From assembly GCA_016124845.1 (NCBI GenBank), contig WGMW01000040.1, forward strand, positions 1 through 64,000: 64,000 bases of DNA. Reading direction: 5' to 3'. Both the position numbers and the translations under genes were made by a program. The stretch comes from Flavobacteriales bacterium (lineage in GTDB: Bacteria; Bacteroidota; Bacteroidia; UBA10329). Below, piece after piece: positions 1-64,000 of the stretch; position 1 is the first letter of the stretch, and each line of letters opens with the position of its first letter. The notes beneath the pieces were generated by a model. The model made no database searches. It saw only the letters and a list, made by a program, of their open reading frames with translations, and was not told where the DNA came from.

Positions 1-80
1 CTAAGAAGTGGAACACACCCGTCTTGGATTGGAAACAGACATACTCACAGCTAATGATCATATTTGAAAACCGATTGACA

Positions 81-118
81 CAACCCTGAAGGTTGGCCGC
101 GGCCAACCTTCAGGGTTG
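81..118. repeat. 38-bp perfect palindrome
   Basis: The left half begins CAACCCTGAAGGTTGGCC and the right half is its exact reverse complement, meeting at a central GC with no loop. The symmetry breaks at the next base on each side (A at 80 and A at 119). There is no T-run, so it is not a classic terminator. It resembles REP-like intergenic palindromes of Bacteroidota, but copy number cannot be judged from one window. Confidence 0.85.
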
Positions 119-150
119 ACACAGTTCGCTGAACAGACCCGCTTAATCCC

Positions 151-318
151 GGACAAGACTGCTTGATTCCCGGACAAGATCGCTTGATTCTTGGACAAGA
201 TCGATGGGTTCCCGTACAAGATGGCTTAGTTCTCGGACAATACGGCTCGGTTCCCGGACAAGACGACTCGGTTCCCGTACAAGACTGCTCAGTTCCCGGA
301 CAAGACCGCTGAAGACCT
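151..318. repeat. Tandem array, eight 21-bp units
   Basis: Units start at 151, 172, 193, 214, 235, 256, 277 and 298, always exactly 21 bp apart. Most begin GGACAAGA or GTACAAGA and end GTTCCC or GATTCCC; the middle varies. The last unit has lost its right half, and a degenerate unit precedes the array at 130-150. There are no spacers between units, so this is not a CRISPR. The array ends 86 bp before the preferred start codon of the CPBP gene. Confidence 0.9.
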
Positions 319-404
319 GTAGAAAGGAACATTGGAATCATTGAATGAATGATGGTTCCATCTCCAATCGCCATGACACTTGTATATGCGATATTCGCCC
401 TGCG

Positions 405-1343
405 ATGAAAGACCTCTACCACGCCCTCAGCGAATTCATCCGAAAGGATTTCAGTTGGCCCATTTATGGCATCACCATACTTTTTCTGGCCGTGGCCATG
501 TACATCAATTATCTGCCAACTATTGATGTCAGTCCGTTCAACTTGGCAGGCGGGTTCTGGCCACGGTCGGGGTATTACAGCATCCTGTTCGGTGGAACCT
601 ATTTTGCCACGGCCCTGCTCGCCTCGGTCAATAGCGGCACACGGTATCTGAAAGATTGGCGCTTCTGGGTGCTGGGGCTGGCATTCGTAACCATTGCCAC
701 CATCCCGAAACTGCACATTTGGCCGTTGATCCACGTACGCGAACAGGGTTGGAACCTCCATGAAATGGTATTCACATCCAAGTGTCACTTCTTTGTGCAC
801 CAGATGATAGTGACCCTTGTGGGACTTGGTATTGTAAAGCTCCTGTTCAGGCAATGGGTCAAGATAGATTACGGTTTCCGTGCCGACTGGCGCACTTTGA
901 AACCCTATTTCCTGGTGCTGGCGTTGGTGGCACCATTGATCATCGGGGCATCGTTCCACGCGTCTTTCAAACAGGCATACCCGCAATACAAACCGTGGTT
1001 GTATGAGCATGTATTCGGACTGGCCATCTGGCAGCGGGCCGCCATGTTCGAAGCCTGCTACTCTACTGGTTTTGTGGCTGTCGAATCCATTTTCCGCGGA
1101 GCCTTGGCCATTACCATGGTACGCATTATGGGTTCACGTGCGGTACTGGCCATGGCCTCTTTTTACTGTGTGTTCCATTTTGGCAAACCAGCAGGAGAAG
1201 CGGTGGGAGCCTTTTTCGGTGGATACGCCTTGGGGGTGCTGGCCATCCATAGCCGCAGCATTTTTGGGGGTTTGATCGTGCATTTGGGGGTTGCAATGCT
1301 TATGGAATTCATGGGTTACCTGCATTATATTAGTGGCCAATAA
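405..1343 (+). CDS. CPBP-family intramembrane protease-like protein
   Basis: This hydrophobic protein of about 312 residues has several predicted membrane segments. Two short motifs near the C-terminus resemble the CPBP (Abi, CAAX-protease-like) family: VESIFRGAL near residue 226, which corresponds to EExxxR with the first Glu replaced by Val, and FHFGKP near residue 256, which resembles the FxxxH motif. A later HLGVAM could supply the last His. Family members are intramembrane glutamic proteases or regulators, but the substrate is unknown and the missing Glu makes activity uncertain. I chose ATG 405 because the 20 residues encoded from the upstream ATG at 345 look non-membrane and unconserved in character. 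The DUF4240 gene follows after 6 bp, so the two are probably cotranscribed. Confidence 0.65.
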   Translation: MKDLYHALSEFIRKDFSWPIYGITILFLAVAMYINYLPTIDVSPFNLAGGFWPRSGYYSILFGGTYFATALLASVNSGTRYLKDWRFWVLGLAFVTIATIPKLHIWPLIHVREQGWNLHEMVFTSKCHFFVHQMIVTLVGLGIVKLLFRQWVKIDYGFRADWRTLKPYFLVLALVAPLIIGASFHASFKQAYPQYKPWLYEHVFGLAIWQRAAMFEACYSTGFVAVESIFRGALAITMVRIMGSRAVLAMASFYCVFHFGKPAGEAVGAFFGGYALGVLAIHSRSIFGGLIVHLGVAMLMEFMGYLHYISGQ

Positions 1344-1349
1344 AAAAGC

Positions 1350-2003
1350 ATGGAAGGTTTACTGTTGGGTCTTGTAGTTGCTGTGGTAGTTCATCTTATA
1401 AGAAATCACTACACGAAAAAGGAGCAAGAGGAACTGGTGACCGATGCCGTTGAAACCGGACGGAAGGAACTGGCCGAGAAGATCGCGAACAGAAAAGTAC
1501 GGGAAGACCTTTCGGAGTATGATGAAGAAGCCTTTTGGGAGATTGTTGACGATGCAAGGAAACGAAGTGGAGAGAACTACAAGAACCATCTGGGTCTGCT
1601 GAACGACCGATTCTTTAAATTGAGCAGCGAGGAACTGATCCATCTGGACAATTTGCTTACAAGGTTGTTTGATGAACGGATATCGTACGAACTGCAGGCG
1701 GCAACCTACATCATATTCAAGGCGGCCGACCTCCACGCCATTTACGTATTGATGACCGTGTTCCTACTGCGTGGCCGAGTGTTTTTCAACCAGGCATGTC
1801 TCAACCCCAACCTCATCATCGGAAAAGAGGTTGCGGAAATTGATGGCCGTTCCATTTTTGATCTTACTTCAGACATTTATCTGCGCCAAACGGATGAGCT
1901 CATTCCGCTTCCGGAAGAGAAGGAAATAACCTTTAAAGGTGAAAAATGGACCGAACGCGAATTGCCCTCCAAATTCTCTGAACTTTGGATGCATTTTGCC
2001 TGA
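1350..2003 (+). CDS. DUF4240 domain protein with N-terminal membrane anchor
   Basis: The 217-residue product begins with a short hydrophobic segment (residues 3-17) followed by a charged linker. Residues about 60-165 look like DUF4240: FWEIVDDAR near the start, then a helical stretch containing an ATYIIF segment and a GRxxF segment. Family function is unknown. The protein probably sits at the cytoplasmic membrane with its domain in the cytosol, although the short anchor could also be an inefficient signal. It directly follows the CPBP gene. The family call rests on pattern resemblance only. Confidence 0.6.
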   Translation: MEGLLLGLVVAVVVHLIRNHYTKKEQEELVTDAVETGRKELAEKIANRKVREDLSEYDEEAFWEIVDDARKRSGENYKNHLGLLNDRFFKLSSEELIHLDNLLTRLFDERISYELQAATYIIFKAADLHAIYVLMTVFLLRGRVFFNQACLNPNLIIGKEVAEIDGRSIFDLTSDIYLRQTDELIPLPEEKEITFKGEKWTERELPSKFSELWMHFA

Positions 2004-2060
2004 ACCGATTAGGGTCGGGAAAGTCCATCAGGTATTTTTGAACTCTCAAAACGATCATTC

Positions 2061-2612
2061 ATGTCAAAGACCAGAAAAATTCTCGTTCCCATCGTACTCA
2101 TTCTTGGGGCCATTCAGTTCATTCCGCACCAACACCCACAGGCCACAACTACTGAGGGAGAACGTTTTACCACGGACGTTGCCGAGGTAAGAAACCTCCT
2201 TGATGTTGCATGCATGGACTGCCACTCAGACCAAACGAGATATCCTTGGTACGCGGAGGTCACTCCCATCAATTTCTGGCTGGACCATCATATTGAAGAA
2301 GGGCGCGAGCATCTGAATTTCTCGGAATGGAATTCCCTTTCCATGGCAGACAGGCGGCATGCCATCAAAGAGACAATAGAGGTTCTGGAGAAAAAGGAAA
2401 TGCCCCTTTGGACATACTGGATCGTGCATTGGGATGCCAAACTGACGGATGCCGAACGTTCCATTCTGCTCGACTATTTCAAGAACTACAAGGTGGAAGC
2501 CTCTGCAACAGCCACTGCATCTGACGGGAAGACAGATACTGATGAAGACGATGTTGATGATGAACTGAATGACGAGGGCGTTTCCAGTATGGAGGAGGCG
2601 CATGAACATTGA
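2061..2612 (+). CDS. Haem-binding domain protein (single CxxCH)
   Basis: The 183-residue protein has an N-terminal hydrophobic export signal or anchor (residues 5-20) and one c-type haem motif, C51-M-D-C54-H55, followed by the TRYPWYAEVTPI and WLDHHIEEGR segments typical of the 'haem_bd' family. It should be exported and carry one covalent haem in the periplasm. The last 40 residues are strongly acidic and low complexity (Asp/Glu-rich), which is an odd tail for this family. The neighbours (DUF4240 and uvrB) say nothing clear about its partner. Electron transfer or haem sensing are possible roles, but neither is shown. Confidence 0.75.
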   Translation: MSKTRKILVPIVLILGAIQFIPHQHPQATTTEGERFTTDVAEVRNLLDVACMDCHSDQTRYPWYAEVTPINFWLDHHIEEGREHLNFSEWNSLSMADRRHAIKETIEVLEKKEMPLWTYWIVHWDAKLTDAERSILLDYFKNYKVEASATATASDGKTDTDEDDVDDELNDEGVSSMEEAHEH

Positions 2613-2630
2613 TCTTCGGTAGGGCCGAAC

Positions 2631-4658
2631 ATGAACGAGCACTTTGAACTGATAGCGGATTTTAAACCGATGGGCGACCAGCCCACGGCCATCCGCCAAT
2701 TGGTGGAAGGTGTGGAAAGCGGAGAGACCGACCAGGTGCTGTTGGGCGTAACGGGTTCGGGAAAGACCTTTACCATGGCCAATGTGATCGCGCAGACCAA
2801 CAGGCCAACCCTCATTCTAAGCCACAATAAAACGCTTGCCGCGCAGCTCTTCGGTGAGTTCAAACAGTTCTTCCCGCACAATGCGGTAGAATACTACGTT
2901 TCGTACTACGATTATTATCAGCCAGAGGCGTATCTGCCTGTTACCGATACGTACATTGAGAAGGATCTACAGATCAATGATGAGATCGAGAAGCACCGAT
3001 TGAGTGCCGCCTCCACCCTACTTTCTGGACGAAGAGATGTGGTTGTGGTATCGTCCGTTTCGTGCATCTACGGTATCGGAAACCCGACCGATTTCTCGAA
3101 CAATACGGTCGAGATCAAAGTAGGACAGCTGATCAGCAGAGAGGCTTTTCTTCACAGCATCGTCTCCAGCCTTTATGCCCGTTCTAACGAGACCTTGGAG
3201 CGCGGTCAGTTCCGTGTAAAAGGAGATACGGTAGATGTGTACGTGGCCTATGCCGATTACGCGTATCGGATCTTCTTTTTCGGAGATGAGGTAGAGGAAA
3301 TTGAGAAGATCGACCCGCGTAGTGGTTCCACCTTGGAAACGCTGCAACGTGCCGTGATCTATCCTGCCAACAACTTCGTTACCTCCAAAGAAACATTGCT
3401 TCAGAAGATCTGGCAGATACAGGAAGACATGGTGAAGCAGGTGGATTACTTTAAGGAGATCGGCAAACCATTGGAAGCCAAACGGCTGCAAGAGCGCGTG
3501 GAATACGACATTGAGATGATGCGCGAACTGGGCTATTGCTCGGGCATTGAGAATTACTCGCGTTACTTCGATGGCCGCGCGGCAGGTACGCGTCCCTTCT
3601 GCCTATTGGATTATTTCCCAGATGACTTTCTGATGTTCATTGATGAGAGCCATGTAACGGTCTCGCAGATCGGTGCCATGTATGGTGGCGACAGAAGCAG
3701 AAAGATCAATCTGGTGGATTACGGCTTCCGACTTCCTTCGGCCATGGACAACCGCCCGCTGAAGTTTGATGAGTTTGAAGACCTGACCAATCAGATCATT
3801 TATGTTTCGGCCACACCAGCCGATTACGAACTGGAGAAAAGCGGTGGCGTTTTTGCGGAGCAGGTCATTCGCCCGACAGGGCTTTTGGACCCGATCATTG
3901 AAGTGCGCCCGAGCGTGAACCAGGTAGATGACCTGTTGGATGAAGTGGACAAGACCATCAAGAAAGGGGAACGTGTGCTTGTGACCACGCTTACCAAGCG
4001 GATGGCCGAGGAATTGGCCAAATACATGGCGCGCTTGAACGTCAACTGTCGTTACATCCACTCTGAAGTAGATACCGTGGAACGTGTGGAAATTTTGCGT
4101 GACCTCCGCCTTGGGAACTTCGATGTGCTTATTGGCATCAACCTGTTGCGCGAAGGGTTGGACCTTCCTGAAGTAAGTCTGGTGGCCATTCTGGATGCAG
4201 ACAAGGAAGGTTTTCTCCGCTCGGAAAGAAGCTTGACGCAGACGGCTGGGCGTGCTGCCCGTAACGTGAACGGCCGCGTGATCATGTACGCGGACAAGAT
4301 CACCGACAGCATGCAGCGTACCATTGATGAAACGGAGCGCAGGCGCGAAAAGCAGATCAAGTTCAACACCGAAAATGGTCTGACGCCTACTCCGCTGGTC
4401 AAATCGCGCGAAGCGATCATGGAACAGACCTCCGTGGCGGGTACCATGAAGCGAAAAGCCAAGTACGACATTCAGGAATCGGTGAATCAGGCGGCTGAAG
4501 AAGGCATCGAATACCTGAGCAAGGATGAACTGAAGAAAAGACTTCAGCGCACGCGCTCGCTCATGGAAATTGCCGCCAAAGAATTGGACTTCTTGGAGGC
4601 TGCGAGGTTGCGGGATGAGATGAAGTCAATTGAACTCCAGATAGAAGGCAAGGCTTAA
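2631..4658 (+). CDS. uvrB: Excinuclease ABC subunit B
   Basis: The 675-residue product is UvrB, the damage-verifying helicase of nucleotide excision repair, which works with UvrA and UvrC in the cytoplasm. Visible landmarks are Walker A GVTGSGKT (residues 39-46), the beta-hairpin region with YYVSYYDYYQPEAY, the DExH box in MFIDESHVTV, helicase motif SATPADYE, the LLREGLDLPEVSLV and QTAGRAARN motifs, and a C-terminal UVR motif with LEAARLRDEM for UvrC binding. Length is normal. Its TAA stop overlaps the stop of the convergent DUF4294 gene within the palindromic TTAA at 4655-4658. No SOS-box-like site was evident upstream, and the gene is probably read with the genes before it. Confidence 0.97.
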   Translation: MNEHFELIADFKPMGDQPTAIRQLVEGVESGETDQVLLGVTGSGKTFTMANVIAQTNRPTLILSHNKTLAAQLFGEFKQFFPHNAVEYYVSYYDYYQPEAYLPVTDTYIEKDLQINDEIEKHRLSAASTLLSGRRDVVVVSSVSCIYGIGNPTDFSNNTVEIKVGQLISREAFLHSIVSSLYARSNETLERGQFRVKGDTVDVYVAYADYAYRIFFFGDEVEEIEKIDPRSGSTLETLQRAVIYPANNFVTSKETLLQKIWQIQEDMVKQVDYFKEIGKPLEAKRLQERVEYDIEMMRELGYCSGIENYSRYFDGRAAGTRPFCLLDYFPDDFLMFIDESHVTVSQIGAMYGGDRSRKINLVDYGFRLPSAMDNRPLKFDEFEDLTNQIIYVSATPADYELEKSGGVFAEQVIRPTGLLDPIIEVRPSVNQVDDLLDEVDKTIKKGERVLVTTLTKRMAEELAKYMARLNVNCRYIHSEVDTVERVEILRDLRLGNFDVLIGINLLREGLDLPEVSLVAILDADKEGFLRSERSLTQTAGRAARNVNGRVIMYADKITDSMQRTIDETERRREKQIKFNTENGLTPTPLVKSREAIMEQTSVAGTMKRKAKYDIQESVNQAAEEGIEYLSKDELKKRLQRTRSLMEIAAKELDFLEAARLRDEMKSIELQIEGKA

Positions 4659-5326
4659 AGTTCTCCCCGCTCCACTTTCTGAACGATCTCTTCGATCAGC
4701 TTGTCATCGCCTTCTGGGTCATACTCCGATTTCAGGTCGTAATCGAACATTTTGGCGATGCCTTGAAAGAACCAAGCGGTAAAACCACCACGGAATTCTT
4801 TGACTATATCGTAGGAAACCTCACCCGTTTCGCGGTCCAATAATTTGATGAGGATGCGTCCCTGCGTGAATGAAAGTTTGGTGAGTTCGCCTTCGTAATC
4901 GCGTTTGATCTCCTTTTCCAAAAGCTTCATCCGCTTGCTGCGCTCTTTCGGCGTCATGTCCTTCACTTCCTCTTCCACTTCGCGCATACGCTTGCCAGCA
5001 AGTTTGGCATACGGCAGCACCTTTTTCACATGATAGGCAAGTCGGTAATACTTCTTGCTTTCGCGCTTCGACTTGAAAACCCTTCTGGAAGTGACTCGAG
5101 CGGTCGGCAGGGAGATCACGGGAACCGTGTCTCCATCAATAATAATCGCTTCGTAAAGTTTGCCGTTGATCAGCGCAGAAGCCGTGCTGTCTCTCTTCTG
5201 ACCCAACATTTTATCACGTTTCTTCTGTATGATGGAGGGATTCTCCTGCGCAAGCAGTTCCTGCCCAGAGGCCGAGACGAAACTCAACCCCAGCATTACC
5301 ATGATTATGAACTGCTTGACTTGCAT
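4655..5326 (-). CDS. DUF4294 domain protein, exported
   Basis: The product is a secreted or periplasmic protein of about 223 residues. It has an N-terminal signal peptide (MQVKQFIIMVMLGLSFVSA) and a basic, helical body with the DUF4294 hallmarks YEAIIIDGDTVPVI, the KYYRLAYHVKKVLPYA segment, and KLLDRETG. DUF4294 is essentially confined to Bacteroidota and its function is unknown. I chose the start at 5326 because it places the signal peptide at the N-terminus; an in-frame ATG at 5356 would add ten residues before it. It follows accC in the same direction at about 50 bp and may be cotranscribed. Confidence 0.8.
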   Translation of the reverse strand: MQVKQFIIMVMLGLSFVSASGQELLAQENPSIIQKKRDKMLGQKRDSTASALINGKLYEAIIIDGDTVPVISLPTARVTSRRVFKSKRESKKYYRLAYHVKKVLPYAKLAGKRMREVEEEVKDMTPKERSKRMKLLEKEIKRDYEGELTKLSFTQGRILIKLLDRETGEVSYDIVKEFRGGFTAWFFQGIAKMFDYDLKSEYDPEGDDKLIEEIVQKVERGEL

Positions 5327-5375
5327 ACACGAAAGATAGGGCAACTTTCGCGCCAACGTTGTTCACCAGCCGATA

Positions 5376-6860
5376 TTACCTCGATCGGTTCAGCTTCCAA
5401 GCTGACACATGGCCATTTCCGTTGGCGAATGGAACCGATGCAACCGAAGATGAATCGTCCTGAAATGCGACCATCAATGCCGCAACCTCAGCTTCATCCT
5501 CATTCTGAACATCCAAGAACTCAGGCTTGTAATGATCCTTGACAAAACCTGTATCGAACTGACCAGTTGCAAACGCTTCATGTTGCATCACAAATCGGCA
5601 GAAACCCAATGTGGTGGTCACACCTGAAATCTGGTACTCATCGATGGCGCGTATCATTTTGGCACGTGCCTCATCTCTGTCTTCGGCATGAACCGTCAAT
5701 TTGGCGATCATCGGGTCGTAATAGATCGGAATGTCCATGCCTTGCTCAAAACCATCATCCACACGGATACCGGGTCCCTGCGGACGGACGTAGCGTTCCA
5801 GTTTTCCAATATCAGGCAGGAAATTGTTCTGCGGGTCCTCGGCATAGACACGCGATTCGATGGCGTGGCCCAGAATTTTGAGATCTTCCTGTTTGAATGA
5901 CAGCTTCTCTCCTCTCGCAATACGGATCTGCTCTTTTACGATGTCAATTCCTGTGATCATTTCCGTTACGGGATGCTCCACCTGAAGGCGCGTATTCATC
6001 TCCAAAAAGTAGAAATCGAGATTCTCATCCACGAGGAATTCCACCGTTCCCGCGCCCACGTAACCACAGGCGCGCGCCACATCCTTGGCGCATTCGCCCA
6101 TTCTGTGGCGCATCTCTTCCGAAACCACAGCAGAAGGAGCTTCCTCTATCACCTTCTGGTGCCGTCTCTGTACCGAGCATTCGCGTTCGAAAAGATGAAC
6201 CACATTTCCATGCGAATCAGCTATGACCTGAATCTCAATATGGCGTGGTGAGCCCACAAACCGCTCAATGAAAACCGCTCCATTACCGAAAGATGAGGTC
6301 GCTTCGCTGATGGCCAGATTCATCTCTTCCTCAATGTCCTCTTCGCGGTAAACGATGCGCATTCCCTTGCCACCACCTCCTGCCGAGGCTTTGATCATGA
6401 TCGGAAAACCGACCTCTTTGGCTGTGGTAATGGCCTCTTGTAGATCTTCCACCGCGCCATCCGTTCCTGGAACAAGTGGAATGTTGTAACTCTTTACCGC
6501 GGCCTTGGCCGAAAGCTTATCGCCCATGATCTCCATGGAACTTGCAGGCGGACCGATAAGGGTTACGCCTGCCTTCTCCAGCGCATTGGCAAATGCCGCA
6601 TTCTCTGAAAGGAATCCGTAGCCTGGATGCACACCATCTACGTTCAGTTCCTTACATATCTGTATGATCTTATCGATCTGAAGATAGCTTTGATTGGATG
6701 GTGGTGGCCCAACGCAGACCGCCTCATCCGCATAGCGGACATGCAATGCATTGCGATCGGCCTCCGAATAGATGGCCACAGTTCTGATTCCCATTTCGCG
6801 CGCTGAGCGCATGATACGAAGCGCGATCTCGCCTCGGTTGGCTACCAATATCTTCTTCAT
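5376..6860 (-). CDS. accC: Biotin carboxylase subunit of acyl-CoA carboxylase
   Basis: The 494-residue protein is a biotin carboxylase: it uses ATP and bicarbonate to carboxylate the biotin on its carrier protein. It begins KKILVANRGEIALRI, as AccC proteins do, carries the ATP-grasp glycine-rich loop ASAGGGGKGMR (near residue 160), the ERFVGSPRHIEIQV segment, RRHQKVIEEAPS, the FLEMNTRLQVEHPVTE active-site strand and the YAEDP segment of the C-terminal domain. It ends with about 45 extra residues rich in Glu/Asp/Ala. No biotin carrier or carboxyltransferase gene is adjacent, so it cannot be assigned to acetyl-CoA rather than propionyl-CoA carboxylase from context. Confidence 0.93.
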   Translation of the reverse strand: MKKILVANRGEIALRIMRSAREMGIRTVAIYSEADRNALHVRYADEAVCVGPPPSNQSYLQIDKIIQICKELNVDGVHPGYGFLSENAAFANALEKAGVTLIGPPASSMEIMGDKLSAKAAVKSYNIPLVPGTDGAVEDLQEAITTAKEVGFPIMIKASAGGGGKGMRIVYREEDIEEEMNLAISEATSSFGNGAVFIERFVGSPRHIEIQVIADSHGNVVHLFERECSVQRRHQKVIEEAPSAVVSEEMRHRMGECAKDVARACGYVGAGTVEFLVDENLDFYFLEMNTRLQVEHPVTEMITGIDIVKEQIRIARGEKLSFKQEDLKILGHAIESRVYAEDPQNNFLPDIGKLERYVRPQGPGIRVDDGFEQGMDIPIYYDPMIAKLTVHAEDRDEARAKMIRAIDEYQISGVTTTLGFCRFVMQHEAFATGQFDTGFVKDHYKPEFLDVQNEDEAEVAALMVAFQDDSSSVASVPFANGNGHVSAWKLNRSR

Positions 6861-6920
6861 CCCGTCCCCTTTTGAAGGACGGCTAAATTAGCAATTGATG
6901 AAGTAGCGCGTGAACGCGGT

Positions 6921-7748
6921 TTAACCGAGGTCGTGCATGACCAACAGCGGCACTTTCGTATGCAGCGCCAATTTGCGCGTTACGCTTCGGTGAAAGATGG
7001 CATCGAAGAAGTTGTTCCTGCGTGGAATGACCGCCAGCATATCGATGTCGTGCGTGTTGAGATATTCTTCGATGGCATGCGCCTTATCGTTGCCATTCTC
7101 AAAATGGAAGGTGTGATCGATCCGCTCCAGAAGATGGTCGAGTTTCAGGCCTGCAACGGCCTCCTCAACACTGGTCATTTTGCCTTCATCCAACACATTC
7201 ATCAGGTGAACATGTGCTTTGAACCGCTCCGCGACCTCCATCATCGGGTCAAGGATGCCTGGATCACTCAAACCTTTATTGTCCGTAGCGAAAAGGATGC
7301 TTTGTGGCTTGATGATGTTTGCATTTTCTGGCACAGCCAAAACCGCGCAGGTGGCCGCCTGAATAACATCGGCCGTGTTTGTACCAATAATGGCCGCTGC
7401 CACCCCAGAGGCACCTTTTGTTCCCATCAGTACCAGATCGATCCCCAACCTTTCTACCAGTTCATCCACATTCAGTGAAAGCGACCCCGCTTCCACCTGA
7501 GCAGAAAAACGGAAGCCTGTTCCATCATACTTCTTCTGCAGCCTCTCCACGTCCTGATCCAAAACGCGTTTCAATTCCTCGGAACCGACCACATCCATCG
7601 GCATGGGCATATCGGCCGTGTAGGTCGGAATATCGAAGGACTGGAACAGAATGAACTCCACTTGCTCGCCTTCAAAAAGGTTGAGGCCATAGCTCAACGC
7701 ATGATTGGCATTTTCACTCTTATCGGTCGGTACAAGTATCTTTTTCAT
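6921..7748 (-). CDS. Universal stress protein, tandem UspA domains
   Basis: The 275-residue protein consists of two UspA domains. The first starts KKILVPTDKSENANHAL and carries the ATP-binding signature GTKGASGVAAAIIGTNT, which fits G-2x-G-9x-G(S/T). The second domain, from about residue 150, has a degenerate signature (VIPRRNNFFDAIF), so it probably does not bind ATP in the same way. Such proteins are cytoplasmic stress or energy-status responders. It lies 19 bp downstream of a second, similar gene, so the two likely form an operon that arose by duplication. Confidence 0.9.
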   Translation of the reverse strand: MKKILVPTDKSENANHALSYGLNLFEGEQVEFILFQSFDIPTYTADMPMPMDVVGSEELKRVLDQDVERLQKKYDGTGFRFSAQVEAGSLSLNVDELVERLGIDLVLMGTKGASGVAAAIIGTNTADVIQAATCAVLAVPENANIIKPQSILFATDNKGLSDPGILDPMMEVAERFKAHVHLMNVLDEGKMTSVEEAVAGLKLDHLLERIDHTFHFENGNDKAHAIEEYLNTHDIDMLAVIPRRNNFFDAIFHRSVTRKLALHTKVPLLVMHDLG

Positions 7749-7767
7749 GGATGGTGTTTTCTGTTTA

Positions 7768-8586
7768 TCAATGGAACGCGACCAGAGGAATGCGCGTACT
7801 CATCATCATTTGCTTGGTATTACTGGTTCCGAACAGGTTGGAGACGAAGTCGTTCTTGCGTGTGACCATCGCCAACATATCTGCCCCACTCTCTTGGATG
7901 AATGTAACGATTCCTTTTTTGACGTCATCATTTTCAATGAAATGCACACTGTGCCTTACGTTTCCGAATACGGGTATCCCCACTGCGTTGCTCTGGTCGT
8001 TTGAACCAACGTGCGCCAATTCACCAACTGGAATGACATTCAGCAATAAAACCTCTGCATTGAGCAAATTGGCAAGATCGGCCAACTTCTGCGGCACCTT
8101 TCCTTCGTTCAGACCTTGATCATCCACCGCAAAGACGATCTTTTTCGGAACTCTCAGTGGCGCATCCTGCGGAACGGCTATGACGGGACAATCCAACTCG
8201 ACCATGGTGTTTGCGGCCACGCTTCCCACAAAAACCTGCTTGAGCCCGGTTGCACCTTTCGTACCCATAATGACCATGTCGTACCCATCCACCGAAACGA
8301 GTTTCCTGACGCCTACGGTTGTCGGTCCCATGATGGGTCTCACATCGATATGTCCTTCCATGTCAGGATATTTTTCCAGCAATTTGGCTTTGGTCTCGTT
8401 CAGCAATTGAAGCGAATCCTTTTCCAAAATATCAGCAATGGAAATAAGCATGGTGGCACCCGAATGCGGCACATCATACGAATGCACGAGCGTGTACGTG
8501 GCATCTGTTCCAAAAAGGGTGATGGCGAAATCTGTTGCCTTTTGGGCATTATCAGAAAAATCTGTTGGAATAAGGATCTTTTGCAT
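7768..8586 (-). CDS. Universal stress protein, tandem UspA domains
   Basis: This is a paralogue of the next gene downstream. The product of about 272 residues starts MQKILIPTDFSDNAQKA, has a complete ATP-binding signature in the first domain (GTKGATGLKQVFVGSVA) and a degenerate one in the second. I chose the start at 8586 because it aligns with the beginning of the UspA fold and with the paralogue; the open frame extends to 8673 with residues that do not look like a protein of this family. The intergenic region up to the divergent M43 protease gene should contain the promoter. Confidence 0.9.
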   Translation of the reverse strand: MQKILIPTDFSDNAQKATDFAITLFGTDATYTLVHSYDVPHSGATMLISIADILEKDSLQLLNETKAKLLEKYPDMEGHIDVRPIMGPTTVGVRKLVSVDGYDMVIMGTKGATGLKQVFVGSVAANTMVELDCPVIAVPQDAPLRVPKKIVFAVDDQGLNEGKVPQKLADLANLLNAEVLLLNVIPVGELAHVGSNDQSNAVGIPVFGNVRHSVHFIENDDVKKGIVTFIQESGADMLAMVTRKNDFVSNLFGTSNTKQMMMSTRIPLVAFH

Positions 8587-8756
8587 AGGTCTTTGGCAAT
8601 GTGACCTCAAAGAAAGTACAGGCTTGAAGCTATGGCTTTGAGGGCCGTCACCCATAAAACTGACATTCGTCAAAAGGATGGTTTTTGAATTTGTTGCGAA
8701 AGCGTTCGAATCGACTAAAATGTCAGCAAAAAGTTAAAGCGGGTATGGTCAGATAC

Positions 8757-8764
8757 TATATTCG
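8757..8764 (+). promoter_or_regulatory. Possible -7 element TATATTCG
   Basis: TATATTCG differs at one base from the Bacteroidota -7 consensus TAnnTTTG and lies about 50 bp before the M43 protease start. No good -33 TTG box is visible at the right distance. Confidence 0.3.
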
Positions 8765-8815
8765 CGCAACCAAAACACCTCTGAGGCGTTTACTAAGGTG
8801 CTCAAAATCAAACAA

Positions 8816-10879
8816 ATGAAATTTTCCTTTTACCGAAAGCTTGCTTTCGTACTGTCTTTTTTCACCCTTTCTTTCCTTTCAACATTTGCCCAACTTCATA
8901 CATGCACCACGCACAGTATGACCGATGCGGTGCTGGCCAATTCGGAAGAAGCACGTGCCAATAGAGAACAATTTTTGCGCGAGGTTGCCGAATTTGATGG
9001 TGAACGTTCTGGTCTGAAGGTCATTCCCACCGTTGTCCATATCATTCACAACAACGGGTCTGAGAACCTGACGAAAGAAACGATAATCAACGCCATTGAA
9101 GAGGTGAATTTGGAACTGACCGCTCAGAACTCGAACCTCAGTTCAATTGTGTCTTCCTTTCAACCCATTATCGGTAATGCGCAGTTTGAGCTTCGTTTGG
9201 CCAAAATAGACCCTAACGGTGATTGTACGGACGGCATTACCCGCACCGAATCGCAGTTGACCTACGATGCCGGTGAGAACGTGAAGGACCTGATCAACTG
9301 GAATGATGGCAGTAGAAAATATCTACAGGTATGGCTGGTATTTTCCCTTTCCAACCAAGCCGGGGGTTACACTTTCCTACCCGGAACCACCGGTGCGCAC
9401 AATAACGGAATCATCATCCGAGCAGCACAGTTTCAGCAGAGTTTGACCCACGAATTCGGGCATTGGACCAATCTGAACCATACTTGGGGACCTACCAATG
9501 AGCCTGGAAATACAAGCAACTGTTCGTTCGATGATGGTATTTCGGACACGCCCAACACCATCGGCTCTTCAGGTTGCAACACTTCTCAGATAAGCTGCGG
9601 AAGTTTGGACAACGTTCAGAACTTCATGGATTACTCTGGTTGTGAGCGCATGTTCACGTTAGAGCAGGCATCAACCATGCAAGCTGCGGCCAATTCATCC
9701 ACAGGCGGGCGCAATCAGTACTGGGCCGCTTCGAATCTGATCGCTACCGGAACCAACGATGGCTACAGCAGCAGCTGCACGCCCACGGTCGATTTTGCCC
9801 TTAGCAGTGATCACGGTTGCGAAGGATTCACGGTCAATTTCTCAGATAATTCGTGGGGAGCGGATCAAGACGCAACGTGGCAATGGAATTGGAATTTCCC
9901 AGGTGGCTCACCATCATCAAGTACCGATCAGGAGCCGAGTGTAACTTACAATACGGCCGGTACCTACAACGTCTCGCTTACAATTACAACTGCTGCGGGA
10001 GCCGAAACACATACCATTCAGAATGCCGTGGTGGTCTCGCAGTATGGCGGAGGTATTGTAGGGCCTTATCTGGAAGGAATGGAAGATGCCGGTTTCCCGA
10101 ACAATGCCGATCCCAACATGGTTTGGACCATTGAATCTCCAGGAGGACTTACTTGGCAACGCAGTACAGCGGCCTCCTATTCGGGAGGTGCTTCCGCACG
10201 GATCAATCTGCGCAGCATCACTTCCGGAAAGACCCATAGCCTCATCAGTCCTCCGTTGGACCTGAGCAACGTGGAGAACGCAGACGCTACAATGACCTTC
10301 CGATTGGCACATTCTAACCGGAACAGCACCGACCACACAGAGAGATTGCGCGTGTATGTTTCCAGAAACTGTGGCGAAACGTGGTCGCTGCGCTACAACA
10401 AGTATGGGGATAACCTGAACACGGCCGGAGCCAATGTGGGCAGCACATTTGTGCCAGATGCAAGCGACTGGCGATTGGAAGAGCTCAATTTGAGCGGCAT
10501 GGGAGGAGAAGGGCACGTGCTGGTAAAATTTGAGGCCACCAGCGACCAGCAGAGCTACCTCTACTTGGATGACATTAACATTACTCCCAACGCACCGATG
10601 GGAATTGCAGAGAACACCGCTGTGCAAAATGCGCGCATCTACCCGAACCCGATCAATGGAACCTCTCAGTTGGAGATCGTGCTGAGCGAAGCCACACATA
10701 CCACGCTGAGTATTGTGAACATGGTGGGACAGCAACTGGCCGTTATTGACCGCAAACTACCTGCGGGTGTTACGCGCATTGCGCTGGACAGCTATGCCTC
10801 TGATCTGAATGCAGGTGTTTACCTGCTGCACATCCGTACGGACAAGGGAAGCGATGTCATTCGGTTTGTGAAGAATTGA
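8816..10879 (+). CDS. Secreted M43 (pappalysin-like) metalloprotease, T9SS cargo
   Basis: The product of about 687 residues has a signal peptide ending near FLSTFAQ. The catalytic zinc site is HEFGHWTNLNH near residue 212 (extended HExxHxxxxxH of the metzincins), followed by the Met-turn NFMDYSGCERMF; together these place it in peptidase family M43. A PKD-like domain follows (about residues 320-405), then a MAM/cleaved-adhesin-like beta-sandwich (about 425-600), then a C-terminal T9SS type A sorting domain beginning at RIYPNPINGT. It should be exported through the Sec pathway and the outer membrane T9SS and displayed or released as a protein-degrading enzyme. An in-frame ATG at 8798 would add six residues before the signal peptide. 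Confidence 0.93.
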   Translation: MKFSFYRKLAFVLSFFTLSFLSTFAQLHTCTTHSMTDAVLANSEEARANREQFLREVAEFDGERSGLKVIPTVVHIIHNNGSENLTKETIINAIEEVNLELTAQNSNLSSIVSSFQPIIGNAQFELRLAKIDPNGDCTDGITRTESQLTYDAGENVKDLINWNDGSRKYLQVWLVFSLSNQAGGYTFLPGTTGAHNNGIIIRAAQFQQSLTHEFGHWTNLNHTWGPTNEPGNTSNCSFDDGISDTPNTIGSSGCNTSQISCGSLDNVQNFMDYSGCERMFTLEQASTMQAAANSSTGGRNQYWAASNLIATGTNDGYSSSCTPTVDFALSSDHGCEGFTVNFSDNSWGADQDATWQWNWNFPGGSPSSSTDQEPSVTYNTAGTYNVSLTITTAAGAETHTIQNAVVVSQYGGGIVGPYLEGMEDAGFPNNADPNMVWTIESPGGLTWQRSTAASYSGGASARINLRSITSGKTHSLISPPLDLSNVENADATMTFRLAHSNRNSTDHTERLRVYVSRNCGETWSLRYNKYGDNLNTAGANVGSTFVPDASDWRLEELNLSGMGGEGHVLVKFEATSDQQSYLYLDDINITPNAPMGIAENTAVQNARIYPNPINGTSQLEIVLSEATHTTLSIVNMVGQQLAVIDRKLPAGVTRIALDSYASDLNAGVYLLHIRTDKGSDVIRFVKN

Positions 10880-11472
10880 CCGACAGCTTTTTGCGATAAA
10901 CCGCTTTCCGTTCGAGTATTTGAGGCGCAGCCGAAAGTATTTGGAAAATGGAGCTAAACGTTCTCACCGCTTGGCAACTGAAGGTGGAAAGACTTCTCGA
11001 CACGATTCTCCTCTGTGTAAAAACCTTTGCGCCTTAGCGCCTTGGCGAGAACCAACCGTGAGCGTAGCGAACCCTCTGTGCATCTCTCCTGCTCCATTCT
11101 CCTCTGTGTGAAAAAACCTTTGCGTCTTAGCGAGAAATAAAAACACACCCCTAACCAGTTTTGCCAAAGGCAAAGAGACCGCTTCGCTTAGTTCTCAAGA
11201 GGGGAAGCTGCGACATCCGACCATTGCTCGAGACCGAATGCTTGAACTGACCCGCTCGTCTCTATGCGCCATGGCGCCTTGGCGAGAACCAACCGTGAGC
11301 GTAGCGAACCCTCTGTGCATCTCTCCTGCTCCATTCTCCTCTGTGTAAGAACCTTTGCGCCTTGGCGCCTTGGCGAGAACCTACTGTGAGCGTAGCGAAC
11401 CCTCTGTGCATCTCTCCTGCTCCATTCTCCTCTGTGTAAAAAACCTTTGCGTCTTAGCGCCTTTGCGAGAAC
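10880..11472. other. Gene-free region of repeats between two T9SS cargo genes
   Basis: No gene is supported here; short open frames occur on both strands but consist of repeat sequence. The region contains 91-bp direct repeats (11011-11473), a string at 10991-11010 (GACTTCTCGACACGATTCTC) that recurs nearly unchanged at 13862-13881, and a CCCCTAAC...CTCAAGAGGGG pair at about 11148-11206. This is typical of accumulated dispersed intergenic repeats. Confidence 0.75.
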
Positions 11473-11473
11473 C
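11011..11473. repeat. 91-bp direct repeats, two full and several partial copies
   Basis: Full units lie at 11011-11101 and 11339-11429. Each begins CTCTGTGTAA, continues through ACCTTTGCGCCTT and CGCCTTGGCGAGAACC, then GTGAGCGTAGCGAACC, and ends CTCTCCTGCTCCATTCTC. Partial copies are at 11102-11139, about 11265-11338 and 11430-11473. Full copies differ by only a few bases. No transposase or terminal inverted repeats are visible. The last partial copy runs up to the stop codon of the next gene. Confidence 0.85.
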
Positions 11474-12426
11474 TACGGAGCCTTCACCACCTTCCTTACC
11501 GCCCTTCGGCCATCTGGGGTAATGGCCTGTATGAGGTAGATGCCATTGGGCAAACTACCAAGGTCGGTCTCCCAATAGATGCCCGAACGCCTTTCCATCG
11601 GCCAAAGCCTTCTACCACTGATATCGCTCAACTGGGCGGTTTTCAGAGCCTTCTTGCTTTTCAGAGTGATGTGATCGGAGGCTGGGTTAGGATACAGGTC
11701 TACTTCAATGGCCTCTTGGTTTTCCACGGCAAGAAGAGAGTCCAATGGAATCAGGGAGACGTCATCTATGTAGTAATAAGCATCGGTCCAGCCCGGAGTT
11801 CCTTGACCAACGTAGGTGGTGTCGGTAAGAGAATCAGGGAAAAAACAACCGATACTCAGATACTTCTCACCTCCGGCTGCAGTGATCGTATCGGTCATTC
11901 TCACCCAATTGACCTTGTCGTTGAACAAGCCGGTCTGCTCGTTCACGTAGCTGGGTGTCACCTCATATAGAGGTATGTTACTTGGAAGACTGTCTGAGAT
12001 CAGATAACCCAAGTTATCTACACTATACAGCATTGTATCGGCCAAACTGAAATAGGCGGTGAACACATATTGTTTATTCGCAACCAAAATTTCATTCAGT
12101 TCAACGGAAATAAACTCCTTTATTTCTGGACTATTTACTCGAAACACGAGGAACCCATTATATGCTTCTCCTGTCCGTGCATATTGATGTCCTCCAACGT
12201 TAGATGGGACCGATAATGAAGAAACGCTTGAACAGGAATTGAAATAATCAGGAGTAAGTCCTTGGTACGGGACAAACCAAGCATCAGCACTACCGTGGAC
12301 TCCGGGGCTTGTACAAAAATCATACTCCTCAAAAGAAGGATTGGGTACAAGATTGGCCTGCCCGACCGCGCTACCTACACAGAACAGCAGCACAAGCAGT
12401 AGCGCGTATTTGAGTGGGTGGTGCAT
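11473..12426 (-). CDS. T9SS-sorted secreted protein with N-terminal beta-sandwich
   Basis: The product of about 317 residues has a signal peptide (MHHPLKYALLLVLLFCVGSA) followed by NLVPNPSFEEYDFC, the typical start of a carbohydrate-binding-like beta-sandwich domain found in many T9SS cargo proteins, and a C-terminal type A sorting domain starting at VDLYPNPASDHITL and ending in a basic strand. No catalytic motif is visible, so it may be an adhesin or a binding protein at the cell surface. I chose the start at 12426 because it puts the signal peptide at the N-terminus; the open frame continues upstream to 12630 without signal-like sequence. Confidence 0.85.
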   Translation of the reverse strand: MHHPLKYALLLVLLFCVGSAVGQANLVPNPSFEEYDFCTSPGVHGSADAWFVPYQGLTPDYFNSCSSVSSLSVPSNVGGHQYARTGEAYNGFLVFRVNSPEIKEFISVELNEILVANKQYVFTAYFSLADTMLYSVDNLGYLISDSLPSNIPLYEVTPSYVNEQTGLFNDKVNWVRMTDTITAAGGEKYLSIGCFFPDSLTDTTYVGQGTPGWTDAYYYIDDVSLIPLDSLLAVENQEAIEVDLYPNPASDHITLKSKKALKTAQLSDISGRRLWPMERRSGIYWETDLGSLPNGIYLIQAITPDGRRAVRKVVKAP

Positions 12427-12706
12427 CTCTCCGAAGGTACGGTTTCGGGCCGTTGAATGTACCATTACGCGCCATCTTGCCCATAATACCTGCCGGAGCG
12501 CCTCAATGGTGCCGAAATCAACATCATCAACCGTTATTAACAACTTATTTAACAGGCAACTCCTTAACTGTTCATATCTCATATAAACCGTGTTCAGAAC
12601 CAACGTGCGTAACAAAAAAGTTATTGACAATTGTCGTTACTACATATAACTGGATCTATTTCGCATTGTAACTCTATTCATTATTCACTTTTAAAACCTA
12701 TTTATT

Positions 12707-13198
12707 ATGCCATTTCAAGACATGATCAACAACCATGTTCCGGACCTGGACAAGCAGCAGGCCGGAACCCTGATGGACCAGGTGGAGGCCCTGCTGCAAC
12801 CCTTTCTTCGCAACCTGAGCGAGGAGGAGAACGGCACCGTAGGCCACATTGACGAGAAGACCAAACTCTTCGTGAACAAGGTAATGGACTATCACACCAG
12901 CCAACCGGCATTGGACAGCCCCGATGTGGACTGGGTGGAATTTGAGGCAGACCGTGCAAGTCGTCAGTTCTATGAGCTGCTGGCCATGCGGTTGGATGCG
13001 CTGAGCAAGGCACTTACAGAGACCCGCAGACTGCATGATTACGACAACTATCAGAACGGACTTATCGACTACCATTACGCCCAGTACAAGGACACCACAT
13101 CTCCGGGGCTTGGCTACGACACCAAGGTGGCCGAACTGGGGCAGTTCTTTACAGGTGGGGGCAGCAGTTCTACCGATGACAGCGCACCACAACCGTAA
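12707..13198 (+). CDS. Conserved-looking hypothetical cytoplasmic protein
   Basis: I do not recognise this 163-residue protein. It is soluble, largely helical and acidic, with segments such as DEKTKLFVNKVMDYH, WVEFEADRASRQFYELLAMRL and a Gly/Ser-rich tail ending in Pro-Gln-Pro. There is no signal peptide or membrane segment. A TTGACA at 12624 and TATAAC at 12645 lie upstream but are poorly spaced. A 21-bp repeat array starts 13 bp after the stop codon, and a small helix-turn-helix gene follows the array, so these three elements form a compact unit that may work together. Confidence 0.7.
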   Translation: MPFQDMINNHVPDLDKQQAGTLMDQVEALLQPFLRNLSEEENGTVGHIDEKTKLFVNKVMDYHTSQPALDSPDVDWVEFEADRASRQFYELLAMRLDALSKALTETRRLHDYDNYQNGLIDYHYAQYKDTTSPGLGYDTKVAELGQFFTGGGSSSTDDSAPQP

Positions 13199-13210
13199 AT
13201 AGGCATGAAA

Positions 13211-13378
13211 GGTCTGAAGTTTCTGCTCTCAGGTCGGAAACTTCAGACCCTTGGTCTGAAGATTCAGATGTAAGGTCTCGAACTTGAGACCTACGGTCTG
13301 AAACTTCGGCCTTTCGGTCTCAATCTTTCAATCTCTCATCGCATTTTTCAGACCTAAGAGCGTAATTTTCAGACAATA
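13211..13378. repeat. Tandem array of eight 21-bp palindromic units
   Basis: Units start at 13211, 13232, 13253, 13274, 13295, 13316, 13337 and 13358, exactly 21 bp apart with no spacers. The core consensus is GGTCTGAAACTTCAGACC, which is nearly self-complementary, so each unit could form a small hairpin in RNA or bind a dimeric protein in DNA. The unit at 13274 reads GGTCTC...GAGACC, changing both arms together. The last two units keep only the right half (TTTTCAGAC). The array begins 13 bp after one gene and ends one base before the ATG of the next. Confidence 0.9.
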
Positions 13379-13379
13379 G

Positions 13380-13742
13380 ATGCAAAAGTCCAGTCAAAAA
13401 GGAAATCAGATAATCGGGCTGCACACAGGCAGCATGGTGGAGGCAGAGCGCAGAAAGCAACGCATCACGTTTGCGGTACTGTCGCGCAGGCTGGGCCGCA
13501 ATGCTACAGGGCTTACCCGTATTTTGAAACGTTCTTCCATGCAGACCTACCTCGTATGGGAACTGAGCGTGGCCCTTGGCCATAACTTCTTTACCGACCT
13601 TGCCCAGCAACTGGACGCGGCCACCGAGGGCAAACTGCAACAGCAGCAGACCGAACTGGAACGACTGAAACTGGAGTACGCCAAACTGAAGGAGGAACGG
13701 GATTACCTCCGTAAAGCAGTAGACCTGTTGGGGAGCAGATGA
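13380..13742 (+). CDS. Small helix-turn-helix protein with C-terminal coiled coil
   Basis: The 120-residue basic protein has an XRE-like region around residues 19-75 (EAERRKQRITFAVLSRRLGR, then a second helix ending TRILKR) that resembles a small DNA-binding domain. A Gln/Glu/Leu-rich coiled coil follows (about residues 80-115) and would make it dimeric. It is probably a transcription factor, and the palindromic 21-bp array ending one base before its ATG is the obvious candidate operator, though this is inference. An alternative ATG at 13434 would start directly at the DNA-binding region and leave 55 bp of leader. There is no room for a conventional leader before 13380 outside the array. Confidence 0.65.
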   Translation: MQKSSQKGNQIIGLHTGSMVEAERRKQRITFAVLSRRLGRNATGLTRILKRSSMQTYLVWELSVALGHNFFTDLAQQLDAATEGKLQQQQTELERLKLEYAKLKEERDYLRKAVDLLGSR

Positions 13743-13924
13743 TGGTCACCCTCCGGACTGCGGCCACCTCCCCTTTCCAAGGGAGGGATCAGTGCCAATT
13801 GCAACCGATGGATGGAGCGTTGCTAACCTCCTTGCAAGTGTCTGCCCTGCGCTTGTCGAAGGACTTCTCGATACGATTTTCTCCTTCGTCAAAGATCACC
13901 CGAATCAGCCGACCTGCTTAGGCA
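13743..13924. other. Intergenic stretch with dispersed hairpin remnants
   Basis: There is no gene here. It carries an imperfect CTCCCCTTTCCAAGGGAGGG hairpin (about 13768-13787), related to the one at 25682-25700, and a copy of GACTTCTCGATACGATTTTC at 13862-13881, matching 10991-11010 in all but a few bases. Confidence 0.6.
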
Positions 13925-16762
13925 TTAGAACGTATACTGATACGCCAATCGGATGCTCGGCCCCGGCAGGTAGCTGGTGAATTTCTGGTCGGCAGCCTTG
14001 TAGGAGCGATACACCAGCGTACGGTCGTCATTGATCATGTTCTGCACGCGCAGCGTGATGCGCGAATTGCGCTTCTCGCCCACATTCACATACGCATTGA
14101 AGTTGAGGCTGTGGAAGGCGATGGTGTAAACATCTGGCACACGGCCCGAACCGATGATGGTGAGCTGATCGCCCTGAACGTTGTATGCCAAGGAGATGTT
14201 ACCACGGTTGTCCGGCAACTCGTACGAGATGCTGGCATTGACCGCATAGGGCGACTGGCCCGTCATGGGGCGATACCGCGAGATGGTCTCTCCTGCACGT
14301 GCATGCTCTTGGCGCAGCTGCAGCTCGGTCTTACCGTTGTTGTCCACAAACACGCTGGTCATATCTACCATCGACTTTACGATGGTCACGTTGGCGGCAA
14401 GGAAGAACCCTTGCAGGAATGCGGAAGAAGTGTGCTGACGCAGGCCTTTCCGTATCTCGAACTCGCCCCCGAAAACGTGCGCAATACCTGAGTTACGGGG
14501 TTTGTAGTTGTCCGGTGCGGTCTCAAACGAAACAAGTTCAATATGACCATCGAACCGTTTGTAGAATCCGCCCAACGAGATCATGTCCTTACCTCCGATG
14601 AAGAATTCGTAACGCAGGTCGGCATTGTCAATGTTGGTCAAGTGCAGGTCGATGTTTCCTGAGAAAGTCCGCTTGGTGATCGGGTCGTAGATCTCCGCCT
14701 GCGACTTTTCCTTGAAGGAAGGACGGGCAATGGTGCGGCTGTAGCCGGCACGGAGGTTCATCTTGTCGTTGGCCTTGTACACCAGGTTCAGCGCAGGCAG
14801 AAAGCTCGGTGTGTTCAGCGTTGTCTGATGCAGGTAGCGTTGCGTATTGGTTTCGTTCACCCCGGTGTAATACATGAGCGTATGTTCTATACGCAGCCCG
14901 TAGATAAGGTTGAGTTTCTTAAGTACTTGCTGCTCTGCCATGAGGTAAACTGCCGCCACGTTCTGTTGAGCTTTGTACTGGTTGGCCGGCTGCGGATCTC
15001 CGATGGTGTAAGTGCCGTTTCGGTAATTGGGCGAAGACGGGTCGGCAGACCAGATGTTGTTGCTCTGCAGATACCAGTTCGGGTCGAAACTCACATCATT
15101 GAGGTTATTGGGGCGATGCTTGTAAGAGAAGACCGTGAAATCGCGGGTACGATAGGTTTCCGCAGCTCCGACCTTCACCGAAATGTTTTCGTGCACTTTG
15201 AGCTTGGCATCAAAACGGAAGGTCTCGTTGAATTCGTTCAGGTTTCTCCAGAAACGGTTGATGCCAGCACCGTTGCCTGTTGTAAGGGCCGTGTCGCCAT
15301 CGGTAACTGAGATGCGCGTTTCGCGGAAATCAGGGTCGTATACACGCGAGTAGGAGAATGAATTTCCCCAATCCAATTCGGCTATTCCTACCCGATGCGA
15401 GCCTGAAAGTTGGAAGTTGGCCATGCTGCGCTGCGAGTATGTGAGGATGTTCTCGACCAAGGTGGCCTGATTCTGCTCAAAATCCTGATTGATACGTTGC
15501 GAGGCAGAAGATTGATTGCCCTGATTGTAAAGCAACATGGCGGTGTAGCTGCTTTTCCCCTTTTTCATACTTCCGGTGAGCAGGGCGTTCCAAAGCACGG
15601 TCTCATTGCCTACATCCCCCACACGCGTACGCTGGCGCTCCAGTTGGATCACGGTATCTGTCTGATTCTTCAGATAATCGTTGGACTGATAGCCTTTGTA
15701 GAATGAGCGTTCGCTGGCATATCGGAAAACGAAGTTGTAACCGTAGGTGGTTCCGTTCTCCTTGTTTATCTGATTGCCGTGGTTGAAATTGAACGAAGTG
15801 TTCATGAACGCCAAGGTCTTTTTAGCGCTCAGTTCCTGATTGAAACTGCGGGTAATGGTCTCCAGCTGCGGATTGATCTGGGTCTCATCAGGAATCTTGG
15901 TCTGACCGTCTATCGGCAGTTTGCGCATGCCATCATCAAAGCCAAAAAAATCGGTCTTACTACGTGTGTATAGGATGTAGTCCTTATTGAAATGCTGACC
16001 GGGAACGTACGTAAAACTCAGCCCGATCTGTGTGGTTTTCTCCTCCGGGAATTTCTTGGTGACCACATTCACCAGACCACCCGTAAAATCGCCCCAAAGG
16101 TCGGGAGAGAAGGTTTTGGAAACGCTCACATTCTCCAGAACGGAGGTCGGAAAGATGTTGATCTGCACGGCATTCACATCGGGATCGAGCCCTGGCAAAG
16201 GCATGCCGTTCAACACCGATTTGGTGTATCGGTCGCCCAATCCGCGCACATAAACGTATTTGCCGTTCTGTACCGTAACACCCGTAACCCTTCTGATGGC
16301 ACCCGAAAGATCGGAATCGCCCACCTTGCGGAAGGTCTGTGCCGAAAGTCCGTCCGTTACCACCGTGGCATTCTTGATGTCCATCAGCACACCCGCCTCG
16401 GAGTTCTTGCGCACCGTGGCCACCACCTCCACCATTCCCACTTCCTGCGATGCCATTTGCAATACCGCATCGAGCTTGGTCACTTCCCCGGCCTTCACCA
16501 CAATGTCTTTAAACACCTGATCGGCAAAAGAGATGTACGAAACTTTCACTTCGTAAGTGCCCGGTTCCACCGTAATGGAATAGTTGCCATCAAAATCGGT
16601 GGTGGCCCCAACTCCGGAAAGCGCAGGAATGGTCACGTTGGCACCGATCAATGGACCTCCGAACTGACCGTCTCCGATGTTGCCTCGGATGTAGCCTTTC
16701 TGCTGTGCGAATAAGATGTTGGTAAGGGTGAGAAATGCGATGATGAGACCTGATCTCCTCAT
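13925..16762 (-). CDS. TonB-dependent outer membrane receptor
   Basis: The 945-residue protein starts with a signal peptide, then a CarboxypepD_reg-like domain (about residues 22-105, with GANVTIPALSGVGATTDFDGNYSI-type repeats of the fold), a plug domain (about 125-235, including GLSAQTFRKVGDSDLSGAIR and YVYVRGLGDRYTKSVLNG) and a large beta-barrel ending in the aromatic YQYTF. It imports an unknown substrate across the outer membrane with TonB energy. No SusD partner is present; instead a lipoprotein gene lies just upstream in the same direction. A terminator-like hairpin lies between the two (16817-16844), so they may be expressed at different levels. Confidence 0.93.
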   Translation of the reverse strand: MRRSGLIIAFLTLTNILFAQQKGYIRGNIGDGQFGGPLIGANVTIPALSGVGATTDFDGNYSITVEPGTYEVKVSYISFADQVFKDIVVKAGEVTKLDAVLQMASQEVGMVEVVATVRKNSEAGVLMDIKNATVVTDGLSAQTFRKVGDSDLSGAIRRVTGVTVQNGKYVYVRGLGDRYTKSVLNGMPLPGLDPDVNAVQINIFPTSVLENVSVSKTFSPDLWGDFTGGLVNVVTKKFPEEKTTQIGLSFTYVPGQHFNKDYILYTRSKTDFFGFDDGMRKLPIDGQTKIPDETQINPQLETITRSFNQELSAKKTLAFMNTSFNFNHGNQINKENGTTYGYNFVFRYASERSFYKGYQSNDYLKNQTDTVIQLERQRTRVGDVGNETVLWNALLTGSMKKGKSSYTAMLLYNQGNQSSASQRINQDFEQNQATLVENILTYSQRSMANFQLSGSHRVGIAELDWGNSFSYSRVYDPDFRETRISVTDGDTALTTGNGAGINRFWRNLNEFNETFRFDAKLKVHENISVKVGAAETYRTRDFTVFSYKHRPNNLNDVSFDPNWYLQSNNIWSADPSSPNYRNGTYTIGDPQPANQYKAQQNVAAVYLMAEQQVLKKLNLIYGLRIEHTLMYYTGVNETNTQRYLHQTTLNTPSFLPALNLVYKANDKMNLRAGYSRTIARPSFKEKSQAEIYDPITKRTFSGNIDLHLTNIDNADLRYEFFIGGKDMISLGGFYKRFDGHIELVSFETAPDNYKPRNSGIAHVFGGEFEIRKGLRQHTSSAFLQGFFLAANVTIVKSMVDMTSVFVDNNGKTELQLRQEHARAGETISRYRPMTGQSPYAVNASISYELPDNRGNISLAYNVQGDQLTIIGSGRVPDVYTIAFHSLNFNAYVNVGEKRNSRITLRVQNMINDDRTLVYRSYKAADQKFTSYLPGPSIRLAYQYTF

Positions 16763-16816
16763 GGTGTTCTTGTTGGTTGAACGGGTTCAGAAAATTTGCG
16801 CAAGATTAAAGCAAAG

Positions 16817-16844
16817 AAGCCCTGCGACATTCATCGCAGGGCTT
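16817..16844 (-). terminator. Hairpin terminator after lipoprotein gene
   Basis: The 11-bp arms AAGCCCTGCGA (16817-16827) and TCGCAGGGCTT (16834-16844) enclose a 6-base loop. On the minus strand the hairpin is followed by a T-rich run (CTTCTTTGCTTT, read from the stem outward). It lies between the lipoprotein stop (16870) and the TonB receptor start (16762), so it ends or attenuates transcription from the lipoprotein gene. Confidence 0.75.
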
Positions 16845-16869
16845 TCTTAACAATTATATAAGGTGAGGA

Positions 16870-18207
16870 TTAAAGCTCTCCTCTGTTACCGGCAGCTCCC
16901 CAAGTGAACTTGCTTGCATAGTCGTAAGTAGAACCTGCTCCTGTAATGGTAACCGCAGCAGCAGCTGTTGCCTGAGAAGCGTCCAACTCGGTCTGACATG
17001 CAGATGTTGGGTTAGCATCGCCATCGTAAACCTTCGTTCCGCCAGGGATGTCGCAACCTGTCAAAGACAATGTCTGAGCACCGCTTGGAGAAACCAAGTG
17101 CATGTACGCATCTTCCTTGTGTCCGCAAGAACCATCGAACTTGGTACGGAATTTAACCGGCATACCGCCAAGGGCAGAATAATCGAAGGTCACGTTATTT
17201 ACAAAACCCTGAGCACCATCCTTGAAGTCGGCAGCAGAACCTGTTCCAGTAGCATCCAAGTACTTGCAGATACCGTTGGCAATTGTGAACTGACCGTCTT
17301 TGTATGTGCTGTTCTCAGGACCATCGATCTCAAGTCCTTCGTCTGTTCCAACACCATCACCATGAACAACTGCGAAACCAGTTACGCTACCAGCGAAGTT
17401 CTGATCCACGTCCAAACCGTCATCTCCTTGGAAGAAGATAAGGATGTCTGTAAGTGTAACAGTACCACCGAAGAATTCGATACCATCATCCAAAGTAGCG
17501 TAGATCTCAAGGTTGTTGATAGTGGTTCCAGAACCGACACCACCAAGTGTAAGACCGTTGATCTCGTTTCCTTCTCCGATAGTTACACCACCGTGACGGA
17601 TAGAAACGTAGCTGATAACACCTGAGTTGTCGGCTGCATTGCTACCACCGTAAGCTCCCACACCAGAGTTGGCCGGAATACCTTCGATGTTTCCTTCTGT
17701 ATCACCGTTCTCTGCAGAGATAGGAGCGCTACCAAGCACGATAACACCACCCCATTTCTCGTTGTCCGTCTTAGAAAGGTTGGTACCTACTTTCTGTCCC
17801 AGCTCGATGTTGTCCAATTCTGATGTGAAGATGATCGGGTTGGCAGCAGTTCCTTGCGCCATGATCTTTCCTCCACGGGCAATGATCAATGCAGAAGCGT
17901 TTGTCTCAGTTCCTTGCTTTCCTTTGATAAGGGCACCTGGCTCAATGGTAAGTGTAACACCACTTTGTACCACAACGCGACCATCCAAGTAAATTACTTG
18001 ATCAGCGGTCCAAGTCTCATCAGCAGTAATGTTTCCACTCTTTACAGCCGAATCATACGTACAAGAGCCGTCATCGGTCTTGGCCTCAGAGTCGTAATTA
18101 CTGGCAGTAGGGTCAGTACAACCTTCCTTCTTATTACAAGATGGAAGAACAGCAATACTGGCAGCAAGGCCAACAATTGCAACGAAATTCAGGTAACTTC
18201 TTTTCAT
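16870..18207 (-). CDS. Surface lipoprotein with Asp/Cys module and beta-helix-like body
   Basis: The 445-residue protein has an SPII signal peptide with lipobox LPSC, then a short module CTDPTASNYDSEAKTDDGSC that is also present in both MbnP-like proteins of this window. The body is Gly/Asn/Asp-rich with repeated strands (for example VVVQSGVTLTIEPGALIKGK and VSIRHGGVTIGEGNEINGLT), resembling a right-handed parallel beta-helix. It lacks a T9SS sorting domain. It is encoded just upstream of a TonB receptor and could be its surface partner, but its function is unknown. Codon use looks like its neighbours. Confidence 0.75.
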   Translation of the reverse strand: MKRSYLNFVAIVGLAASIAVLPSCNKKEGCTDPTASNYDSEAKTDDGSCTYDSAVKSGNITADETWTADQVIYLDGRVVVQSGVTLTIEPGALIKGKQGTETNASALIIARGGKIMAQGTAANPIIFTSELDNIELGQKVGTNLSKTDNEKWGGVIVLGSAPISAENGDTEGNIEGIPANSGVGAYGGSNAADNSGVISYVSIRHGGVTIGEGNEINGLTLGGVGSGTTINNLEIYATLDDGIEFFGGTVTLTDILIFFQGDDGLDVDQNFAGSVTGFAVVHGDGVGTDEGLEIDGPENSTYKDGQFTIANGICKYLDATGTGSAADFKDGAQGFVNNVTFDYSALGGMPVKFRTKFDGSCGHKEDAYMHLVSPSGAQTLSLTGCDIPGGTKVYDGDANPTSACQTELDASQATAAAAVTITGAGSTYDYASKFTWGAAGNRGEL

Positions 18208-18242
18208 GTTTATGATTGTTTGGTTTTGGTTTTAATCCGCTG

Positions 18243-18274
18243 CAAAACAATCATTGATATGTTACCATCAGCAA
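18243..18274 (-). promoter_or_regulatory. Possible promoter of the lipoprotein gene
   Basis: On the minus strand a TTG box (18274-18272) is separated by 21 bp from TTGTTTTG (18250-18243), which differs at one base from TAnnTTTG. The spacing and the leader of about 30 nt fit Bacteroidota promoters. Confidence 0.4.
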
Positions 18275-18336
18275 CTCCGATCCTTACAATAGAATTATGG
18301 TTCTGTTAACTGAAGTTTATGATGTTTACCCCTATG

Positions 18337-19224
18337 TTAACTCCGCTTTCCGAAGCCGATGACCAACTGCTTCCAGAATGAATGCACCGGGTATTTCTCT
18401 ATACCGGGAAAACCCAATGCATAGCTGCCATCCTCGCTTTGCGGTATGTATTTGGTGCCGAAAATGTAATCCCACAGGCTGAGGCTGATACCGTAATTCA
18501 TACCATACGGACGATCTTTGGGCAGGTCTTTGGCGTGGTGGTAAAGATGCATCACCGAATTGTTGAAGATGTATTTGAACGGCCCCCACGTAATGCGCAC
18601 ATTGGCATGGTTGAGGTGCCCGATGGCAATGGCAATGAAATGGATGAGGAAAGCATGCTGTGGCTCAAAACCACCGATGAGCATTACGGCCAAGGTCTTC
18701 AGCGGTTTATAAAGGATGTTCTCCATCCAATGGTAGCGCAAGTGGGCCGCAAAGCCCATTTCAACCACCGAATGATGCACTTTATGAAACTCCCACAGTA
18801 CCGGAAAACGATGCAACAGCACATGCGTGAACCATTGCACAAAATCGTTCAGAATGAAGAAGATGAACAATTGTGTCCAAAGTGGCAGAGCCGAAAAATC
18901 AAAGAAACTCAACGACTGCATTGTAAGCCCCACCTGCCCAAGTCCGAACTCGATAAGCGCATAGAAACCGCTTATCACCAATCCGAAGATGAAGAAGTTG
19001 AAGAACATGTAGAACCCGTCCAGCCAAAAGTCTTTGCGAATGGCCGGCTGCTCTTTACGCCAAGGAAACAGGAGTTCGAGCGCCCACACACCCAACGATA
19101 GGGCTATAAGACCATAGAAGTAGTTCTGATACCACGGTTTGTAATCGTAGTTGAAGGTCACTTCACTGACGATCCAGTTCCAATAGCCGCTCACCGCATG
19201 AGCGAAAACCTCCAACGCTTCCAT
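18337..19224 (-). CDS. Sterol desaturase / fatty acid hydroxylase-family membrane protein
   Basis: The 295-residue integral membrane protein has the histidine clusters of the fatty acid hydroxylase superfamily: HVLLHRFPVLWEFHKVHH, HLRYHW, HLNHANV and HLYHHAKD. These would bind a di-iron centre facing the cytoplasm and hydroxylate or desaturate a lipid. The specific substrate (sterol, hopanoid, ether lipid or fatty acid) cannot be told. The ATG overlaps the TGA of the upstream thioredoxin gene by one base (19224), so translation is coupled and a redox link is plausible but not shown. Confidence 0.85.
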   Translation of the reverse strand: MEALEVFAHAVSGYWNWIVSEVTFNYDYKPWYQNYFYGLIALSLGVWALELLFPWRKEQPAIRKDFWLDGFYMFFNFFIFGLVISGFYALIEFGLGQVGLTMQSLSFFDFSALPLWTQLFIFFILNDFVQWFTHVLLHRFPVLWEFHKVHHSVVEMGFAAHLRYHWMENILYKPLKTLAVMLIGGFEPQHAFLIHFIAIAIGHLNHANVRITWGPFKYIFNNSVMHLYHHAKDLPKDRPYGMNYGISLSLWDYIFGTKYIPQSEDGSYALGFPGIEKYPVHSFWKQLVIGFGKRS

Positions 19225-19520
19225 CAGGCGTTCTTCTCAAGAATGCTCACCAGCTGGTTTGCAGGAACAACTCCGCTCTGTCGCCAAAGCATCTTGCCGT
19301 TCTTGAAGACCATCAATGTCGGTACGCCTTGGATCTGATATTTGGCCGCCACCTTCGGGTTACGGTCCACATCTATCTTCAGGATCTTGGCACGTTCGCC
19401 AACTTGTTTTGAAACATCTTTCAGAATGGGGCCCATCATTTTGCATGGGCCGCACCACTCGGCAGAAAAATCGATAAGCACGGGCTTATCTGAATTGATG
19501 ATGTCATTGAAATTTGCCAT
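19224..19520 (-). CDS. trxA: Thioredoxin
   Basis: The 98-residue protein is a classic cytoplasmic thioredoxin that reduces protein disulfides. The active site is W22-C-G-P-C26, the cis-proline segment is GVPTLMVF, and there is no signal peptide. Its stop overlaps the start of the hydroxylase-family gene. The genome probably encodes other thioredoxins, so the symbol marks the family rather than a proven main thioredoxin. Confidence 0.9.
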
Positions 19521-19605
19521 GTGTCTGTTATTGAGTTATTTGAAAATCGTTATTGAGTTACTCGGATTGCTTCATTACAAATAACCCATTGACCAATAAC
19601 CACTT
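19521..19605. other. Intergenic stretch with 12-bp direct repeat
   Basis: GTTATTGAGTTA occurs at 19527-19538 and again at 19549-19560, a 22-bp spacing, just upstream of the thioredoxin start. It could be a regulator site or simple local duplication. Confidence 0.4.
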
Positions 19606-20220
19606 TCAGCTGTTCTTGAATTTCACACTCCAAATACCGCGGAGCTCATCCACGGCATATCCTCTCGCTTTATCATTCGGGTAAAGACTGTCCAATACCG
19701 TTACAAGTTCGGGTTGCATATTATTCGGGTCGCCATGACAGGTGAGGCAAACTCCACCGACATAGATCGGGGCATAATAGTTCTTCTTCCCATCCTCATC
19801 TATGGCCACCTTGGGCAATACCGGCTTTCCTTCTTTTATTGTTTGTTTAAAGTCCTCGATCACCGCAAGTTCCTTCTCATTCGCAGCATTCTTCGCGTTC
19901 CGATTCCTATCAGACACACGCTTCACTTCCGTGCTGTACTTTTCAGAATACATGGATGTGAGTTCCATTGCATGAACGTTGCAGAACTTCACCGCACTCA
20001 CAGGGCCACCTTCCTGCATGGCCTTTACCAGATTTGCCTTGAGCTTGCTCTGAACAGAATCCGTGATCTCTTCACCGATCTTGCGGTAGGTCACTTCATC
20101 TGCACCCGAAACGTACTGCACATTCCTATGCGGCTGTTTCTCTGCTTTTTTCTCCGAACAACTCTGTAGGCCGATCAATGCGGCACTCGAGACGATAATT
20201 ATGGACGATAGTTTTCTCAT
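19606..20220 (-). CDS. Tll0287-like (DUF3365) c-type haem lipoprotein
   Basis: The 204-residue protein has an SPII signal with lipobox LQSC21. It carries the DUF3365/Tll0287-like domain with a conserved Cys80 in VKFCNVHAMEL and a c-type haem motif C158-L-T-C161-H162 followed by GDP. Proteins of this family are proposed redox sensors in which a Cys may ligate the haem. It is probably anchored in the periplasm. It sits one base downstream of the rhodanese gene and close to the TauE/SafE exporter, suggesting a sulfur or redox role. Confidence 0.85.
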   Translation of the reverse strand: MRKLSSIIIVSSAALIGLQSCSEKKAEKQPHRNVQYVSGADEVTYRKIGEEITDSVQSKLKANLVKAMQEGGPVSAVKFCNVHAMELTSMYSEKYSTEVKRVSDRNRNAKNAANEKELAVIEDFKQTIKEGKPVLPKVAIDEDGKKNYYAPIYVGGVCLTCHGDPNNMQPELVTVLDSLYPNDKARGYAVDELRGIWSVKFKNS

Positions 20221-20221
20221 G

Positions 20222-20629
20222 CTACGGTTGTACGGTCGGTTTGCCCGCTTGTTTCCATGCGTCCATTCCGCCTTTCAAATTATACACCTCCTTAAAGCCC
20301 ATATCGCGCATCATGCTCATGGCCTCTCCGCTTCTTCCACCTACTTTACAGTAAACGGCCACCGGCTTTTCCTTGTCCAATTTTTCCAATTGTGCTTTGA
20401 AATCATCATCGTAAAGGTTTGCCATTGTTGCCCCTTTCATAATTCCTTCTTTCCATTCTGCCGGTGTTCGCACATCAAGGACCTGCGATCCGTCCAGATG
20501 CTTTGCAAATTCCTCCACATTCACATTCTCTGCAATGTTCGAACTGCCTGCCTTGTTCTGCCCATTGGTGCACGACACCATAACTACGGCAAGTAAAAAG
20601 ATGGATGCAACGTGTTTCATAGTTTTCAT
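20222..20629 (-). CDS. Exported rhodanese-domain lipoprotein
   Basis: This 135-residue protein has a lipobox at C20 (VMVSC) and a single rhodanese domain with the persulfide-carrying Cys94 in the active-site loop VYCKVGGRS. The loop ends in the usual Arg-Ser. It probably transfers sulfane sulfur or works as a periplasmic redox protein. A start at the second ATG (20620) is possible. It is followed after one base by the Tll0287-like gene and lies 27 bp from the TauE/SafE gene, so the three likely form an operon. Confidence 0.88.
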   Translation of the reverse strand: MKTMKHVASIFLLAVVMVSCTNGQNKAGSSNIAENVNVEEFAKHLDGSQVLDVRTPAEWKEGIMKGATMANLYDDDFKAQLEKLDKEKPVAVYCKVGGRSGEAMSMMRDMGFKEVYNLKGGMDAWKQAGKPTVQP

Positions 20630-20656
20630 TTTAGATGGTTTTAGTTTATCGGGTTC

Positions 20657-21451
20657 TTATTTGAATAAAAGTTCTTTACTGAGGATGAAAACACCCATTA
20701 CGAGCACAAACCACCCGAAAGCAGGTTTCAGCTTTGCTCCGTGAATGGCGTTTGAGAGTTTCGTTCCGATGAGGATGCCAAGCACCGAGAGCGCGGCAAA
20801 TCCGAGTATGAAAGGCCAATCGATGGTGTAGTTCTGCACATCTCCCACAAATCCGAACAGCGAATTCTCCGCAATGATCATCAGCGAAGTTCCAATGGCC
20901 TTTTTCATGGAAAGTCCTGAAAAATGGACCAACGCGGGAATGATGAGAAAACCACCGCCCACACCGACCAATCCGGCAAGCGCGCCCACAAAAATTCCCT
21001 GCAATACCATTACGGGATAGTTGTGCGTCAATCGTTCCTCTTCGGTTGCGGTATCCACTTTTCCCCTGATCATGGAATAGGAGGCCAATATCATCAGTAC
21101 CGCGAACAGCACCATGATGGCGATGTTCTTGGTCAACTCAAATTCACCTATGGTAAGCAAATGATCAGGAATGGACGGCACCAGCATTTTTCTTGCAACG
21201 TAAACTGCCGCTATGGATGGAATACCGAAAACGATGGCCGTTTTCACATCTACCAACTTCTTACGGAAATAGCTCACAGCACCGAAAAGAGACGATACGC
21301 CCACAATAAATAAGGAATAGCCCGTGGCGTAAACCGGATCGATGCCAAGGATGTACACCAGCACCGGAACCGTGAGGATGGAACCTCCACCTCCCAGCAG
21401 ACCGAGCGTTAACCCGATCACCAATGCCATTGTCCAACCAACTATTTCCAT
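20657..21451 (-). CDS. TauE/SafE-family sulfite/organosulfonate exporter
   Basis: The 264-residue membrane protein has the two-repeat pattern of TauE/SafE: GLTLGLLGGGGSILTVPVLV near the N-terminus and GALAGLVGVGGGFLIIPALV in the second half, with about seven or eight membrane segments. Members export sulfite, sulfonates or related anions. The neighbouring rhodanese supports a sulfur role. It is the first gene of a likely three-gene operon. The region before it is shared with the divergent ECF sigma gene. Confidence 0.88.
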   Translation of the reverse strand: MEIVGWTMALVIGLTLGLLGGGGSILTVPVLVYILGIDPVYATGYSLFIVGVSSLFGAVSYFRKKLVDVKTAIVFGIPSIAAVYVARKMLVPSIPDHLLTIGEFELTKNIAIMVLFAVLMILASYSMIRGKVDTATEEERLTHNYPVMVLQGIFVGALAGLVGVGGGFLIIPALVHFSGLSMKKAIGTSLMIIAENSLFGFVGDVQNYTIDWPFILGFAALSVLGILIGTKLSNAIHGAKLKPAFGWFVLVMGVFILSKELLFK

Positions 21452-21621
21452 TGTACTCGTTTCAGCAACAAAAGTAGCCTGCGGCCGAACGTACGGTTGT
21501 GACGGTTGTCACAATGCCATCGACCCTTGAAATTCGCCTCAATTTAAGGTTGATTTTATTTTTTCACTTTTCAGCAGGTGACCTTTTCCTATTTTGACCA
21601 TTAAGGGGATAAACAAGCAAA

Positions 21622-22173
21622 ATGACTGACCAACAGATCATAGTTCTGCTTCGCGAAAAACAGACCGACAAGGCGTTCGTCCGACTTTACAGGGATTTTC
21701 CCAAGGTGGAAAAACTCATCCTGACCAAAGGCGGAAGCAAGGACGATGCGAAGGACATTTTTCAGGAAGCGCTGATTATCCTGTATCGCAAGGCGCAGGA
21801 TGCCCAGTTTGAACTGACCGCCAGCCTTGGCACCTACCTCTACAGCGTAAGCCGCTTTCTGTGGAAGGACGAACTGAAAAAGCGCAACCGCACCGAAACC
21901 GTTGAGCTCGGTGATGTGAGCAGCGACCTTCAGAACGACATCCGCGAAGCGAACGAAAAGGAAAGCCGATTGAAATTGGCCGAAACAGCCCTTTCGAGCA
22001 TTGGCGAACGCTGTTTCGAACTGCTTCAGAAGTTCTATTTCCACGCTTTCAGCATGAAGCAGATAGCTACGGAAATGCACCTCAGTTCTGAAAATGTGGC
22101 CAAGAACCAGAAGTACAAATGCCTGGAGCGCGCCCGCACCAAATTGCAGGAACTGAAAGCCGCGCAGGCCTAA
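21622..22173 (+). CDS. ECF-type RNA polymerase sigma factor
   Basis: The 183-residue protein has sigma-70 region 2 (DAKDIFQEALIILYRKAQD, near residue 55) and region 4 (MKQIATEMHLSSENVAKNQK, near residue 145), without region 3, so it is an extracytoplasmic-function sigma factor. It would direct transcription of an unknown envelope regulon and probably of its own operon. The next gene starts 26 bp later and encodes the likely anti-sigma factor. Confidence 0.92.
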   Translation: MTDQQIIVLLREKQTDKAFVRLYRDFPKVEKLILTKGGSKDDAKDIFQEALIILYRKAQDAQFELTASLGTYLYSVSRFLWKDELKKRNRTETVELGDVSSDLQNDIREANEKESRLKLAETALSSIGERCFELLQKFYFHAFSMKQIATEMHLSSENVAKNQKYKCLERARTKLQELKAAQA

Positions 22174-22199
22174 TTGATCATCCCCTTAATTGAACAGTC

Positions 22200-24776
22200 A
22201 TGAGAAACGAACTCAATAACATAGAACGAATAGAAAAGTACCTCATGGGCGATATGTCTGCTACGGAAAAGACGGCCTTTGAGAACGAAATGAACAGCAA
22301 TGCCGAACTGAAGGAACAGGTGGAATTGCAGCGCGACCTGATGGAAGGCATCACGCGCAAATCGTTGGTGCAGGATGCCCAGAAGGCACACAAGAAGTAT
22401 AAACTCGGAAAGGGCGGCCTCAATTGGGGCTTGGGCGGATTTGCCGTGCTGGTGGTTGCCGCGGCCGCTTGGTTCTTGGCCCCAAAGTTTTCATCAGAAA
22501 CTTCCGAAAATCTGCGATACCCAACGAATGAAATCGGAACGGAGCAATTTGCCGATGCCGACAAGTTCCTTCCAAGCCAGTTGTTTGAGGTGGATGGTGG
22601 AAAGGACACCGTCATTCAGACCGAAGGCGGCATTACCATGACCATTCTTGCCAACACGTTTTTGGATGAGGACGGCCACCCCGTGAAAGGAAGCATCGAC
22701 CTTGAAGTGAAGGAAGCCCTCGACCCGCTGAGCATTATGAAAGCAGGGCTCACCACCCTATCTGGCGACCAACTGCTGGAAAGCGGTGGCATGTTCTACG
22801 TGAACGGAAGGCAGGGTAACACTTCGCTACAGATAGACCCGAATCAAGGTATTTACACGCAAGTGCCGACCGACCGGAAAGACGCCAACATGCAACTGTA
22901 TGATGGTAAACGTCTGGCCGATGGCCGCATTGATTGGGTGAACCCGAAACCACTGGAAACCTTCCTCACACCCGTTGACATCACCACCCTCAATTTCTAC
23001 CCACCCGATTATTTGGATGAACTGGAAAACCGTGGGCACGATAGAGCTGATAAGCGATTTACCGATAGTCTTTACTATTCGTATGCTTCGTATTTCGAGC
23101 ATGGTACTGCCCAGAGTATCACAGAAAGCGGATGGACAACAGATAAGATTACTAAGAACCTTGGTTATTTCGGAAAGGAGACATCATTAATAACTTGGAA
23201 ACTGTCATTCAGTCCAAAGGGTATAGGCAATTGGAATAATCCCCAATTGGTCCTTCGTGCTAAAATTGCAGATGGTTGGAAGTTGGCATTTTTTGAGCAA
23301 GGCGAGGACTCACCATTGATCATTGACTTTGTCGAAAATTCCAACTATCGCACAATATTGGATTTGAGATACTCAGAAAACATTAAAAGCTATAATGTAG
23401 CCGGAAAAGATGTTTTTGCTTTCACTAATGATGCAACCTTTTGGCAAGAAATTGAACTAAATGAGGCCGCCTGCAACCTTGAAGTATCAGTAAAGTTTAC
23501 ACTGTTTAATGAAGGAGCTACTCTTCCTCCTTTTGCAGGGAATTTGAAAATATCCAATCTCGGTTGTGACCAATCGTATGCTGAAGAAGATGTATTAAAG
23601 GGCATCAACCCTGCCTCCATCAAAACCATTTGGAACGAGAAATTCAACAACACCAATTTGGCAACGGAGGAGTTTGAAGAGCGCTTGGCCCATATTCATG
23701 GTACTTGCGACCAATGGATCTTGGACTACTACGTGAACAATTTGGATAAGCGTCTTTGCACCTTAGATTCAGCAGTTGCACAGAAAAGAGGTTCTATGCA
23801 TATAGGTTACTCTGGGGTTGAGTACTATGCTGACGACACTATAGGTGTTACCAGCGTTGAGTTGCCTGCAGAAGACAAATTCTGGGAATTCGCCAGACGT
23901 GGTGATGGCCGTGTGGAAACCGATAACAAGTACGCGGAGTTTCTGAAAGGTTACTACCATCGCCAAGCGAAAATGGAAGCCGAAGCGATTCAGCTTGTGC
24001 GCAAGCAATATGACGAGGAGAATCTGAAGAAACTTCGCGAGGCACAGGAACAACGAAATAGTCACACTTCTGCCGAAGCCGAGCGATATCTCAGAAACTG
24101 GTCTGAGGAGTTCCAAACGAATTTGAAGGAAGCATACCGACAATTGGGCTATAAACCAACAACCGTACGTCCTCGGAACAATGCCATTGTCACAACTCCT
24201 GGCTGGAAGAACGTGGATCAGGCGGTAGCCGAATCAACCACCAACAGAACCACATTGGATTATACCGACAAAAACGGAAAACGTGCAGTGATCAAATACG
24301 AACCGATCAGTTTGGAAATTGCCAATGCGGCCGAATTTGATCGCGTGCTGGTGTACATGCTCCCAGATAACCTCTATAGTTTCCAGCGCATGACGCAGAA
24401 TGGAAACAGATACTCTGAAAAACTGAACGAGCTGTTTGCTTATGATGTGATGTGCATCGGATTCAAGGGTGAGGAGAGTTTCATCCATCACATCAAAAAG
24501 GCCAAGCCCAAAGATTATGGTTCGGTGACGCTGGAATACATCCCAGAAACGGAATTGGAGAAACTGCTCTACCGTGTGAAAGACTATTCCGTGCAGCGAA
24601 ATCTGAAAGAGGACCTTGCCTATCAGAAATTCGACATCAAAGAGCAGAAACGCGTCAAGAAACTGATGGCAAGAGAACAGCTTCGGAATGAAATGTATGC
24701 CGTTGTGTTTCCGTGCAGTCCGCAGATGTTTTATGAAAATTCGGAAGAAGCAATGTCTCTTATCGAATCTGAATAA
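22200..24776 (+). CDS. Putative anti-sigma factor with very large extracytoplasmic region
   Basis: The 858-residue protein starts with a cytoplasmic part of about 70 residues (IERIEKYLMGDMSATEKTAF) that is typical of Bacteroidota anti-sigma factors without a clear zinc motif, then one membrane segment (about 73-94). The remaining 760 residues would be periplasmic and include a beta-rich region with LEVKEALDPLSIMKAGLTT and a helical, charged C-terminal half (KQYDEENLKKLREAQEQ). Normal anti-sigma factors are far shorter, so this one probably senses a ligand or envelope state itself. The gene follows the sigma gene by 26 bp and ends at a clear terminator. Confidence 0.75.
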   Translation: MRNELNNIERIEKYLMGDMSATEKTAFENEMNSNAELKEQVELQRDLMEGITRKSLVQDAQKAHKKYKLGKGGLNWGLGGFAVLVVAAAAWFLAPKFSSETSENLRYPTNEIGTEQFADADKFLPSQLFEVDGGKDTVIQTEGGITMTILANTFLDEDGHPVKGSIDLEVKEALDPLSIMKAGLTTLSGDQLLESGGMFYVNGRQGNTSLQIDPNQGIYTQVPTDRKDANMQLYDGKRLADGRIDWVNPKPLETFLTPVDITTLNFYPPDYLDELENRGHDRADKRFTDSLYYSYASYFEHGTAQSITESGWTTDKITKNLGYFGKETSLITWKLSFSPKGIGNWNNPQLVLRAKIADGWKLAFFEQGEDSPLIIDFVENSNYRTILDLRYSENIKSYNVAGKDVFAFTNDATFWQEIELNEAACNLEVSVKFTLFNEGATLPPFAGNLKISNLGCDQSYAEEDVLKGINPASIKTIWNEKFNNTNLATEEFEERLAHIHGTCDQWILDYYVNNLDKRLCTLDSAVAQKRGSMHIGYSGVEYYADDTIGVTSVELPAEDKFWEFARRGDGRVETDNKYAEFLKGYYHRQAKMEAEAIQLVRKQYDEENLKKLREAQEQRNSHTSAEAERYLRNWSEEFQTNLKEAYRQLGYKPTTVRPRNNAIVTTPGWKNVDQAVAESTTNRTTLDYTDKNGKRAVIKYEPISLEIANAAEFDRVLVYMLPDNLYSFQRMTQNGNRYSEKLNELFAYDVMCIGFKGEESFIHHIKKAKPKDYGSVTLEYIPETELEKLLYRVKDYSVQRNLKEDLAYQKFDIKEQKRVKKLMAREQLRNEMYAVVFPCSPQMFYENSEEAMSLIESE

Positions 24777-24796
24777 TCAACAATGGGATTCTTAAT

Positions 24797-24829
24797 CGAC
24801 CTGAAACCTTCAACGGAAGTTTCAGGTCG
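24797..24829. terminator. Hairpin terminator between convergent genes
   Basis: The 11-bp arms CGACCTGAAAC (24797-24807) and GTTTCAGGTCG (24819-24829) are followed on the plus strand by GTTCTTTTC. The hairpin lies between the anti-sigma stop and the MbnP-like gene and can serve both directions. Confidence 0.8.
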
Positions 24830-24836
24830 GTTCTTT

Positions 24837-25631
24837 TCAATGCAAACTGAACGCTCCATCCACATTGGAAATGACCAAGCTCGCAAGTGACGGATTGTCC
24901 ATTGTGTGGGTGGAGCGGGTGGTATCTGCACCGACCATATTTGTTCCGTCAAGCAGTTTGAGCCAATCGACATCCATCTCAATGGTAAACCCTTCTGCCA
25001 CCGAATTGAAGTCTTTGGCAAAGGCCATTTCCACCAAATTCTCATCCAAACCGATATGATAGACGAATGCTGCATCTGTATTTCCATTCATGGCAGCGGT
25101 GGTGTCCACCGTTCCTTCCAGCACCAGAAAAATGTAACCCGAATTCCACGCCCAATGCATGTAATCGGGATTGTTGGACGAAAGCGCGCTGGAGCTCGGA
25201 AATGAGGCTGGATCGGAATGATTGGCCACGCTATCTACACCTTCCGCAAAACTGAATGAGGTGTATGCACCTAACGGAAGATAACCGAGGTTGTAATCCT
25301 GAACATCGGCTTGGAGCAACACGTGCGGGTCGAGCAATTCATACGGTCCGCCCGCACCGTTGAATGTAAAACCGCTCAGATACATCTGCGCCTTCGAGAA
25401 CTTGACCTTTCTTCCAGAGGAAAGCTGTGCTTCGGTGCCGTAAGCGAAATCCTGCGTTCCCAGCTTGCTGTAGAATTTGAAATTCAGGTTATCCACCAGA
25501 TACACGCACGAACCGTCATCGTTCTTCGCATTCGGGTCGTAATTGAGCGCGGTAGGGTCAATGCACCCATCCTTTTTGCACGAAGTAAGAAAAGCGATGA
25601 TCATGAAGAGAAATAGGCCAATGCGTTTCAT
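24837..25631 (-). CDS. MbnP-family copper-binding-like lipoprotein (copy A)
   Basis: This lipoprotein of about 264 residues has lipobox C18, then the module C23IDPTALNYDPNAKNDDGSC42, then an MbnP-like beta-rich domain. Shared family features are RKVKFSKAQMYLSGF, GVDSVANHSDPAS and the aromatic motif H-W160-A-W162-NSGY. In characterised MbnP proteins, a partner di-haem enzyme (MbnH) oxidises a Trp to kynurenine, creating a copper site; I infer the same here because an MbnH/MauG-like gene lies immediately upstream (77 bp). I chose the start at 25631 for the signal peptide; the open frame extends to 25706 through a hairpin repeat. Confidence 0.85.
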   Translation of the reverse strand: MKRIGLFLFMIIAFLTSCKKDGCIDPTALNYDPNAKNDDGSCVYLVDNLNFKFYSKLGTQDFAYGTEAQLSSGRKVKFSKAQMYLSGFTFNGAGGPYELLDPHVLLQADVQDYNLGYLPLGAYTSFSFAEGVDSVANHSDPASFPSSSALSSNNPDYMHWAWNSGYIFLVLEGTVDTTAAMNGNTDAAFVYHIGLDENLVEMAFAKDFNSVAEGFTIEMDVDWLKLLDGTNMVGADTTRSTHTMDNPSLASLVISNVDGAFSLH

Positions 25632-25681
25632 CCGAATTGAGTTTGGGTCAAAGATGGGGATTCCGAACGACCTCCCCCAAC

Positions 25682-25700
25682 CCCTCCTTTCGAAGGAGGG
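25682..25700. repeat. Small hairpin repeat
   Basis: CCCTCCTT and AAGGAGGG flank a 3-base loop. It lies between a peroxidase gene and MbnP-A. A related hairpin occurs at about 13768-13787. This may be a dispersed intergenic element acting as a processing or pause site within the operon. Confidence 0.6.
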
Positions 25701-25708
25701 TGGCAAGA

Positions 25709-26722
25709 TCAGTTCGGATCCGCGAAATCCGAGTTGTTCATGAAGCTCTCATCCGTCAACGAATGAAGGAAAGCCACCAGATCGGCCTTTTCCTGTTCGG
25801 TCAGACCAAGAGGTCTGATCAGCGGATTCTGATTGACGTGTCCCACTCCGCCAGCGTTGAAATGTTCCACCACTTCCTCCAATGTGGCAAAGCTTCCGTT
25901 GTGCATGTAAGGAGCCGTTTCAGCCACATTCCGCAGATTGGGAACTTTGAATTTGCCAACATCTTCAGGCAATTCCGTAATGCGTGCGCGACCCGTATCC
26001 ACGTAATGCTCATAAAGACCGATGTTCTCGTACTCGAAGTTGGTGAACAGCGGAGGCACATGACATTCGGCACAGCCTGTTTTGGTACTGAAAAAGACGT
26101 CACGCCCGCGTTTCTCAGCAGCTGACAGTGCTGTTTCATCATGCTGATATTCATATTGATCGAAGCGCGAATTTCCGCTGATGAACGTGCGTTCGAAAGC
26201 CGCAATGCTGCGCGAAATACCATAAGCGCCAGGTTCCTGACTATAAGCCTCGCTGAACATGCGTTGGTATTCGGCATCGCCTGCAATGCGAAGCAGAAAT
26301 TCTGCAATGGTGAAATCCATTTCCTCATGGGTGAAAATGGGCGATTGCGATTGCAATTCGAGCGTCTTTACGCCTCCGTCCATGAACATGCGTTCGGTAT
26401 AACCGATGTTGGCCAAGGTGGGCGTGTTCCTAATTCCCAAACGGCCTTCAACTCCTGTAGCGATCGGTTGGGCATCGGTAAACGCTTTATCGATCTGATG
26501 GCACGAACCACAGGAAATGCTTTCATCGCGCGAAAGCTTCTTCTCGTAGAATAGCTTTCTCCCAAGATCGATGCGCGCCTGCGTCAGTTCGTTCTCTGCT
26601 GGAATATCCATCTCAGGGAACCACTCAGGAATCTTCTGATAGTCAACAGGAACTTCAATATCTGTTTGGCAGGCAGAAAGCACTACCGCCATCACCAATA
26701 AGTATGAAAACCTACGTTTCAT
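25709..26722 (-). CDS. Di-haem cytochrome c peroxidase / MbnH-MauG-like (copy A)
   Basis: The product of about 338 residues is an SPII lipoprotein (lipobox C18 in VLSAC) with two c-type haem motifs, C71-G-S-C74-H75 and C217-A-E-C220-H221, in the architecture of bacterial di-haem peroxidases. The RxxFDQYEYQHDE region precedes the second haem and FKVPNLRNVAETAPYMHNG follows it. Its position between two MbnP-like genes makes MbnH (which oxidises Trp in MbnP using peroxide) more likely than a detoxifying peroxidase. An alternative GTG start at 26776 would put 18 residues before the signal peptide. Confidence 0.88.
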   Translation of the reverse strand: MKRRFSYLLVMAVVLSACQTDIEVPVDYQKIPEWFPEMDIPAENELTQARIDLGRKLFYEKKLSRDESISCGSCHQIDKAFTDAQPIATGVEGRLGIRNTPTLANIGYTERMFMDGGVKTLELQSQSPIFTHEEMDFTIAEFLLRIAGDAEYQRMFSEAYSQEPGAYGISRSIAAFERTFISGNSRFDQYEYQHDETALSAAEKRGRDVFFSTKTGCAECHVPPLFTNFEYENIGLYEHYVDTGRARITELPEDVGKFKVPNLRNVAETAPYMHNGSFATLEEVVEHFNAGGVGHVNQNPLIRPLGLTEQEKADLVAFLHSLTDESFMNNSDFADPN

Positions 26723-26782
26723 GATACAAAGAAAGGGCAGGCGAACCAATTCCACCTGCCCTTTGTCACCTTCCACAACCGA

Positions 26783-27583
26783 TTATTCCACTACGGTAAC
26801 CGCATTTGGCACATTGGCACTGAGTGCCATTGCCGCTGGCATGTTATTCATGGTGTGTGAGTCTGGATTCAACCGCACATCAATTCCGTTAAAGAGTTCC
26901 AAATAATCGATCATCGCCATCATCGTGATGTCTCCATCAAGGTCCATGTGATGCGCGAAAACAAGGTCATTTCGCAACGCATCGGTACCAATATGATACA
27001 CGAACGGAGCGTTGGCCGAACCGCTCATGTCTGCCGTTGTATCAACCATTCCCTCCACTTCTATGAAGATGTAACCTGAGTTCCAGTTCCAAAAAGCATG
27101 GTCGGGATTGTTTGACGACAGCGCATTATCGGATGGCCAACTTGCAGGATCGCTGTGGTTGGCAACACTATCAACTCCCACGCTGAACGCGATCTCATGA
27201 TAATGCGTGTTGGGAACGGACCCAAGATCATACATCATGGTCTCCGGCTTTGTCAGCAGATACTGGGTTGGCAGCATGGTGGTGCCGTCATCATTGTTCA
27301 AATGGAATCCACTCAAGTAAACCTGAGCTTTGGTGAACTTCATCTTACGACCTTCCCAGTTGGTCACTTCCGTATCGTATGCAAAATCAGAAGAACCCAA
27401 CATGGGATGGAAATGCAGCATAATGTCGCTTGTAGTATCTGCGTAGACGCAACTACCATCGTCTTTCTGAGCTTTCGAATCGTAGTTGGTGGCGCTTTTA
27501 TCGGTACAGCCTTCTTTCTGACATCCGCTGAAGGCAAAGGTTCCGGCCGCAATGGCCATTGCAAAAAATAGTTTGGTTTTCAT
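26783..27583 (-). CDS. MbnP-family copper-binding-like lipoprotein (copy B)
   Basis: The 266-residue protein is a paralogue of copy A. It has lipobox C21, the module C26TDKSATNYDSKAQKDDGSC45, and the MbnP-like body with MKFTKAQVYLSGFHLNNDDG, GVDSVANHSDPASWP and the motif F-W165-N-W167-NSGY. It should be anchored in the periplasm or outer membrane and, if the MbnH model holds, carry one Trp converted to kynurenine for copper binding. It lies 60 bp upstream of peroxidase A in the same direction. Confidence 0.87.
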   Translation of the reverse strand: MKTKLFFAMAIAAGTFAFSGCQKEGCTDKSATNYDSKAQKDDGSCVYADTTSDIMLHFHPMLGSSDFAYDTEVTNWEGRKMKFTKAQVYLSGFHLNNDDGTTMLPTQYLLTKPETMMYDLGSVPNTHYHEIAFSVGVDSVANHSDPASWPSDNALSSNNPDHAFWNWNSGYIFIEVEGMVDTTADMSGSANAPFVYHIGTDALRNDLVFAHHMDLDGDITMMAMIDYLELFNGIDVRLNPDSHTMNNMPAAMALSANVPNAVTVVE

Positions 27584-27650
27584 ATTTCAATGTAAATGTA
27601 AACCGTGCATTTTCGGCCGCACGGAAACCGTCCCGAATAGGGAAATCAGC

Positions 27651-28028
27651 CTAAAATGAAAACCAAACGCGTGGTGGATGGAAAATAGACGTTAGGTGTC
27701 CCGAAATGGGATTTTCACCATAAATGGAACAGTGCTTTTCCGTTTGCAGAAATAGTTCGCGCAGGGAGAACTGCTTTATCGGTTGAAAGAACTCGACCAT
27801 CATTCGAACAGAAACGGTCTGACCTTCCTCTTTCTCATTTTCCGCTTTGCGGATCTCCTTTTTCAGATGGCATTTCCCATCGCACTTCATCTCAGGCTTG
27901 TCTTTGTTCTCACAAAGAACGGAGGCAATGAAATCCTTGTTCATCCAATAATTCAGATGAGGCATGTATGCCTGCCCGAGCGTGAGCCCGTACAATGCCA
28001 TCAATAGTATGCCAAGGAGATTCCTCAA
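27651..28028 (-). CDS. Small membrane-anchored Cys/His protein
   Basis: This 125-residue protein has an N-terminal hydrophobic segment (residues 3-20) and a compact motif LCENKDKPEMKCDGKCHLKK near residues 38-57, containing three Cys and one His that could bind copper or haem. I recognise the pattern as frequent in Bacteroidota but know no assigned function. The C-terminal part (after residue 70) is hydrophobic-aromatic and contains one further Cys and scattered His. Its ATG overlaps the stop of the upstream di-haem peroxidase by 4 bases, which ties it to the MbnP/MbnH set. It may handle copper or help maturation. Confidence 0.6.
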   Translation of the reverse strand: MRNLLGILLMALYGLTLGQAYMPHLNYWMNKDFIASVLCENKDKPEMKCDGKCHLKKEIRKAENEKEEGQTVSVRMMVEFFQPIKQFSLRELFLQTEKHCSIYGENPISGHLTSIFHPPRVWFSF

Positions 28029-29104
28029 GGATTCGGATCGCTAAAGTCTGGATTATTGATGAAGTCTGGATCGGTCATTGTCTTAAGGAACGCAATAAGC
28101 GCGGCCTTATCATCTGCTGACAGATTCAATCCTCCCTCGTTCTGGTTCGGGTCGAGATGAAGGTCCAAGAAATTATTAAGGGTCGGAGAGCGCAGAATGT
28201 GTTCGTTATAATGATCCAGAACCTCTTCCAATGTGAAAAACCGACCATCGTGCATGTATGGCGCGGTCATCTCAATATTTCTCAACGTAGGCGTTCTGAA
28301 ACGTCCCATATCCATGGGGTCTCCCGAAACAAGGAAACGGCCTTCATCATTGGTGTAAACCGAATCCATACCGTTATTATGATACTTGTTGTCCGTGAGA
28401 AAACCTCCCAGCGTGTGGCAATGGAAACAGTCTCCCTGCTCACTACTGTAAAGTACATAGCCACGCAGTTCCTGGTCTGTCAATTGAATTGACTGCTGCG
28501 TGTACCATTGATCGAACCGTGAATTACCAGAAATCAACGTCCGCTCAAACGAGGCGATCGCCTTTACTACGGTCATCGAATCAATATAATCTACATCGTA
28601 TGCTTGCTTGAAAAGCGTCTTGTACTCTTCGCTTGCGTTCAACTTGGCCTCCACTTCCGGCCAGGTCGTGTGCATCTCTATGGGGTTGACAACTGGTTGA
28701 AGCGCTTGGTCTTCCAGCGTCTTCGCTCTTCCATCCCAGAAGAACCCGAACTGATTCCAACCGAGGTTGACAACGGCCATCGCATTGCGCGTTCCTTCAA
28801 TTCCATCGATACCCGTGCTGTGCGCATGCGGGTCGGAAAAACCGGACTCCTGTTTGTGACAACTGGCACAGGCCATTGTTCCGTCCCCAGAAAGAATCGG
28901 ATCGTAAAAGATCTTTCTTCCCAAGGCCACACCTTCAACCGTCATCGGATTGTCTTCAGGAATGAATACGTCCATAGACGGCAATCCTGGCGGTAAATTG
29001 AATTCGTATGGAGTTGTCTCGTAGGTGTTGTTCACATCGTCTTTCTTACAACCGGCTACAAGGAAAACAAGAATGACGGGGATAACGTACTTTACTTTCA
29101 GCAT
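28025..29104 (-). CDS. Di-haem cytochrome c peroxidase / MbnH-MauG-like (copy B)
   Basis: The 359-residue lipoprotein (lipobox C19 in VAGC) has haem motifs C79-A-S-C82-H83 and C226-F-H-C229-H230, with GRKIFYDPILSGDGTMACASC before the first and FRTPTLRNIEMTAPYMHDG after the second. It is the first gene of the minus-strand cluster that ends with MbnP-A. Since two MbnP proteins and two such enzymes occur together, it is likely an MbnH-type enzyme for copy B. A well-formed promoter lies just upstream. Confidence 0.9.
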   Translation of the reverse strand: MLKVKYVIPVILVFLVAGCKKDDVNNTYETTPYEFNLPPGLPSMDVFIPEDNPMTVEGVALGRKIFYDPILSGDGTMACASCHKQESGFSDPHAHSTGIDGIEGTRNAMAVVNLGWNQFGFFWDGRAKTLEDQALQPVVNPIEMHTTWPEVEAKLNASEEYKTLFKQAYDVDYIDSMTVVKAIASFERTLISGNSRFDQWYTQQSIQLTDQELRGYVLYSSEQGDCFHCHTLGGFLTDNKYHNNGMDSVYTNDEGRFLVSGDPMDMGRFRTPTLRNIEMTAPYMHDGRFFTLEEVLDHYNEHILRSPTLNNFLDLHLDPNQNEGGLNLSADDKAALIAFLKTMTDPDFINNPDFSDPNP

Positions 29105-29145
29105 CTTTTGTTTTTAGAATTTAGGTATGGAGGCTGAATGTCCCC

Positions 29146-29174
29146 CAAAAATAAAATTCCATTTGTTTCGGCAA
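29146..29174 (-). promoter_or_regulatory. Promoter of the peroxidase/MbnP cluster
   Basis: On the minus strand, a TTG box (29174-29172) is separated by 18 bp from TATTTTTG (29153-29146), a perfect match to the Bacteroidota -7 element TAnnTTTG. The leader would be about 35 nt. It overlaps a divergent promoter for the sialidase gene. Confidence 0.6.
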
Positions 29175-29194
29175 TGTAACTTGAGATGCATTTG
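29162..29194 (+). promoter_or_regulatory. Possible promoter of the sialidase gene
   Basis: TTTG (29162-29165), then 21 bp, then TGCATTTG (29187-29194), one base off TAnnTTTG. It overlaps the divergent promoter of the peroxidase cluster. Confidence 0.4.
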
Positions 29195-29212
29195 GGAATT
29201 ATGATGGGCATC

Positions 29213-29228
29213 ATTCCACCGGTGGAAT
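29213..29228. promoter_or_regulatory. 16-bp perfect palindrome, candidate operator
   Basis: ATTCCACCGGTGGAAT is exactly self-complementary. It lies 12 bp before the sialidase ATG, downstream of the predicted transcription start, a position suited to a repressor. Confidence 0.6.
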
Positions 29229-29240
29229 TAACTTCACGCC

Positions 29241-30338
29241 ATGCGAATGGCCGTTTTTCTGCTGACATTCTTTCTATCTCAAGCAAATGCTCAGGAGTTT
29301 ACGGAGGTGTTCAGCAAGAAAACCGATGGCTACAGAAACTACCGCATTCCTTCGCTTATGTGCTCCAAAAACGGTGTCCTTCTTGCATTTGCCGAAGGCC
29401 GCGCCAGCCTCTTGGACAATTCTGAGAATGACATTGTACTGAAGAGAAGTTCTGACAATGGAAAAACATGGGAAGCGCTTTCAATCGTTGCCGAAGACGG
29501 CAGGAACGCGCTGAACAACCCGGAAGCGGTTGTCCGTTCTGATGGTCGCATCATTCTCATGTATCAGCGCTACGCGGATGGTTACGGAGAAAAAAGCGCC
29601 ATGCCCGGACTGGATGGGAACCGCATCTGCAAAACCTTTGTCACTTACTCGGATGATGACGGTGTTTCGTGGTCAAAACCGGAAGACATCACGCAGCAGG
29701 TGAAAAGACCTGAGGCAACTTCTGTTGCCAGCGGACCGGGAATCGGCATGGAGCTACAGAAAGGTGAACATGCAGGAAGATTGGTGATGCCTTTCAATCA
29801 AGGTCCGTGGGAAAAATGGTTCGTCTATTCGGTCTATTCTGACGATGGCGGCCAGACCTGGCAGAAGGGAGAAATTGCACCCTACAAGAAAAAAGTGCGT
29901 GGTTGGGCCAATGAAGTACAGATGGTGGAACTGAGCGATGGCCGACTCATGCTGAATGCCCGAAGTGAAACGGGTAACCGAAAGCGGAAGATCGCCTACA
30001 GCGATGATGGTGGCCAGACCTGGAGCGAAGTGGAGGACGACAAGGAACTTTTAGAACCGCAATGCCAGGGAAGTCTCATTCGCTATGATGAGAAAACCAT
30101 CCTGTTCTGCAATCCGCGCCACCGCACCAGAAGAATGCGTGGAACCATTTATGCAAGTTTGGATGATGGTATTACTTGGCCTTATCGAAAGATCATTTAT
30201 AAGGACGGATTCGCATACAGTTGCATGGCCATTCTCCCAGATGGAAGCATTGGAATTCTGTTTGAGAAGGATGGTTATGATAGCATCAGTTTTATTACTT
30301 TGACCAACAACGAAATTCTTGATTCAAAAACGAAGTGA
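29241..30338 (+). CDS. Secreted sialidase (GH33-type)
   Basis: The 365-residue protein has a signal peptide (residues 1-17) and a six-bladed propeller typical of exo-alpha-sialidases. YRIP at residues 34-37 supplies the first Arg of the catalytic triad; AEGRASLLDNSENDIV fits the Asp loop. Asp boxes are visible as SSDNGKTW, SDDDGVSW, two copies of SDDGGQTW and SLDDGITW. It should remove terminal sialic (nonulosonic) acids from glycans outside the cytoplasm. There are no sialic acid transport or catabolic genes nearby, so it may serve other enzymes or trim the cell's own glycans. The RDD gene starts 3 bases after its stop. Confidence 0.9.
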   Translation: MRMAVFLLTFFLSQANAQEFTEVFSKKTDGYRNYRIPSLMCSKNGVLLAFAEGRASLLDNSENDIVLKRSSDNGKTWEALSIVAEDGRNALNNPEAVVRSDGRIILMYQRYADGYGEKSAMPGLDGNRICKTFVTYSDDDGVSWSKPEDITQQVKRPEATSVASGPGIGMELQKGEHAGRLVMPFNQGPWEKWFVYSVYSDDGGQTWQKGEIAPYKKKVRGWANEVQMVELSDGRLMLNARSETGNRKRKIAYSDDGGQTWSEVEDDKELLEPQCQGSLIRYDEKTILFCNPRHRTRRMRGTIYASLDDGITWPYRKIIYKDGFAYSCMAILPDGSIGILFEKDGYDSISFITLTNNEILDSKTK

Positions 30339-30341
30339 CTG

Positions 30342-30917
30342 ATGGAAAATAACAGTCAAGAAGAGCCCGTAGAGTTTTACAGGACCAACAACATGCTGGG
30401 TCAGGAGGCTCCCAAGTTGACCCCTGGAGAAACAACCATTCTTGACGATGGACTTGTGGAAGAACACAAAGAAGAGGATGTTGATGAGGTTCAGTTCCCT
30501 TCGCTTATAAAACGGGTACAGGCCGTATTTGTAGACCTGTTGATCATGCTTTTGGTCTTTGCCGCCACCGCACAGACCCTTGACCATTTTGGGGACTCAC
30601 CCGAATTCGTTCGCGGGTTCATCCTTGTCTTCATGGTTTACCTCTACGAGCCCTTTTTCATTTCAATGTTCGGTGGAACACTCGGTCATTACCTGATCGG
30701 CCTAAGAGTGAAACGCAGAAGCAAACCAGATAAGAATGTGAACTTTTTCGTGGCAGTGTTCAGGTTTTTTCTGAAAGCCATGCTCGGTTGGTTGTCGTTT
30801 TTGACAGTTGGTGGCAACAAGCACCGAAGAGCGATTCATGATATGGTCAGTGGATCGATCGTTCTATCCAAAGACAACTTGAAACAGCAATCTGAGATTC
30901 TGCTGAAGCGGTTTTAG
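30342..30917 (+). CDS. RDD-family membrane protein
   Basis: This 191-residue protein has an acidic soluble N-terminus (residues 1-48) and an RDD-type domain starting at SLIKRVQAVFVDLLIML, followed by further membrane segments, the conserved GTLGHYLIGLRVKRR loop and RRAIHDMVSGSIVL. RDD proteins are poorly characterised; some are sodium/proton antiporters and others accompany secreted enzymes. It follows the sialidase gene after 3 bases and is probably cotranscribed. Confidence 0.85.
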   Translation: MENNSQEEPVEFYRTNNMLGQEAPKLTPGETTILDDGLVEEHKEEDVDEVQFPSLIKRVQAVFVDLLIMLLVFAATAQTLDHFGDSPEFVRGFILVFMVYLYEPFFISMFGGTLGHYLIGLRVKRRSKPDKNVNFFVAVFRFFLKAMLGWLSFLTVGGNKHRRAIHDMVSGSIVLSKDNLKQQSEILLKRF

Positions 30918-31070
30918 TTGTAAGATGCAAAGGAAGGATGATTCCCATTTGTTCTTACTCGGATTCAGTTCGCATGAATTCAGACCACCGTATGTCTGAG
31001 TATCAGATTGCAGCAACCGAATAAAATATGGAACTGCTAAGACCGTTCAATGAAATCAACCTGCGGTTAC

Positions 31071-32849
31071 ATGCGTCAAGTTCTACTGTTTTCCACCTTA
31101 CTTCTCCTTTTGGATTTATCGGTCGTGAGTCAGAACATTCTGGATGGGGTTTATGTCCGGGAAAAATATCCTTCAACCATTTACCTCTCCCAGTGTTGTG
31201 AATTCAGTAGAGGTGTCGGCAATGATGACTTAGCCATCAACCATTCTGATACCCCATTTGTCAGACTTTCCACTATTGAATGGAAAGATTCTTCCCGCAT
31301 AACGGCACCTGTCTTCAAATTCAATGACTGTGTTTTCTTCAATCCAGAGGCTCGTTTTATCGGTAACTATTCGGAAGAAGATGTGGAACAGCCTTACTTC
31401 TATCTGAATACCCTTGATTATGGACAGAAGGCCGTGACCTATCATTCATTCAGATCAATCATTTCGTCAGAACGGGATTCTCTTGGCCATAATGCTTGGA
31501 AGAAAATTGATGATTCAGATTGGAAACCGATTCCAAAAACAATACTGCCATATTCACTACGCTTTTACTTAGACCCAAAGGATATCCGGACTTCGAACCA
31601 CCACACTTTCTTAAAGATTGATACGTCATTTATTCCTCCGGTAAAAGAATATCTGACGCCCTTCTACTTCCGAAAATATGAGGTGACCAATGGGGAATAC
31701 CACGAGTTCTATGATTGGGTCAGAGATTCCATTGCCCATCTTCTGATGGGAGAAAACTATCTGATCAATGAGGGAAAGCCGAATGAACGCATCAACTGGG
31801 AGGCCAAAATCGACTATGATGATGCAGAAACGATGGAAATCCTGGAAGAACTATACCTACCGGAACACGAGCGATTCTACAGAAGACATGAATTTGATAC
31901 CAGAAAAGTGAACTACGAGTATTGGCAGGAAACTGATACGGGAAGTATTCGCATAATCATCAATGTCTATCCCGATACGATGAGATGGGTGAGAGACTTC
32001 AGTTATTCTTACAACGAACCCATGACCTCCATGTATTTCTGGCACCCAGCCTTTGCTGAACATCCCGTTGTGGGCATCACATACAAACAGGCCCGTGCGT
32101 TTTTGCACTGGAAAACCCAACAGCACAACTTGCAATTGGCAAAGGAAGGCAGCCCTTATCGTGTTCTATACGAGTTGCCAACCGAAATACAGTGGGACAT
32201 GGCCGCAACTTGTTCCTCCAACAAAGGAGAAGTACGGATCTTTCCAGAAAGCTACGAACATACTTCGGATAAAGGTTGGATCACTGATCTATCCATCAAA
32301 AACACTCGTATTCAGGCATTGGATAGTGTTGATGCAGCAAGTGGAAAAACCAGATATATCTCCGATCGGGACAACCTTTTGATCAATGAACTGAACGGGC
32401 CTTTTCTTTTGACCGATAATCCAGTGGACTCCCAATTTCACACGTACAAAGCCGACATCAACAAGATCAAACGAAAAGACAGAACAGCTTTCTTGAATGG
32501 CAATCAAGATGAACTCGGCATCTGCTTCATGGGTGGGAACGTTTCTGAATGGCTGAGAGACGACTACGAAACACAATGGAAACCGATCTTCGACATCCGA
32601 CAGCGACTGCTGGAAAGACTCAACGCCCCAGACACGAAACTGCTTTCAGAACTGGAAAAATACTTCGACTCCAAAAATGACCGAAACGGCAAACTTGTCC
32701 GTGGTGGAAACTGGTACGATGAACGTTATTCCGAGCTGCTTGGTAAAAATGTGGGAGGAGTCAACGCCAAAACCTTTGTGCATCCCGACAGTTCACATTG
32801 CACTCTGGGTTTCAGATATGTGATCACCGTCAAAGAAGTGGAAAAATGA
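31071..32849 (+). CDS. SUMF1/FGE-domain protein, GldJ/GldK-like
   Basis: The product of about 592 residues has a signal peptide (MRQVLLFSTLLLLLDLSVVS) and a formylglycine-generating-enzyme-like (SUMF1) domain split by insertions: FYFRKYEVTNGEYHEFYDW near residue 205, ELPTEIQWDMAA near 375, GNVSEWLRDDY near 500 and LVRGGNWYDE near 545, ending CTLGFRYV. Bacteroidota use such proteins as gliding/T9SS lipoproteins GldJ and GldK. The lipobox Cys is missing and there are no adjacent gld genes, so it may be a paralogue with a different role. The catalytic Cys pair of true FGE is not obvious. An ATG at 31050 is the alternative start. Confidence 0.7.
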   Translation: MRQVLLFSTLLLLLDLSVVSQNILDGVYVREKYPSTIYLSQCCEFSRGVGNDDLAINHSDTPFVRLSTIEWKDSSRITAPVFKFNDCVFFNPEARFIGNYSEEDVEQPYFYLNTLDYGQKAVTYHSFRSIISSERDSLGHNAWKKIDDSDWKPIPKTILPYSLRFYLDPKDIRTSNHHTFLKIDTSFIPPVKEYLTPFYFRKYEVTNGEYHEFYDWVRDSIAHLLMGENYLINEGKPNERINWEAKIDYDDAETMEILEELYLPEHERFYRRHEFDTRKVNYEYWQETDTGSIRIIINVYPDTMRWVRDFSYSYNEPMTSMYFWHPAFAEHPVVGITYKQARAFLHWKTQQHNLQLAKEGSPYRVLYELPTEIQWDMAATCSSNKGEVRIFPESYEHTSDKGWITDLSIKNTRIQALDSVDAASGKTRYISDRDNLLINELNGPFLLTDNPVDSQFHTYKADINKIKRKDRTAFLNGNQDELGICFMGGNVSEWLRDDYETQWKPIFDIRQRLLERLNAPDTKLLSELEKYFDSKNDRNGKLVRGGNWYDERYSELLGKNVGGVNAKTFVHPDSSHCTLGFRYVITVKEVEK

Positions 32850-32897
32850 AAATGACCTTTTCCGCCTGCGTCCTATTATAGTTTTGAATGAGCTGAT

Positions 32898-33626
32898 TCA
32901 AGTTGACCCTAAGTCCTTCCCTAATTCCTCCAACTTCCCTTCTGCCCAACGCTGGTATCGGTTCATCAGTTCGTCACCATCGGTGCCGATCATCGGTTCT
33001 CCGAAAACGATATGGGCAGTAGTTGTCCATTTGGTGAAATTGCGGTAGAAATGTGCCCCCATGTTATCGTCACCAACCCATGCAAGGTCTGGGTTTTCGT
33101 AGAAAATGGCCACCGGAATGATGGGAAATCCTTCTTCTGCCGCGACATGGAACATACCGGGTTTTAGTGGCAAAAGTCCATTTCCATTACCTGTGGTTCC
33201 TTCAGGAAAAATAATGACAGAGCGACCTTTTCGTATGCGTTCCGCGATCTCATTCTTGGTGGCTCTGCGGCTCTCTTTGTTGCTGCGGTCCACGTAAACC
33301 GTATCCACAACACTTGCGCCCCAGCCTACCAATGGCATCTTCCTCACTTCGGCCTTGGCCACAAAAACCGTTATGGCAAACTTGGGAATGATCCAAATGT
33401 CCAAGTACGACTGGTGATTGGACATCATCAGTCCGACCTTGGGTTGTTGTCCATGCATGATGGTCTTCACGCCAAAGGTCCACAGCATTACACGAGACCA
33501 GAACTGCTGCGTACCAAGCGCAAAACGGTGTCCGAAAAGCCAAGAAAAGAGCAGCACCGTGATGGTACATCCAAGTGTCATCACGATAAAAACTATGGAT
33601 CTTATAAGAATGAGCACTGCACCCAT
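32898..33626 (-). CDS. plsC: 1-acyl-sn-glycerol-3-phosphate acyltransferase
   Basis: The 242-residue protein has an N-terminal membrane segment (residues 4-30) and the LPLAT motifs N70-H71-QSYLD76 (HxxxxD catalytic pair) and F140-PEGTT. It transfers an acyl group to lysophosphatidic acid in phospholipid synthesis at the cytoplasmic membrane. Its start faces the OmpH gene across 46 bp. Length is normal for the family. Confidence 0.9.
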   Translation of the reverse strand: MGAVLILIRSIVFIVMTLGCTITVLLFSWLFGHRFALGTQQFWSRVMLWTFGVKTIMHGQQPKVGLMMSNHQSYLDIWIIPKFAITVFVAKAEVRKMPLVGWGASVVDTVYVDRSNKESRRATKNEIAERIRKGRSVIIFPEGTTGNGNGLLPLKPGMFHVAAEEGFPIIPVAIFYENPDLAWVGDDNMGAHFYRNFTKWTTTAHIVFGEPMIGTDGDELMNRYQRWAEGKLEELGKDLGST

Positions 33627-33672
33627 GAACAGATTCTTAAATTGCGCTACAAATAACTAAACCGTTTTTGAG

Positions 33673-34209
33673 ATGAAAAATGTAGCAGTGGCAATTATTC
33701 TGGTGCTCGGTGCTTTTGGTATTTCGGCCAATTTGGAAAATGACACCAAGATCGGATATGTGTACATGGAAATGGTACTGAACAACATGCCCGAAACGCA
33801 GGAAATGAACAAGACCTTGGATAAGATCGGCAAAGAAAAATCGGACAATCTGATGAAGAACACCAAGTTTCTGAACAGTAAGATCGATGAAATGAACCGC
33901 AAGGAGCGTGCTGGCGAACTGACCGAAGCTGGCCGCAAGGTTTCTGAAGGTGAAATTGCCGACATGCGCAAGAAGATCGAAACACAGGCCCGGGAAGATG
34001 AGAAGGAATTGTTTCAGAAACGAATGGAGTTGCTGAACCCCATTGCCAAGAAATTGGAGAAAGCCATGGATGAGGTAGCCGCACAAAAAGGCTATAAATA
34101 TGTATTGAACTCATCTGACGGTACAGGAAATTCGATCGTAGTGGTCGCTCCAGACGCGGATGACCTGACCAAGGCCGTCATGGAGCACTTGGGTATCGAA
34201 ACCAAATAA
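33673..34209 (+). CDS. OmpH/Skp-family periplasmic chaperone
   Basis: The 178-residue protein has a signal peptide (residues 1-17) and a long alpha-helical, charged body (residues 50-140) typical of Skp/OmpH, which holds outer membrane proteins in the periplasm. The start of the mature part, IGYVYMEMVLNNMPETQEM, fits the family. It begins a five-gene plus-strand run with gaps of 3 and 7 bp and two 4-base overlaps, though the later genes have no obvious chaperone link. Confidence 0.88.
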   Translation: MKNVAVAIILVLGAFGISANLENDTKIGYVYMEMVLNNMPETQEMNKTLDKIGKEKSDNLMKNTKFLNSKIDEMNRKERAGELTEAGRKVSEGEIADMRKKIETQAREDEKELFQKRMELLNPIAKKLEKAMDEVAAQKGYKYVLNSSDGTGNSIVVVAPDADDLTKAVMEHLGIETK

Positions 34210-34212
34210 TCG

Positions 34213-35067
34213 GTGAATCCGATTCCAGTTGAACTTGAGAACAGCGATGGCACTACCACGGTGGTGCATCAATTTGGAGAAACCACGGAAGCCAGTTCGG
34301 TTTTCGTGGTTTTTCCTGCTATGGGCGTGTATGCCAGTTATTACCAACCGCTTGCAATAGAACTTGCGCAGGCGGGTCATTTGGCCATAACGGCCGATCT
34401 GCGCGGTAACGGCCATTCAAGCATCCGTCCTTCCAAAAAAGTAGACTTCAGCTACGCGGATGTGCTGCAACAGGAGTACACCACCGTATTGAACCATGTC
34501 TCAGAATCATTTCCCGAAAAGAAGGTTTTTCTGTTCGGACACAGCTTGGGCGGGCAGCTCAGTTGCCTTTTCGCTGCGCGGAATTCACGCAAAATCGATG
34601 GACTTGTTCTGTCGGCAACCTGTTCCGTCTATTACAAAGGTTGGGATGGTTTGGCGGCCTACCGAATTCTTGCAGGTACGCAGTTCGCCAATCTTGTGGC
34701 ACGATCAGTTGGTTATTTTCCTGGAAAGAAAGTAGGATTCGGAGGCACGGAGGCAAAAAGCCTTATTGGCGATTGGAGCCGACAATCCCGAACTGGCAAC
34801 TACATTCTCAAGAACGATTCCTTCGATTACGAGAAAGCTCTGAGTGAAGTTGAAATCCCCGTTCTGGCACTTTCATACCAAGGCGATTCACTTTCGCCCG
34901 TTGGCGCGGTGGAGCATCTTCTCGACAAACTCTCATATGCCCAAAAAGAGCATATCCACTTGGAAAAAAATGACCCAAGGAACGATGGCTACAATCATTT
35001 CAATTGGGCCAAAAAACCGAAGAACGTAGTTGGAATTGTGAACAATTGGCTGGAACGGATCGACTGA
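34213..35067 (+). CDS. Alpha/beta hydrolase, serine hydrolase-like
   Basis: The 284-residue cytoplasmic protein has an alpha/beta hydrolase fold. The nucleophile elbow is GHSLGG (near residue 110), the oxyanion region is VFPAMGVYASYY, and a late Asp (SYQGDSLSPV) and His (GYNHFNW) could complete the triad. The substrate is unknown; lipase-like or thioesterase-like activity is possible. The start codon is GTG, 3 bases after the OmpH stop. Confidence 0.82.
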   Translation: MNPIPVELENSDGTTTVVHQFGETTEASSVFVVFPAMGVYASYYQPLAIELAQAGHLAITADLRGNGHSSIRPSKKVDFSYADVLQQEYTTVLNHVSESFPEKKVFLFGHSLGGQLSCLFAARNSRKIDGLVLSATCSVYYKGWDGLAAYRILAGTQFANLVARSVGYFPGKKVGFGGTEAKSLIGDWSRQSRTGNYILKNDSFDYEKALSEVEIPVLALSYQGDSLSPVGAVEHLLDKLSYAQKEHIHLEKNDPRNDGYNHFNWAKKPKNVVGIVNNWLERID

Positions 35068-35074
35068 ACGTGCT

Positions 35075-36109
35075 GTGAAACGCGATGAGAAATACATGCA
35101 GCGTTGCCTTGAACTGGCATTGCTCGGAGCGGGAACAACTGCACCGAACCCGATGGTCGGTAGCGTCATTGTTCATAACGACAAGATCATCGGAGAAGGA
35201 TTCACGAGCCCATACGGTGGCAACCACGCGGAAGTGAATGCCATCAACTCTGTAGAAGACCAGTCGTTGCTACCGAAATCCACCATTTACGTGAGTTTGG
35301 AACCGTGCGCTCATTACGGAAAAACGCCTCCATGTTCCGATCTCATCATCAGCAAGAAGATAAAACGTGTGGTTGTGGCCTGCTTGGATCCATTCGCGAA
35401 AGTGAACGGAATGGGCATCAAACGACTGATGGAATCGGGCGCGGAAGTGAAACTCGGTGTGCTGGAAAAAGAGGCCATCGAACTGAACAGACGTTTTATG
35501 ACGTTCCATCAGAAAAAACGACCCTACATCATTCTGAAATGGGCCGAAACGGCCGATGGGTTTGTCGATGGAAACAGAACGGATTCGTCAGAACCAGCAT
35601 TGAAGATCACCTGCGAAACTTCGAATATCCTTGTTCACAAATGGCGTTCGGAGGAAGCTGCGATCATGGTCGGGAAGAACACCGCCATTTTGGACGAACC
35701 CAGTTTGACAACACGGAAATACGGAGGCAGAAATCCTGTGCGGATTCTTATCGATTCGAACTTGGAAACACCACTTACGGCCAAAATCTTCAATGATGAT
35801 TCGAAAACGATCGTGTTCTCAAGATCGGAAATGAGAAATGAGAAATTCGAAACGTTGACCGTAACAGATACACGCGATCTTTCACAAATGCTATCGGAAC
35901 TCTATCAGCGAGACATCCAATCCGTGATCGTGGAAGGTGGGCCAACGCTTCACCGTTCGTTTTACGAGGCCGATGTTTGGGATGAGATCAGACGATTTGT
36001 TTCGCCATTGGAAATCGGAAATGGCGTTCCCGCATTGAATATTCAGGAAACGCCTGAAACTGAAACGATGATCGGTGACGACCGATTGCTTATTTATCGC
36101 AACCGATGA
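35075..36109 (+). CDS. ribD: Riboflavin biosynthesis deaminase/reductase RibD
   Basis: The 344-residue bifunctional enzyme performs the deamination and side-chain reduction steps after GTP cyclohydrolase II in riboflavin synthesis. The N-terminal deaminase domain has the zinc site H51-A-E53 and PC78AHYGKTPPC87; the C-terminal reductase domain (from about residue 145) starts PYIILKWAETADGFV and includes VEGGPTLHRSF. Start codon GTG. It overlaps the DMT transporter by 4 bases. No other rib genes are in this window. Confidence 0.95.
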   Translation: MKRDEKYMQRCLELALLGAGTTAPNPMVGSVIVHNDKIIGEGFTSPYGGNHAEVNAINSVEDQSLLPKSTIYVSLEPCAHYGKTPPCSDLIISKKIKRVVVACLDPFAKVNGMGIKRLMESGAEVKLGVLEKEAIELNRRFMTFHQKKRPYIILKWAETADGFVDGNRTDSSEPALKITCETSNILVHKWRSEEAAIMVGKNTAILDEPSLTTRKYGGRNPVRILIDSNLETPLTAKIFNDDSKTIVFSRSEMRNEKFETLTVTDTRDLSQMLSELYQRDIQSVIVEGGPTLHRSFYEADVWDEIRRFVSPLEIGNGVPALNIQETPETETMIGDDRLLIYRNR

Positions 36110-36969
36110 TCCCCTTAGCACTCAGCATCCTTTCGTCATCGTTACTGCTGGTCATTTTCAAGTACTTCGACAAGTTCAGCGTGAAAACCTTTCAGGCCAT
36201 CACCATCAATTACATGGTTGCGGCTTCGCTTGGTTTTCTGCTGTCGCCTGTCTCCTACTCTGCCACCGAACTGCTTTCCAAACCTTGGACGGCAAGTGCC
36301 GTGATCATTGGCTGCGTTTTCATTGCCATGTTCTACGTTATGGCCATCTCATCGCAAAAGGTCGGTGTGGCCATCAGTTCGGTGGCCAATAAAATGTCGC
36401 TGGTCATTCCCGTGGTGGCGGGCATTGTTCTTTATGGCGAACGTCTTTTAGGACTGAAATTGGTCGGAGTGGTTGCGGCCGTAGTTTCTGTGGCCATGGT
36501 CACCTATCCGAAGAAAGGCGTTCACATCGAACCCAAATTCCTCATCCTTCCGTTGGTGATCTTTGTCGGCAGCGGCTTTCTCGACACGTTTTTCAAATAC
36601 GTGGAAACAACTCAATTGGGCGAGAATGAAGTAGAGATCTTCAGCGCATCGCTCTTTTTGATGGCTGCCTTTGTGGGACTTTCCGTGCTGCTGTTCAAAC
36701 GCTTTTCCAAGAATGAAACGCTGGAAACCAAAAGCATTGTAGCAGGATTTGCATTAGGCATTCCCAACTACTTCTCCATTCATTTTCTGTTGATGGCACT
36801 CAACATCCCGAATCTGGAAAGCACCATCGTTTTCCCGATCAACAACACAGGCATTGTACTTCTGAGTACCTTGCTGGCCATTTTGCTGTTCAGAGAACGG
36901 CTCTCAAAACTCAATTGGGGTGGCATTGCGCTGGCTGTGGCATCCATCATTCTAATTGCCATTGCATGA
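36106..36969 (+). CDS. DMT-superfamily (EamA-like) transporter
   Basis: This 287-residue protein has about ten membrane segments in two EamA-like halves; the C-terminal half ends with FRERLSKLNWGGIALAVASI, a typical end of the family. The substrate is unknown. Its position directly after ribD suggests, but does not prove, a link to flavin or its precursors. It overlaps both neighbours by 4 bases (ATGA), so translation is coupled across the three genes. Confidence 0.85.
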   Translation: MIPLALSILSSSLLLVIFKYFDKFSVKTFQAITINYMVAASLGFLLSPVSYSATELLSKPWTASAVIIGCVFIAMFYVMAISSQKVGVAISSVANKMSLVIPVVAGIVLYGERLLGLKLVGVVAAVVSVAMVTYPKKGVHIEPKFLILPLVIFVGSGFLDTFFKYVETTQLGENEVEIFSASLFLMAAFVGLSVLLFKRFSKNETLETKSIVAGFALGIPNYFSIHFLLMALNIPNLESTIVFPINNTGIVLLSTLLAILLFRERLSKLNWGGIALAVASIILIAIA

Positions 36970-38330
36970 AGAACATCTTTTTCCTGCTCACTTTTTTCGG
37001 TGCGTTTACCGCTCAGGCGCAATTGCGTTTGGTAATGGATACGAAACCTGTCGGAAGTGTTATCCGCGTGTCCAAATATTTGGGCGATATGGAAATTCCG
37101 CTGGACAGCATGCGCTATCGTGGCGAAGCGGAAGTGACCTTCAATTACGATTCGCGCTACACAGATGGCGTGTACGCGGTCGGTATCAGCACGCTGGAAA
37201 CGTTTCAGTTTGTGTTGGTTGGGCAGGAGCCGATCACCGCACACATTTACGAAAGTGGTAGAGGAATGGCTTTCAAAGCAGACATGTCAAAGGAAAATGA
37301 CGCATTCAATGTCATGCTGAATTTGGCGGACACCTATTCCATGAGCATGGACACACTTTCCATGACCATGAACCGTCTTTCCGACTTCGACCCGAAGCAT
37401 GATGCCATTACCGATCTGATGACGGATCATTACCATCGAACTGCCGAAGCGTACAACCATTCGCTCGACCTTCTGAATAATCTTTTTCCAAAAAGCTACA
37501 CGGCCGAAGTGTTGGTTCCGTTGGATAAAATTCCGCTCCGCTCTCAAAAACCCGAATGGCAGAAAGAGTACGACAACGACCCTGCGTTCAATCATGTCCA
37601 TTATTTCGATATGATCCCTTTTGATGATGAACGGATCATCACCAATCCGTTCCTATCCAACAAAATTCTCGAATACCTCTACAGCTATACCGAACGATCG
37701 GAACAAGGCGTGAAAGATGCTATCGACAAACTTCTGAACATGCCGAACATGAACCCGAAAGTGCAGGCATTCGTCATTGATCTGCTCATCGATTTCTTCA
37801 CGGATAAGGGTGCTGCCGAATATGTCGACCACATCAGTCGCAACTATTTGGGCAGTTGCGACCTACCTCTCTCACAGGAAACGCTGGACAAGATCTCGCA
37901 GACCGTGAAATTCAAGGAAGGTGACGTGGTTTCGAGCATCACACTCAAGAACCAGACAGGCCATAACGTTCCGCTTACAGCCTTAACAGGAGACCTGAAC
38001 GTGTTGGTTTTCTGGGCATCGTGGTGCCCGCATTGCATCCGCGAGATACCAAAACTGAAAGCATTGTACGATGAGCTTCCAGGCAAATTGGGTGTGTACG
38101 CGGTCTCGCTCGACACATCCAAAACGGATTGGGTCAACACCATCAACCAGAACAATCTTCGGTGGCTTAACGTGATCGACACAGACGGTTGGGACAGCAA
38201 ATACGTGAAGGAATTCGGTGTCACCTCCACTCCCACACTCATTCTGCTTGACCGCGAACTCCGTTGGATCGGGCGCGCCAGTTCGTTCGATGGACTTTAT
38301 GAATTGGTAAAAACGCAGTTGACCGAATAA
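36966..38330 (+). CDS. TlpA-like thiol-disulfide oxidoreductase with large N-terminal region
   Basis: The product of about 454 residues has a signal peptide (MKNIFFLLTFFGAFTAQA), a long N-terminal region similar to the 'DUF4369/DUF5106-like' part of Bacteroidota TlpA proteins (about residues 20-320), and a C-terminal thioredoxin fold with W-A-S-W-C354-P-H-C357. The cis-Pro is in GVTSTPTLILL. It is periplasmic and probably reduces apo-cytochrome or envelope disulfides. The open frame starts earlier, at 36915, but 36966 is the correct signal peptide start and gives an ATGA overlap with the DMT gene. Confidence 0.88.
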   Translation: MKNIFFLLTFFGAFTAQAQLRLVMDTKPVGSVIRVSKYLGDMEIPLDSMRYRGEAEVTFNYDSRYTDGVYAVGISTLETFQFVLVGQEPITAHIYESGRGMAFKADMSKENDAFNVMLNLADTYSMSMDTLSMTMNRLSDFDPKHDAITDLMTDHYHRTAEAYNHSLDLLNNLFPKSYTAEVLVPLDKIPLRSQKPEWQKEYDNDPAFNHVHYFDMIPFDDERIITNPFLSNKILEYLYSYTERSEQGVKDAIDKLLNMPNMNPKVQAFVIDLLIDFFTDKGAAEYVDHISRNYLGSCDLPLSQETLDKISQTVKFKEGDVVSSITLKNQTGHNVPLTALTGDLNVLVFWASWCPHCIREIPKLKALYDELPGKLGVYAVSLDTSKTDWVNTINQNNLRWLNVIDTDGWDSKYVKEFGVTSTPTLILLDRELRWIGRASSFDGLYELVKTQLTE

Positions 38331-38396
38331 ACTGCCGTACGTCAGTCAGCATGCACGGAAGTTCTATTTCTTTGCATCGTTCAACTCCAAACTACC

Positions 38397-39755
38397 ATGA
38401 ATCAACGTCTTACTTGGACGCTTGCGCTTCTTGTTTCGCTCAGTTTTATCGGCTGTCAGGAGGATTCCATAATTACGGATGATACGACCCAACCCAACGT
38501 GTTGGATGCCGCTTTGGATGAGGCATTGCTGAACGCCTCGAACGGTGTGGGTGCAGATTTCTACAAGCTCCCAACAAGTATGGATGCCATTCCACAGGAT
38601 CCGAAGAACCCATTGACGGCAGCTAAAGTTGAATTGGGCAAGATGCTCTATCACGAGTCGGGATTGGCCACAAACCCGATGAATGAGGCAGGACGATTTA
38701 CGTACAGTTGCGCAAGTTGCCATCATGCCGAAGGCGGTTTTCAGGCAAATCTCCCGCAAGGGATCTCTGAAGGCGGAATGGGTTTCGGACTGCATGGAGA
38801 AGGACGTTATCCGAACCCGGAATATGCCGTGGCCGAGCTCGATGTGCAACCCATACGAACACCATCTGTACTGAACATTGCCTATCAGACCAACGTGCTT
38901 TGGAACGGACAGTTCGGAGGCACACATCTGAACGCTGGGACCGAATCGCAATGGTTTGAGAACACACCCAAAACGTGGAATCATCTGGGTTTTGAAGGAA
39001 CGGAAACGCAGGCCATAGCCGGTGTAATTGTGCATCGACAGGGCATGACCGAGCAACTGTACGACCAAACAGGTTACCGACCACTTTTCGAAGCTGCCTT
39101 CGGAACGTTGGGAGATGATACCCTGATGAGCAACGTTTATGTGGGTCTGGCCTTGGCGGCATACGAGCGCACAATACTTGCAACCGAAGCTCCATTTCAA
39201 AAGTGGTTGAATGGCGATAAAGCGGCTTTGAGCGAACAGGAAAAGCGTGGAGCCGTACTGTTCTTTACCAAGGCCGAATGCTACAAATGCCACAACGGCC
39301 CAGCCTTGAACTCCATGGATTTCTATGCCTTGGGGGTGAACGATCTGGGCGGTGCCGGTACGTATTTCACCAATTTCCCGGACGAGACCATCAATTTCGG
39401 ACGCGGTGGATTTACAGGCAAAGAGGAGGACAACTACAAGTTCAAAGTGCCGCAATTGTACAATCTTATCCAATCACGTTTTTACGGGCACGGGGCTTCT
39501 TTTCACTCCGTGGAAGAGGTGGTGAAATACAAGAACAGAGCGGTTGCTGAAAATTCGGAAGTACCCGCGTCTCAACTTGCCGAGGACTTTCATCCGCTTG
39601 GTCTTACACAAGCAGAAATATCAGCAATCAGCGCGTTTATCGAATTCGGTCTTTACGATCGGAATCTGAAACGCTATACACCGGATCACGTTCTTTCGGG
39701 CTTCTGTTTCCCGAACAACGATTATCGTTCAGCCCAGGATCACGGCTGTCTTTAG
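38397..39755 (+). CDS. Di-haem cytochrome c peroxidase-family lipoprotein (copy C)
   Basis: The 452-residue lipoprotein (lipobox C20 in FIGC) has haem motifs C105-A-S-C108-H109 and C295-Y-K-C298-H299, and is longer than typical di-haem peroxidases because of insertions between residues 110 and 280. It shares FKVPQLYNLIQSRFYGHGA with the family's segment after the second haem. It differs enough from copies A and B to be a separate subfamily. The gene converges on copy D with a gap of three bases, so the two may be related in function. No MbnP gene is adjacent. Confidence 0.88.
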   Translation: MNQRLTWTLALLVSLSFIGCQEDSIITDDTTQPNVLDAALDEALLNASNGVGADFYKLPTSMDAIPQDPKNPLTAAKVELGKMLYHESGLATNPMNEAGRFTYSCASCHHAEGGFQANLPQGISEGGMGFGLHGEGRYPNPEYAVAELDVQPIRTPSVLNIAYQTNVLWNGQFGGTHLNAGTESQWFENTPKTWNHLGFEGTETQAIAGVIVHRQGMTEQLYDQTGYRPLFEAAFGTLGDDTLMSNVYVGLALAAYERTILATEAPFQKWLNGDKAALSEQEKRGAVLFFTKAECYKCHNGPALNSMDFYALGVNDLGGAGTYFTNFPDETINFGRGGFTGKEEDNYKFKVPQLYNLIQSRFYGHGASFHSVEEVVKYKNRAVAENSEVPASQLAEDFHPLGLTQAEISAISAFIEFGLYDRNLKRYTPDHVLSGFCFPNNDYRSAQDHGCL

Positions 39756-39758
39756 CCG

Positions 39759-40850
39759 TCAATGAGCGGAGGCCAGCTCTTTCGGCTCATCGGCTGCTCC
39801 TTCTGGAAGTTCGCCAGAAAGTGATTGGAGAAATGTGGCAATGTCATTCACCTCCGCATCGCTCAACTTCTTGTTCAGATTGACCTCCGCCATAATGCTT
39901 ACTGCTTCCTTCAGGTCGCTCACGCTGCCATCGTGGAAATAAGGTCCTGTTTCGTGAATATTTCTCAGACTTGGCACCTTGAACATGTATTTCTGAGCTT
40001 CATTTTTAGTGATGGCATACAATCCTTCATCGATCTTCTCGCTGCCAGTATAATTCCAGTAGTCTTTGAACTGCCCGAATTTCTGGAACGAATTTCCACC
40101 GACCATTTGCCCATTATGGCACGTGATGCAGCCAGCATCCAGAAACGCCCTCAGTCCTTCTTTCTCGGCAATGGTCAACGCTTTTGAGTCTCCTTCCAAA
40201 TACGCATCAAAGCGAGAAGGCGTAACAAGCGTGCGTTCGAAAGCAGCAATTGCTTTTCGCAGATTGGTATAGGTGATAGGAGATGATTCATTCGGGTATG
40301 CTTCCGCAAACAGATTCCTATATGTGTCAATTCCCTTTAAACGGTCAACCAAAAATGCCTCGCTCGGAATTGCCATTTCAACTGGATTGAGAATTGGCAT
40401 GCCTGCCTGTTCCTCCACGTCCTTGGCGCGACCATCCCAGAATTGAGTTGTGTGGAAAGCCGCATTCAGAACTGTTGGTGAGTTGCGGTCACCGAAACCT
40501 CCATTGTCGCCAGGAGAGGTCGGTAAATGATCCACACCACCTGTACTCAGATTATGACAAGAGTTGCAACTGATATTTCCCTCTTTGGAAAGACGTTTGT
40601 CGAAGTACAGCATCTTCCCCAGCTTCACCTTCTGCTCGGTAACAGGGTTCTCAGAATTCTCTGCCACCGAAGAAAGCGGTTTGAATATCTTTCTTGCCTT
40701 TTCGGCCACAAGACCATCCAATCGCATGTGTTCCGCAAATTCAGCCGCATTTTGATTCTGTTGGTGTGTTGCGGAATGGTCGCTACAACCAGTAAATACT
40801 GAGGTCAATACGACAGACCCAATGGCAATTGATAGAAGTTCTTTTTTCAA
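39759..40850 (-). CDS. Di-haem cytochrome c peroxidase-family lipoprotein (copy D)
   Basis: The 363-residue lipoprotein (lipobox C22 in FTGC) has haem motifs C95-N-S-C98-H99 and C241-I-T-C244-H245, with FWDGRAKDVEEQA before and FKVPSLRNIHETGPYFHDG after the second, the layout of classic bacterial cytochrome c peroxidases (CcpA type). It probably reduces hydrogen peroxide in the periplasm. It has a perfect TATTTTTG -7 element and a CRP/FNR-like palindrome upstream, which fits oxygen or redox control of this family in other bacteria. Confidence 0.92.
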   Translation of the reverse strand: MKKELLSIAIGSVVLTSVFTGCSDHSATHQQNQNAAEFAEHMRLDGLVAEKARKIFKPLSSVAENSENPVTEQKVKLGKMLYFDKRLSKEGNISCNSCHNLSTGGVDHLPTSPGDNGGFGDRNSPTVLNAAFHTTQFWDGRAKDVEEQAGMPILNPVEMAIPSEAFLVDRLKGIDTYRNLFAEAYPNESSPITYTNLRKAIAAFERTLVTPSRFDAYLEGDSKALTIAEKEGLRAFLDAGCITCHNGQMVGGNSFQKFGQFKDYWNYTGSEKIDEGLYAITKNEAQKYMFKVPSLRNIHETGPYFHDGSVSDLKEAVSIMAEVNLNKKLSDAEVNDIATFLQSLSGELPEGAADEPKELASAH

Positions 40851-40870
40851 TTTCGTGGTTTAGAGGTGTC

Positions 40871-40878
40871 CAAAAATA
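40871..40878 (-). promoter_or_regulatory. -7 element of the copy D peroxidase
   Basis: TATTTTTG on the minus strand is a perfect TAnnTTTG. The start codon is about 20 bp downstream. No clear -33 TTG is visible, consistent with an activated promoter. Confidence 0.55.
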
Positions 40879-40900
40879 TGTTGGGTTATGTTGGTTTGTG

Positions 40901-40917
40901 TAATGTGGATCACATTA
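40901..40917. promoter_or_regulatory. CRP/FNR-like palindrome
   Basis: TAATGTG-GAT-CACATTA has perfect 7-bp arms around three bases. Its centre (40909) lies about 43-45 bp upstream of the transcription start predicted for the peroxidase and about 58 bp upstream of the one predicted for the plus-strand gene, both positions known for CRP-family activators. Confidence 0.6.
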
Positions 40918-40953
40918 TCGACAAAGCAGAAACATCCGAATTCTTGGTTTGTT

Positions 40954-40961
40954 TAGCTTTG
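40954..40961 (+). promoter_or_regulatory. -7 element TAGCTTTG
   Basis: TAGCTTTG is a perfect TAnnTTTG on the plus strand, 15 bp before ATG 40976. It supports 40976 rather than 40949 as the start of the following gene. Confidence 0.55.
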
Positions 40962-40975
40962 GACAAACGAATCTG

Positions 40976-41395
40976 ATGAGGCAGAAGGACAAACGATTTG
41001 AATTGGAAGGAAAGATCATGACGTTGATCTTTGAGGACAACCGCAATACGGTGCATTTCGATTACCATGTGGACATTGATGACACCGACAACAGCATTAT
41101 GCTTGACCTCTACACCAGAAACGCTCGGAATGGCGCCATTTTTCTGTTGCATCAAACACGCGGAACGAGTTCAATCGATGTCCTTCAGAAAATGATCCAT
41201 CACCTGAAGCGTGAGAGCGTTTCGGACGAAAAGTATAGCTACACGGTGAAATGGATAGACCGAAATGACCCGAACAAGGAAGAACACGTTTCCTATTTCT
41301 ACGAATCAAGTGAGCGCGAGGTGAGACGGAAGTTCTTCTATAATAGACGCGAACAGGATTACCTCATTACAATTGAGAAGAATCCGTTGTCTTAG
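40976..41395 (+). CDS. Hypothetical cytoplasmic protein
   Basis: I do not recognise this protein of about 139 residues. It is soluble, highly charged, with alternating beta strands (KIMTLIFEDNRNTVHFDYHVD) and a helical segment (SIDVLQKMIHHLKRESVSDEK), and no signal peptide. I chose ATG 40976 because a perfect -7 element lies between it and the upstream ATG 40949. It faces the copy D peroxidase across the CRP/FNR-like site, so the two genes may be co-regulated. Confidence 0.65.
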   Translation: MRQKDKRFELEGKIMTLIFEDNRNTVHFDYHVDIDDTDNSIMLDLYTRNARNGAIFLLHQTRGTSSIDVLQKMIHHLKRESVSDEKYSYTVKWIDRNDPNKEEHVSYFYESSEREVRRKFFYNRREQDYLITIEKNPLS

Positions 41396-41436
41396 GTGTT
41401 CTCTGCAAAGGGAACGAAACCCACCAAGGTCTCTTA

Positions 41437-41916
41437 TCACTTCATAAGGGCAGCAAACCCACCACCGATGATCGCTCCAACGAAAATGAGACCATAGAGT
41501 CCCATAACGATTGCCGTGAAGACTCCAAAGAACTTGAACAGCGACTTCAAATTCATAAATGCTGCCTCCAAACCCATGGTATCAAGATGCTTGACGGCAT
41601 CCACCACTTTGCTTGAAAAACGGTACAGATAAAGTGTTGGGAACAGGTAAATGATTCCCATAATGATATAAACAATACCGAAAACGCCCATATTTATCGG
41701 CCTATCTTCACTACCGGGAAAAGAGTTTCCCATTATGGTAATTGCAAGACCTGCAAATACGATCAAACCAATGAATACGAAACCGACAATACCAATGAAC
41801 TTACCCCATTTGCCAGTTTCGGCAAGGTACGTTCTCATTCGGTCGTTAACCTCGAACTGACCCGATACTTGATCATCAAGCGACCCAAGCATGTTTGCGC
41901 TTTCTTCAGAACTCAT
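41437..41916 (-). CDS. DUF5362-like membrane protein
   Basis: The 159-residue protein has a short soluble N-terminus and three or four membrane segments (about residues 38-62, 76-98, 125-155), with the polar pattern LSFxR-like loop YRFSSKVVDAVKHLDTMGLEAAF typical of DUF5362. Function is unknown. It stands alone; a 10-bp palindrome CTTGTACAAG at 41941-41950 lies just upstream and could be a regulator site. Confidence 0.7.
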   Translation of the reverse strand: MSSEESANMLGSLDDQVSGQFEVNDRMRTYLAETGKWGKFIGIVGFVFIGLIVFAGLAITIMGNSFPGSEDRPINMGVFGIVYIIMGIIYLFPTLYLYRFSSKVVDAVKHLDTMGLEAAFMNLKSLFKFFGVFTAIVMGLYGLIFVGAIIGGGFAALMK

Positions 41917-41988
41917 AGACTGTTGAAGTTAGGTTTAAAACTTGTACAAGGTACATGATTCATTGGAAATCACAAGGTTTTTCACCTA

Positions 41989-42480
41989 TCAATAGACCTT
42001 TTCTCCTTTGGTAAGAAACCGACTCCAATCCTTGTTGTAAGTGTGAACTTTCTGGGTGGTATCGTTCTGGTCATCCACAACTACGCCATCATGGTTTTTC
42101 CAATTGAAAATGCCTCCGTACAGATTATAAACATGCTTATAACCGGCATCTTGCAACTTTTCACCTATCCGCTCGCTTCGGTAACCGACCGAGCAATAAA
42201 CAATGATGGTGTCTGTTTTCGGAATGCTTTTGACAGAACTTAGGTCGAAGTCGTTGTAACCGACAAACTCCGCATTTGGAAGATGGCTCACGTCATATTC
42301 CTCTTTCTCGCGCGAATCCAAAACTTTGGCATTTTTCCAATTTTCCACATCCGTCATCTGCGCAATTGGAACCGTGTTCCTGTAAAGCGTTTTCACCTCC
42401 TCATCCAACGAGGTGTTTTTCTGTCCGCAAGAGATGAGCGGAAGCAACAAGATCAATCCGAATATCAGTTTATTCTCCAT
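41989..42480 (-). CDS. Rhodanese-domain lipoprotein
   Basis: This 163-residue lipoprotein (lipobox C18 in LISC) carries a rhodanese domain with the active Cys96 in VYCSVGYRSERIGEKL, which matches the active loop of single-domain rhodaneses. It has a C-terminal tail of about 25 residues. Its start overlaps the end of the DUF547 gene by 11 bases, so the two are cotranscribed. It is a second periplasmic rhodanese beside that at 20222. Confidence 0.85.
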   Translation of the reverse strand: MENKLIFGLILLLPLISCGQKNTSLDEEVKTLYRNTVPIAQMTDVENWKNAKVLDSREKEEYDVSHLPNAEFVGYNDFDLSSVKSIPKTDTIIVYCSVGYRSERIGEKLQDAGYKHVYNLYGGIFNWKNHDGVVVDDQNDTTQKVHTYNKDWSRFLTKGEKVY

Positions 42481-43207
42481 TCAAACTCCAATCATAATCC
42501 AAATAACTCACTTTGGCCTTCTCGCTCACCGCCTCTTTGGCGTACTTCCGAAGGTATTCTTTCAAGCTGATCTCCTTCGTAAAATCCTTCCGATACCATT
42601 TGAATATGGCCGAAAGCTGTAACTTTTCACGTGCAAGAACATTCTTGGTCGTATCATTTATGAATCGAACCGCCTGGTTTGTCAATTGTTGTTCCAATTT
42701 GTCTGCCGTATAGGCTTCGTTGCGCAATTGCGGGCACGACATGGAAGCGCAGACGATGGCAAAATGGATCCTTGGTTCATCAAATTGCTTTCGCAAAATG
42801 GAATGTTCGATCGCGTTCAAACTCATTTCCTCGCTTCCTACTTCAAAGAATTTGATGTCCCAGACCGAATTGACAAACGGTACACCGTTCTTAATGTCTT
42901 TGATGCTGGAAACAGGATAATGGTCTAAGATCAACTTGACCGTAAAAGCATTGTAAGCATTGATCCAGAATGCGAGTTTTTCATCGCTGTCAGCAGATAA
43001 CCTTGGCGGATTGGAGGAAAGCCAAAGCAGATAGTTGTTCAGTATTGCCGTATCGTTCAGAAATCCTCGGTACGAGACCCAACCTCTATCATCCACGTGT
43101 TTCTGAAGCAGTTGCGTCCATATCTGATTTCCGCCTGAGAAGCCACTCTGCGCATTGGCCTGACCGACAGCAAGAAGCAATAAAAACAGGACGGTTCTGA
43201 AATTCAT
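42470..43207 (-). CDS. Exported DUF547 domain protein
   Basis: The product of about 245 residues has a signal peptide (MNFRTVLFLLLLAVGQANA) and a DUF547 domain recognisable by AFWINAYNAFTVKLIL, YPVSSIKDI, the LNAIEHSILRKQF segment and FAIVCASMSCPQLR. The family resembles glutaredoxin-related proteins and transglutaminase-like folds, but its function is unknown. I chose the start at 43207 to place the signal peptide first; the frame also has an ATG at 43237. It overlaps the rhodanese gene, suggesting a linked thiol function. Confidence 0.85.
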   Translation of the reverse strand: MNFRTVLFLLLLAVGQANAQSGFSGGNQIWTQLLQKHVDDRGWVSYRGFLNDTAILNNYLLWLSSNPPRLSADSDEKLAFWINAYNAFTVKLILDHYPVSSIKDIKNGVPFVNSVWDIKFFEVGSEEMSLNAIEHSILRKQFDEPRIHFAIVCASMSCPQLRNEAYTADKLEQQLTNQAVRFINDTTKNVLAREKLQLSAIFKWYRKDFTKEISLKEYLRKYAKEAVSEKAKVSYLDYDWSLNGE

Positions 43208-43300
43208 CGGACACGAAGCTACATAAGGTCGGTTCACCGTATGTGATCACGGTCGCAATTTCGTCCTGCACATCGGCCAAAAGCCAATAATTTTACCTGT

Positions 43301-44248
43301 ATGAAATTTCGTTTGCCGATCATGGGTCTGATGGTGCTGTTGGCGGCATGCAATGAAAAGCGGCCAATTGAGCATAATGCAGCAACCTCCAGCGACAGCA
43401 TTGCTCCTGTGAAGATGGTTCGAGAACAATTTTTCACAGACACATTTCAAAAAGATGTGCTGATGAAGAACTACTTCCATGTAATGGACAGTTTGGTGGC
43501 ACGCTACGACACCATATACAATTGGCCCATAACGGAGCATCTTCTCATACGGACGAATCCTTGGGTGATTGATACGCTGGCAAACACAGATTATTACACA
43601 CAAAAGGCGCGCGGCATTTTCATTGAGGATCAGAAGGAAATGGTCATTCTACCGAAAGGAAGTGTGCTGATGATCCCCGATAGCCTGATGAGTGATTCGA
43701 TTTCCGAAAGGCTGAAAAACACGGTCATCGATGTGAACATTCCAGAGTTCAATCTTCGCATTATGGAATATGGGAAAACCATTAAAGAATGTAAGGTGCG
43801 TGTTGGCCGTAACGACAAGCAATACATGAAAACTGCCGGTCGCGAGGCCGATCTTCGAACCGTTACAGGAATCGGATCCATTGTTCGGATTGCCCGCGAC
43901 CCTTATTATGTGAATCCGACCACGGGCAAACGCTATTACGCTACGCGAAGAGATGACGGCAAATACACCAAGATGCCTCAGATACCGTGGTTGGAACCTG
44001 AATTGGATGGAATGCTACCTGGAGATCTGATCCATCCGACCACAAACCCTGAAACGCTCGGGAAGCCCTGCTCACATGGCTGTGTCGGTTGCTCGGAGAC
44101 AGATGCTTGGTACGTTTACTACTCCGCTCCGATCGGAACCAAGGTTATCTTCCGCTATGATCTGGAAGTGATCACCTCAAAAGGCGACACCATCGAACTA
44201 CCCGATATTTACAATAAGAAGAAAAGGCCCAAAAAGAATGCGAACTGA
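43301..44248 (+). CDS. L,D-transpeptidase (YkuD) lipoprotein
   Basis: The 315-residue protein has a lipobox (LLAAC18) and a YkuD domain in the C-terminal half. The active segment is S258-H259-G-C261-V-G-C264 with an upstream His in GDLIHPTTNP, so C261 is the likely nucleophile; the residue after the usual Ile/Val-Arg pair is Gly, and a second Cys follows. It probably forms 3-3 crosslinks in peptidoglycan or attaches proteins to it. The N-terminal region (residues 20-130) is unassigned. No other cell wall genes are adjacent. Confidence 0.85.
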   Translation: MKFRLPIMGLMVLLAACNEKRPIEHNAATSSDSIAPVKMVREQFFTDTFQKDVLMKNYFHVMDSLVARYDTIYNWPITEHLLIRTNPWVIDTLANTDYYTQKARGIFIEDQKEMVILPKGSVLMIPDSLMSDSISERLKNTVIDVNIPEFNLRIMEYGKTIKECKVRVGRNDKQYMKTAGREADLRTVTGIGSIVRIARDPYYVNPTTGKRYYATRRDDGKYTKMPQIPWLEPELDGMLPGDLIHPTTNPETLGKPCSHGCVGCSETDAWYVYYSAPIGTKVIFRYDLEVITSKGDTIELPDIYNKKKRPKKNAN

Positions 44249-44249
44249 A

Positions 44250-44960
44250 TCAGGCAATGTTGGTATAAACCGCCTGAACGTCATCGTCATCTTCAAGTTT
44301 GTCAATGAGCTTTTCGATGTCTACCATCTGCTCATCCGTAAACTCAACGGGTGAGGTTGGGAAACGCTCCAAACTGGCCTTGACCACTTCAATTCCCATG
44401 GCTTCAAGCGCCTGAGCGAGACTTCCAAAATGGGTGTAATCGCCATGAACGTAGATGGTATCGCCATCGTCAACGATCTCTTCCAAACCGGCATCGATCA
44501 GCTCCAACTCCATCTCCTCAATGTCCATTCCTTCGGTCTTATTGATCTCGAAAACCGCCTTACGGCTGAACATGAATTCCAATGAGCCATTCGGCACCAA
44601 CGAACAATCGAACTTATTGAAATAGGAACGGACATTGGCCACGGAACGCGTGGTGTTGTCGGTTGCGCATTCTACAAACACAAGAACGCCATGTGGTCCT
44701 TTGCCTTCGTAATTGATCTCCGTATAGTCAGCGGCATCTTTACCCGTTGCACGCTTGATGGCCGATTCAATGTTTGCCTTGGGCATGTTCTGCCCCTTGG
44801 CATTGGCAATGGCCGTGCGCAACGCAGCGTTCATGTCCGGATCGGGACCACCTTCTTTTGCTGCCATGGTGATGGCCTTCCCGAGTTTCGGGAACACACG
44901 CGACATGTTGCCCCAGCGCTTTTCCTTTGCTGCTCTCCGGTATTCAAATGCTCTTCCCAT
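44250..44960 (-). CDS. YebC/PmpR-family DNA- or RNA-binding protein
   Basis: The 236-residue protein begins [20 protein letters not shown], has the [15 protein letters not shown] and [13 protein letters not shown] segments, [19 protein letters not shown] and the domain-2/3 strands of YebC. Members act as transcription regulators or as helpers of ribosomes at difficult sequences in other bacteria. Length is normal. A TACATTTG promoter element lies 20 bp upstream. It converges on the L,D-transpeptidase gene with a gap of one base. Confidence 0.93.
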
Positions 44961-44980
44961 TTCTTATGCGATATTTGGCG

Positions 44981-44988
44981 CAAATGTA
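44981..44988 (-). promoter_or_regulatory. -7 element of yebC-like gene
   Basis: TACATTTG on the minus strand is a perfect TAnnTTTG, about 20 bp before the start codon. A possible -33 TTTTCG lies about 23 bp upstream. Confidence 0.5.
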
Positions 44989-45063
44989 AGGTTCATCCAA
45001 ACTTTCGGAAACGAAAACTGCAGTGGCTGAACCGAAATGCAGGCAGATTAATACGCTATTTGA

Positions 45064-47169
45064 ATGGGCCATTCCGATTATCGTGATATGAAAATGCGTC
45101 CTTCGGTTATACGTGTAAGATGGTTGACGCTGACAGCTTTGCTTCTGTCAGTAATGCTGGCCTCCTGTCAGCAGATGGGTCATTTGTTCAACTTTGGGAC
45201 TAATTACGAGGTGGTCATCTTGCATCCTTGTGGCAAGTACGTAAGTGCCGATGGATTTAAGAGTGGTGAACTTCGGGCGAACCGAGACCATGCACAAACT
45301 TGGGAGAACTTTACCCTTTCTGAACTGTCCAATGGACAAGTGACCATCAGCTCCCATTCAGGTCGATTGGTAAAATTAGACGGAAGTACAAATGCCAAAC
45401 TGATTGCGGACGGAGTGTATCTCACAGAAGACGCAGTCTTCAAGATGATAACGACCGAGGACGAACATGTGATCTTTCAATCGAGCAATGACAAATTTGT
45501 CAGAACAGATTCGGAAGAAAGGTTGACCGCCACTTCCGACAGCATGAAGGATGCCACGAAATTTGTGATCGTCAAGAAAAGAAAGCCACTCATCAAGAGC
45601 AATTTCAGGGACCATCAGCTTTTTTACTTAGGGTTGGGATTTCTACTTACACTGATCAGCATCATTCTATTTCATGCAACACCAAAAGATAAATTGGCCG
45701 TTGCCTTGTTGTTGCTTGGGGCTGTTTCCATACGCGTATTCTTGGCCGAGGTATCCGATCACCTCTTTCTTTGGGATGAGCAGTTTCATGCTTTGGTCGC
45801 AAAGAACATGATGAGCGATCCGTTCCACCCGATGCTTTTTGCCAATCCTACTCTTGGTTATGACCCGTTCATTTGGACATACGGTCGTGAATGGCTGCAC
45901 AAACAACCCTTGTTCCTGTGGCAGATGGCACTGAGCATGAAACTTTTTGGAGTGCACACAACTGCCATGCGTCTGCCAAGCATCATCATGTCGGCACTGG
46001 TTGTACTGCTCATTTTCAGAATAGGGCAGATCGGATTCAACCGTAAAGCAGGCTATTATGGCGCATTGCTCTACGCCATGTCGTTTTTTGGTTTACGACT
46101 GACAACGGGCAGCATTCACACCGACCATAACGACACGGCTTTCCTGTTTTATGTTGCATGTAGCGTTTGGGCCTGGTTTGAATACGAACATGCAAGCATC
46201 GGCAATAAATGGAAATGGGCACTCTTGATCGGTCTATTTTCTGGAGCTGCCATTCTCAACAAATGGCTTACTGGACTGCTTGTATTCGCTGGTTGGGGCA
46301 TCGTTCATCTCTTAGATGGCCAAAAACGTAAATCCAAACCCGGTTACCTGCACATGTTGGCCGCATTGGGCGTTTGTATTGTAGTTTTTTTGCCTTGGCA
46401 ACTTTACATTCTCAACGAATTCCCAGAATTGAGCAGGTTTGAATATGCGTACAACTCCAAGCACCTGTTCGAAGTCGTGGAAGGTCATGGAGAACCGTTC
46501 GGCTACCACTTCGATAAATTTCAAGACATCTACAAGTTGAGTTTCGGGGTTTTCATCTTGCTCACGCTCATCTTTCTCCGAAATACGAAAAACACGCCAT
46601 ACCGCATATTCATGCTGGTTTCCATGATCATCGTTTATGGGTTGTTCAGTTTGGCCGTATCAAAAATGATCGCGTTCACCTATTGCATCTCGTTTCTGGT
46701 GTTCATTATTTTGGGATCAACCATCGATACGTTCTTCAAATGGGTGGTCATCAATCCTAAGATGAGTACAAGACCGATCTACTCGGTTCTATTTACAACG
46801 GTCATTCTATCAATGGTTTGCCTGTGGGATCTGGATCTGAAACGAATTGAGCAAGACCTGACCATGAAAGGTAAGAACCGCAACGATTTCATCGCGCAGC
46901 GCAAACGTTCAACTCGCATTTTCAAGCAACTCAACGATTCTGTGCCTGAGATGGAACGCACGGTGCTCTTTAATTGCAGACGAGGGGATGAGGTTCCTGC
47001 ATTGTTCTTCACCGAACTGAGAGATGCGCATCCGGGCTATCCTACCAAAGCACAGGTTGAAGAGTTGAGAGAAAAAGAACTGTTGATGGCGGTATTGGAC
47101 AATGACTCCGTTCCCAATTACCTTTTAGAGCAGCCTGATGTTCAGATATTGAAAACTGACTACTGGTGA
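45064..47169 (+). CDS. Fascin-like beta-trefoil fused to GT39-like glycosyltransferase
   Basis: The product of about 701 residues has two parts. Residues 1-35 look like an SPII signal with LASC35. Residues about 45-175 contain three repeats with the pattern GKYVSADG, LRANRDHAQTWENFTL, GRLVKLDG, LIADGVYL and KFVRTDSEERLTA, as in fascin-like or ricin-like beta-trefoils. From about residue 180 a multi-pass membrane domain follows with DEQFHALVAKNM near 240, HKQPLFLWQMALS and TAMRLPS, as in ArnT/PMT-like (GT39) glycosyltransferases that use a lipid-linked sugar. The trefoil would be extracytoplasmic, where it could bind glycans. Starts at 45088 or 45094 are alternatives. Confidence 0.75.
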   Translation: MGHSDYRDMKMRPSVIRVRWLTLTALLLSVMLASCQQMGHLFNFGTNYEVVILHPCGKYVSADGFKSGELRANRDHAQTWENFTLSELSNGQVTISSHSGRLVKLDGSTNAKLIADGVYLTEDAVFKMITTEDEHVIFQSSNDKFVRTDSEERLTATSDSMKDATKFVIVKKRKPLIKSNFRDHQLFYLGLGFLLTLISIILFHATPKDKLAVALLLLGAVSIRVFLAEVSDHLFLWDEQFHALVAKNMMSDPFHPMLFANPTLGYDPFIWTYGREWLHKQPLFLWQMALSMKLFGVHTTAMRLPSIIMSALVVLLIFRIGQIGFNRKAGYYGALLYAMSFFGLRLTTGSIHTDHNDTAFLFYVACSVWAWFEYEHASIGNKWKWALLIGLFSGAAILNKWLTGLLVFAGWGIVHLLDGQKRKSKPGYLHMLAALGVCIVVFLPWQLYILNEFPELSRFEYAYNSKHLFEVVEGHGEPFGYHFDKFQDIYKLSFGVFILLTLIFLRNTKNTPYRIFMLVSMIIVYGLFSLAVSKMIAFTYCISFLVFIILGSTIDTFFKWVVINPKMSTRPIYSVLFTTVILSMVCLWDLDLKRIEQDLTMKGKNRNDFIAQRKRSTRIFKQLNDSVPEMERTVLFNCRRGDEVPALFFTELRDAHPGYPTKAQVEELREKELLMAVLDNDSVPNYLLEQPDVQILKTDYW

Positions 47170-47245
47170 CCCGCAACCTTTGCACGATAGTCGGCCTATC
47201 GGAATGCTTTCGATATTTAATTTGCACGTTCAAACTGATATATCA

Positions 47246-47506
47246 ATGAGCAACGTAGAAGAAGCAGCTGAGCGCCTGAAAACCCTTACCGAACGCCCAT
47301 CGAATGAGGAATTCTTGAATCTCTATGGGTTATTCAAACAGGCCACTGTTGGGGACAATAGAACTTCCAAACCAGGTATGTTTGACATGAAAGGTCAGTT
47401 CAAATGGAAGGCTTGGAAAGACAAAAGCGGTATGTCTCAAGAAGATGCTGCCGATGCGTATGTTGCGCTTGTTAACGAACTCTTAGGAAAGTACGAACAC
47501 TCCTAA
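47246..47506 (+). CDS. Acyl-CoA-binding protein
   Basis: The 86-residue protein is a small ACBP, a cytoplasmic carrier of long-chain acyl-CoA. The motifs YGLFKQATVGD and KPGMFDMKGQFKWKAW, which contact the acyl-CoA, are both intact. I chose ATG 47246, in line with the family's usual 85-90 residues; the open frame begins at 47180. It converges on the alkane hydroxylase gene with a 4-base overlap of stops. ACBPs are common in eukaryotes and scattered in bacteria, so its placement beside an alkB-like gene is notable. Confidence 0.9.
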   Translation: MSNVEEAAERLKTLTERPSNEEFLNLYGLFKQATVGDNRTSKPGMFDMKGQFKWKAWKDKSGMSQEDAADAYVALVNELLGKYEHS

Positions 47507-48588
47507 GCCGCCTGCGCCACAGGAATTCTCAGGTCATCCGGATATTGTTCCTGCAACGCCTTCACACGCGGATTCATCACCGCAAACCAAAGTGGCGGAA
47601 CCAGCGCCAACACGATCATCCCTGGATAACCGGTCGGCATTTGAGGTGAATCCTCAAAGTGACGTAGAACCTGATATTTCCTACTTGCTTTGTAATGATG
47701 ATCGCTGTGTCGGGTCAGCTCAAAAAGCAGCAGCCTTCCCATAGGATGGTTGCTGTTCCAGCTATGAATTGGCAGCACTTTCTTAAAACCCTTTTCTGTT
47801 TTGTGGCGGGCAAGACCGTAATGCTCAACGTAGTTGACCACTTCAAGAAGAGAGAAACCAATGACCGAGGCCGTCAATGTCAGTAGCATGGTCGGAACAC
47901 TGAAAATGACTGCAACAGCTACCAACAGACCGGTCTGGCAGAAAGCGTAGAATATCATCTCATTGCTCCAATGGTACCAAGGCAGGTCTTTCCTTCGCAG
48001 ACGTTCAACCTCCAAGGTCCAAGCAGAGAGATAACCCATTATTACCGAACGGAAAATGAACGTGTAGAAAACCTCGCCATATCGTGCTGTTGCTGGATCC
48101 TCTTCGGTGCTTACATTCTTATGATGTCCTCGATTGTGCTCGATGAAAAAGTGCATGTACTGAGCTGTCAAGAGCAACGCTTTCGCCATACATTGTTCTG
48201 ATTTCTTCTTTCTGTGACCAAGTTCGTGCGCCACATTTATCCCAAATGCCGCACAGCCGATGCCCATCGTAAAGGTCATACCTGCAATTTCATAAGCAGC
48301 CAGATCGGGTTGGCTCACTTCATACATGAAGAAAATGAACAGCGCCCATTGTACCGGAACGATCGCATAGACCAAGTAATCGTAGATCCTGTCATTTCGC
48401 TCCACTTCTTCCTCGGCTTCAGAGAGATTGACCGTTGAGCCTTTGCTGATCAACTCAATGATCGGAATCATGATGTAAACAAAAACAGGAAGAAACCACG
48501 ACCACATTCCCTTCTCATAAAGCGCATAGAATCCGACAACGGGAATCAGAAAGACAAACAAGTATTTAAGTGCTCTGAATTTTGGCAT
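47503..48588 (-). CDS. AlkB-family membrane alkane 1-monooxygenase
   Basis: The product of about 362 residues has six membrane segments and the histidine boxes of AlkB: HELGHRKK, EHNRGHHKN and RHSDHHYKAS, plus the NYVEHYGL motif. These bind a di-iron centre facing the cytoplasm that hydroxylates the terminal carbon of alkanes or alkyl chains. The start at 48588 was chosen because the upstream frame (to 48852) overlaps the TetR gene on the opposite strand. Rubredoxin, its usual electron partner, is not present nearby. It is divergent from a TetR regulator and convergent with the acyl-CoA-binding protein. Confidence 0.92.
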   Translation of the reverse strand: MPKFRALKYLFVFLIPVVGFYALYEKGMWSWFLPVFVYIMIPIIELISKGSTVNLSEAEEEVERNDRIYDYLVYAIVPVQWALFIFFMYEVSQPDLAAYEIAGMTFTMGIGCAAFGINVAHELGHRKKKSEQCMAKALLLTAQYMHFFIEHNRGHHKNVSTEEDPATARYGEVFYTFIFRSVIMGYLSAWTLEVERLRRKDLPWYHWSNEMIFYAFCQTGLLVAVAVIFSVPTMLLTLTASVIGFSLLEVVNYVEHYGLARHKTEKGFKKVLPIHSWNSNHPMGRLLLFELTRHSDHHYKASRKYQVLRHFEDSPQMPTGYPGMIVLALVPPLWFAVMNPRVKALQEQYPDDLRIPVAQAA

Positions 48589-48635
48589 GATGAGTAAAAT
48601 TTGGTTGACACTAAAGTAGAAAGAAAAATCCATTA

Positions 48636-48662
48636 GTAAACTATTTTTCATTTTTAGTTTAC
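48636..48662. promoter_or_regulatory. Candidate TetR operator
   Basis: GTAAACTA (48636-48643) and TAGTTTAC (48655-48662) form a perfect 8-bp inverted repeat with an 11-base spacer, in the divergent region between alkB-like and TetR genes. It overlaps the regulator's -7 element TACCTTTG (48660-48667), so binding could repress the regulator and control the alkane gene. Confidence 0.65.
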
Positions 48663-48667
48663 CTTTG
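48660..48667 (+). promoter_or_regulatory. -7 element TACCTTTG of TetR gene
   Basis: TACCTTTG is a perfect TAnnTTTG. The start codon (GTG 48670 or ATG 48673) is only 2-5 bases downstream, so the message would be leaderless or nearly so. Confidence 0.55.
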
Positions 48668-48672
48668 TTGTG

Positions 48673-49275
48673 ATGGGAAGACAATCTGTAGCGAAAAAAC
48701 GAATTAAGGACCCGATAAAACGGGATGCTTGGATTGAACAGCTTCTGCCCTACTTCATCCAGAACGGCATTAAAGCAACACCGATCGATGAGGTTGTTTC
48801 CATTCTTGGAAAATCGAAAGCCACGGTTTACAAGCACTTCGAATCGCACCACGAGATCGTTTCATTGGTCATTGCGCGGAAGCTGAACGACCTGAAGCAT
48901 TTTGTTCCAATTCTCGGTGATCCATCAAAGACATATCAAGAACGCTATGTGCTGGCTGTTGCCTATATCTCCAAACATTTGGGAGATGTGAGTAACGTTT
49001 TCCTCTCCGACCTGAAAGAGATCTATCCAGACCTGTGGAATCTTATCAACTCCTTCAAACTAATGGCTTTGAATGAACTGCGAACCTTTTACATCAGCGG
49101 CATCCAGGACGGAACGTTTGAAGACATCAATCCTGACCTGATGGTATTGAGTGACGAACTTTTCTTCGATGCGCTGACCAATCCCGAATACCTCACTTCC
49201 AAAGGGCTGAATCTTCAGGCTGCGTTTGAAAGCTATTTCAAGATGCGATTCAACGGTATTTTGAAGCGCAGCTGA
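48673..49275 (+). CDS. TetR/AcrR-family regulator
   Basis: The 200-residue protein has an N-terminal TetR helix-turn-helix (LLPYFIQNGIKATPIDEVVS to SKATVYKHFESHHEIV, about residues 20-65) and a helical ligand domain. It is divergent from the alkB-like gene and probably regulates it, responding to an alkane or fatty acyl ligand, by analogy with family members at such loci. A GTG at 48670 is an alternative start. A likely operator and -7 element lie immediately upstream. Confidence 0.88.
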   Translation: MGRQSVAKKRIKDPIKRDAWIEQLLPYFIQNGIKATPIDEVVSILGKSKATVYKHFESHHEIVSLVIARKLNDLKHFVPILGDPSKTYQERYVLAVAYISKHLGDVSNVFLSDLKEIYPDLWNLINSFKLMALNELRTFYISGIQDGTFEDINPDLMVLSDELFFDALTNPEYLTSKGLNLQAAFESYFKMRFNGILKRS

Positions 49276-49303
49276 ACAACTCAACGCACGTACCTTCGCC
49301 AAC

Positions 49304-50512
49304 ATGAAAGTTGCCGTAATCGGAGGTGGTGCCGCTGGATTCTTCGCTGCCATTCACGTGAGGGAGAATCATCCGAATGCCTCTGTTACCATCTTCGAGA
49401 AATCGCAGAAGGTGTTGGCCAAAGTGAAGGTTTCGGGAGGTGGAAGATGCAACGTCACCAACGGAACCGATTCCATTACCGAACTGGCCAAGGGATATCC
49501 ACGAGGCGAAAGACAGCTTAAGAAAGCCTTTTCGGTTTTTAATAATCGAGACACACAAACGTGGTTCGAAAAACGTGGCGTGAAACTCTACACACAACCC
49601 GACAATCGGGTTTTCCCCACGTCAAATGACTCGCAGACCATCATTGATTGTCTGTTGAATGAAACCAAACGACTTGGAATTCAAATTCGAACTGGAGTTG
49701 GGGTTTCTGCCATTGAATCAATTGAAGGTGGAATCAGGTTGAGTTTTTCAGAAAGTGATTCAGAGCGTTTCGACAAAGTGATTGTTGCCACAGGTGGTTC
49801 TCCAAAGCGAACGGGGTTTGATTGGCTGGAAAAGTTGGGACACGAGATCGTTGAGCCCGTTCCCTCGCTTTTCACCTTCAATATGCCCAATGAATCGATT
49901 ACGGAATTGATGGGCGTGGTTTCAGACAACGCATTGGTCAATATTCAAGGAACGAAGCTGAAAGCACAGGGACCGTTACTCATCACCCATTGGGGAATGA
50001 GCGGCCCAGCGGTTCTGAAACTATCTGCCTTTGGCGCGCGCACTCTGAGCGAAATGAGCTACCAGTTCAACGTTCAAGTGAATTGGATTGGTGAACCGAA
50101 CTACGAAAAGGCTTCGGAAACCTTGAGAGAAGCGTTGGAAATAAATCCAAACAAGCAGATCTCGAACATCAAACCATTCACATTACCCGATCGGTTGTGG
50201 CTGTTTTTGCTTCAGCGAAGCGAAATTCCAGCAGAGAAAAAAGCCAACGAATTGAGCAAGAAACAATTGAACAAGTTGGTGAACACGCTCACAAACGATG
50301 AGTATTCTGTGAGCGGAAAAACCACTTTCAAGGAAGAGTTTGTGACCTGTGGAGGCGTGAGCCTTTCATCCGTGAATTTCAATACGATGGAAAGTCGCGT
50401 TGTACCGAATCTCTACTTCGCTGGAGAAGTGCTGGACATTGACGGAATTACGGGCGGCTATAACTTTCAAGCCGCTTGGACCACGGGTTTTATTGCTGGA
50501 AAACTGCGTTAG
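49304..50512 (+). CDS. NAD(P)/FAD-dependent oxidoreductase, BaiN/HI0933-like
   Basis: The 402-residue flavoprotein has the N-terminal dinucleotide site GGGAAGFFAAIHV (residues 7-19), KVSGGGRCNVTNG, the TGGSPKRTGFDW segment and the C-terminal GEVLDIDGITGGYNFQAAW that closes the FAD site in this family. Members are of uncertain function, with some acting on bile acids or aminoacid-derived substrates in other bacteria. It lies 28 bp after the TetR gene and converges with the TPR gene with a gap of three bases. Confidence 0.9.
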   Translation: MKVAVIGGGAAGFFAAIHVRENHPNASVTIFEKSQKVLAKVKVSGGGRCNVTNGTDSITELAKGYPRGERQLKKAFSVFNNRDTQTWFEKRGVKLYTQPDNRVFPTSNDSQTIIDCLLNETKRLGIQIRTGVGVSAIESIEGGIRLSFSESDSERFDKVIVATGGSPKRTGFDWLEKLGHEIVEPVPSLFTFNMPNESITELMGVVSDNALVNIQGTKLKAQGPLLITHWGMSGPAVLKLSAFGARTLSEMSYQFNVQVNWIGEPNYEKASETLREALEINPNKQISNIKPFTLPDRLWLFLLQRSEIPAEKKANELSKKQLNKLVNTLTNDEYSVSGKTTFKEEFVTCGGVSLSSVNFNTMESRVVPNLYFAGEVLDIDGITGGYNFQAAWTTGFIAGKLR

Positions 50513-50515
50513 GTC

Positions 50516-51124
50516 TTACTTGATCAGACCCAATCCCTCAATCGCAGATTCATCATCTGGAGAAAGCAACAGCACCTTATTGAATAGCACTTTGGCCTCA
50601 CGCATTTTGCCCATTTTGAGGCTCGTCCAAGCCATCATCAGGTTGAAATCGTAATCGAACGGATAGAGGTTGAAACCGACCTGAAAGTGCTGAAGCGCCT
50701 TATCGAATTCCTCTCTTCCGTAGAAAATTAATCCCAAACGATAATGCGCCTGCGAGTTCTTGGCGTCAATGCGCAGAATGTCTTCGTACTGCGATTTTAC
50801 CTGATCCCAATTTCCAACTGCCGCTGCTGGATACACATAGCCAAATTTTGCCTCAACCGAAGCGGGCATCAGGTCGATGGCCTTTTTGTAATAGCTCATG
50901 GATTCGGTGAAAAGACCTGCCGAATAATGCAACCAGCCCAAGCGCAGGTTGAGTTCATAAGATGTTTCGCTATAAACCGCTTTCAGGTCTTTGATCGCCC
51001 CAGAAAAGTCGCTGTTGGACTCTTTTGTATAGCTACTCTTGAAAGCCGTTTGCAGTTCTGACGACTGTCCGAAGACACCCAAGGAAACCAACACGGAAAA
51101 CGCTATTGCAAGGATACTTTTCAT
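50516..51124 (-). CDS. Exported TPR protein, last gene of PqqD operon
   Basis: This 202-residue protein has a signal peptide (MKSILAIAFSVLVSLGVF) and four or five tetratricopeptide repeats (for example LRLGWLHYSAGLFTESMSYY, VQYEDI-like repeats and AHYRLGLIFYGREEFDKAL). It should be periplasmic and bind other proteins. It starts 2 bases after the beta-barrel gene and so belongs to the same operon. It probably scaffolds an envelope complex with that protein. Confidence 0.82.
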   Translation of the reverse strand: MKSILAIAFSVLVSLGVFGQSSELQTAFKSSYTKESNSDFSGAIKDLKAVYSETSYELNLRLGWLHYSAGLFTESMSYYKKAIDLMPASVEAKFGYVYPAAAVGNWDQVKSQYEDILRIDAKNSQAHYRLGLIFYGREEFDKALQHFQVGFNLYPFDYDFNLMMAWTSLKMGKMREAKVLFNKVLLLSPDDESAIEGLGLIK

Positions 51125-51126
51125 GC

Positions 51127-52338
51127 TTAGAAATTATAGTTCAAACCTACGTAGAAAGAGTGGAAATTATAGTTGAAAGATCGGCCACGTCCGTTTTCTG
51201 CTCCCAAGGCAGAAGTAGATACGTAAAACGAGCGCGATTCAACCGAATATGTGACCGACATGCTGAAATGGTCGGTGACATAATAGGTGGGTGAAATGGA
51301 CCACAACCATTGCAATCTATCTCCACTATTGTTGCTGAAATCCATATTTCCATCCTCGATCATCCAGATCTGATGTCCCCAAATGAAGGTGCTTTTGACC
51401 CACGCCCGTTTGAAAAGCTGTCCTCCGATGCTTTGCGACACGAACGGATTGGGAGCCTTTCCGCCAAAGTTGTAACCGCCAGAAGTGATGGTGTACAATT
51501 TGGTTGAACCGAGCGGGTACCAGACCAACGAACCGCTTACAATATACTTGAGTGTATCTGAACTGGACTTTCCGGATTCACGGTAAATACCACCGTTTAC
51601 AGACAAACGAAAATTGCCCAAATGCTGTTTGACGCTCAGCGCACCGCTAACATCCAGACCTGAAAGTGATGTGTCCTTGACCGACCAATTCAGTAGAACA
51701 ACAGACGGTGTGATCGTAGTATGCTTTGCCACTTGAATGCCGATACTGGCCAAATAACCGACCTGCCAAACGTTATAATCAGCCCGCGCTGGATAGGTGC
51801 GCCTACGCTGACTGAGATAACCGACACCATGCCGCAATGTAATGCGCTTACCGAACTGATGGCCGAGATAGAGCGCAAAGTATGGCATGTCGCCCACAAA
51901 GTTCTGTGAAGTGGAAGCACGGTAACCTCCCAATGCCGAAATGCTGCTCAGAAATTTCGGCTTCATAACCTGAAACGTGTCCTTCTCGGCTTGTGACATT
52001 TTCGAACTCGTCACCAGCGCAGATTCGACATTTCCCGCATAAACAGATGACCAGTAACCGTAGCGTTTTGAGAACGGGTCGGCACTATTGAATTTCAAGG
52101 CTTTTTCAAATTCCTTTTCGGAGCGGAAATACTTGCCCAGCATGAAGTTGGCGTAGCCGTTCCGAGCGCGGATGTAATAGTAATCGGCACCCGATCTCTT
52201 GGCCAGTTTTCCGAGTTTCAGAACCCGTTTCCAATCGCCTTTCATGTAGGCGTTGTACTGGGCAGAATCTGACCAGACCTGCGAACGTCCGTTCATCGCA
52301 ATGAGCACAAATGATATGACGATCAGCGCACTTCGCAT
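51127..52338 (-). CDS. Outer membrane beta-barrel protein with N-terminal TPR-like region
   Basis: The 403-residue protein has a signal peptide (residues 1-19) followed by a TPR-like helical region (about residues 25-110, with YNAYMKGDWKRVLKLGKLA and FEKALKFNSADPF). From about residue 125 it has alternating amphipathic strands and ends YVGLNYNF, an aromatic C-terminus typical of outer membrane barrels. YaiO-like proteins have a similar layout. It overlaps the UT-M23 gene by 16 bases. In the operon it may serve as the outer membrane part of an export or recognition complex. Confidence 0.78.
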   Translation of the reverse strand: MRSALIVISFVLIAMNGRSQVWSDSAQYNAYMKGDWKRVLKLGKLAKRSGADYYYIRARNGYANFMLGKYFRSEKEFEKALKFNSADPFSKRYGYWSSVYAGNVESALVTSSKMSQAEKDTFQVMKPKFLSSISALGGYRASTSQNFVGDMPYFALYLGHQFGKRITLRHGVGYLSQRRRTYPARADYNVWQVGYLASIGIQVAKHTTITPSVVLLNWSVKDTSLSGLDVSGALSVKQHLGNFRLSVNGGIYRESGKSSSDTLKYIVSGSLVWYPLGSTKLYTITSGGYNFGGKAPNPFVSQSIGGQLFKRAWVKSTFIWGHQIWMIEDGNMDFSNNSGDRLQWLWSISPTYYVTDHFSMSVTYSVESRSFYVSTSALGAENGRGRSFNYNFHSFYVGLNYNF

Positions 52339-54509
52339 GTGAACACTTTTTCGTTGCCATCCTTGCCGATAATGAACTTTGAGATCCCTTTGGAATCAAG
52401 TTCGATACGGAAATCCTTCTGCCGCTGTACGTTTCCAAGTGCTTTCACCTTGAGCGAAGAACTCAGCTTCATCCACTCCGCTTCCAGCGAATCATCGATC
52501 TCATCATAACTGACCTCATATTCTACTTTCACAACTGGATAAAATGGCGATGCAATGTCCAGCAACCCTTTGAGGAAACCTGAATAGATGTCATTTACAG
52601 GGAAATGGTCGGTGACCTTCAGATCGCGGTAGAAACCGAGCATTACCTTGTAGACGCCTGTGTAGAATTCGAACAGCGGTGATTTTTTATCCCCGATAAA
52701 TCGGGTGAAGTAGAACAGCGTTTCATTGTTCACGAAGTAGGCAATTGCTTCGCTCCTGTGGCAGTAGATATATGTGCTATTGTATGCATCCGTAAAAACC
52801 TCCCACTTGAACTTTTTTCCATCCGATTCCAAGTTCAAAACCATCCCAGGAATGAGATTGAACGCCTTTTTCAGTAATGGATCCACTTTAATGTTGGAAA
52901 TGGTCTGCCCTTCCTGTGGATAATCGAACGCATGGAATTTCAGACCATCAGCGGTTTTCTCCATGTAGTAGGCCACGGGATACTTCATTGTCTTACTGCC
53001 GATGTAGGGTGTGGCCTGCATCTGAAAATGGATATGTGGCTCAGGAGAACGTCCCGAATTTCCGAGGGAAGCAACGACCTGGCCTTTCTTCACGGGATCA
53101 CCGACCGCAACTTTTATACTGTCCTTTTTTAAATGACTGAGCTGGGTGAACATGCCATCGCCATGACGGATGACCACGGTATTTCCCCAGTTTTTATCCA
53201 GGTTGACATCGCCAATGGCGTTTTCCTCAATTTCACTTTGTACAGCTGCCACCCAACCTGCCTGTGGCGCTACCACAGGACGGTTGAATCCGTAAAAGTC
53301 TTCCAACTGCGTTCCAGGATTCCGATAGGTCTTCCCCTCCTCATCCTCTATCACAAAATCGAACGCTTCTTTCCACTCTCCTTTATGAGTGATCTCGCCA
53401 TCATGTCCTTGCGAAACCGTCCATTCGCCATAAAATGGCAGATAAATATGGAAATAGGTGTCGTTGGCGTAACGCTCCTGCTGGTTCAAGAAACGGTAAA
53501 GGTTTATCTCTGGAGAATAGGATTGCTCTACAATTGGAGTAAGCCCTTTTGGCGCCAATCTCAGCTTCAAAACATAAAGCGTAACCAGAACAAGTACGTT
53601 ATACGGAAGCGAGTAGATCGGCAGCTGAACCACGGCAAACACATTTCCGATTGCCGCGATGAGAATGGCAATGACTGGCGATGCCAGCGCAACCATCAGG
53701 AACGTTCCACGGGAAGGAATGGTGAAAAAACCGCCCAACGCAATGGCGGACAGAATGAAGTTGAAACCGATGTAGCTGTAATGTAAATGCGAGAACTGCC
53801 CTTCCATAAAACTGAAGAAAAGGTAACCGCTAAAAAAACCGATCAGCGAAAGCACAAATGCAATCCGCGAGAAGCGGATCAACCCGATCATGATGACCAG
53901 TCCTGCCAGAATATTGAACTGAAAGAAGATAGCTCCGAGCGACCTTAGATATACGTCCAGAATGTCGGGAATGGGCAGGTTATCGACCTTATCGTAGAAG
54001 TTGACCAACGCTTCGCCACCATACGACCAAAGTTCATTGATGGTATAGATGCCGCGCTCGGTGAGTTGCAACCCACCGAATTCTCTACCAACCAAAAGAA
54101 CGGTCCAAACCCCAAAAAGGAATGGAATACTCATGATGGGCAAGCCGTATTTGCTCAACTGCGCATTGATGGCCAAGGTGAAGAAGAGTGTAAACACAGA
54201 CATCAGCACCAGCAAGAGAATGAACGGCACGTTCATATCGTAATACACCGCCATCACCATTCCCACCATCACGCTGTTGAAGCTGTACATGCCTTCGCGG
54301 ATGTTCTTGTGGTCGAAGCCCAGAAAGTACGCGGTGAGAATGGCTATGAGCCCAGCAACGATCGCACTGATACCGACATACGGATCAATGAAGGAACAGA
54401 GCAGAAGGACAACGGCAAACACCTTGTCCAGACTGAAAAAAATCTGAGAGTAGCTGTGTAGCAGCCCCTCCCAGATCAATTTCCAAGTGTATTTCTGAGT
54501 TTCCGTCAA
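52323..54509 (-). CDS. Urea-transporter-like domain fused to degenerate M23 (LytM) domain
   Basis: The 728-residue protein has about ten membrane segments in residues 1-335 that match the urea transporter (UT) family (LLCSFIDPYVGISAIVAGL, VVLIDPYV-like repeats, GMYSFNSVMVGMVM). Residues about 375-510 form a LytM/M23 domain with VVIRHGDGMFTQLSHLKKDSI and the motif PHIHFQ, but the first zinc ligand His of HxxxD is absent (the region reads TQLEDFYGFNRPVVAPQAG), so the peptidase is probably inactive. A C-terminal region of about 200 residues is unassigned. The start codon is TTG, overlapping the decarboxylase stop by 4 bases. Confidence 0.82.
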   Translation of the reverse strand: MTETQKYTWKLIWEGLLHSYSQIFFSLDKVFAVVLLLCSFIDPYVGISAIVAGLIAILTAYFLGFDHKNIREGMYSFNSVMVGMVMAVYYDMNVPFILLLVLMSVFTLFFTLAINAQLSKYGLPIMSIPFLFGVWTVLLVGREFGGLQLTERGIYTINELWSYGGEALVNFYDKVDNLPIPDILDVYLRSLGAIFFQFNILAGLVIMIGLIRFSRIAFVLSLIGFFSGYLFFSFMEGQFSHLHYSYIGFNFILSAIALGGFFTIPSRGTFLMVALASPVIAILIAAIGNVFAVVQLPIYSLPYNVLVLVTLYVLKLRLAPKGLTPIVEQSYSPEINLYRFLNQQERYANDTYFHIYLPFYGEWTVSQGHDGEITHKGEWKEAFDFVIEDEEGKTYRNPGTQLEDFYGFNRPVVAPQAGWVAAVQSEIEENAIGDVNLDKNWGNTVVIRHGDGMFTQLSHLKKDSIKVAVGDPVKKGQVVASLGNSGRSPEPHIHFQMQATPYIGSKTMKYPVAYYMEKTADGLKFHAFDYPQEGQTISNIKVDPLLKKAFNLIPGMVLNLESDGKKFKWEVFTDAYNSTYIYCHRSEAIAYFVNNETLFYFTRFIGDKKSPLFEFYTGVYKVMLGFYRDLKVTDHFPVNDIYSGFLKGLLDIASPFYPVVKVEYEVSYDEIDDSLEAEWMKLSSSLKVKALGNVQRQKDFRIELDSKGISKFIIGKDGNEKVFTCEVR

Positions 54510-55864
54510 AGTTTAAACTCCTTCAGGTAATCAGGCATTTGTTCCTGCTGATCGATATTGGACAGTTCCTCACGCTTACGGATCAGGTGCGGTTTGTTCT
54601 GCAGATCGATCATCACCACGGCAGGCCGAAGCGCAATGAACTGCATCCATTGGGTCATGTTGTACGCACCAACGGTGTGAACCACTACTTGATCGCCCCG
54701 CTTCATTGGTGGCAGCGTAGCATTCTCGCGCACCACATCGATGTTCATACACAGCGGCCCGTACATCACGGTATCTTCCGTGTGGTGGCTGAACTCCTGC
54801 GCAGGACTGATCTTGTGATCATACCAGAACGAAGTGAACATGATATTTACCCCGAAGTCCATGATCGTTGCCTTGCGACCATCGCTCAAACGCTTGTTCG
54901 AGATCACGGTTCCAAGCAGGTAACCTGCCTCATCGATCATTGCACGACCTGTTTCCAGAATCAGCAGTGGCAACTCATCTTCCACAAATCCAGCATTCAT
55001 GATGGAGGTTGAAATGGCCTCCGCGTAATCATCAAATGTTGGTGAAGTATCATATCCTGAAAGGAATGAGCCTTTGAGCGTGTTCTTGGAAGCAAAACCT
55101 CCGCCCATATCGATATACTGAATCTTCTTGCCGTACTTGCTTTGAATGCTCAACGCTAGCTCGGAAAGTTTGGTGGCAGCCACTCCGTACGCGTTCGCGG
55201 TCAACATGAATGTTCCGATGTGGCAGTGTAACCCGACCAGATCCATTCTATCGCTCAATACGATCTTATTGATGGCATCCCACGCTTGTCCGTTCTCGTA
55301 GTTGAAGCCGAAACGGTCCCACATTGGGTAAATGCCTGTATCCATATTGATACGGATGGCCACTTTCGGACGGATTCCTGTCTCTTCGCAAAGCTCCGTG
55401 AGCGTATAGAGTTCATCCAAGTGATCGATGTGGATCAGTGACTTGTTCTCCATCGCTAACTTCAGTTCATCCACGGTTTTGTCGGGTCCGTTGAAAATGA
55501 TCTTGGAACCAGGCACACCGTTCTTCAGCGCTTTCTGGTATTCGAAGCCTGAAACCACTTCCGCCCACGAACCTAACTGATGGTAAACGTTGCATACCGC
55601 GCTGATGTAGTTGGTCTTGTAGCTCCAGGCAAACTGCACCTTCGGATAGCGTGTGGTGAACGCACGCGTTGCATCCTGATACGTCTCGTGGATCTTCTTC
55701 TGCGAGATGACGAACAGCGGAGAACCGTAATCTGCCAGCAGGTCTTTCACCGCGCAATCGTCAATGTGTGTTACTGGTTCGTACTCTGTCTTAGTACCGA
55801 ACTTGTTCATTACCCCTGTGTTCAGCCTTCGGATAATTGGTCTTTCATAGCGCTGCTTTTCCAT
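54506..55864 (-). CDS. PLP-dependent decarboxylase, fold type III
   Basis: The 452-residue enzyme is related to diaminopimelate/ornithine decarboxylases. The PLP lysine is K83 in AWSYKTNY, the phosphate loop is DMGGGFAS, the second glycine region is ILETGRAMIDEAG, and the catalytic Cys is C371 in GPLCMNID. The substrate cannot be read from the sequence. The N-terminus has a basic 24-residue extension (RPIIRRLNTGVMNKFG) before the barrel, unusual for the fold. It overlaps the UT-M23 gene by 4 bases and follows an ATP-grasp gene by 126 bp in the operon headed by a PqqD-like gene. Confidence 0.85.
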   Translation of the reverse strand: MEKQRYERPIIRRLNTGVMNKFGTKTEYEPVTHIDDCAVKDLLADYGSPLFVISQKKIHETYQDATRAFTTRYPKVQFAWSYKTNYISAVCNVYHQLGSWAEVVSGFEYQKALKNGVPGSKIIFNGPDKTVDELKLAMENKSLIHIDHLDELYTLTELCEETGIRPKVAIRINMDTGIYPMWDRFGFNYENGQAWDAINKIVLSDRMDLVGLHCHIGTFMLTANAYGVAATKLSELALSIQSKYGKKIQYIDMGGGFASKNTLKGSFLSGYDTSPTFDDYAEAISTSIMNAGFVEDELPLLILETGRAMIDEAGYLLGTVISNKRLSDGRKATIMDFGVNIMFTSFWYDHKISPAQEFSHHTEDTVMYGPLCMNIDVVRENATLPPMKRGDQVVVHTVGAYNMTQWMQFIALRPAVVMIDLQNKPHLIRKREELSNIDQQEQMPDYLKEFKL

Positions 55865-55990
55865 TTGTATTCGGTTTTTGGTTATCTGAAATGATGCTGG
55901 CTGTTACGAATTACGAATCCTTTCGAATATGACGAATTCACTTACCGAAAAACCAACTTTTTCTTGTCAACTTATTATCTGTTCAACTGA

Positions 55991-57064
55991 TCAACTTGCT
56001 CTCTTCTTCGAAGAAGGTCCAAGCTCACCTGTCGTTGAAATCTCCTCAAATTCCTTCATGTTCACGATCAGGTCCCATGAGTAGCGGATGAACATCTTCC
56101 CGATCTCGTAATCGGTAAAGGTCTCAACCTTCTCTCCCAGCGCCAGTTTCACCAACGCTTCCGGAAGGTTCTGTCCGCAGCCTACGGCCAGATACACCCA
56201 AGCTGGGAACCGAGGATTGATCTCGAGCAGGTAATATTCATCATCGCTTGTTTTGATGTACTCGAGCTCCATGCCGCCACGCCACTTCGAACTGGCGATC
56301 ATTGATTTGGCCTCTTTCAGCAGACCTTCATCATCCAAGCTCACTCCTGCCCAAGCTTTTCCCTTATCGGTGATGTATTGCTTGCGCATCGGCACCGCTC
56401 CTACCATGTTCCCTTCGCCATCGCCAAGGGCCACAATATTCACTTCAGTTCCATAAACGAACTGCTGAATGACGATCGGCAATCCCCACTTGGCCGCGAT
56501 CTTATTGAAGTATGTGACCACCTGCTCCTGATTGTAGGCAATGTGTGCATCGTAAAACTGGCCTTTGACAACAACAGGATATGTGAAGTCCTGAGCCAAC
56601 TTTGGAACCTCGGCCGTGGAGAAGATCATCTTGCTCTTTGGAACCAATAGCCCGTGCTTCTCTCCGAACTCTTCCAAGTTCACCTTGTGGCGAGCCTCAA
56701 ACTGCTCTACCGAAGGAAGGAAGGTCTTGATGTTCAACTCCTTCTCCATCCTGTCTGCCAGTTTGATGAAGTTGTAAAGCTCTGCATCGAAATTCGGGAT
56801 AAGCACATCGATGTTCTCCAACGAGTTGATGTAGGCAATGCGACTGTAGATCACCTCTGTTCCAGACTTCGGAAAAGGTATCTGGTAAACGTAATCTACC
56901 ACATCATGCATGTAAATGCCTGGCTCAAGTGCCTCATAACTCAAACCGATGATGCGTACATCGAACTCTTCGCTATCTCGCAGCGCGCGGATCACAGGTA
57001 CTCCCGGTCCTGGACTGTCAATGTTGTTCAGTCCCGTAACTGCTATGGTGAGTTGCTTTTTCAT
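55991..57064 (-). CDS. ATP-grasp ligase
   Basis: The 357-residue protein has an N-terminal nucleotide-like domain (AVTGLNNIDSPGPGVPVIR) and an ATP-grasp fold with YPVVVKGQ (near residue 160), GMELEYIK and the metal site LLEINPRFPAW (near residue 285). ATP-grasp enzymes join a carboxylate to an amine. Its gene follows a PqqD-like gene by 2 bases and precedes a decarboxylase gene by 126 bp, so it probably acts on a peptide or amino acid bound or recognised by the PqqD protein. Substrates are unknown. Confidence 0.85.
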   Translation of the reverse strand: MKKQLTIAVTGLNNIDSPGPGVPVIRALRDSEEFDVRIIGLSYEALEPGIYMHDVVDYVYQIPFPKSGTEVIYSRIAYINSLENIDVLIPNFDAELYNFIKLADRMEKELNIKTFLPSVEQFEARHKVNLEEFGEKHGLLVPKSKMIFSTAEVPKLAQDFTYPVVVKGQFYDAHIAYNQEQVVTYFNKIAAKWGLPIVIQQFVYGTEVNIVALGDGEGNMVGAVPMRKQYITDKGKAWAGVSLDDEGLLKEAKSMIASSKWRGGMELEYIKTSDDEYYLLEINPRFPAWVYLAVGCGQNLPEALVKLALGEKVETFTDYEIGKMFIRYSWDLIVNMKEFEEISTTGELGPSSKKRAS

Positions 57065-57066
57065 AA

Positions 57067-57315
57067 TTACTCTGCGTCAAGAAGTTTGTATTGCCCCAAC
57101 ATTTTCAGGAAGTCGTAGTAGTCCTTGTCAAACGTATCATCATCCACATCATACGATGTGCGGACCATGGTTTTGATCTCGGCCTCACTCTTGCCGTCCT
57201 TCATCAGTTTGAGGATGTCTGTTCCAACTCCGTTCAGCGAGAACGAGTCTCCGGTTGTCGGGTTGAAAACGAATCCTGACTCACTTACTGCGATGTTTTT
57301 CTTTAAACTGATCAT
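57067..57315 (-). CDS. PqqD-like RiPP-recognition-element protein
   Basis: The 82-residue protein has the PqqD/RRE fold pattern: strands ISLKKNIAVSESGFVFNPTTG and DSFSLNGVGTDILKLMKDGK followed by helices with KSEAEIKTMV and DKDYYDFLKMLGQY. Such domains bind the leader of a peptide to be modified. It is the first gene after the AraC-type regulator (131-bp gap) in a run of six tightly packed genes. No short precursor gene is visible beside it, which leaves the target open. Confidence 0.85.
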   Translation of the reverse strand: MISLKKNIAVSESGFVFNPTTGDSFSLNGVGTDILKLMKDGKSEAEIKTMVRTSYDVDDDTFDKDYYDFLKMLGQYKLLDAE

Positions 57316-57446
57316 GGCTTCCTTGTTTTATGGTTATTCAATTGTCTGATTCAAAGTAACGGGTTGTGTTCGGGCCGCCTTTTACAGTATTAATAGTTCC
57401 TTGTGTAACATTCGAAGCGCTTCTACCCTATTCAACCGGAAAGGTT

Positions 57447-58022
57447 TTAGACAAGTCTATCCAGCGGAATCCGACCCCCACCTTTACCTTCTTTAAACTG
57501 TTTGGGAGTAACACCCGTTACCTGCTTGAACTGGTTACTGAGATACTGCACACTACTGTATCCCATTTGGTATGATATTTCACTGAGCGATAGGTCTTTA
57601 TAACTCAAAAGTTCCTTCACACGCTCGATCTTCAGAAGGATGATGTACTTCTCCAGCGTGGTGTTCGTCTGTTCCGAGAAAACCCGGCTGAGCTGATGAT
57701 AAGGCATTCCGGTACGTTCACTCAAGTGGTCGGAATTTCGGATAAGCGAATTGGCGTTATTCCCGTGGTAAAAAAGCTCAATGGCAGCCGCCTTGATCAT
57801 CTCCACGGTCTTCTGTCCGTCATCTTCCACCAGCGAGAAACCGATGGATGGAAGCGCATCAATGAACTGGGCCAACTGTCGGTCATCATCATAACCTACA
57901 ACTGCACGGCCAAGCGAAATACGCTCCACTTCGGTCATGTCCAATTGCTTAAGCATCTGGCGCACCGCCACAATGCAGCGGCTGCTTACCATGTTGCGGA
58001 TATAGAGTTCTGCTGCTTGCAT
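57447..58022 (-). CDS. AraC-family regulator with HMA-like N-terminal region
   Basis: The product of about 191 residues has a C-terminal AraC helix-turn-helix (ERVKELLSYKDLSLSEISYQ and YSSVQYLSNQFKQVTGVTP) and an N-terminal region AELYIRNMVSSRCIVAVRQ. In many Bacteroidota relatives this reads NMVCxRC, resembling an HMA copper-chaperone fold; here the first Cys is Ser13 and C16 remains. It may sense a metal or redox state, or have lost this ability. It is encoded upstream of the PqqD operon in the same direction. The start at 58022 avoids ten residues encoded upstream to 58052. Confidence 0.82.
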   Translation of the reverse strand: MQAAELYIRNMVSSRCIVAVRQMLKQLDMTEVERISLGRAVVGYDDDRQLAQFIDALPSIGFSLVEDDGQKTVEMIKAAAIELFYHGNNANSLIRNSDHLSERTGMPYHQLSRVFSEQTNTTLEKYIILLKIERVKELLSYKDLSLSEISYQMGYSSVQYLSNQFKQVTGVTPKQFKEGKGGGRIPLDRLV

Positions 58023-58104
58023 CGTCCGCCAAATTAATATTATCGGAATCAATCAAGCGTTACAGAATTGTCAACAGGTTTAATGAGATTGAAATTTCCT
58101 GAAC

Positions 58105-58134
58105 AAAAAAGGCCGATCCCCGAAGGAACCGACC
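58105..58134 (-). terminator. Strong hairpin terminator
   Basis: On the minus strand, GGTCGGTTCC and GGGATCGGCC form a 10-bp stem (three G-U pairs) around a TTCG tetraloop, followed by TTTTTTG. It ends the lipoprotein gene upstream and insulates the AraC gene. Confidence 0.85.
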
Positions 58135-58158
58135 TCACCCACATTATACCGCAACCAA

Positions 58159-58917
58159 TTATTCGATGGTAACCGATTGGGTTTTAACTTTTTCCGTTAC
58201 GAAGAAAAACTGCTTGCCAGATTTTGTGGCAGCTTCAATCTTGTAAGGAGCCACCTGCGCAAAATTGGATCCTGAGCCCATGCCATCTATCTCTGCCTCT
58301 GTAAATGTGCTCGAAGTGGCGTTTCCTGCTTCCACATGCACCACACCTCCGAGCATGAAATACACCGAATCAGCACCAGTCACATTGGAGACCGATAACG
58401 TATAATTTCCGGTGGCAGGGACGGTGGTTGCACTTGAAATGGTTCCAAGTGTTGGAAAACCGATGCTTGTTGTGTGCGTGAAGGCGGGAATATCGCCCGC
58501 GCCACCGACATCCCATGATGCTGTGGAGCCGAAATCGATTCCAGACGGATTGGTCTGCGAGGGAGTGTAAGCATAGGAATTGTTCTCGTACTGAGTCAGC
58601 GACTCACCTTCGGCAGAGACCGAACCGGCATTCACAAACGTGCTGTAATCGGTGCCATTGAAAAAAGCTGCCGCAGCAATTCCAAGCTCTATCTCCTGAG
58701 TTGGCAGCCCGAATCCTGGATCGATCGTGGTAACCGTTTTTACGGCCGATAATGTTCCATAACCTTCACCAACTGTAGGTGTTGGAGGATCGCTTGCAGG
58801 ATCGGAAGGCGTGCTGGTATCGTCTTTTTTTGTGTTGCACGATGCAACGGCAAAGGAAACAGCACCGGCCAAAACCAGAAACCGCGCCCACTTGAATGTT
58901 TCGCTCAAAGTTTTCAT
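58159..58917 (-). CDS. Hypothetical lipoprotein
   Basis: I do not recognise this 252-residue protein. It has an SPII signal with lipobox AVASC26, a Ser/Thr/Pro-rich linker (TSTPSDPASDPPTPT) and a beta-rich body with motifs such as FTHTTSIGFPTLGTISS. It ends KVKTQSVTIE and lacks a T9SS domain. It is probably anchored in the outer membrane. The gene is closed by a strong terminator and is not linked to neighbours. Confidence 0.7.
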   Translation of the reverse strand: MKTLSETFKWARFLVLAGAVSFAVASCNTKKDDTSTPSDPASDPPTPTVGEGYGTLSAVKTVTTIDPGFGLPTQEIELGIAAAAFFNGTDYSTFVNAGSVSAEGESLTQYENNSYAYTPSQTNPSGIDFGSTASWDVGGAGDIPAFTHTTSIGFPTLGTISSATTVPATGNYTLSVSNVTGADSVYFMLGGVVHVEAGNATSSTFTEAEIDGMGSGSNFAQVAPYKIEAATKSGKQFFFVTEKVKTQSVTIE

Positions 58918-59010
58918 GTTGAATTTTTTGGGGTTTAGAATAATTGGTTACTGGAACAAAACACGGAAGTCTCCCATGTTTCTGCGTACGCGGATTTACG
59001 TAATTGCCAA

Positions 59011-60567
59011 TTATTCGGCAGCCCGGAATCGGGTCAACACCCACTTTCCTTCCTGATGGATCACAGGGCCGAGTTCATCGTTGAACTCACACGTTTCCAG
59101 ATCGTCCAAACGGTAATCGATGTGTTTGGCCGAACCTCGGTAGTTGCGGGTCCGATAGAGCTTTACGGCATGAGCCCGTGCATCAATTCCCTCCAAATTT
59201 TCAATGGAAACACCATAGATCTCCTTGTAATCCTCGTACCAAGGCAACATGAAAAATGGCTCATGCACAATGGCCTGATAATGAATGGGCATGCTCCGCT
59301 TGGCCTGACATGAAAAAGCATTGTCATCGGGTGAAACAAGAACTGAAACATCCTTGGGTGTGTTCTCCGCGATCCAGAAATGCATCTTCTCCAGATCAGA
59401 ATAAACACGATTACCGATCATGTACTTGTGCTGAAACCGTTCAGGAAGATATTTCGAATTGGTGATCGCTATTAGAACTAAGAGACAAAGCGATAAAGAG
59501 ACAGGACCAAGGATTCTTCTGAACCTGAACAACGGCAGAAGCCCGGACAATAGTTGCCCTATCAAACCCGCCACCATGATGGAACTGAACGCTTCCACCC
59601 ATATCGTGGTCTTGAACCATTGTGTTTTGCCAACGGAATAAATGTGCAGACCTTCCAGACCGATGGCATAAACGGCCATTCCAAAAATTGCCAAAACCAC
59701 CAACGACAGGTAAAACCGGTTGTCGCGTGGCTTGGTGACGTAGTAGCTCATCAACCCCAAAACCAACAATCCCGCAAACTTGATGTAATGCGTTATCGGA
59801 AACAGAATTGGCAGGAAATGATGGTGATTTCTAAACCTGTATAATATGGTGTAGTAGAATTCCTTGTCGAAATCGGACGCCTCACCGAACTGACGTTGAA
59901 ACGTTGGGATCAATATCAATGCTGCCAACAACAGATAGGGAATGGAGAACCTTACAGTATTCCCAATGTCTCTTCTTGAAAGAAGTTCTATCCCGCCCAA
60001 AAGCAAGAACAGTTGCAACCCAACAAGCGGTTGGAACAGCGTGGCGACACCAAGAATAATTCCCGCAAGAAGCTTCCTGTTCAAAATGAACTGTAAAAGC
60101 GCGAAGGAGGAAATTCCTTTGGCCACCGTGCTGGAAATAAAGCTACTGTACATCACGTGGTTTCCACCAACGGTGAAATTGTAGAACACCATCATGGCAA
60201 AAACTGGAGCAAGTAGCGCTGCCCAACGGTCATGGAACCATTTTTCCGCTATGCGCGAAAGCGAATACGCCATCAATCCAATGCAACAGAACGTGAGAAC
60301 GAAAAGTCCCCATTCCAAACCGATGGTCTCGGCTACAAAAAGAACCAATTTCTCGTAGTAGAAACGGATGGTGAAAACCGAATTGGAAGCATTGACGAAA
60401 TAATCGTTCGGGTAGAGTTGTGGGTCCAACTGCTGATAGATCTGAGGCAAGTGTTCTGCCTGATCGTCTGTATTGAACTGGTAACCGCGAACCAGCAGAA
60501 ACAACGCAGCCACAAAAAGTGCATACCCGAATTGGGGTAAAGAACTTCCGAAAAGTCGCTGGCTCAT
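59011..60567 (-). CDS. Multi-pass membrane protein of GT-C-like appearance
   Basis: This protein of about 518 residues has roughly ten to twelve membrane segments and an extracytoplasmic C-terminal part (about residues 390-518, with FWIAENTPKDVSVLVSPDD and DARAHAVKLYRTRNYRGS). The pattern recalls membrane glycosyltransferases of the GT-C fold or DUF6798-type proteins, but I see no firm catalytic motif. I chose the start at 60567; the frame continues to 60807, overlapping the response regulator on the other strand. It is divergent from that gene with a 42-bp gap. Confidence 0.65.
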   Translation of the reverse strand: MSQRLFGSSLPQFGYALFVAALFLLVRGYQFNTDDQAEHLPQIYQQLDPQLYPNDYFVNASNSVFTIRFYYEKLVLFVAETIGLEWGLFVLTFCCIGLMAYSLSRIAEKWFHDRWAALLAPVFAMMVFYNFTVGGNHVMYSSFISSTVAKGISSFALLQFILNRKLLAGIILGVATLFQPLVGLQLFLLLGGIELLSRRDIGNTVRFSIPYLLLAALILIPTFQRQFGEASDFDKEFYYTILYRFRNHHHFLPILFPITHYIKFAGLLVLGLMSYYVTKPRDNRFYLSLVVLAIFGMAVYAIGLEGLHIYSVGKTQWFKTTIWVEAFSSIMVAGLIGQLLSGLLPLFRFRRILGPVSLSLCLLVLIAITNSKYLPERFQHKYMIGNRVYSDLEKMHFWIAENTPKDVSVLVSPDDNAFSCQAKRSMPIHYQAIVHEPFFMLPWYEDYKEIYGVSIENLEGIDARAHAVKLYRTRNYRGSAKHIDYRLDDLETCEFNDELGPVIHQEGKWVLTRFRAAE

Positions 60568-60609
60568 CTGTTGGGCGGAATTACCGTTAAATTCGTGGGC
60601 AAGATAGCT

Positions 60610-61299
60610 ATGAACAAACGGATTCTGCTGGTTGAGGACGAGGAAAGCCTCCAAGATATCATTAAACTGAACTTGGAATTGGAAGGCTATGAGGTTTCTG
60701 CCGTGAACAACGGCAAAACCGCCTTGGAGGAATTTGCCCGTAAGCGGTTCGACCTGGTGATTCTGGATGTGATGCTTCCCGAAGTGGACGGTTTTACCAT
60801 CTGCCAAACCATTCGACTGGAAAACACCAAAGTTCCTATCCTGTTTCTCACCGCAAAAAGTTCGGCAGAAGACCGCGTGTTCGGTTTGAAGATCGGTGGA
60901 GATGATTACCTCACCAAACCGTTCAACTTGGATGAATTTCTACTCCGTGTTCAGGCATTACTGAAGCGTGGAGCGACCGAGTTCAACAAGTCTGTAGACA
61001 CGTTCAGTTTCGGCAACTGCAAGATCGATTTCAGTTCGTTCACCATCAAAGACATTGACGGGAACGAACATCAGCTTTCCAAAAGGGAGATGAAGCTGCT
61101 GCGCCTTTTTGTCGATCGGAGAAACGAGGTCCTCTCGCGCGAAACGATATTGGAAACGGTCTGGGGCTATGATGTGTTCCCTTCCACCCGCACCATCGAC
61201 AACTACATTCTCGCCTTCCGAAAGTACTTTGAGAAAGATCCCAAAGACCCCAAACATTTTCTTTCTGTTAGGAGTGTCGGCTACAAGTTCGTGGCCTGA
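60610..61299 (+). CDS. OmpR-type response regulator
   Basis: The 230-residue protein has a receiver domain with the acidic pair E9-D10, phospho-acceptor D53 in LVILDVMLPEVDG and K-containing KPFNLDEF, and a C-terminal winged helix (SKREMKLLRLFVDRRNEVLS, then TRTIDNYILAFRKYFE). It regulates transcription after phosphorylation. No histidine kinase gene is adjacent in the window. I chose the start at 60610 because it is the standard beginning of the receiver; the open frame starts at 60571, inside the divergent promoter region. Confidence 0.92.
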   Translation: MNKRILLVEDEESLQDIIKLNLELEGYEVSAVNNGKTALEEFARKRFDLVILDVMLPEVDGFTICQTIRLENTKVPILFLTAKSSAEDRVFGLKIGGDDYLTKPFNLDEFLLRVQALLKRGATEFNKSVDTFSFGNCKIDFSSFTIKDIDGNEHQLSKREMKLLRLFVDRRNEVLSRETILETVWGYDVFPSTRTIDNYILAFRKYFEKDPKDPKHFLSVRSVGYKFVA

Positions 61300-61343
61300 A
61301 CTACGAATTGTATTTTCACGGCTCATTCTCAATTCCAGTTCAA

Positions 61344-63428
61344 ATGTTCTCACGATTTCTGCTATGCCTTTACGCCCTTAGCGTATGGCAAATTGCCTTT
61401 TCACAGACCATCGACCCGAAAGATGTGACCATTGTGCGCGACCCGTTCGGAGTGCCGCACATTTTCGGGAAGACCGATGCCGATGCCGCTTATGGTCTTG
61501 CGTATGCACATTCTGAAGACAACTTTCACGACATCCAGTTGGCGGTGCTGGCCGGGCAAGGTAGGTTGGGAGAAGTGACCGGAAAGGAAGGCGTGCTTTT
61601 CGATTTCGGTCTGAGGTTGCTGAACATCGACTCGCTGGTGGAAGCGCGGTTCGAAAAAGACCTGTCGCCCGAATTCAGAGCCACGCTGCAAGCCTATGCA
61701 CAGGGTTTGAATGATTTTGCGGCCAAGCATCCGAAAGAGGTCCTTCATAAAAAACTCTTCCCTGTGGAAGCGAAAGACCTCGTAAAAAGTTCTACGCTGA
61801 GCGTTTCGCTGATGGCAGGTTTGGGCATGGCGTTGAAAGCGGTGAATGAGAACCGCGTGGAAGAATTCCTCGGTTCCAATGAAGCACATACCGGAACAGG
61901 CTCCAATGCATTGGCAGTTGCATCCGAAAAAATGGATGACGGACTTCCTTATTTATTGGTCAATTCGCATCAGCCGATCGAGGGACGATTTGCATGGTAC
62001 GAAGCGCACGTGGTAAGTGATGAAGGTTGGGATTGCATCGGAGGACTTTTTCCTGGTGGCACCACCGTTTTTGTCGGCTCGAACCAGAACCTTGGCTGGG
62101 GGCACACCTTCAACTACCACCAGTTTGGCGACATCTATAAATTGGAGATCAACCCGAAAAACAAGAACCAATATAAATATGATGGTGAGTGGAAGGATTT
62201 CTACATCCGAAAAGTGAAGTTGAAAGTGAAAGTGGCGGGAATGAGGATTCCTGTCTCTCGCAAGGTGAAATGGTGTACTTACGGCCCCGTTTTCGAGAAC
62301 AAGTACGGTTCGTGGGGATTCCGATTCCCTGCATACAACGACATTCGGGCAACCGAACAATGGTTCCGAATGAACAAGGCCCAAAACTTTGGGGAGTTTA
62401 CCGAGGCGATGAAAATGCAAGCGGTTCCACTCTTCAATACGGTGTATGCAGATAAGGACGGAAACATCATGCTGCACTCTGGCGGAAAAATGCCCAAGCG
62501 CAATCCAAAGCTCAATTGGACCTATCCTATCACGGCCAATACATCTGATTACAAATGGACGGAGATCCTTGATTATGAGCAGCTGCCACACGTGGAAAAT
62601 CCCGAATGCGGTTTTGTTTACAACGCCAATAACACACCGCTCCATTGCACAGGCGACAGTTGCAATTGGAATGAGTATTTCCCTGGACTTCAGACGTTTG
62701 AGTACAACCGAGGCGAGCGTTTCGGCTACCTGATGAAAAGCCATGAAGGATCATTTACGGAAGCCGACCTGAAGCGCATCAAATTCGACATGAAGTATCA
62801 CCCGAATGGAATTTACGAGCACAAATTCGCAGCCATGTACAACTTGGACGAAACGAAATATCCAGACATTGCCGATGCCATCCAAAAACTGAAACATTGG
62901 GACAAAGCGGGCAATGCCGATAACATGGATGCGGCCTTGGCCATGGTCACGCACGAGTTTCTCCGCCAAGCCATTGATGCACCTTTTGCGCTGCTGATGG
63001 TTCGGCAGGAACCGCTTTCGGAGGAAATGGCCGTGGACGCCATCCGCAAAGCGAAGAAATTGCTACTGAAAACGCACGGAACATTGGATGTTCCTCTCGG
63101 AGAAGTTCAACGTCTTGTAAGAGGAGATGTCAGTTTCCCGGCCAACGGTCTTCGCGAAGTTCCACGCGCCAGCGACACCAAACTGCACGACAAGAAGAAT
63201 GGAATCTATAAGGTAACGGGTGGCGATGGTTACATTCAGATAGCGCGGTTCGGGAAAGATGGCGTGAACATCCGCAGCATCAATGCGTTCGGTGCAAGTT
63301 CTCGGCCAGAGAGTTCGCATTACACCGACCAGATGAAACTCTTCACCGACCACGAATACAAGCAAGTTCCAATGGACAGAGCAACATTGGAAAAGAATGC
63401 CGAGCGGGTATATCATCCCGGAGAATAG
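61344..63428 (+). CDS. Penicillin-acylase-family Ntn hydrolase, exported
   Basis: The product of about 694 residues has a signal peptide (MFSRFLLCLYALSVWQIAF) and the penicillin acylase architecture: an alpha chain with VRDPFGVPHIFGKTDADA, then the self-cleavage site TGTGSNALAV with the N-terminal nucleophile Ser187, then a beta chain including WGHTFN, LFNTVYADKDGNIMLHSGG and the YNRGER region. Members hydrolyse amides such as penicillins, cephalosporins, N-acyl homoserine lactones or lipopeptides in the periplasm; the substrate here is unknown. The gene follows the response regulator and may be under its control. Confidence 0.9.
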   Translation: MFSRFLLCLYALSVWQIAFSQTIDPKDVTIVRDPFGVPHIFGKTDADAAYGLAYAHSEDNFHDIQLAVLAGQGRLGEVTGKEGVLFDFGLRLLNIDSLVEARFEKDLSPEFRATLQAYAQGLNDFAAKHPKEVLHKKLFPVEAKDLVKSSTLSVSLMAGLGMALKAVNENRVEEFLGSNEAHTGTGSNALAVASEKMDDGLPYLLVNSHQPIEGRFAWYEAHVVSDEGWDCIGGLFPGGTTVFVGSNQNLGWGHTFNYHQFGDIYKLEINPKNKNQYKYDGEWKDFYIRKVKLKVKVAGMRIPVSRKVKWCTYGPVFENKYGSWGFRFPAYNDIRATEQWFRMNKAQNFGEFTEAMKMQAVPLFNTVYADKDGNIMLHSGGKMPKRNPKLNWTYPITANTSDYKWTEILDYEQLPHVENPECGFVYNANNTPLHCTGDSCNWNEYFPGLQTFEYNRGERFGYLMKSHEGSFTEADLKRIKFDMKYHPNGIYEHKFAAMYNLDETKYPDIADAIQKLKHWDKAGNADNMDAALAMVTHEFLRQAIDAPFALLMVRQEPLSEEMAVDAIRKAKKLLLKTHGTLDVPLGEVQRLVRGDVSFPANGLREVPRASDTKLHDKKNGIYKVTGGDGYIQIARFGKDGVNIRSINAFGASSRPESSHYTDQMKLFTDHEYKQVPMDRATLEKNAERVYHPGE

Positions 63429-63530
63429 CCCCTTTTCTATGTAATGTATCTGACAATGGAGAATTCCTTATGATTTCCATCACATAGCACTCGGCTCAAA
63501 CTCGCATATTCGCACCCATTAAAATTTACC

Positions 63531-64000
63531 ATGAAAAAACTGACCCCATTCCTTCCCTTCCTTCTTTCCGTTGTGTTTACCTCAGCGGTGTATTCGCAGC
63601 AGAGCTGCTCATTCATCATCCACGTAGATGGAGACAACGGAACCGATGATGCTTCCTGCGGAGGCGAAGGTTCTCCGTGTGCCACCATCAACTATGGTAT
63701 TCAGAGGGCTGGAACCGAAGGTTATTCTGACGTCCGCATTGCAATTACCACAAACCCTTACGCGGAAATTGTGGAGATAGCCGATGGAATCAGCCTCTGG
63801 GGCGGATTTGATTCTCAATGGAATCTGGTGGGACTCACCGAAATTGAAGGAGGACTTGACAACAACAGCGAGGTTTATACTGTCAAGGCCAGCAATGTCA
63901 ATTCGACCACTGTGCTTTCCGATCTGGAAATAACCGCGCCCAACGCTACCATTGCCGGTAGAAGTTCTTACGGAATGCATATTTCCAACAGTACGGGGTT
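63531..64000 (+). CDS. Secreted beta-helix-like protein, 3' end cut by window
   Basis: The open frame starts at ATG 63531 and runs past the window end. It has a signal peptide (MKKLTPFLPFLLSVVFTSA) and then QQSCSFIIHVDGDNGTDDAS, GSPCATINYGIQRA and a series of Asn/Ser/Thr-rich strands, typical of right-handed beta-helix (polymorphic outer-membrane-like) cargo of T9SS, including SLWGGFDSQWN. Only 156 residues are visible, so the remaining domains and any sorting signal lie outside. No neighbour in the window shares its role. Confidence 0.8.
   Translation, partial: MKKLTPFLPFLLSVVFTSAVYSQQSCSFIIHVDGDNGTDDASCGGEGSPCATINYGIQRAGTEGYSDVRIAITTNPYAEIVEIADGISLWGGFDSQWNLVGLTEIEGGLDNNSEVYTVKASNVNSTTVLSDLEITAPNATIAGRSSYGMHISNSTG

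Follow-up and report, generated by a model that had tools for sequence, protein, structure and literature searches.

RREs are commonly regarded as binders of precursor peptides and serve as markers in the search for peptide natural products. In butirosin biosynthesis, the ATP-grasp enzyme BtrJ ligates an amino acid, and the conjugate, held on an acyl carrier protein, is decarboxylated by the alanine-racemase-fold (AR-fold) enzyme BtrK. Urea transporters (UTs) are passive channels, and E187 of dvUT is part of the polar ladder of the UT pore. Discrete RREs of the lasso type bind the leader motif [Y/W]xxPx[L/V/I/F/A]; in LppB, D70 hydrogen-bonds the leader Tyr, and N33 fixes the kink at the Pro, against which F74 packs (PMC13381572). 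YxxP is a catalogued lasso motif that tolerates hydrophobic substitutions (PMC12710340). The members of the FigC/FslC clade of decarboxylases, which includes SbnH, MccE and BtrK, act on conjugated amino acids, and BtrK and MccE decarboxylate carrier- or peptide-bound substrates (PMC7857480). FigC has a Met in place of the acidic residue that binds the free side-chain amine.

Relatives of these proteins are encoded next to each other in the stretch of 64,000 nucleotides analysed here (the window), from a Flavobacteriales bacterium. A sequence-only reading had described six nearly contiguous minus-strand genes with an AraC regulator upstream, and the ORFs match this arrangement exactly, with concurring family scans: PqqD and ATP-grasp are separated by 2 bp and ATP-grasp and decarboxylase by 126 bp, the decarboxylase overlaps UT-M23 by 4 bp, UT-M23 overlaps the barrel gene by 16 bp, and barrel and TPR genes are 2 bp apart. 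The features, all on the minus strand, are as follows.

57447..58052, minus strand: AraC-type regulator, upstream of the operon and likely a local regulator (PF12833, HTH_18)
57067..57315, minus strand: PqqD-like stand-alone RRE, 82 aa (PF05402)
57121..57123, minus strand: codon of PqqD Asp65, predicted hydrogen-bond partner of decarboxylase tail Tyr6, on the basis of covariation and the register with LppB D70
55991..57064, minus strand: ATP-grasp ligase, 357 aa, CPS/PRK12767-like (PF15632, E 4e-10)
54506..55864, minus strand: PLP decarboxylase of the alanine racemase fold, 452 aa, nearest to FigC/FslC (PF02784 and PF00278)
55787..55864, minus strand: N-terminal tail of the decarboxylase, 26 residues, MEKQRYERPIIRRLNTGVMNKFGTKT, leader-like and the predicted docking tag for PqqD
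52323..54509, minus strand: UT-M23 (PF03253, E 5e-56, and PF01551, E 3e-17)
53571-54464, minus strand: urea-transporter-type channel of UT-M23, residues 16-313
53016-53285, minus strand: M23 metallopeptidase domain of UT-M23, residues 409-498, predicted cytoplasmic
51127..52338, minus strand: outer-membrane TPR-barrel protein (AlphaFold2 model)
50516..51124, minus strand: secreted TPR protein, 202 aa, matching TPR families, with a signal-peptide-like N-terminus (by eye) and a conserved position

From searches at the level of phylum, class and order, together with a scan of GTDB genomes, we gathered 183 distinct operons from Bacteroidota and from some MAGs labelled Ignavibacteria/Chlorobiota, a recurrence well past what chance would produce. 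Among the operons with enough contig, 172/174 have PqqD, 137/137 the decarboxylase and 114/118 UT-M23; all six genes occur in 88 of 107, and some of the 'missing' barrels and TPR proteins are divergent homologues. The ATP-grasp search of the phylum sample retrieved 22 of 247 genomes at E < 1e-94, separated by a sharp gap from the next match at about 1e-13, and the operon is common, being present in 22/247 sampled genomes of the phylum, 75/395 of the class and 36/116 of one order. In all related loci from the phylum search PqqD lies upstream and the decarboxylase downstream of ATP-grasp, and in most of them UT-M23, barrel and TPR protein then continue. The GTDB scan yielded at least 563 ATP-grasp relatives; the best 80 of these, mostly from uncultured Bacteroidota with a few labelled Ignavibacteria/Chlorobiota, show the same gene order as the window. 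In one locus (L101) PqqD is displaced one gene further upstream. The sequence-only reading depended on the gene set recurring in other genomes, and the 183 operons and their conserved gene order bear it out; genome comparison thus supports well the existence of a recurring six-gene system. Four operons (L084, L115, L193 and L215) are reduced to PqqD, ATP-grasp and decarboxylase, which suggests a core made up of these three genes. We found no description of the gene set in the open-access literature, and as far as that literature goes the operon appears to be previously unnamed. The viral contigs searched contained no relatives of the system.

The regulator upstream of the operon varies, being of the AraC type in 27 loci, mostly directly upstream of PqqD, and LytTR-like in 15. 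The N-terminal part of the AraC-type regulator in the window (57447-58052) is weakly similar to a heavy-metal-associated domain (NF041115, E 3e-4). Five of the GTDB MAG records containing the operon (L060, L082, L083, L092 and L128) are titled Bifidobacterium breve, Chryseobacterium gleum or Sphingobacterium thalpophilum, titles that are probably wrong.

The PqqD protein is the only one of its family in the window's genome and in several other genomes. Its PF05402 match and its nearest solved relatives, the lasso-peptide B1 RREs (TbiB1, 5v1u, E 1.8e-12 for the profile), agree with the earlier view of it as an RRE-type peptide binder. Given this relationship, we searched for a precursor peptide near the operon, and no short precursor ORF was conserved in or around it across loci. 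The sole detectable ligand motif for PqqD lies instead at the N-terminus of the decarboxylase, so that the separate peptide substrate of the earlier reading is not upheld. A classic RiPP pathway, with PqqD binding a precursor peptide of its own, would fit the kinship with lasso RREs, but the lack of a conserved short ORF beside the operon, of a second tail-like protein in 23 genomes and of an annotated lasso cyclase or B2 peptidase beside the window's operon makes it very improbable. Neither a B2 peptidase nor an asparagine-synthetase-like lasso cyclase was found in the window's operon or in the neighbours scanned.

Every readable operon decarboxylase begins with a tail of the pattern [Y/F]E[R/K]Px[I/L]......G..[N/S]K[F/Y]G. 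Among the 96 decarboxylases that match this pattern, residue 6 is Tyr in 75 and Phe in 21, and the Pro and the Lys are present in all 96; two further readable decarboxylases (L038 and L043) carry the tail behind an over-extended start. In AlphaFold2 models of the decarboxylase alone, tail residues 8-20 have pLDDT values below 50, compared to mostly above 90 for the catalytic domain, so that the conserved tail lies outside the fold. When 23 operon-bearing genomes were searched with a tail profile, the operon decarboxylase was the sole match in each (E 1e-11 to 1e-20; next match > 0.2), and among solved proteins there was one chance match (E 0.22).

The [Y/F]ExPx[I/L] part of this tail matches the published leader motif of lasso RREs, and the binding pocket is likewise recognizable in PqqD. 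In an ungapped register set by hand, with the numbering shifted by five, LppB N33, C39, Y60, D70, F74 and M78 correspond to N28, I34, Y55, D65, F69 and L73 of the window's PqqD. Of 96 sequences, 95 have Asn at position 28 and one has a gap there; the other pocket positions are strongly conserved with the exception of 65. In the 143 operons whose tail has Tyr, residue 65 is without exception Asp or Asn, and in the 20 with Phe it is always Tyr, Ser, Ala or His (one operon with masked bases excluded). The pair formed by PqqD residue 65 and tail residue 6 ranks first of 36,612 PqqD-decarboxylase column pairs (mutual information with APC, z 10.6), the next-best partner of tail residue 6 reaching z 2.5. 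Tail residue 6 is also the sole zero-error predictor of the residue-65 class among all decarboxylase and ATP-grasp columns, with six errors for the runner-up. On the tree, the tail residue switched three times, once as a reversal to Tyr, and each time on the same branch as the matching switch of residue 65; three independent switches are few, but they affect the position predicted by the published LppB structure. The identity of the motif with that of lasso RREs, the covariation of residue 65 and its correspondence to LppB D70 together provide good sequence support for a docking of PqqD on the leader-like tail of the decarboxylase, with a predicted hydrogen bond between PqqD Asp65 and Tyr6. 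The operon PqqD thus shares fold, pocket residues and the YxxPx[hydrophobic] ligand motif with lasso-peptide B1 and discrete RREs (TbiB1, FusB1, LppB), and differs from B1 RREs, which bind a precursor peptide, in that it is predicted to bind a tag at the N-terminus of an enzyme.

The decarboxylase itself is closest to the N-citrylornithine decarboxylases FigC/FslC (7kh2, E 1.7e-85 with the profile; first rank in Foldseek), and shares with this group, known from rhizoferrin and including SbnH, MccE and BtrK, the Cys-Met motif and the Thr and Tyr of the specificity helix. Met373, after the catalytic Cys, is invariant in the operon decarboxylases. Unlike in FigC/FslC, however, the citrate-binding His357 and Arg387 of FigC are replaced, as read from the alignment, by invariant Ile375 and Gln405, the operon encodes no NIS synthetase, and the enzyme carries the N-terminal tag; the Arg that binds the distal carboxylate in DAP decarboxylase corresponds to Thr344. 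Together, these residues suggest as the probable substrate an amino acid joined to a neutral group other than citrate. As its nearest relative is an N-citrylornithine decarboxylase and not LysA, the enzyme probably acts on a conjugated amino acid supplied by the ATP-grasp ligase, although substrate class and chemistry are here deduced from family and pocket residues.

The scores of the decarboxylase fall below the cut-offs of both the lysA family (221 bits; cut-off 298) and the FslC family (227 bits; cut-off 500). Its fold and annotation are those of a family of ordinary metabolism, and it could in principle be a second LysA or a polyamine enzyme with unrelated neighbours. Nevertheless, a true LysA is encoded elsewhere in the window's genome, the operon is kept with PqqD in 172/174 cases, and the specificity residues of DAP and ornithine decarboxylases are absent, leaving this reading with hardly any likelihood. 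The earlier claim that the ATP-grasp and decarboxylase genes are not ordinary housekeeping genes therefore holds, as the genome has its own LysA and the operon is conserved.

The ATP-grasp ligase is related to the large chain of CPS (1a9x, E 1e-15 with the profile) and has an invariant ExNPR motif. In Streptomyces zaomyceticus, a relative of this ligase (136 bits with the family profile) is fused to an AR-fold decarboxylase with the Cys-Met motif in a single protein of 758 residues, in which neither the decarboxylase tail nor a PqqD match was found. The fusion supports the idea that ATP-grasp and decarboxylase would act together. On the plasmid of this species (L271:9998-12855), the fusion gene is followed by genes for a 195-aa Cys-His transglutaminase-like hydrolase (by eye) and a fatty acid desaturase, and the locus is possibly a related pathway in Actinomycetota. 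A further ATP-grasp match, in Haloarcula, lies in a polysaccharide context and was discarded as unrelated.

Conservation of the tail extends beyond the docking motif, because Lys21 is invariant and NKFG near-invariant; pure docking does not need this, and it counts against a view of the tail as a docking tag only. The tail could instead be the substrate: PqqD would present the Lys21 (NKFG) segment for attachment of an amino acid by the ATP-grasp ligase, the decarboxylase would act on this tethered amino acid, and M23 would release the product. Besides the conservation of Lys21 and NKFG, the disorder of the tail in the isolated model, the predicted cytoplasmic location of the peptidase domain and the carrier- or peptide-bound substrates of the relatives BtrK and MccE (PMC7857480) agree with this. 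However, the Streptomyces fusion has neither the tail nor a PqqD match, and the covariation between tail residue 19 and ATP-grasp residue 286, despite its high score, is a single-clade event with exceptions and was dropped. The simplest reading is that the link made by covalent fusion in Streptomyces is made here by RRE and tag, and coupling is for this reason favoured over the tail as substrate, which we regard as distinctly unlikely. The fuller version, a decarboxylase with its own RiPP-like leader and core that is loaded with an amino acid on Lys21, and a channel-linked M23 that releases and exports the product, would be at least as doubtful; if the tail were the core, the system would represent a protein-tethered route that dispenses with an acyl carrier protein.

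In UT-M23, the UT fold is shared with dvUT and UT-A/UT-B, and the equivalents of Q24 and F27 are mostly kept. Unlike in these transporters, the position of dvUT E187 is never Glu in 113 sequences (Ala, Ser, Leu, Gly and others), the channel is fused to M23 and the genome contains no urease. All UTs of M23 length in the phylum sample come from operon-bearing genomes, and UTs elsewhere are about 300 aa long and without M23; on these grounds, and given the genome without urease, urea metabolism was rejected as the role of the operon. The Zn-binding/catalytic M23 residues H375, D384, H459, H492 and H494 are present in 113/113 sequences, with a longer spacing between the first His/Asp pair than in the classic HxxxD. 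Positive charges occur in three places, the N-terminus, the presumed cytoplasmic loops and the stretch directly past the last membrane segment. Cys is more frequent in the M23 part, at 1.13 per 100 aa, than in the TPR and barrel proteins, which are exported and contain about 0.3. Combined with the N-in/C-in topology of UTs, these features favour a cytoplasmic M23 domain and not the periplasmic one of the sequence-only reading, a placement that would be at odds with the usual one of M23 enzymes.

The AlphaFold2 model of the barrel protein (pLDDT 92) shows N-terminal TPR helices followed by a beta-barrel of about 14 strands. It has no match in Pfam or NCBIfam, and its nearest solved folds by Foldseek are OmpG, FadL and BcsC (TM 0.4-0.5). 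TPR repeats and an outer-membrane barrel are also found in the exporters BcsC, PelB/PelC and PgaA; the operon protein differs in its short TPR part, in its approximately 14 strands and in lacking an accompanying polysaccharide synthase.

In the mechanism that we propose, the peptide groove of PqqD would hold the leader-like tag of the decarboxylase and thereby bring this enzyme to the co-encoded ATP-grasp ligase, through a putative contact. The ligase would form an amide by conjugating an amino acid to an acceptor, and the decarboxylase would strip the alpha-carboxylate from the conjugated amino acid to leave an amine-bearing amide. UT-M23, a channel for small solutes that bears a predicted cytosolic metallopeptidase domain, might then hydrolyse the small product, move it across the inner membrane, or both, with the TPR protein and the TPR-barrel serving periplasm and outer membrane. 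Both the role of M23 and export as the direction of transport are conjectural. The logic resembles that of butirosin, ATP-grasp ligation and then AR-fold decarboxylation of the conjugate, but the operon lacks an acyl carrier protein and has instead an RRE, a tag and envelope genes.

It also counts against this mechanism that most amide conjugates would not fit through the narrow UT pore, and that 4 of the 118 operons with room lack UT-M23. Channel and barrel might also work in the opposite direction, importing a small compound, be it an amide, urea-like or derived from the wall, for processing by cytosolic M23, ligase and decarboxylase. The passive nature of UT channels, a predicted cytosolic M23 with all its catalytic residues and the resemblance of the barrel to porins and uptake channels (OmpG/FadL) all suit uptake, which we nonetheless consider unlikely because the genome has no urease, an ATP-consuming ligase is better suited to synthesis, and the TPR-barrel proteins BcsC and PelB, among others, are exporters. 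In all, we consider an RRE-coupled cytosolic pathway of two enzymes with an envelope module to be reasonably probable as a whole.

Here the RRE seems to recognize a tag carried by its partner enzyme. Binding of this kind would account for some of the orphan PqqD genes and would caution against labelling each RRE locus as a RiPP cluster. RRE and leader tag would also offer a natural scaffold for enzyme coupling.

Other ORFs were noticed near the operon. In one group of genomes, secreted proteins of about 280 aa with a T9SS-like sorting domain (by eye) are encoded in eleven loci (L036:8417-9262 and ten others), mostly directly upstream of PqqD. In the window, the ORF at 58159-58917, between the regulator and a DUF6798 protein, is secreted or lipoprotein-like and without a Pfam or NCBIfam family. 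The ORF at 47503-48852 contains AlkB-type His motifs (HELGH, HNRGHH) and probably encodes an alkane monooxygenase-like membrane hydroxylase (by eye), and that at 61308-63428 is penicillin-acylase-like (Ntn hydrolase; by eye).
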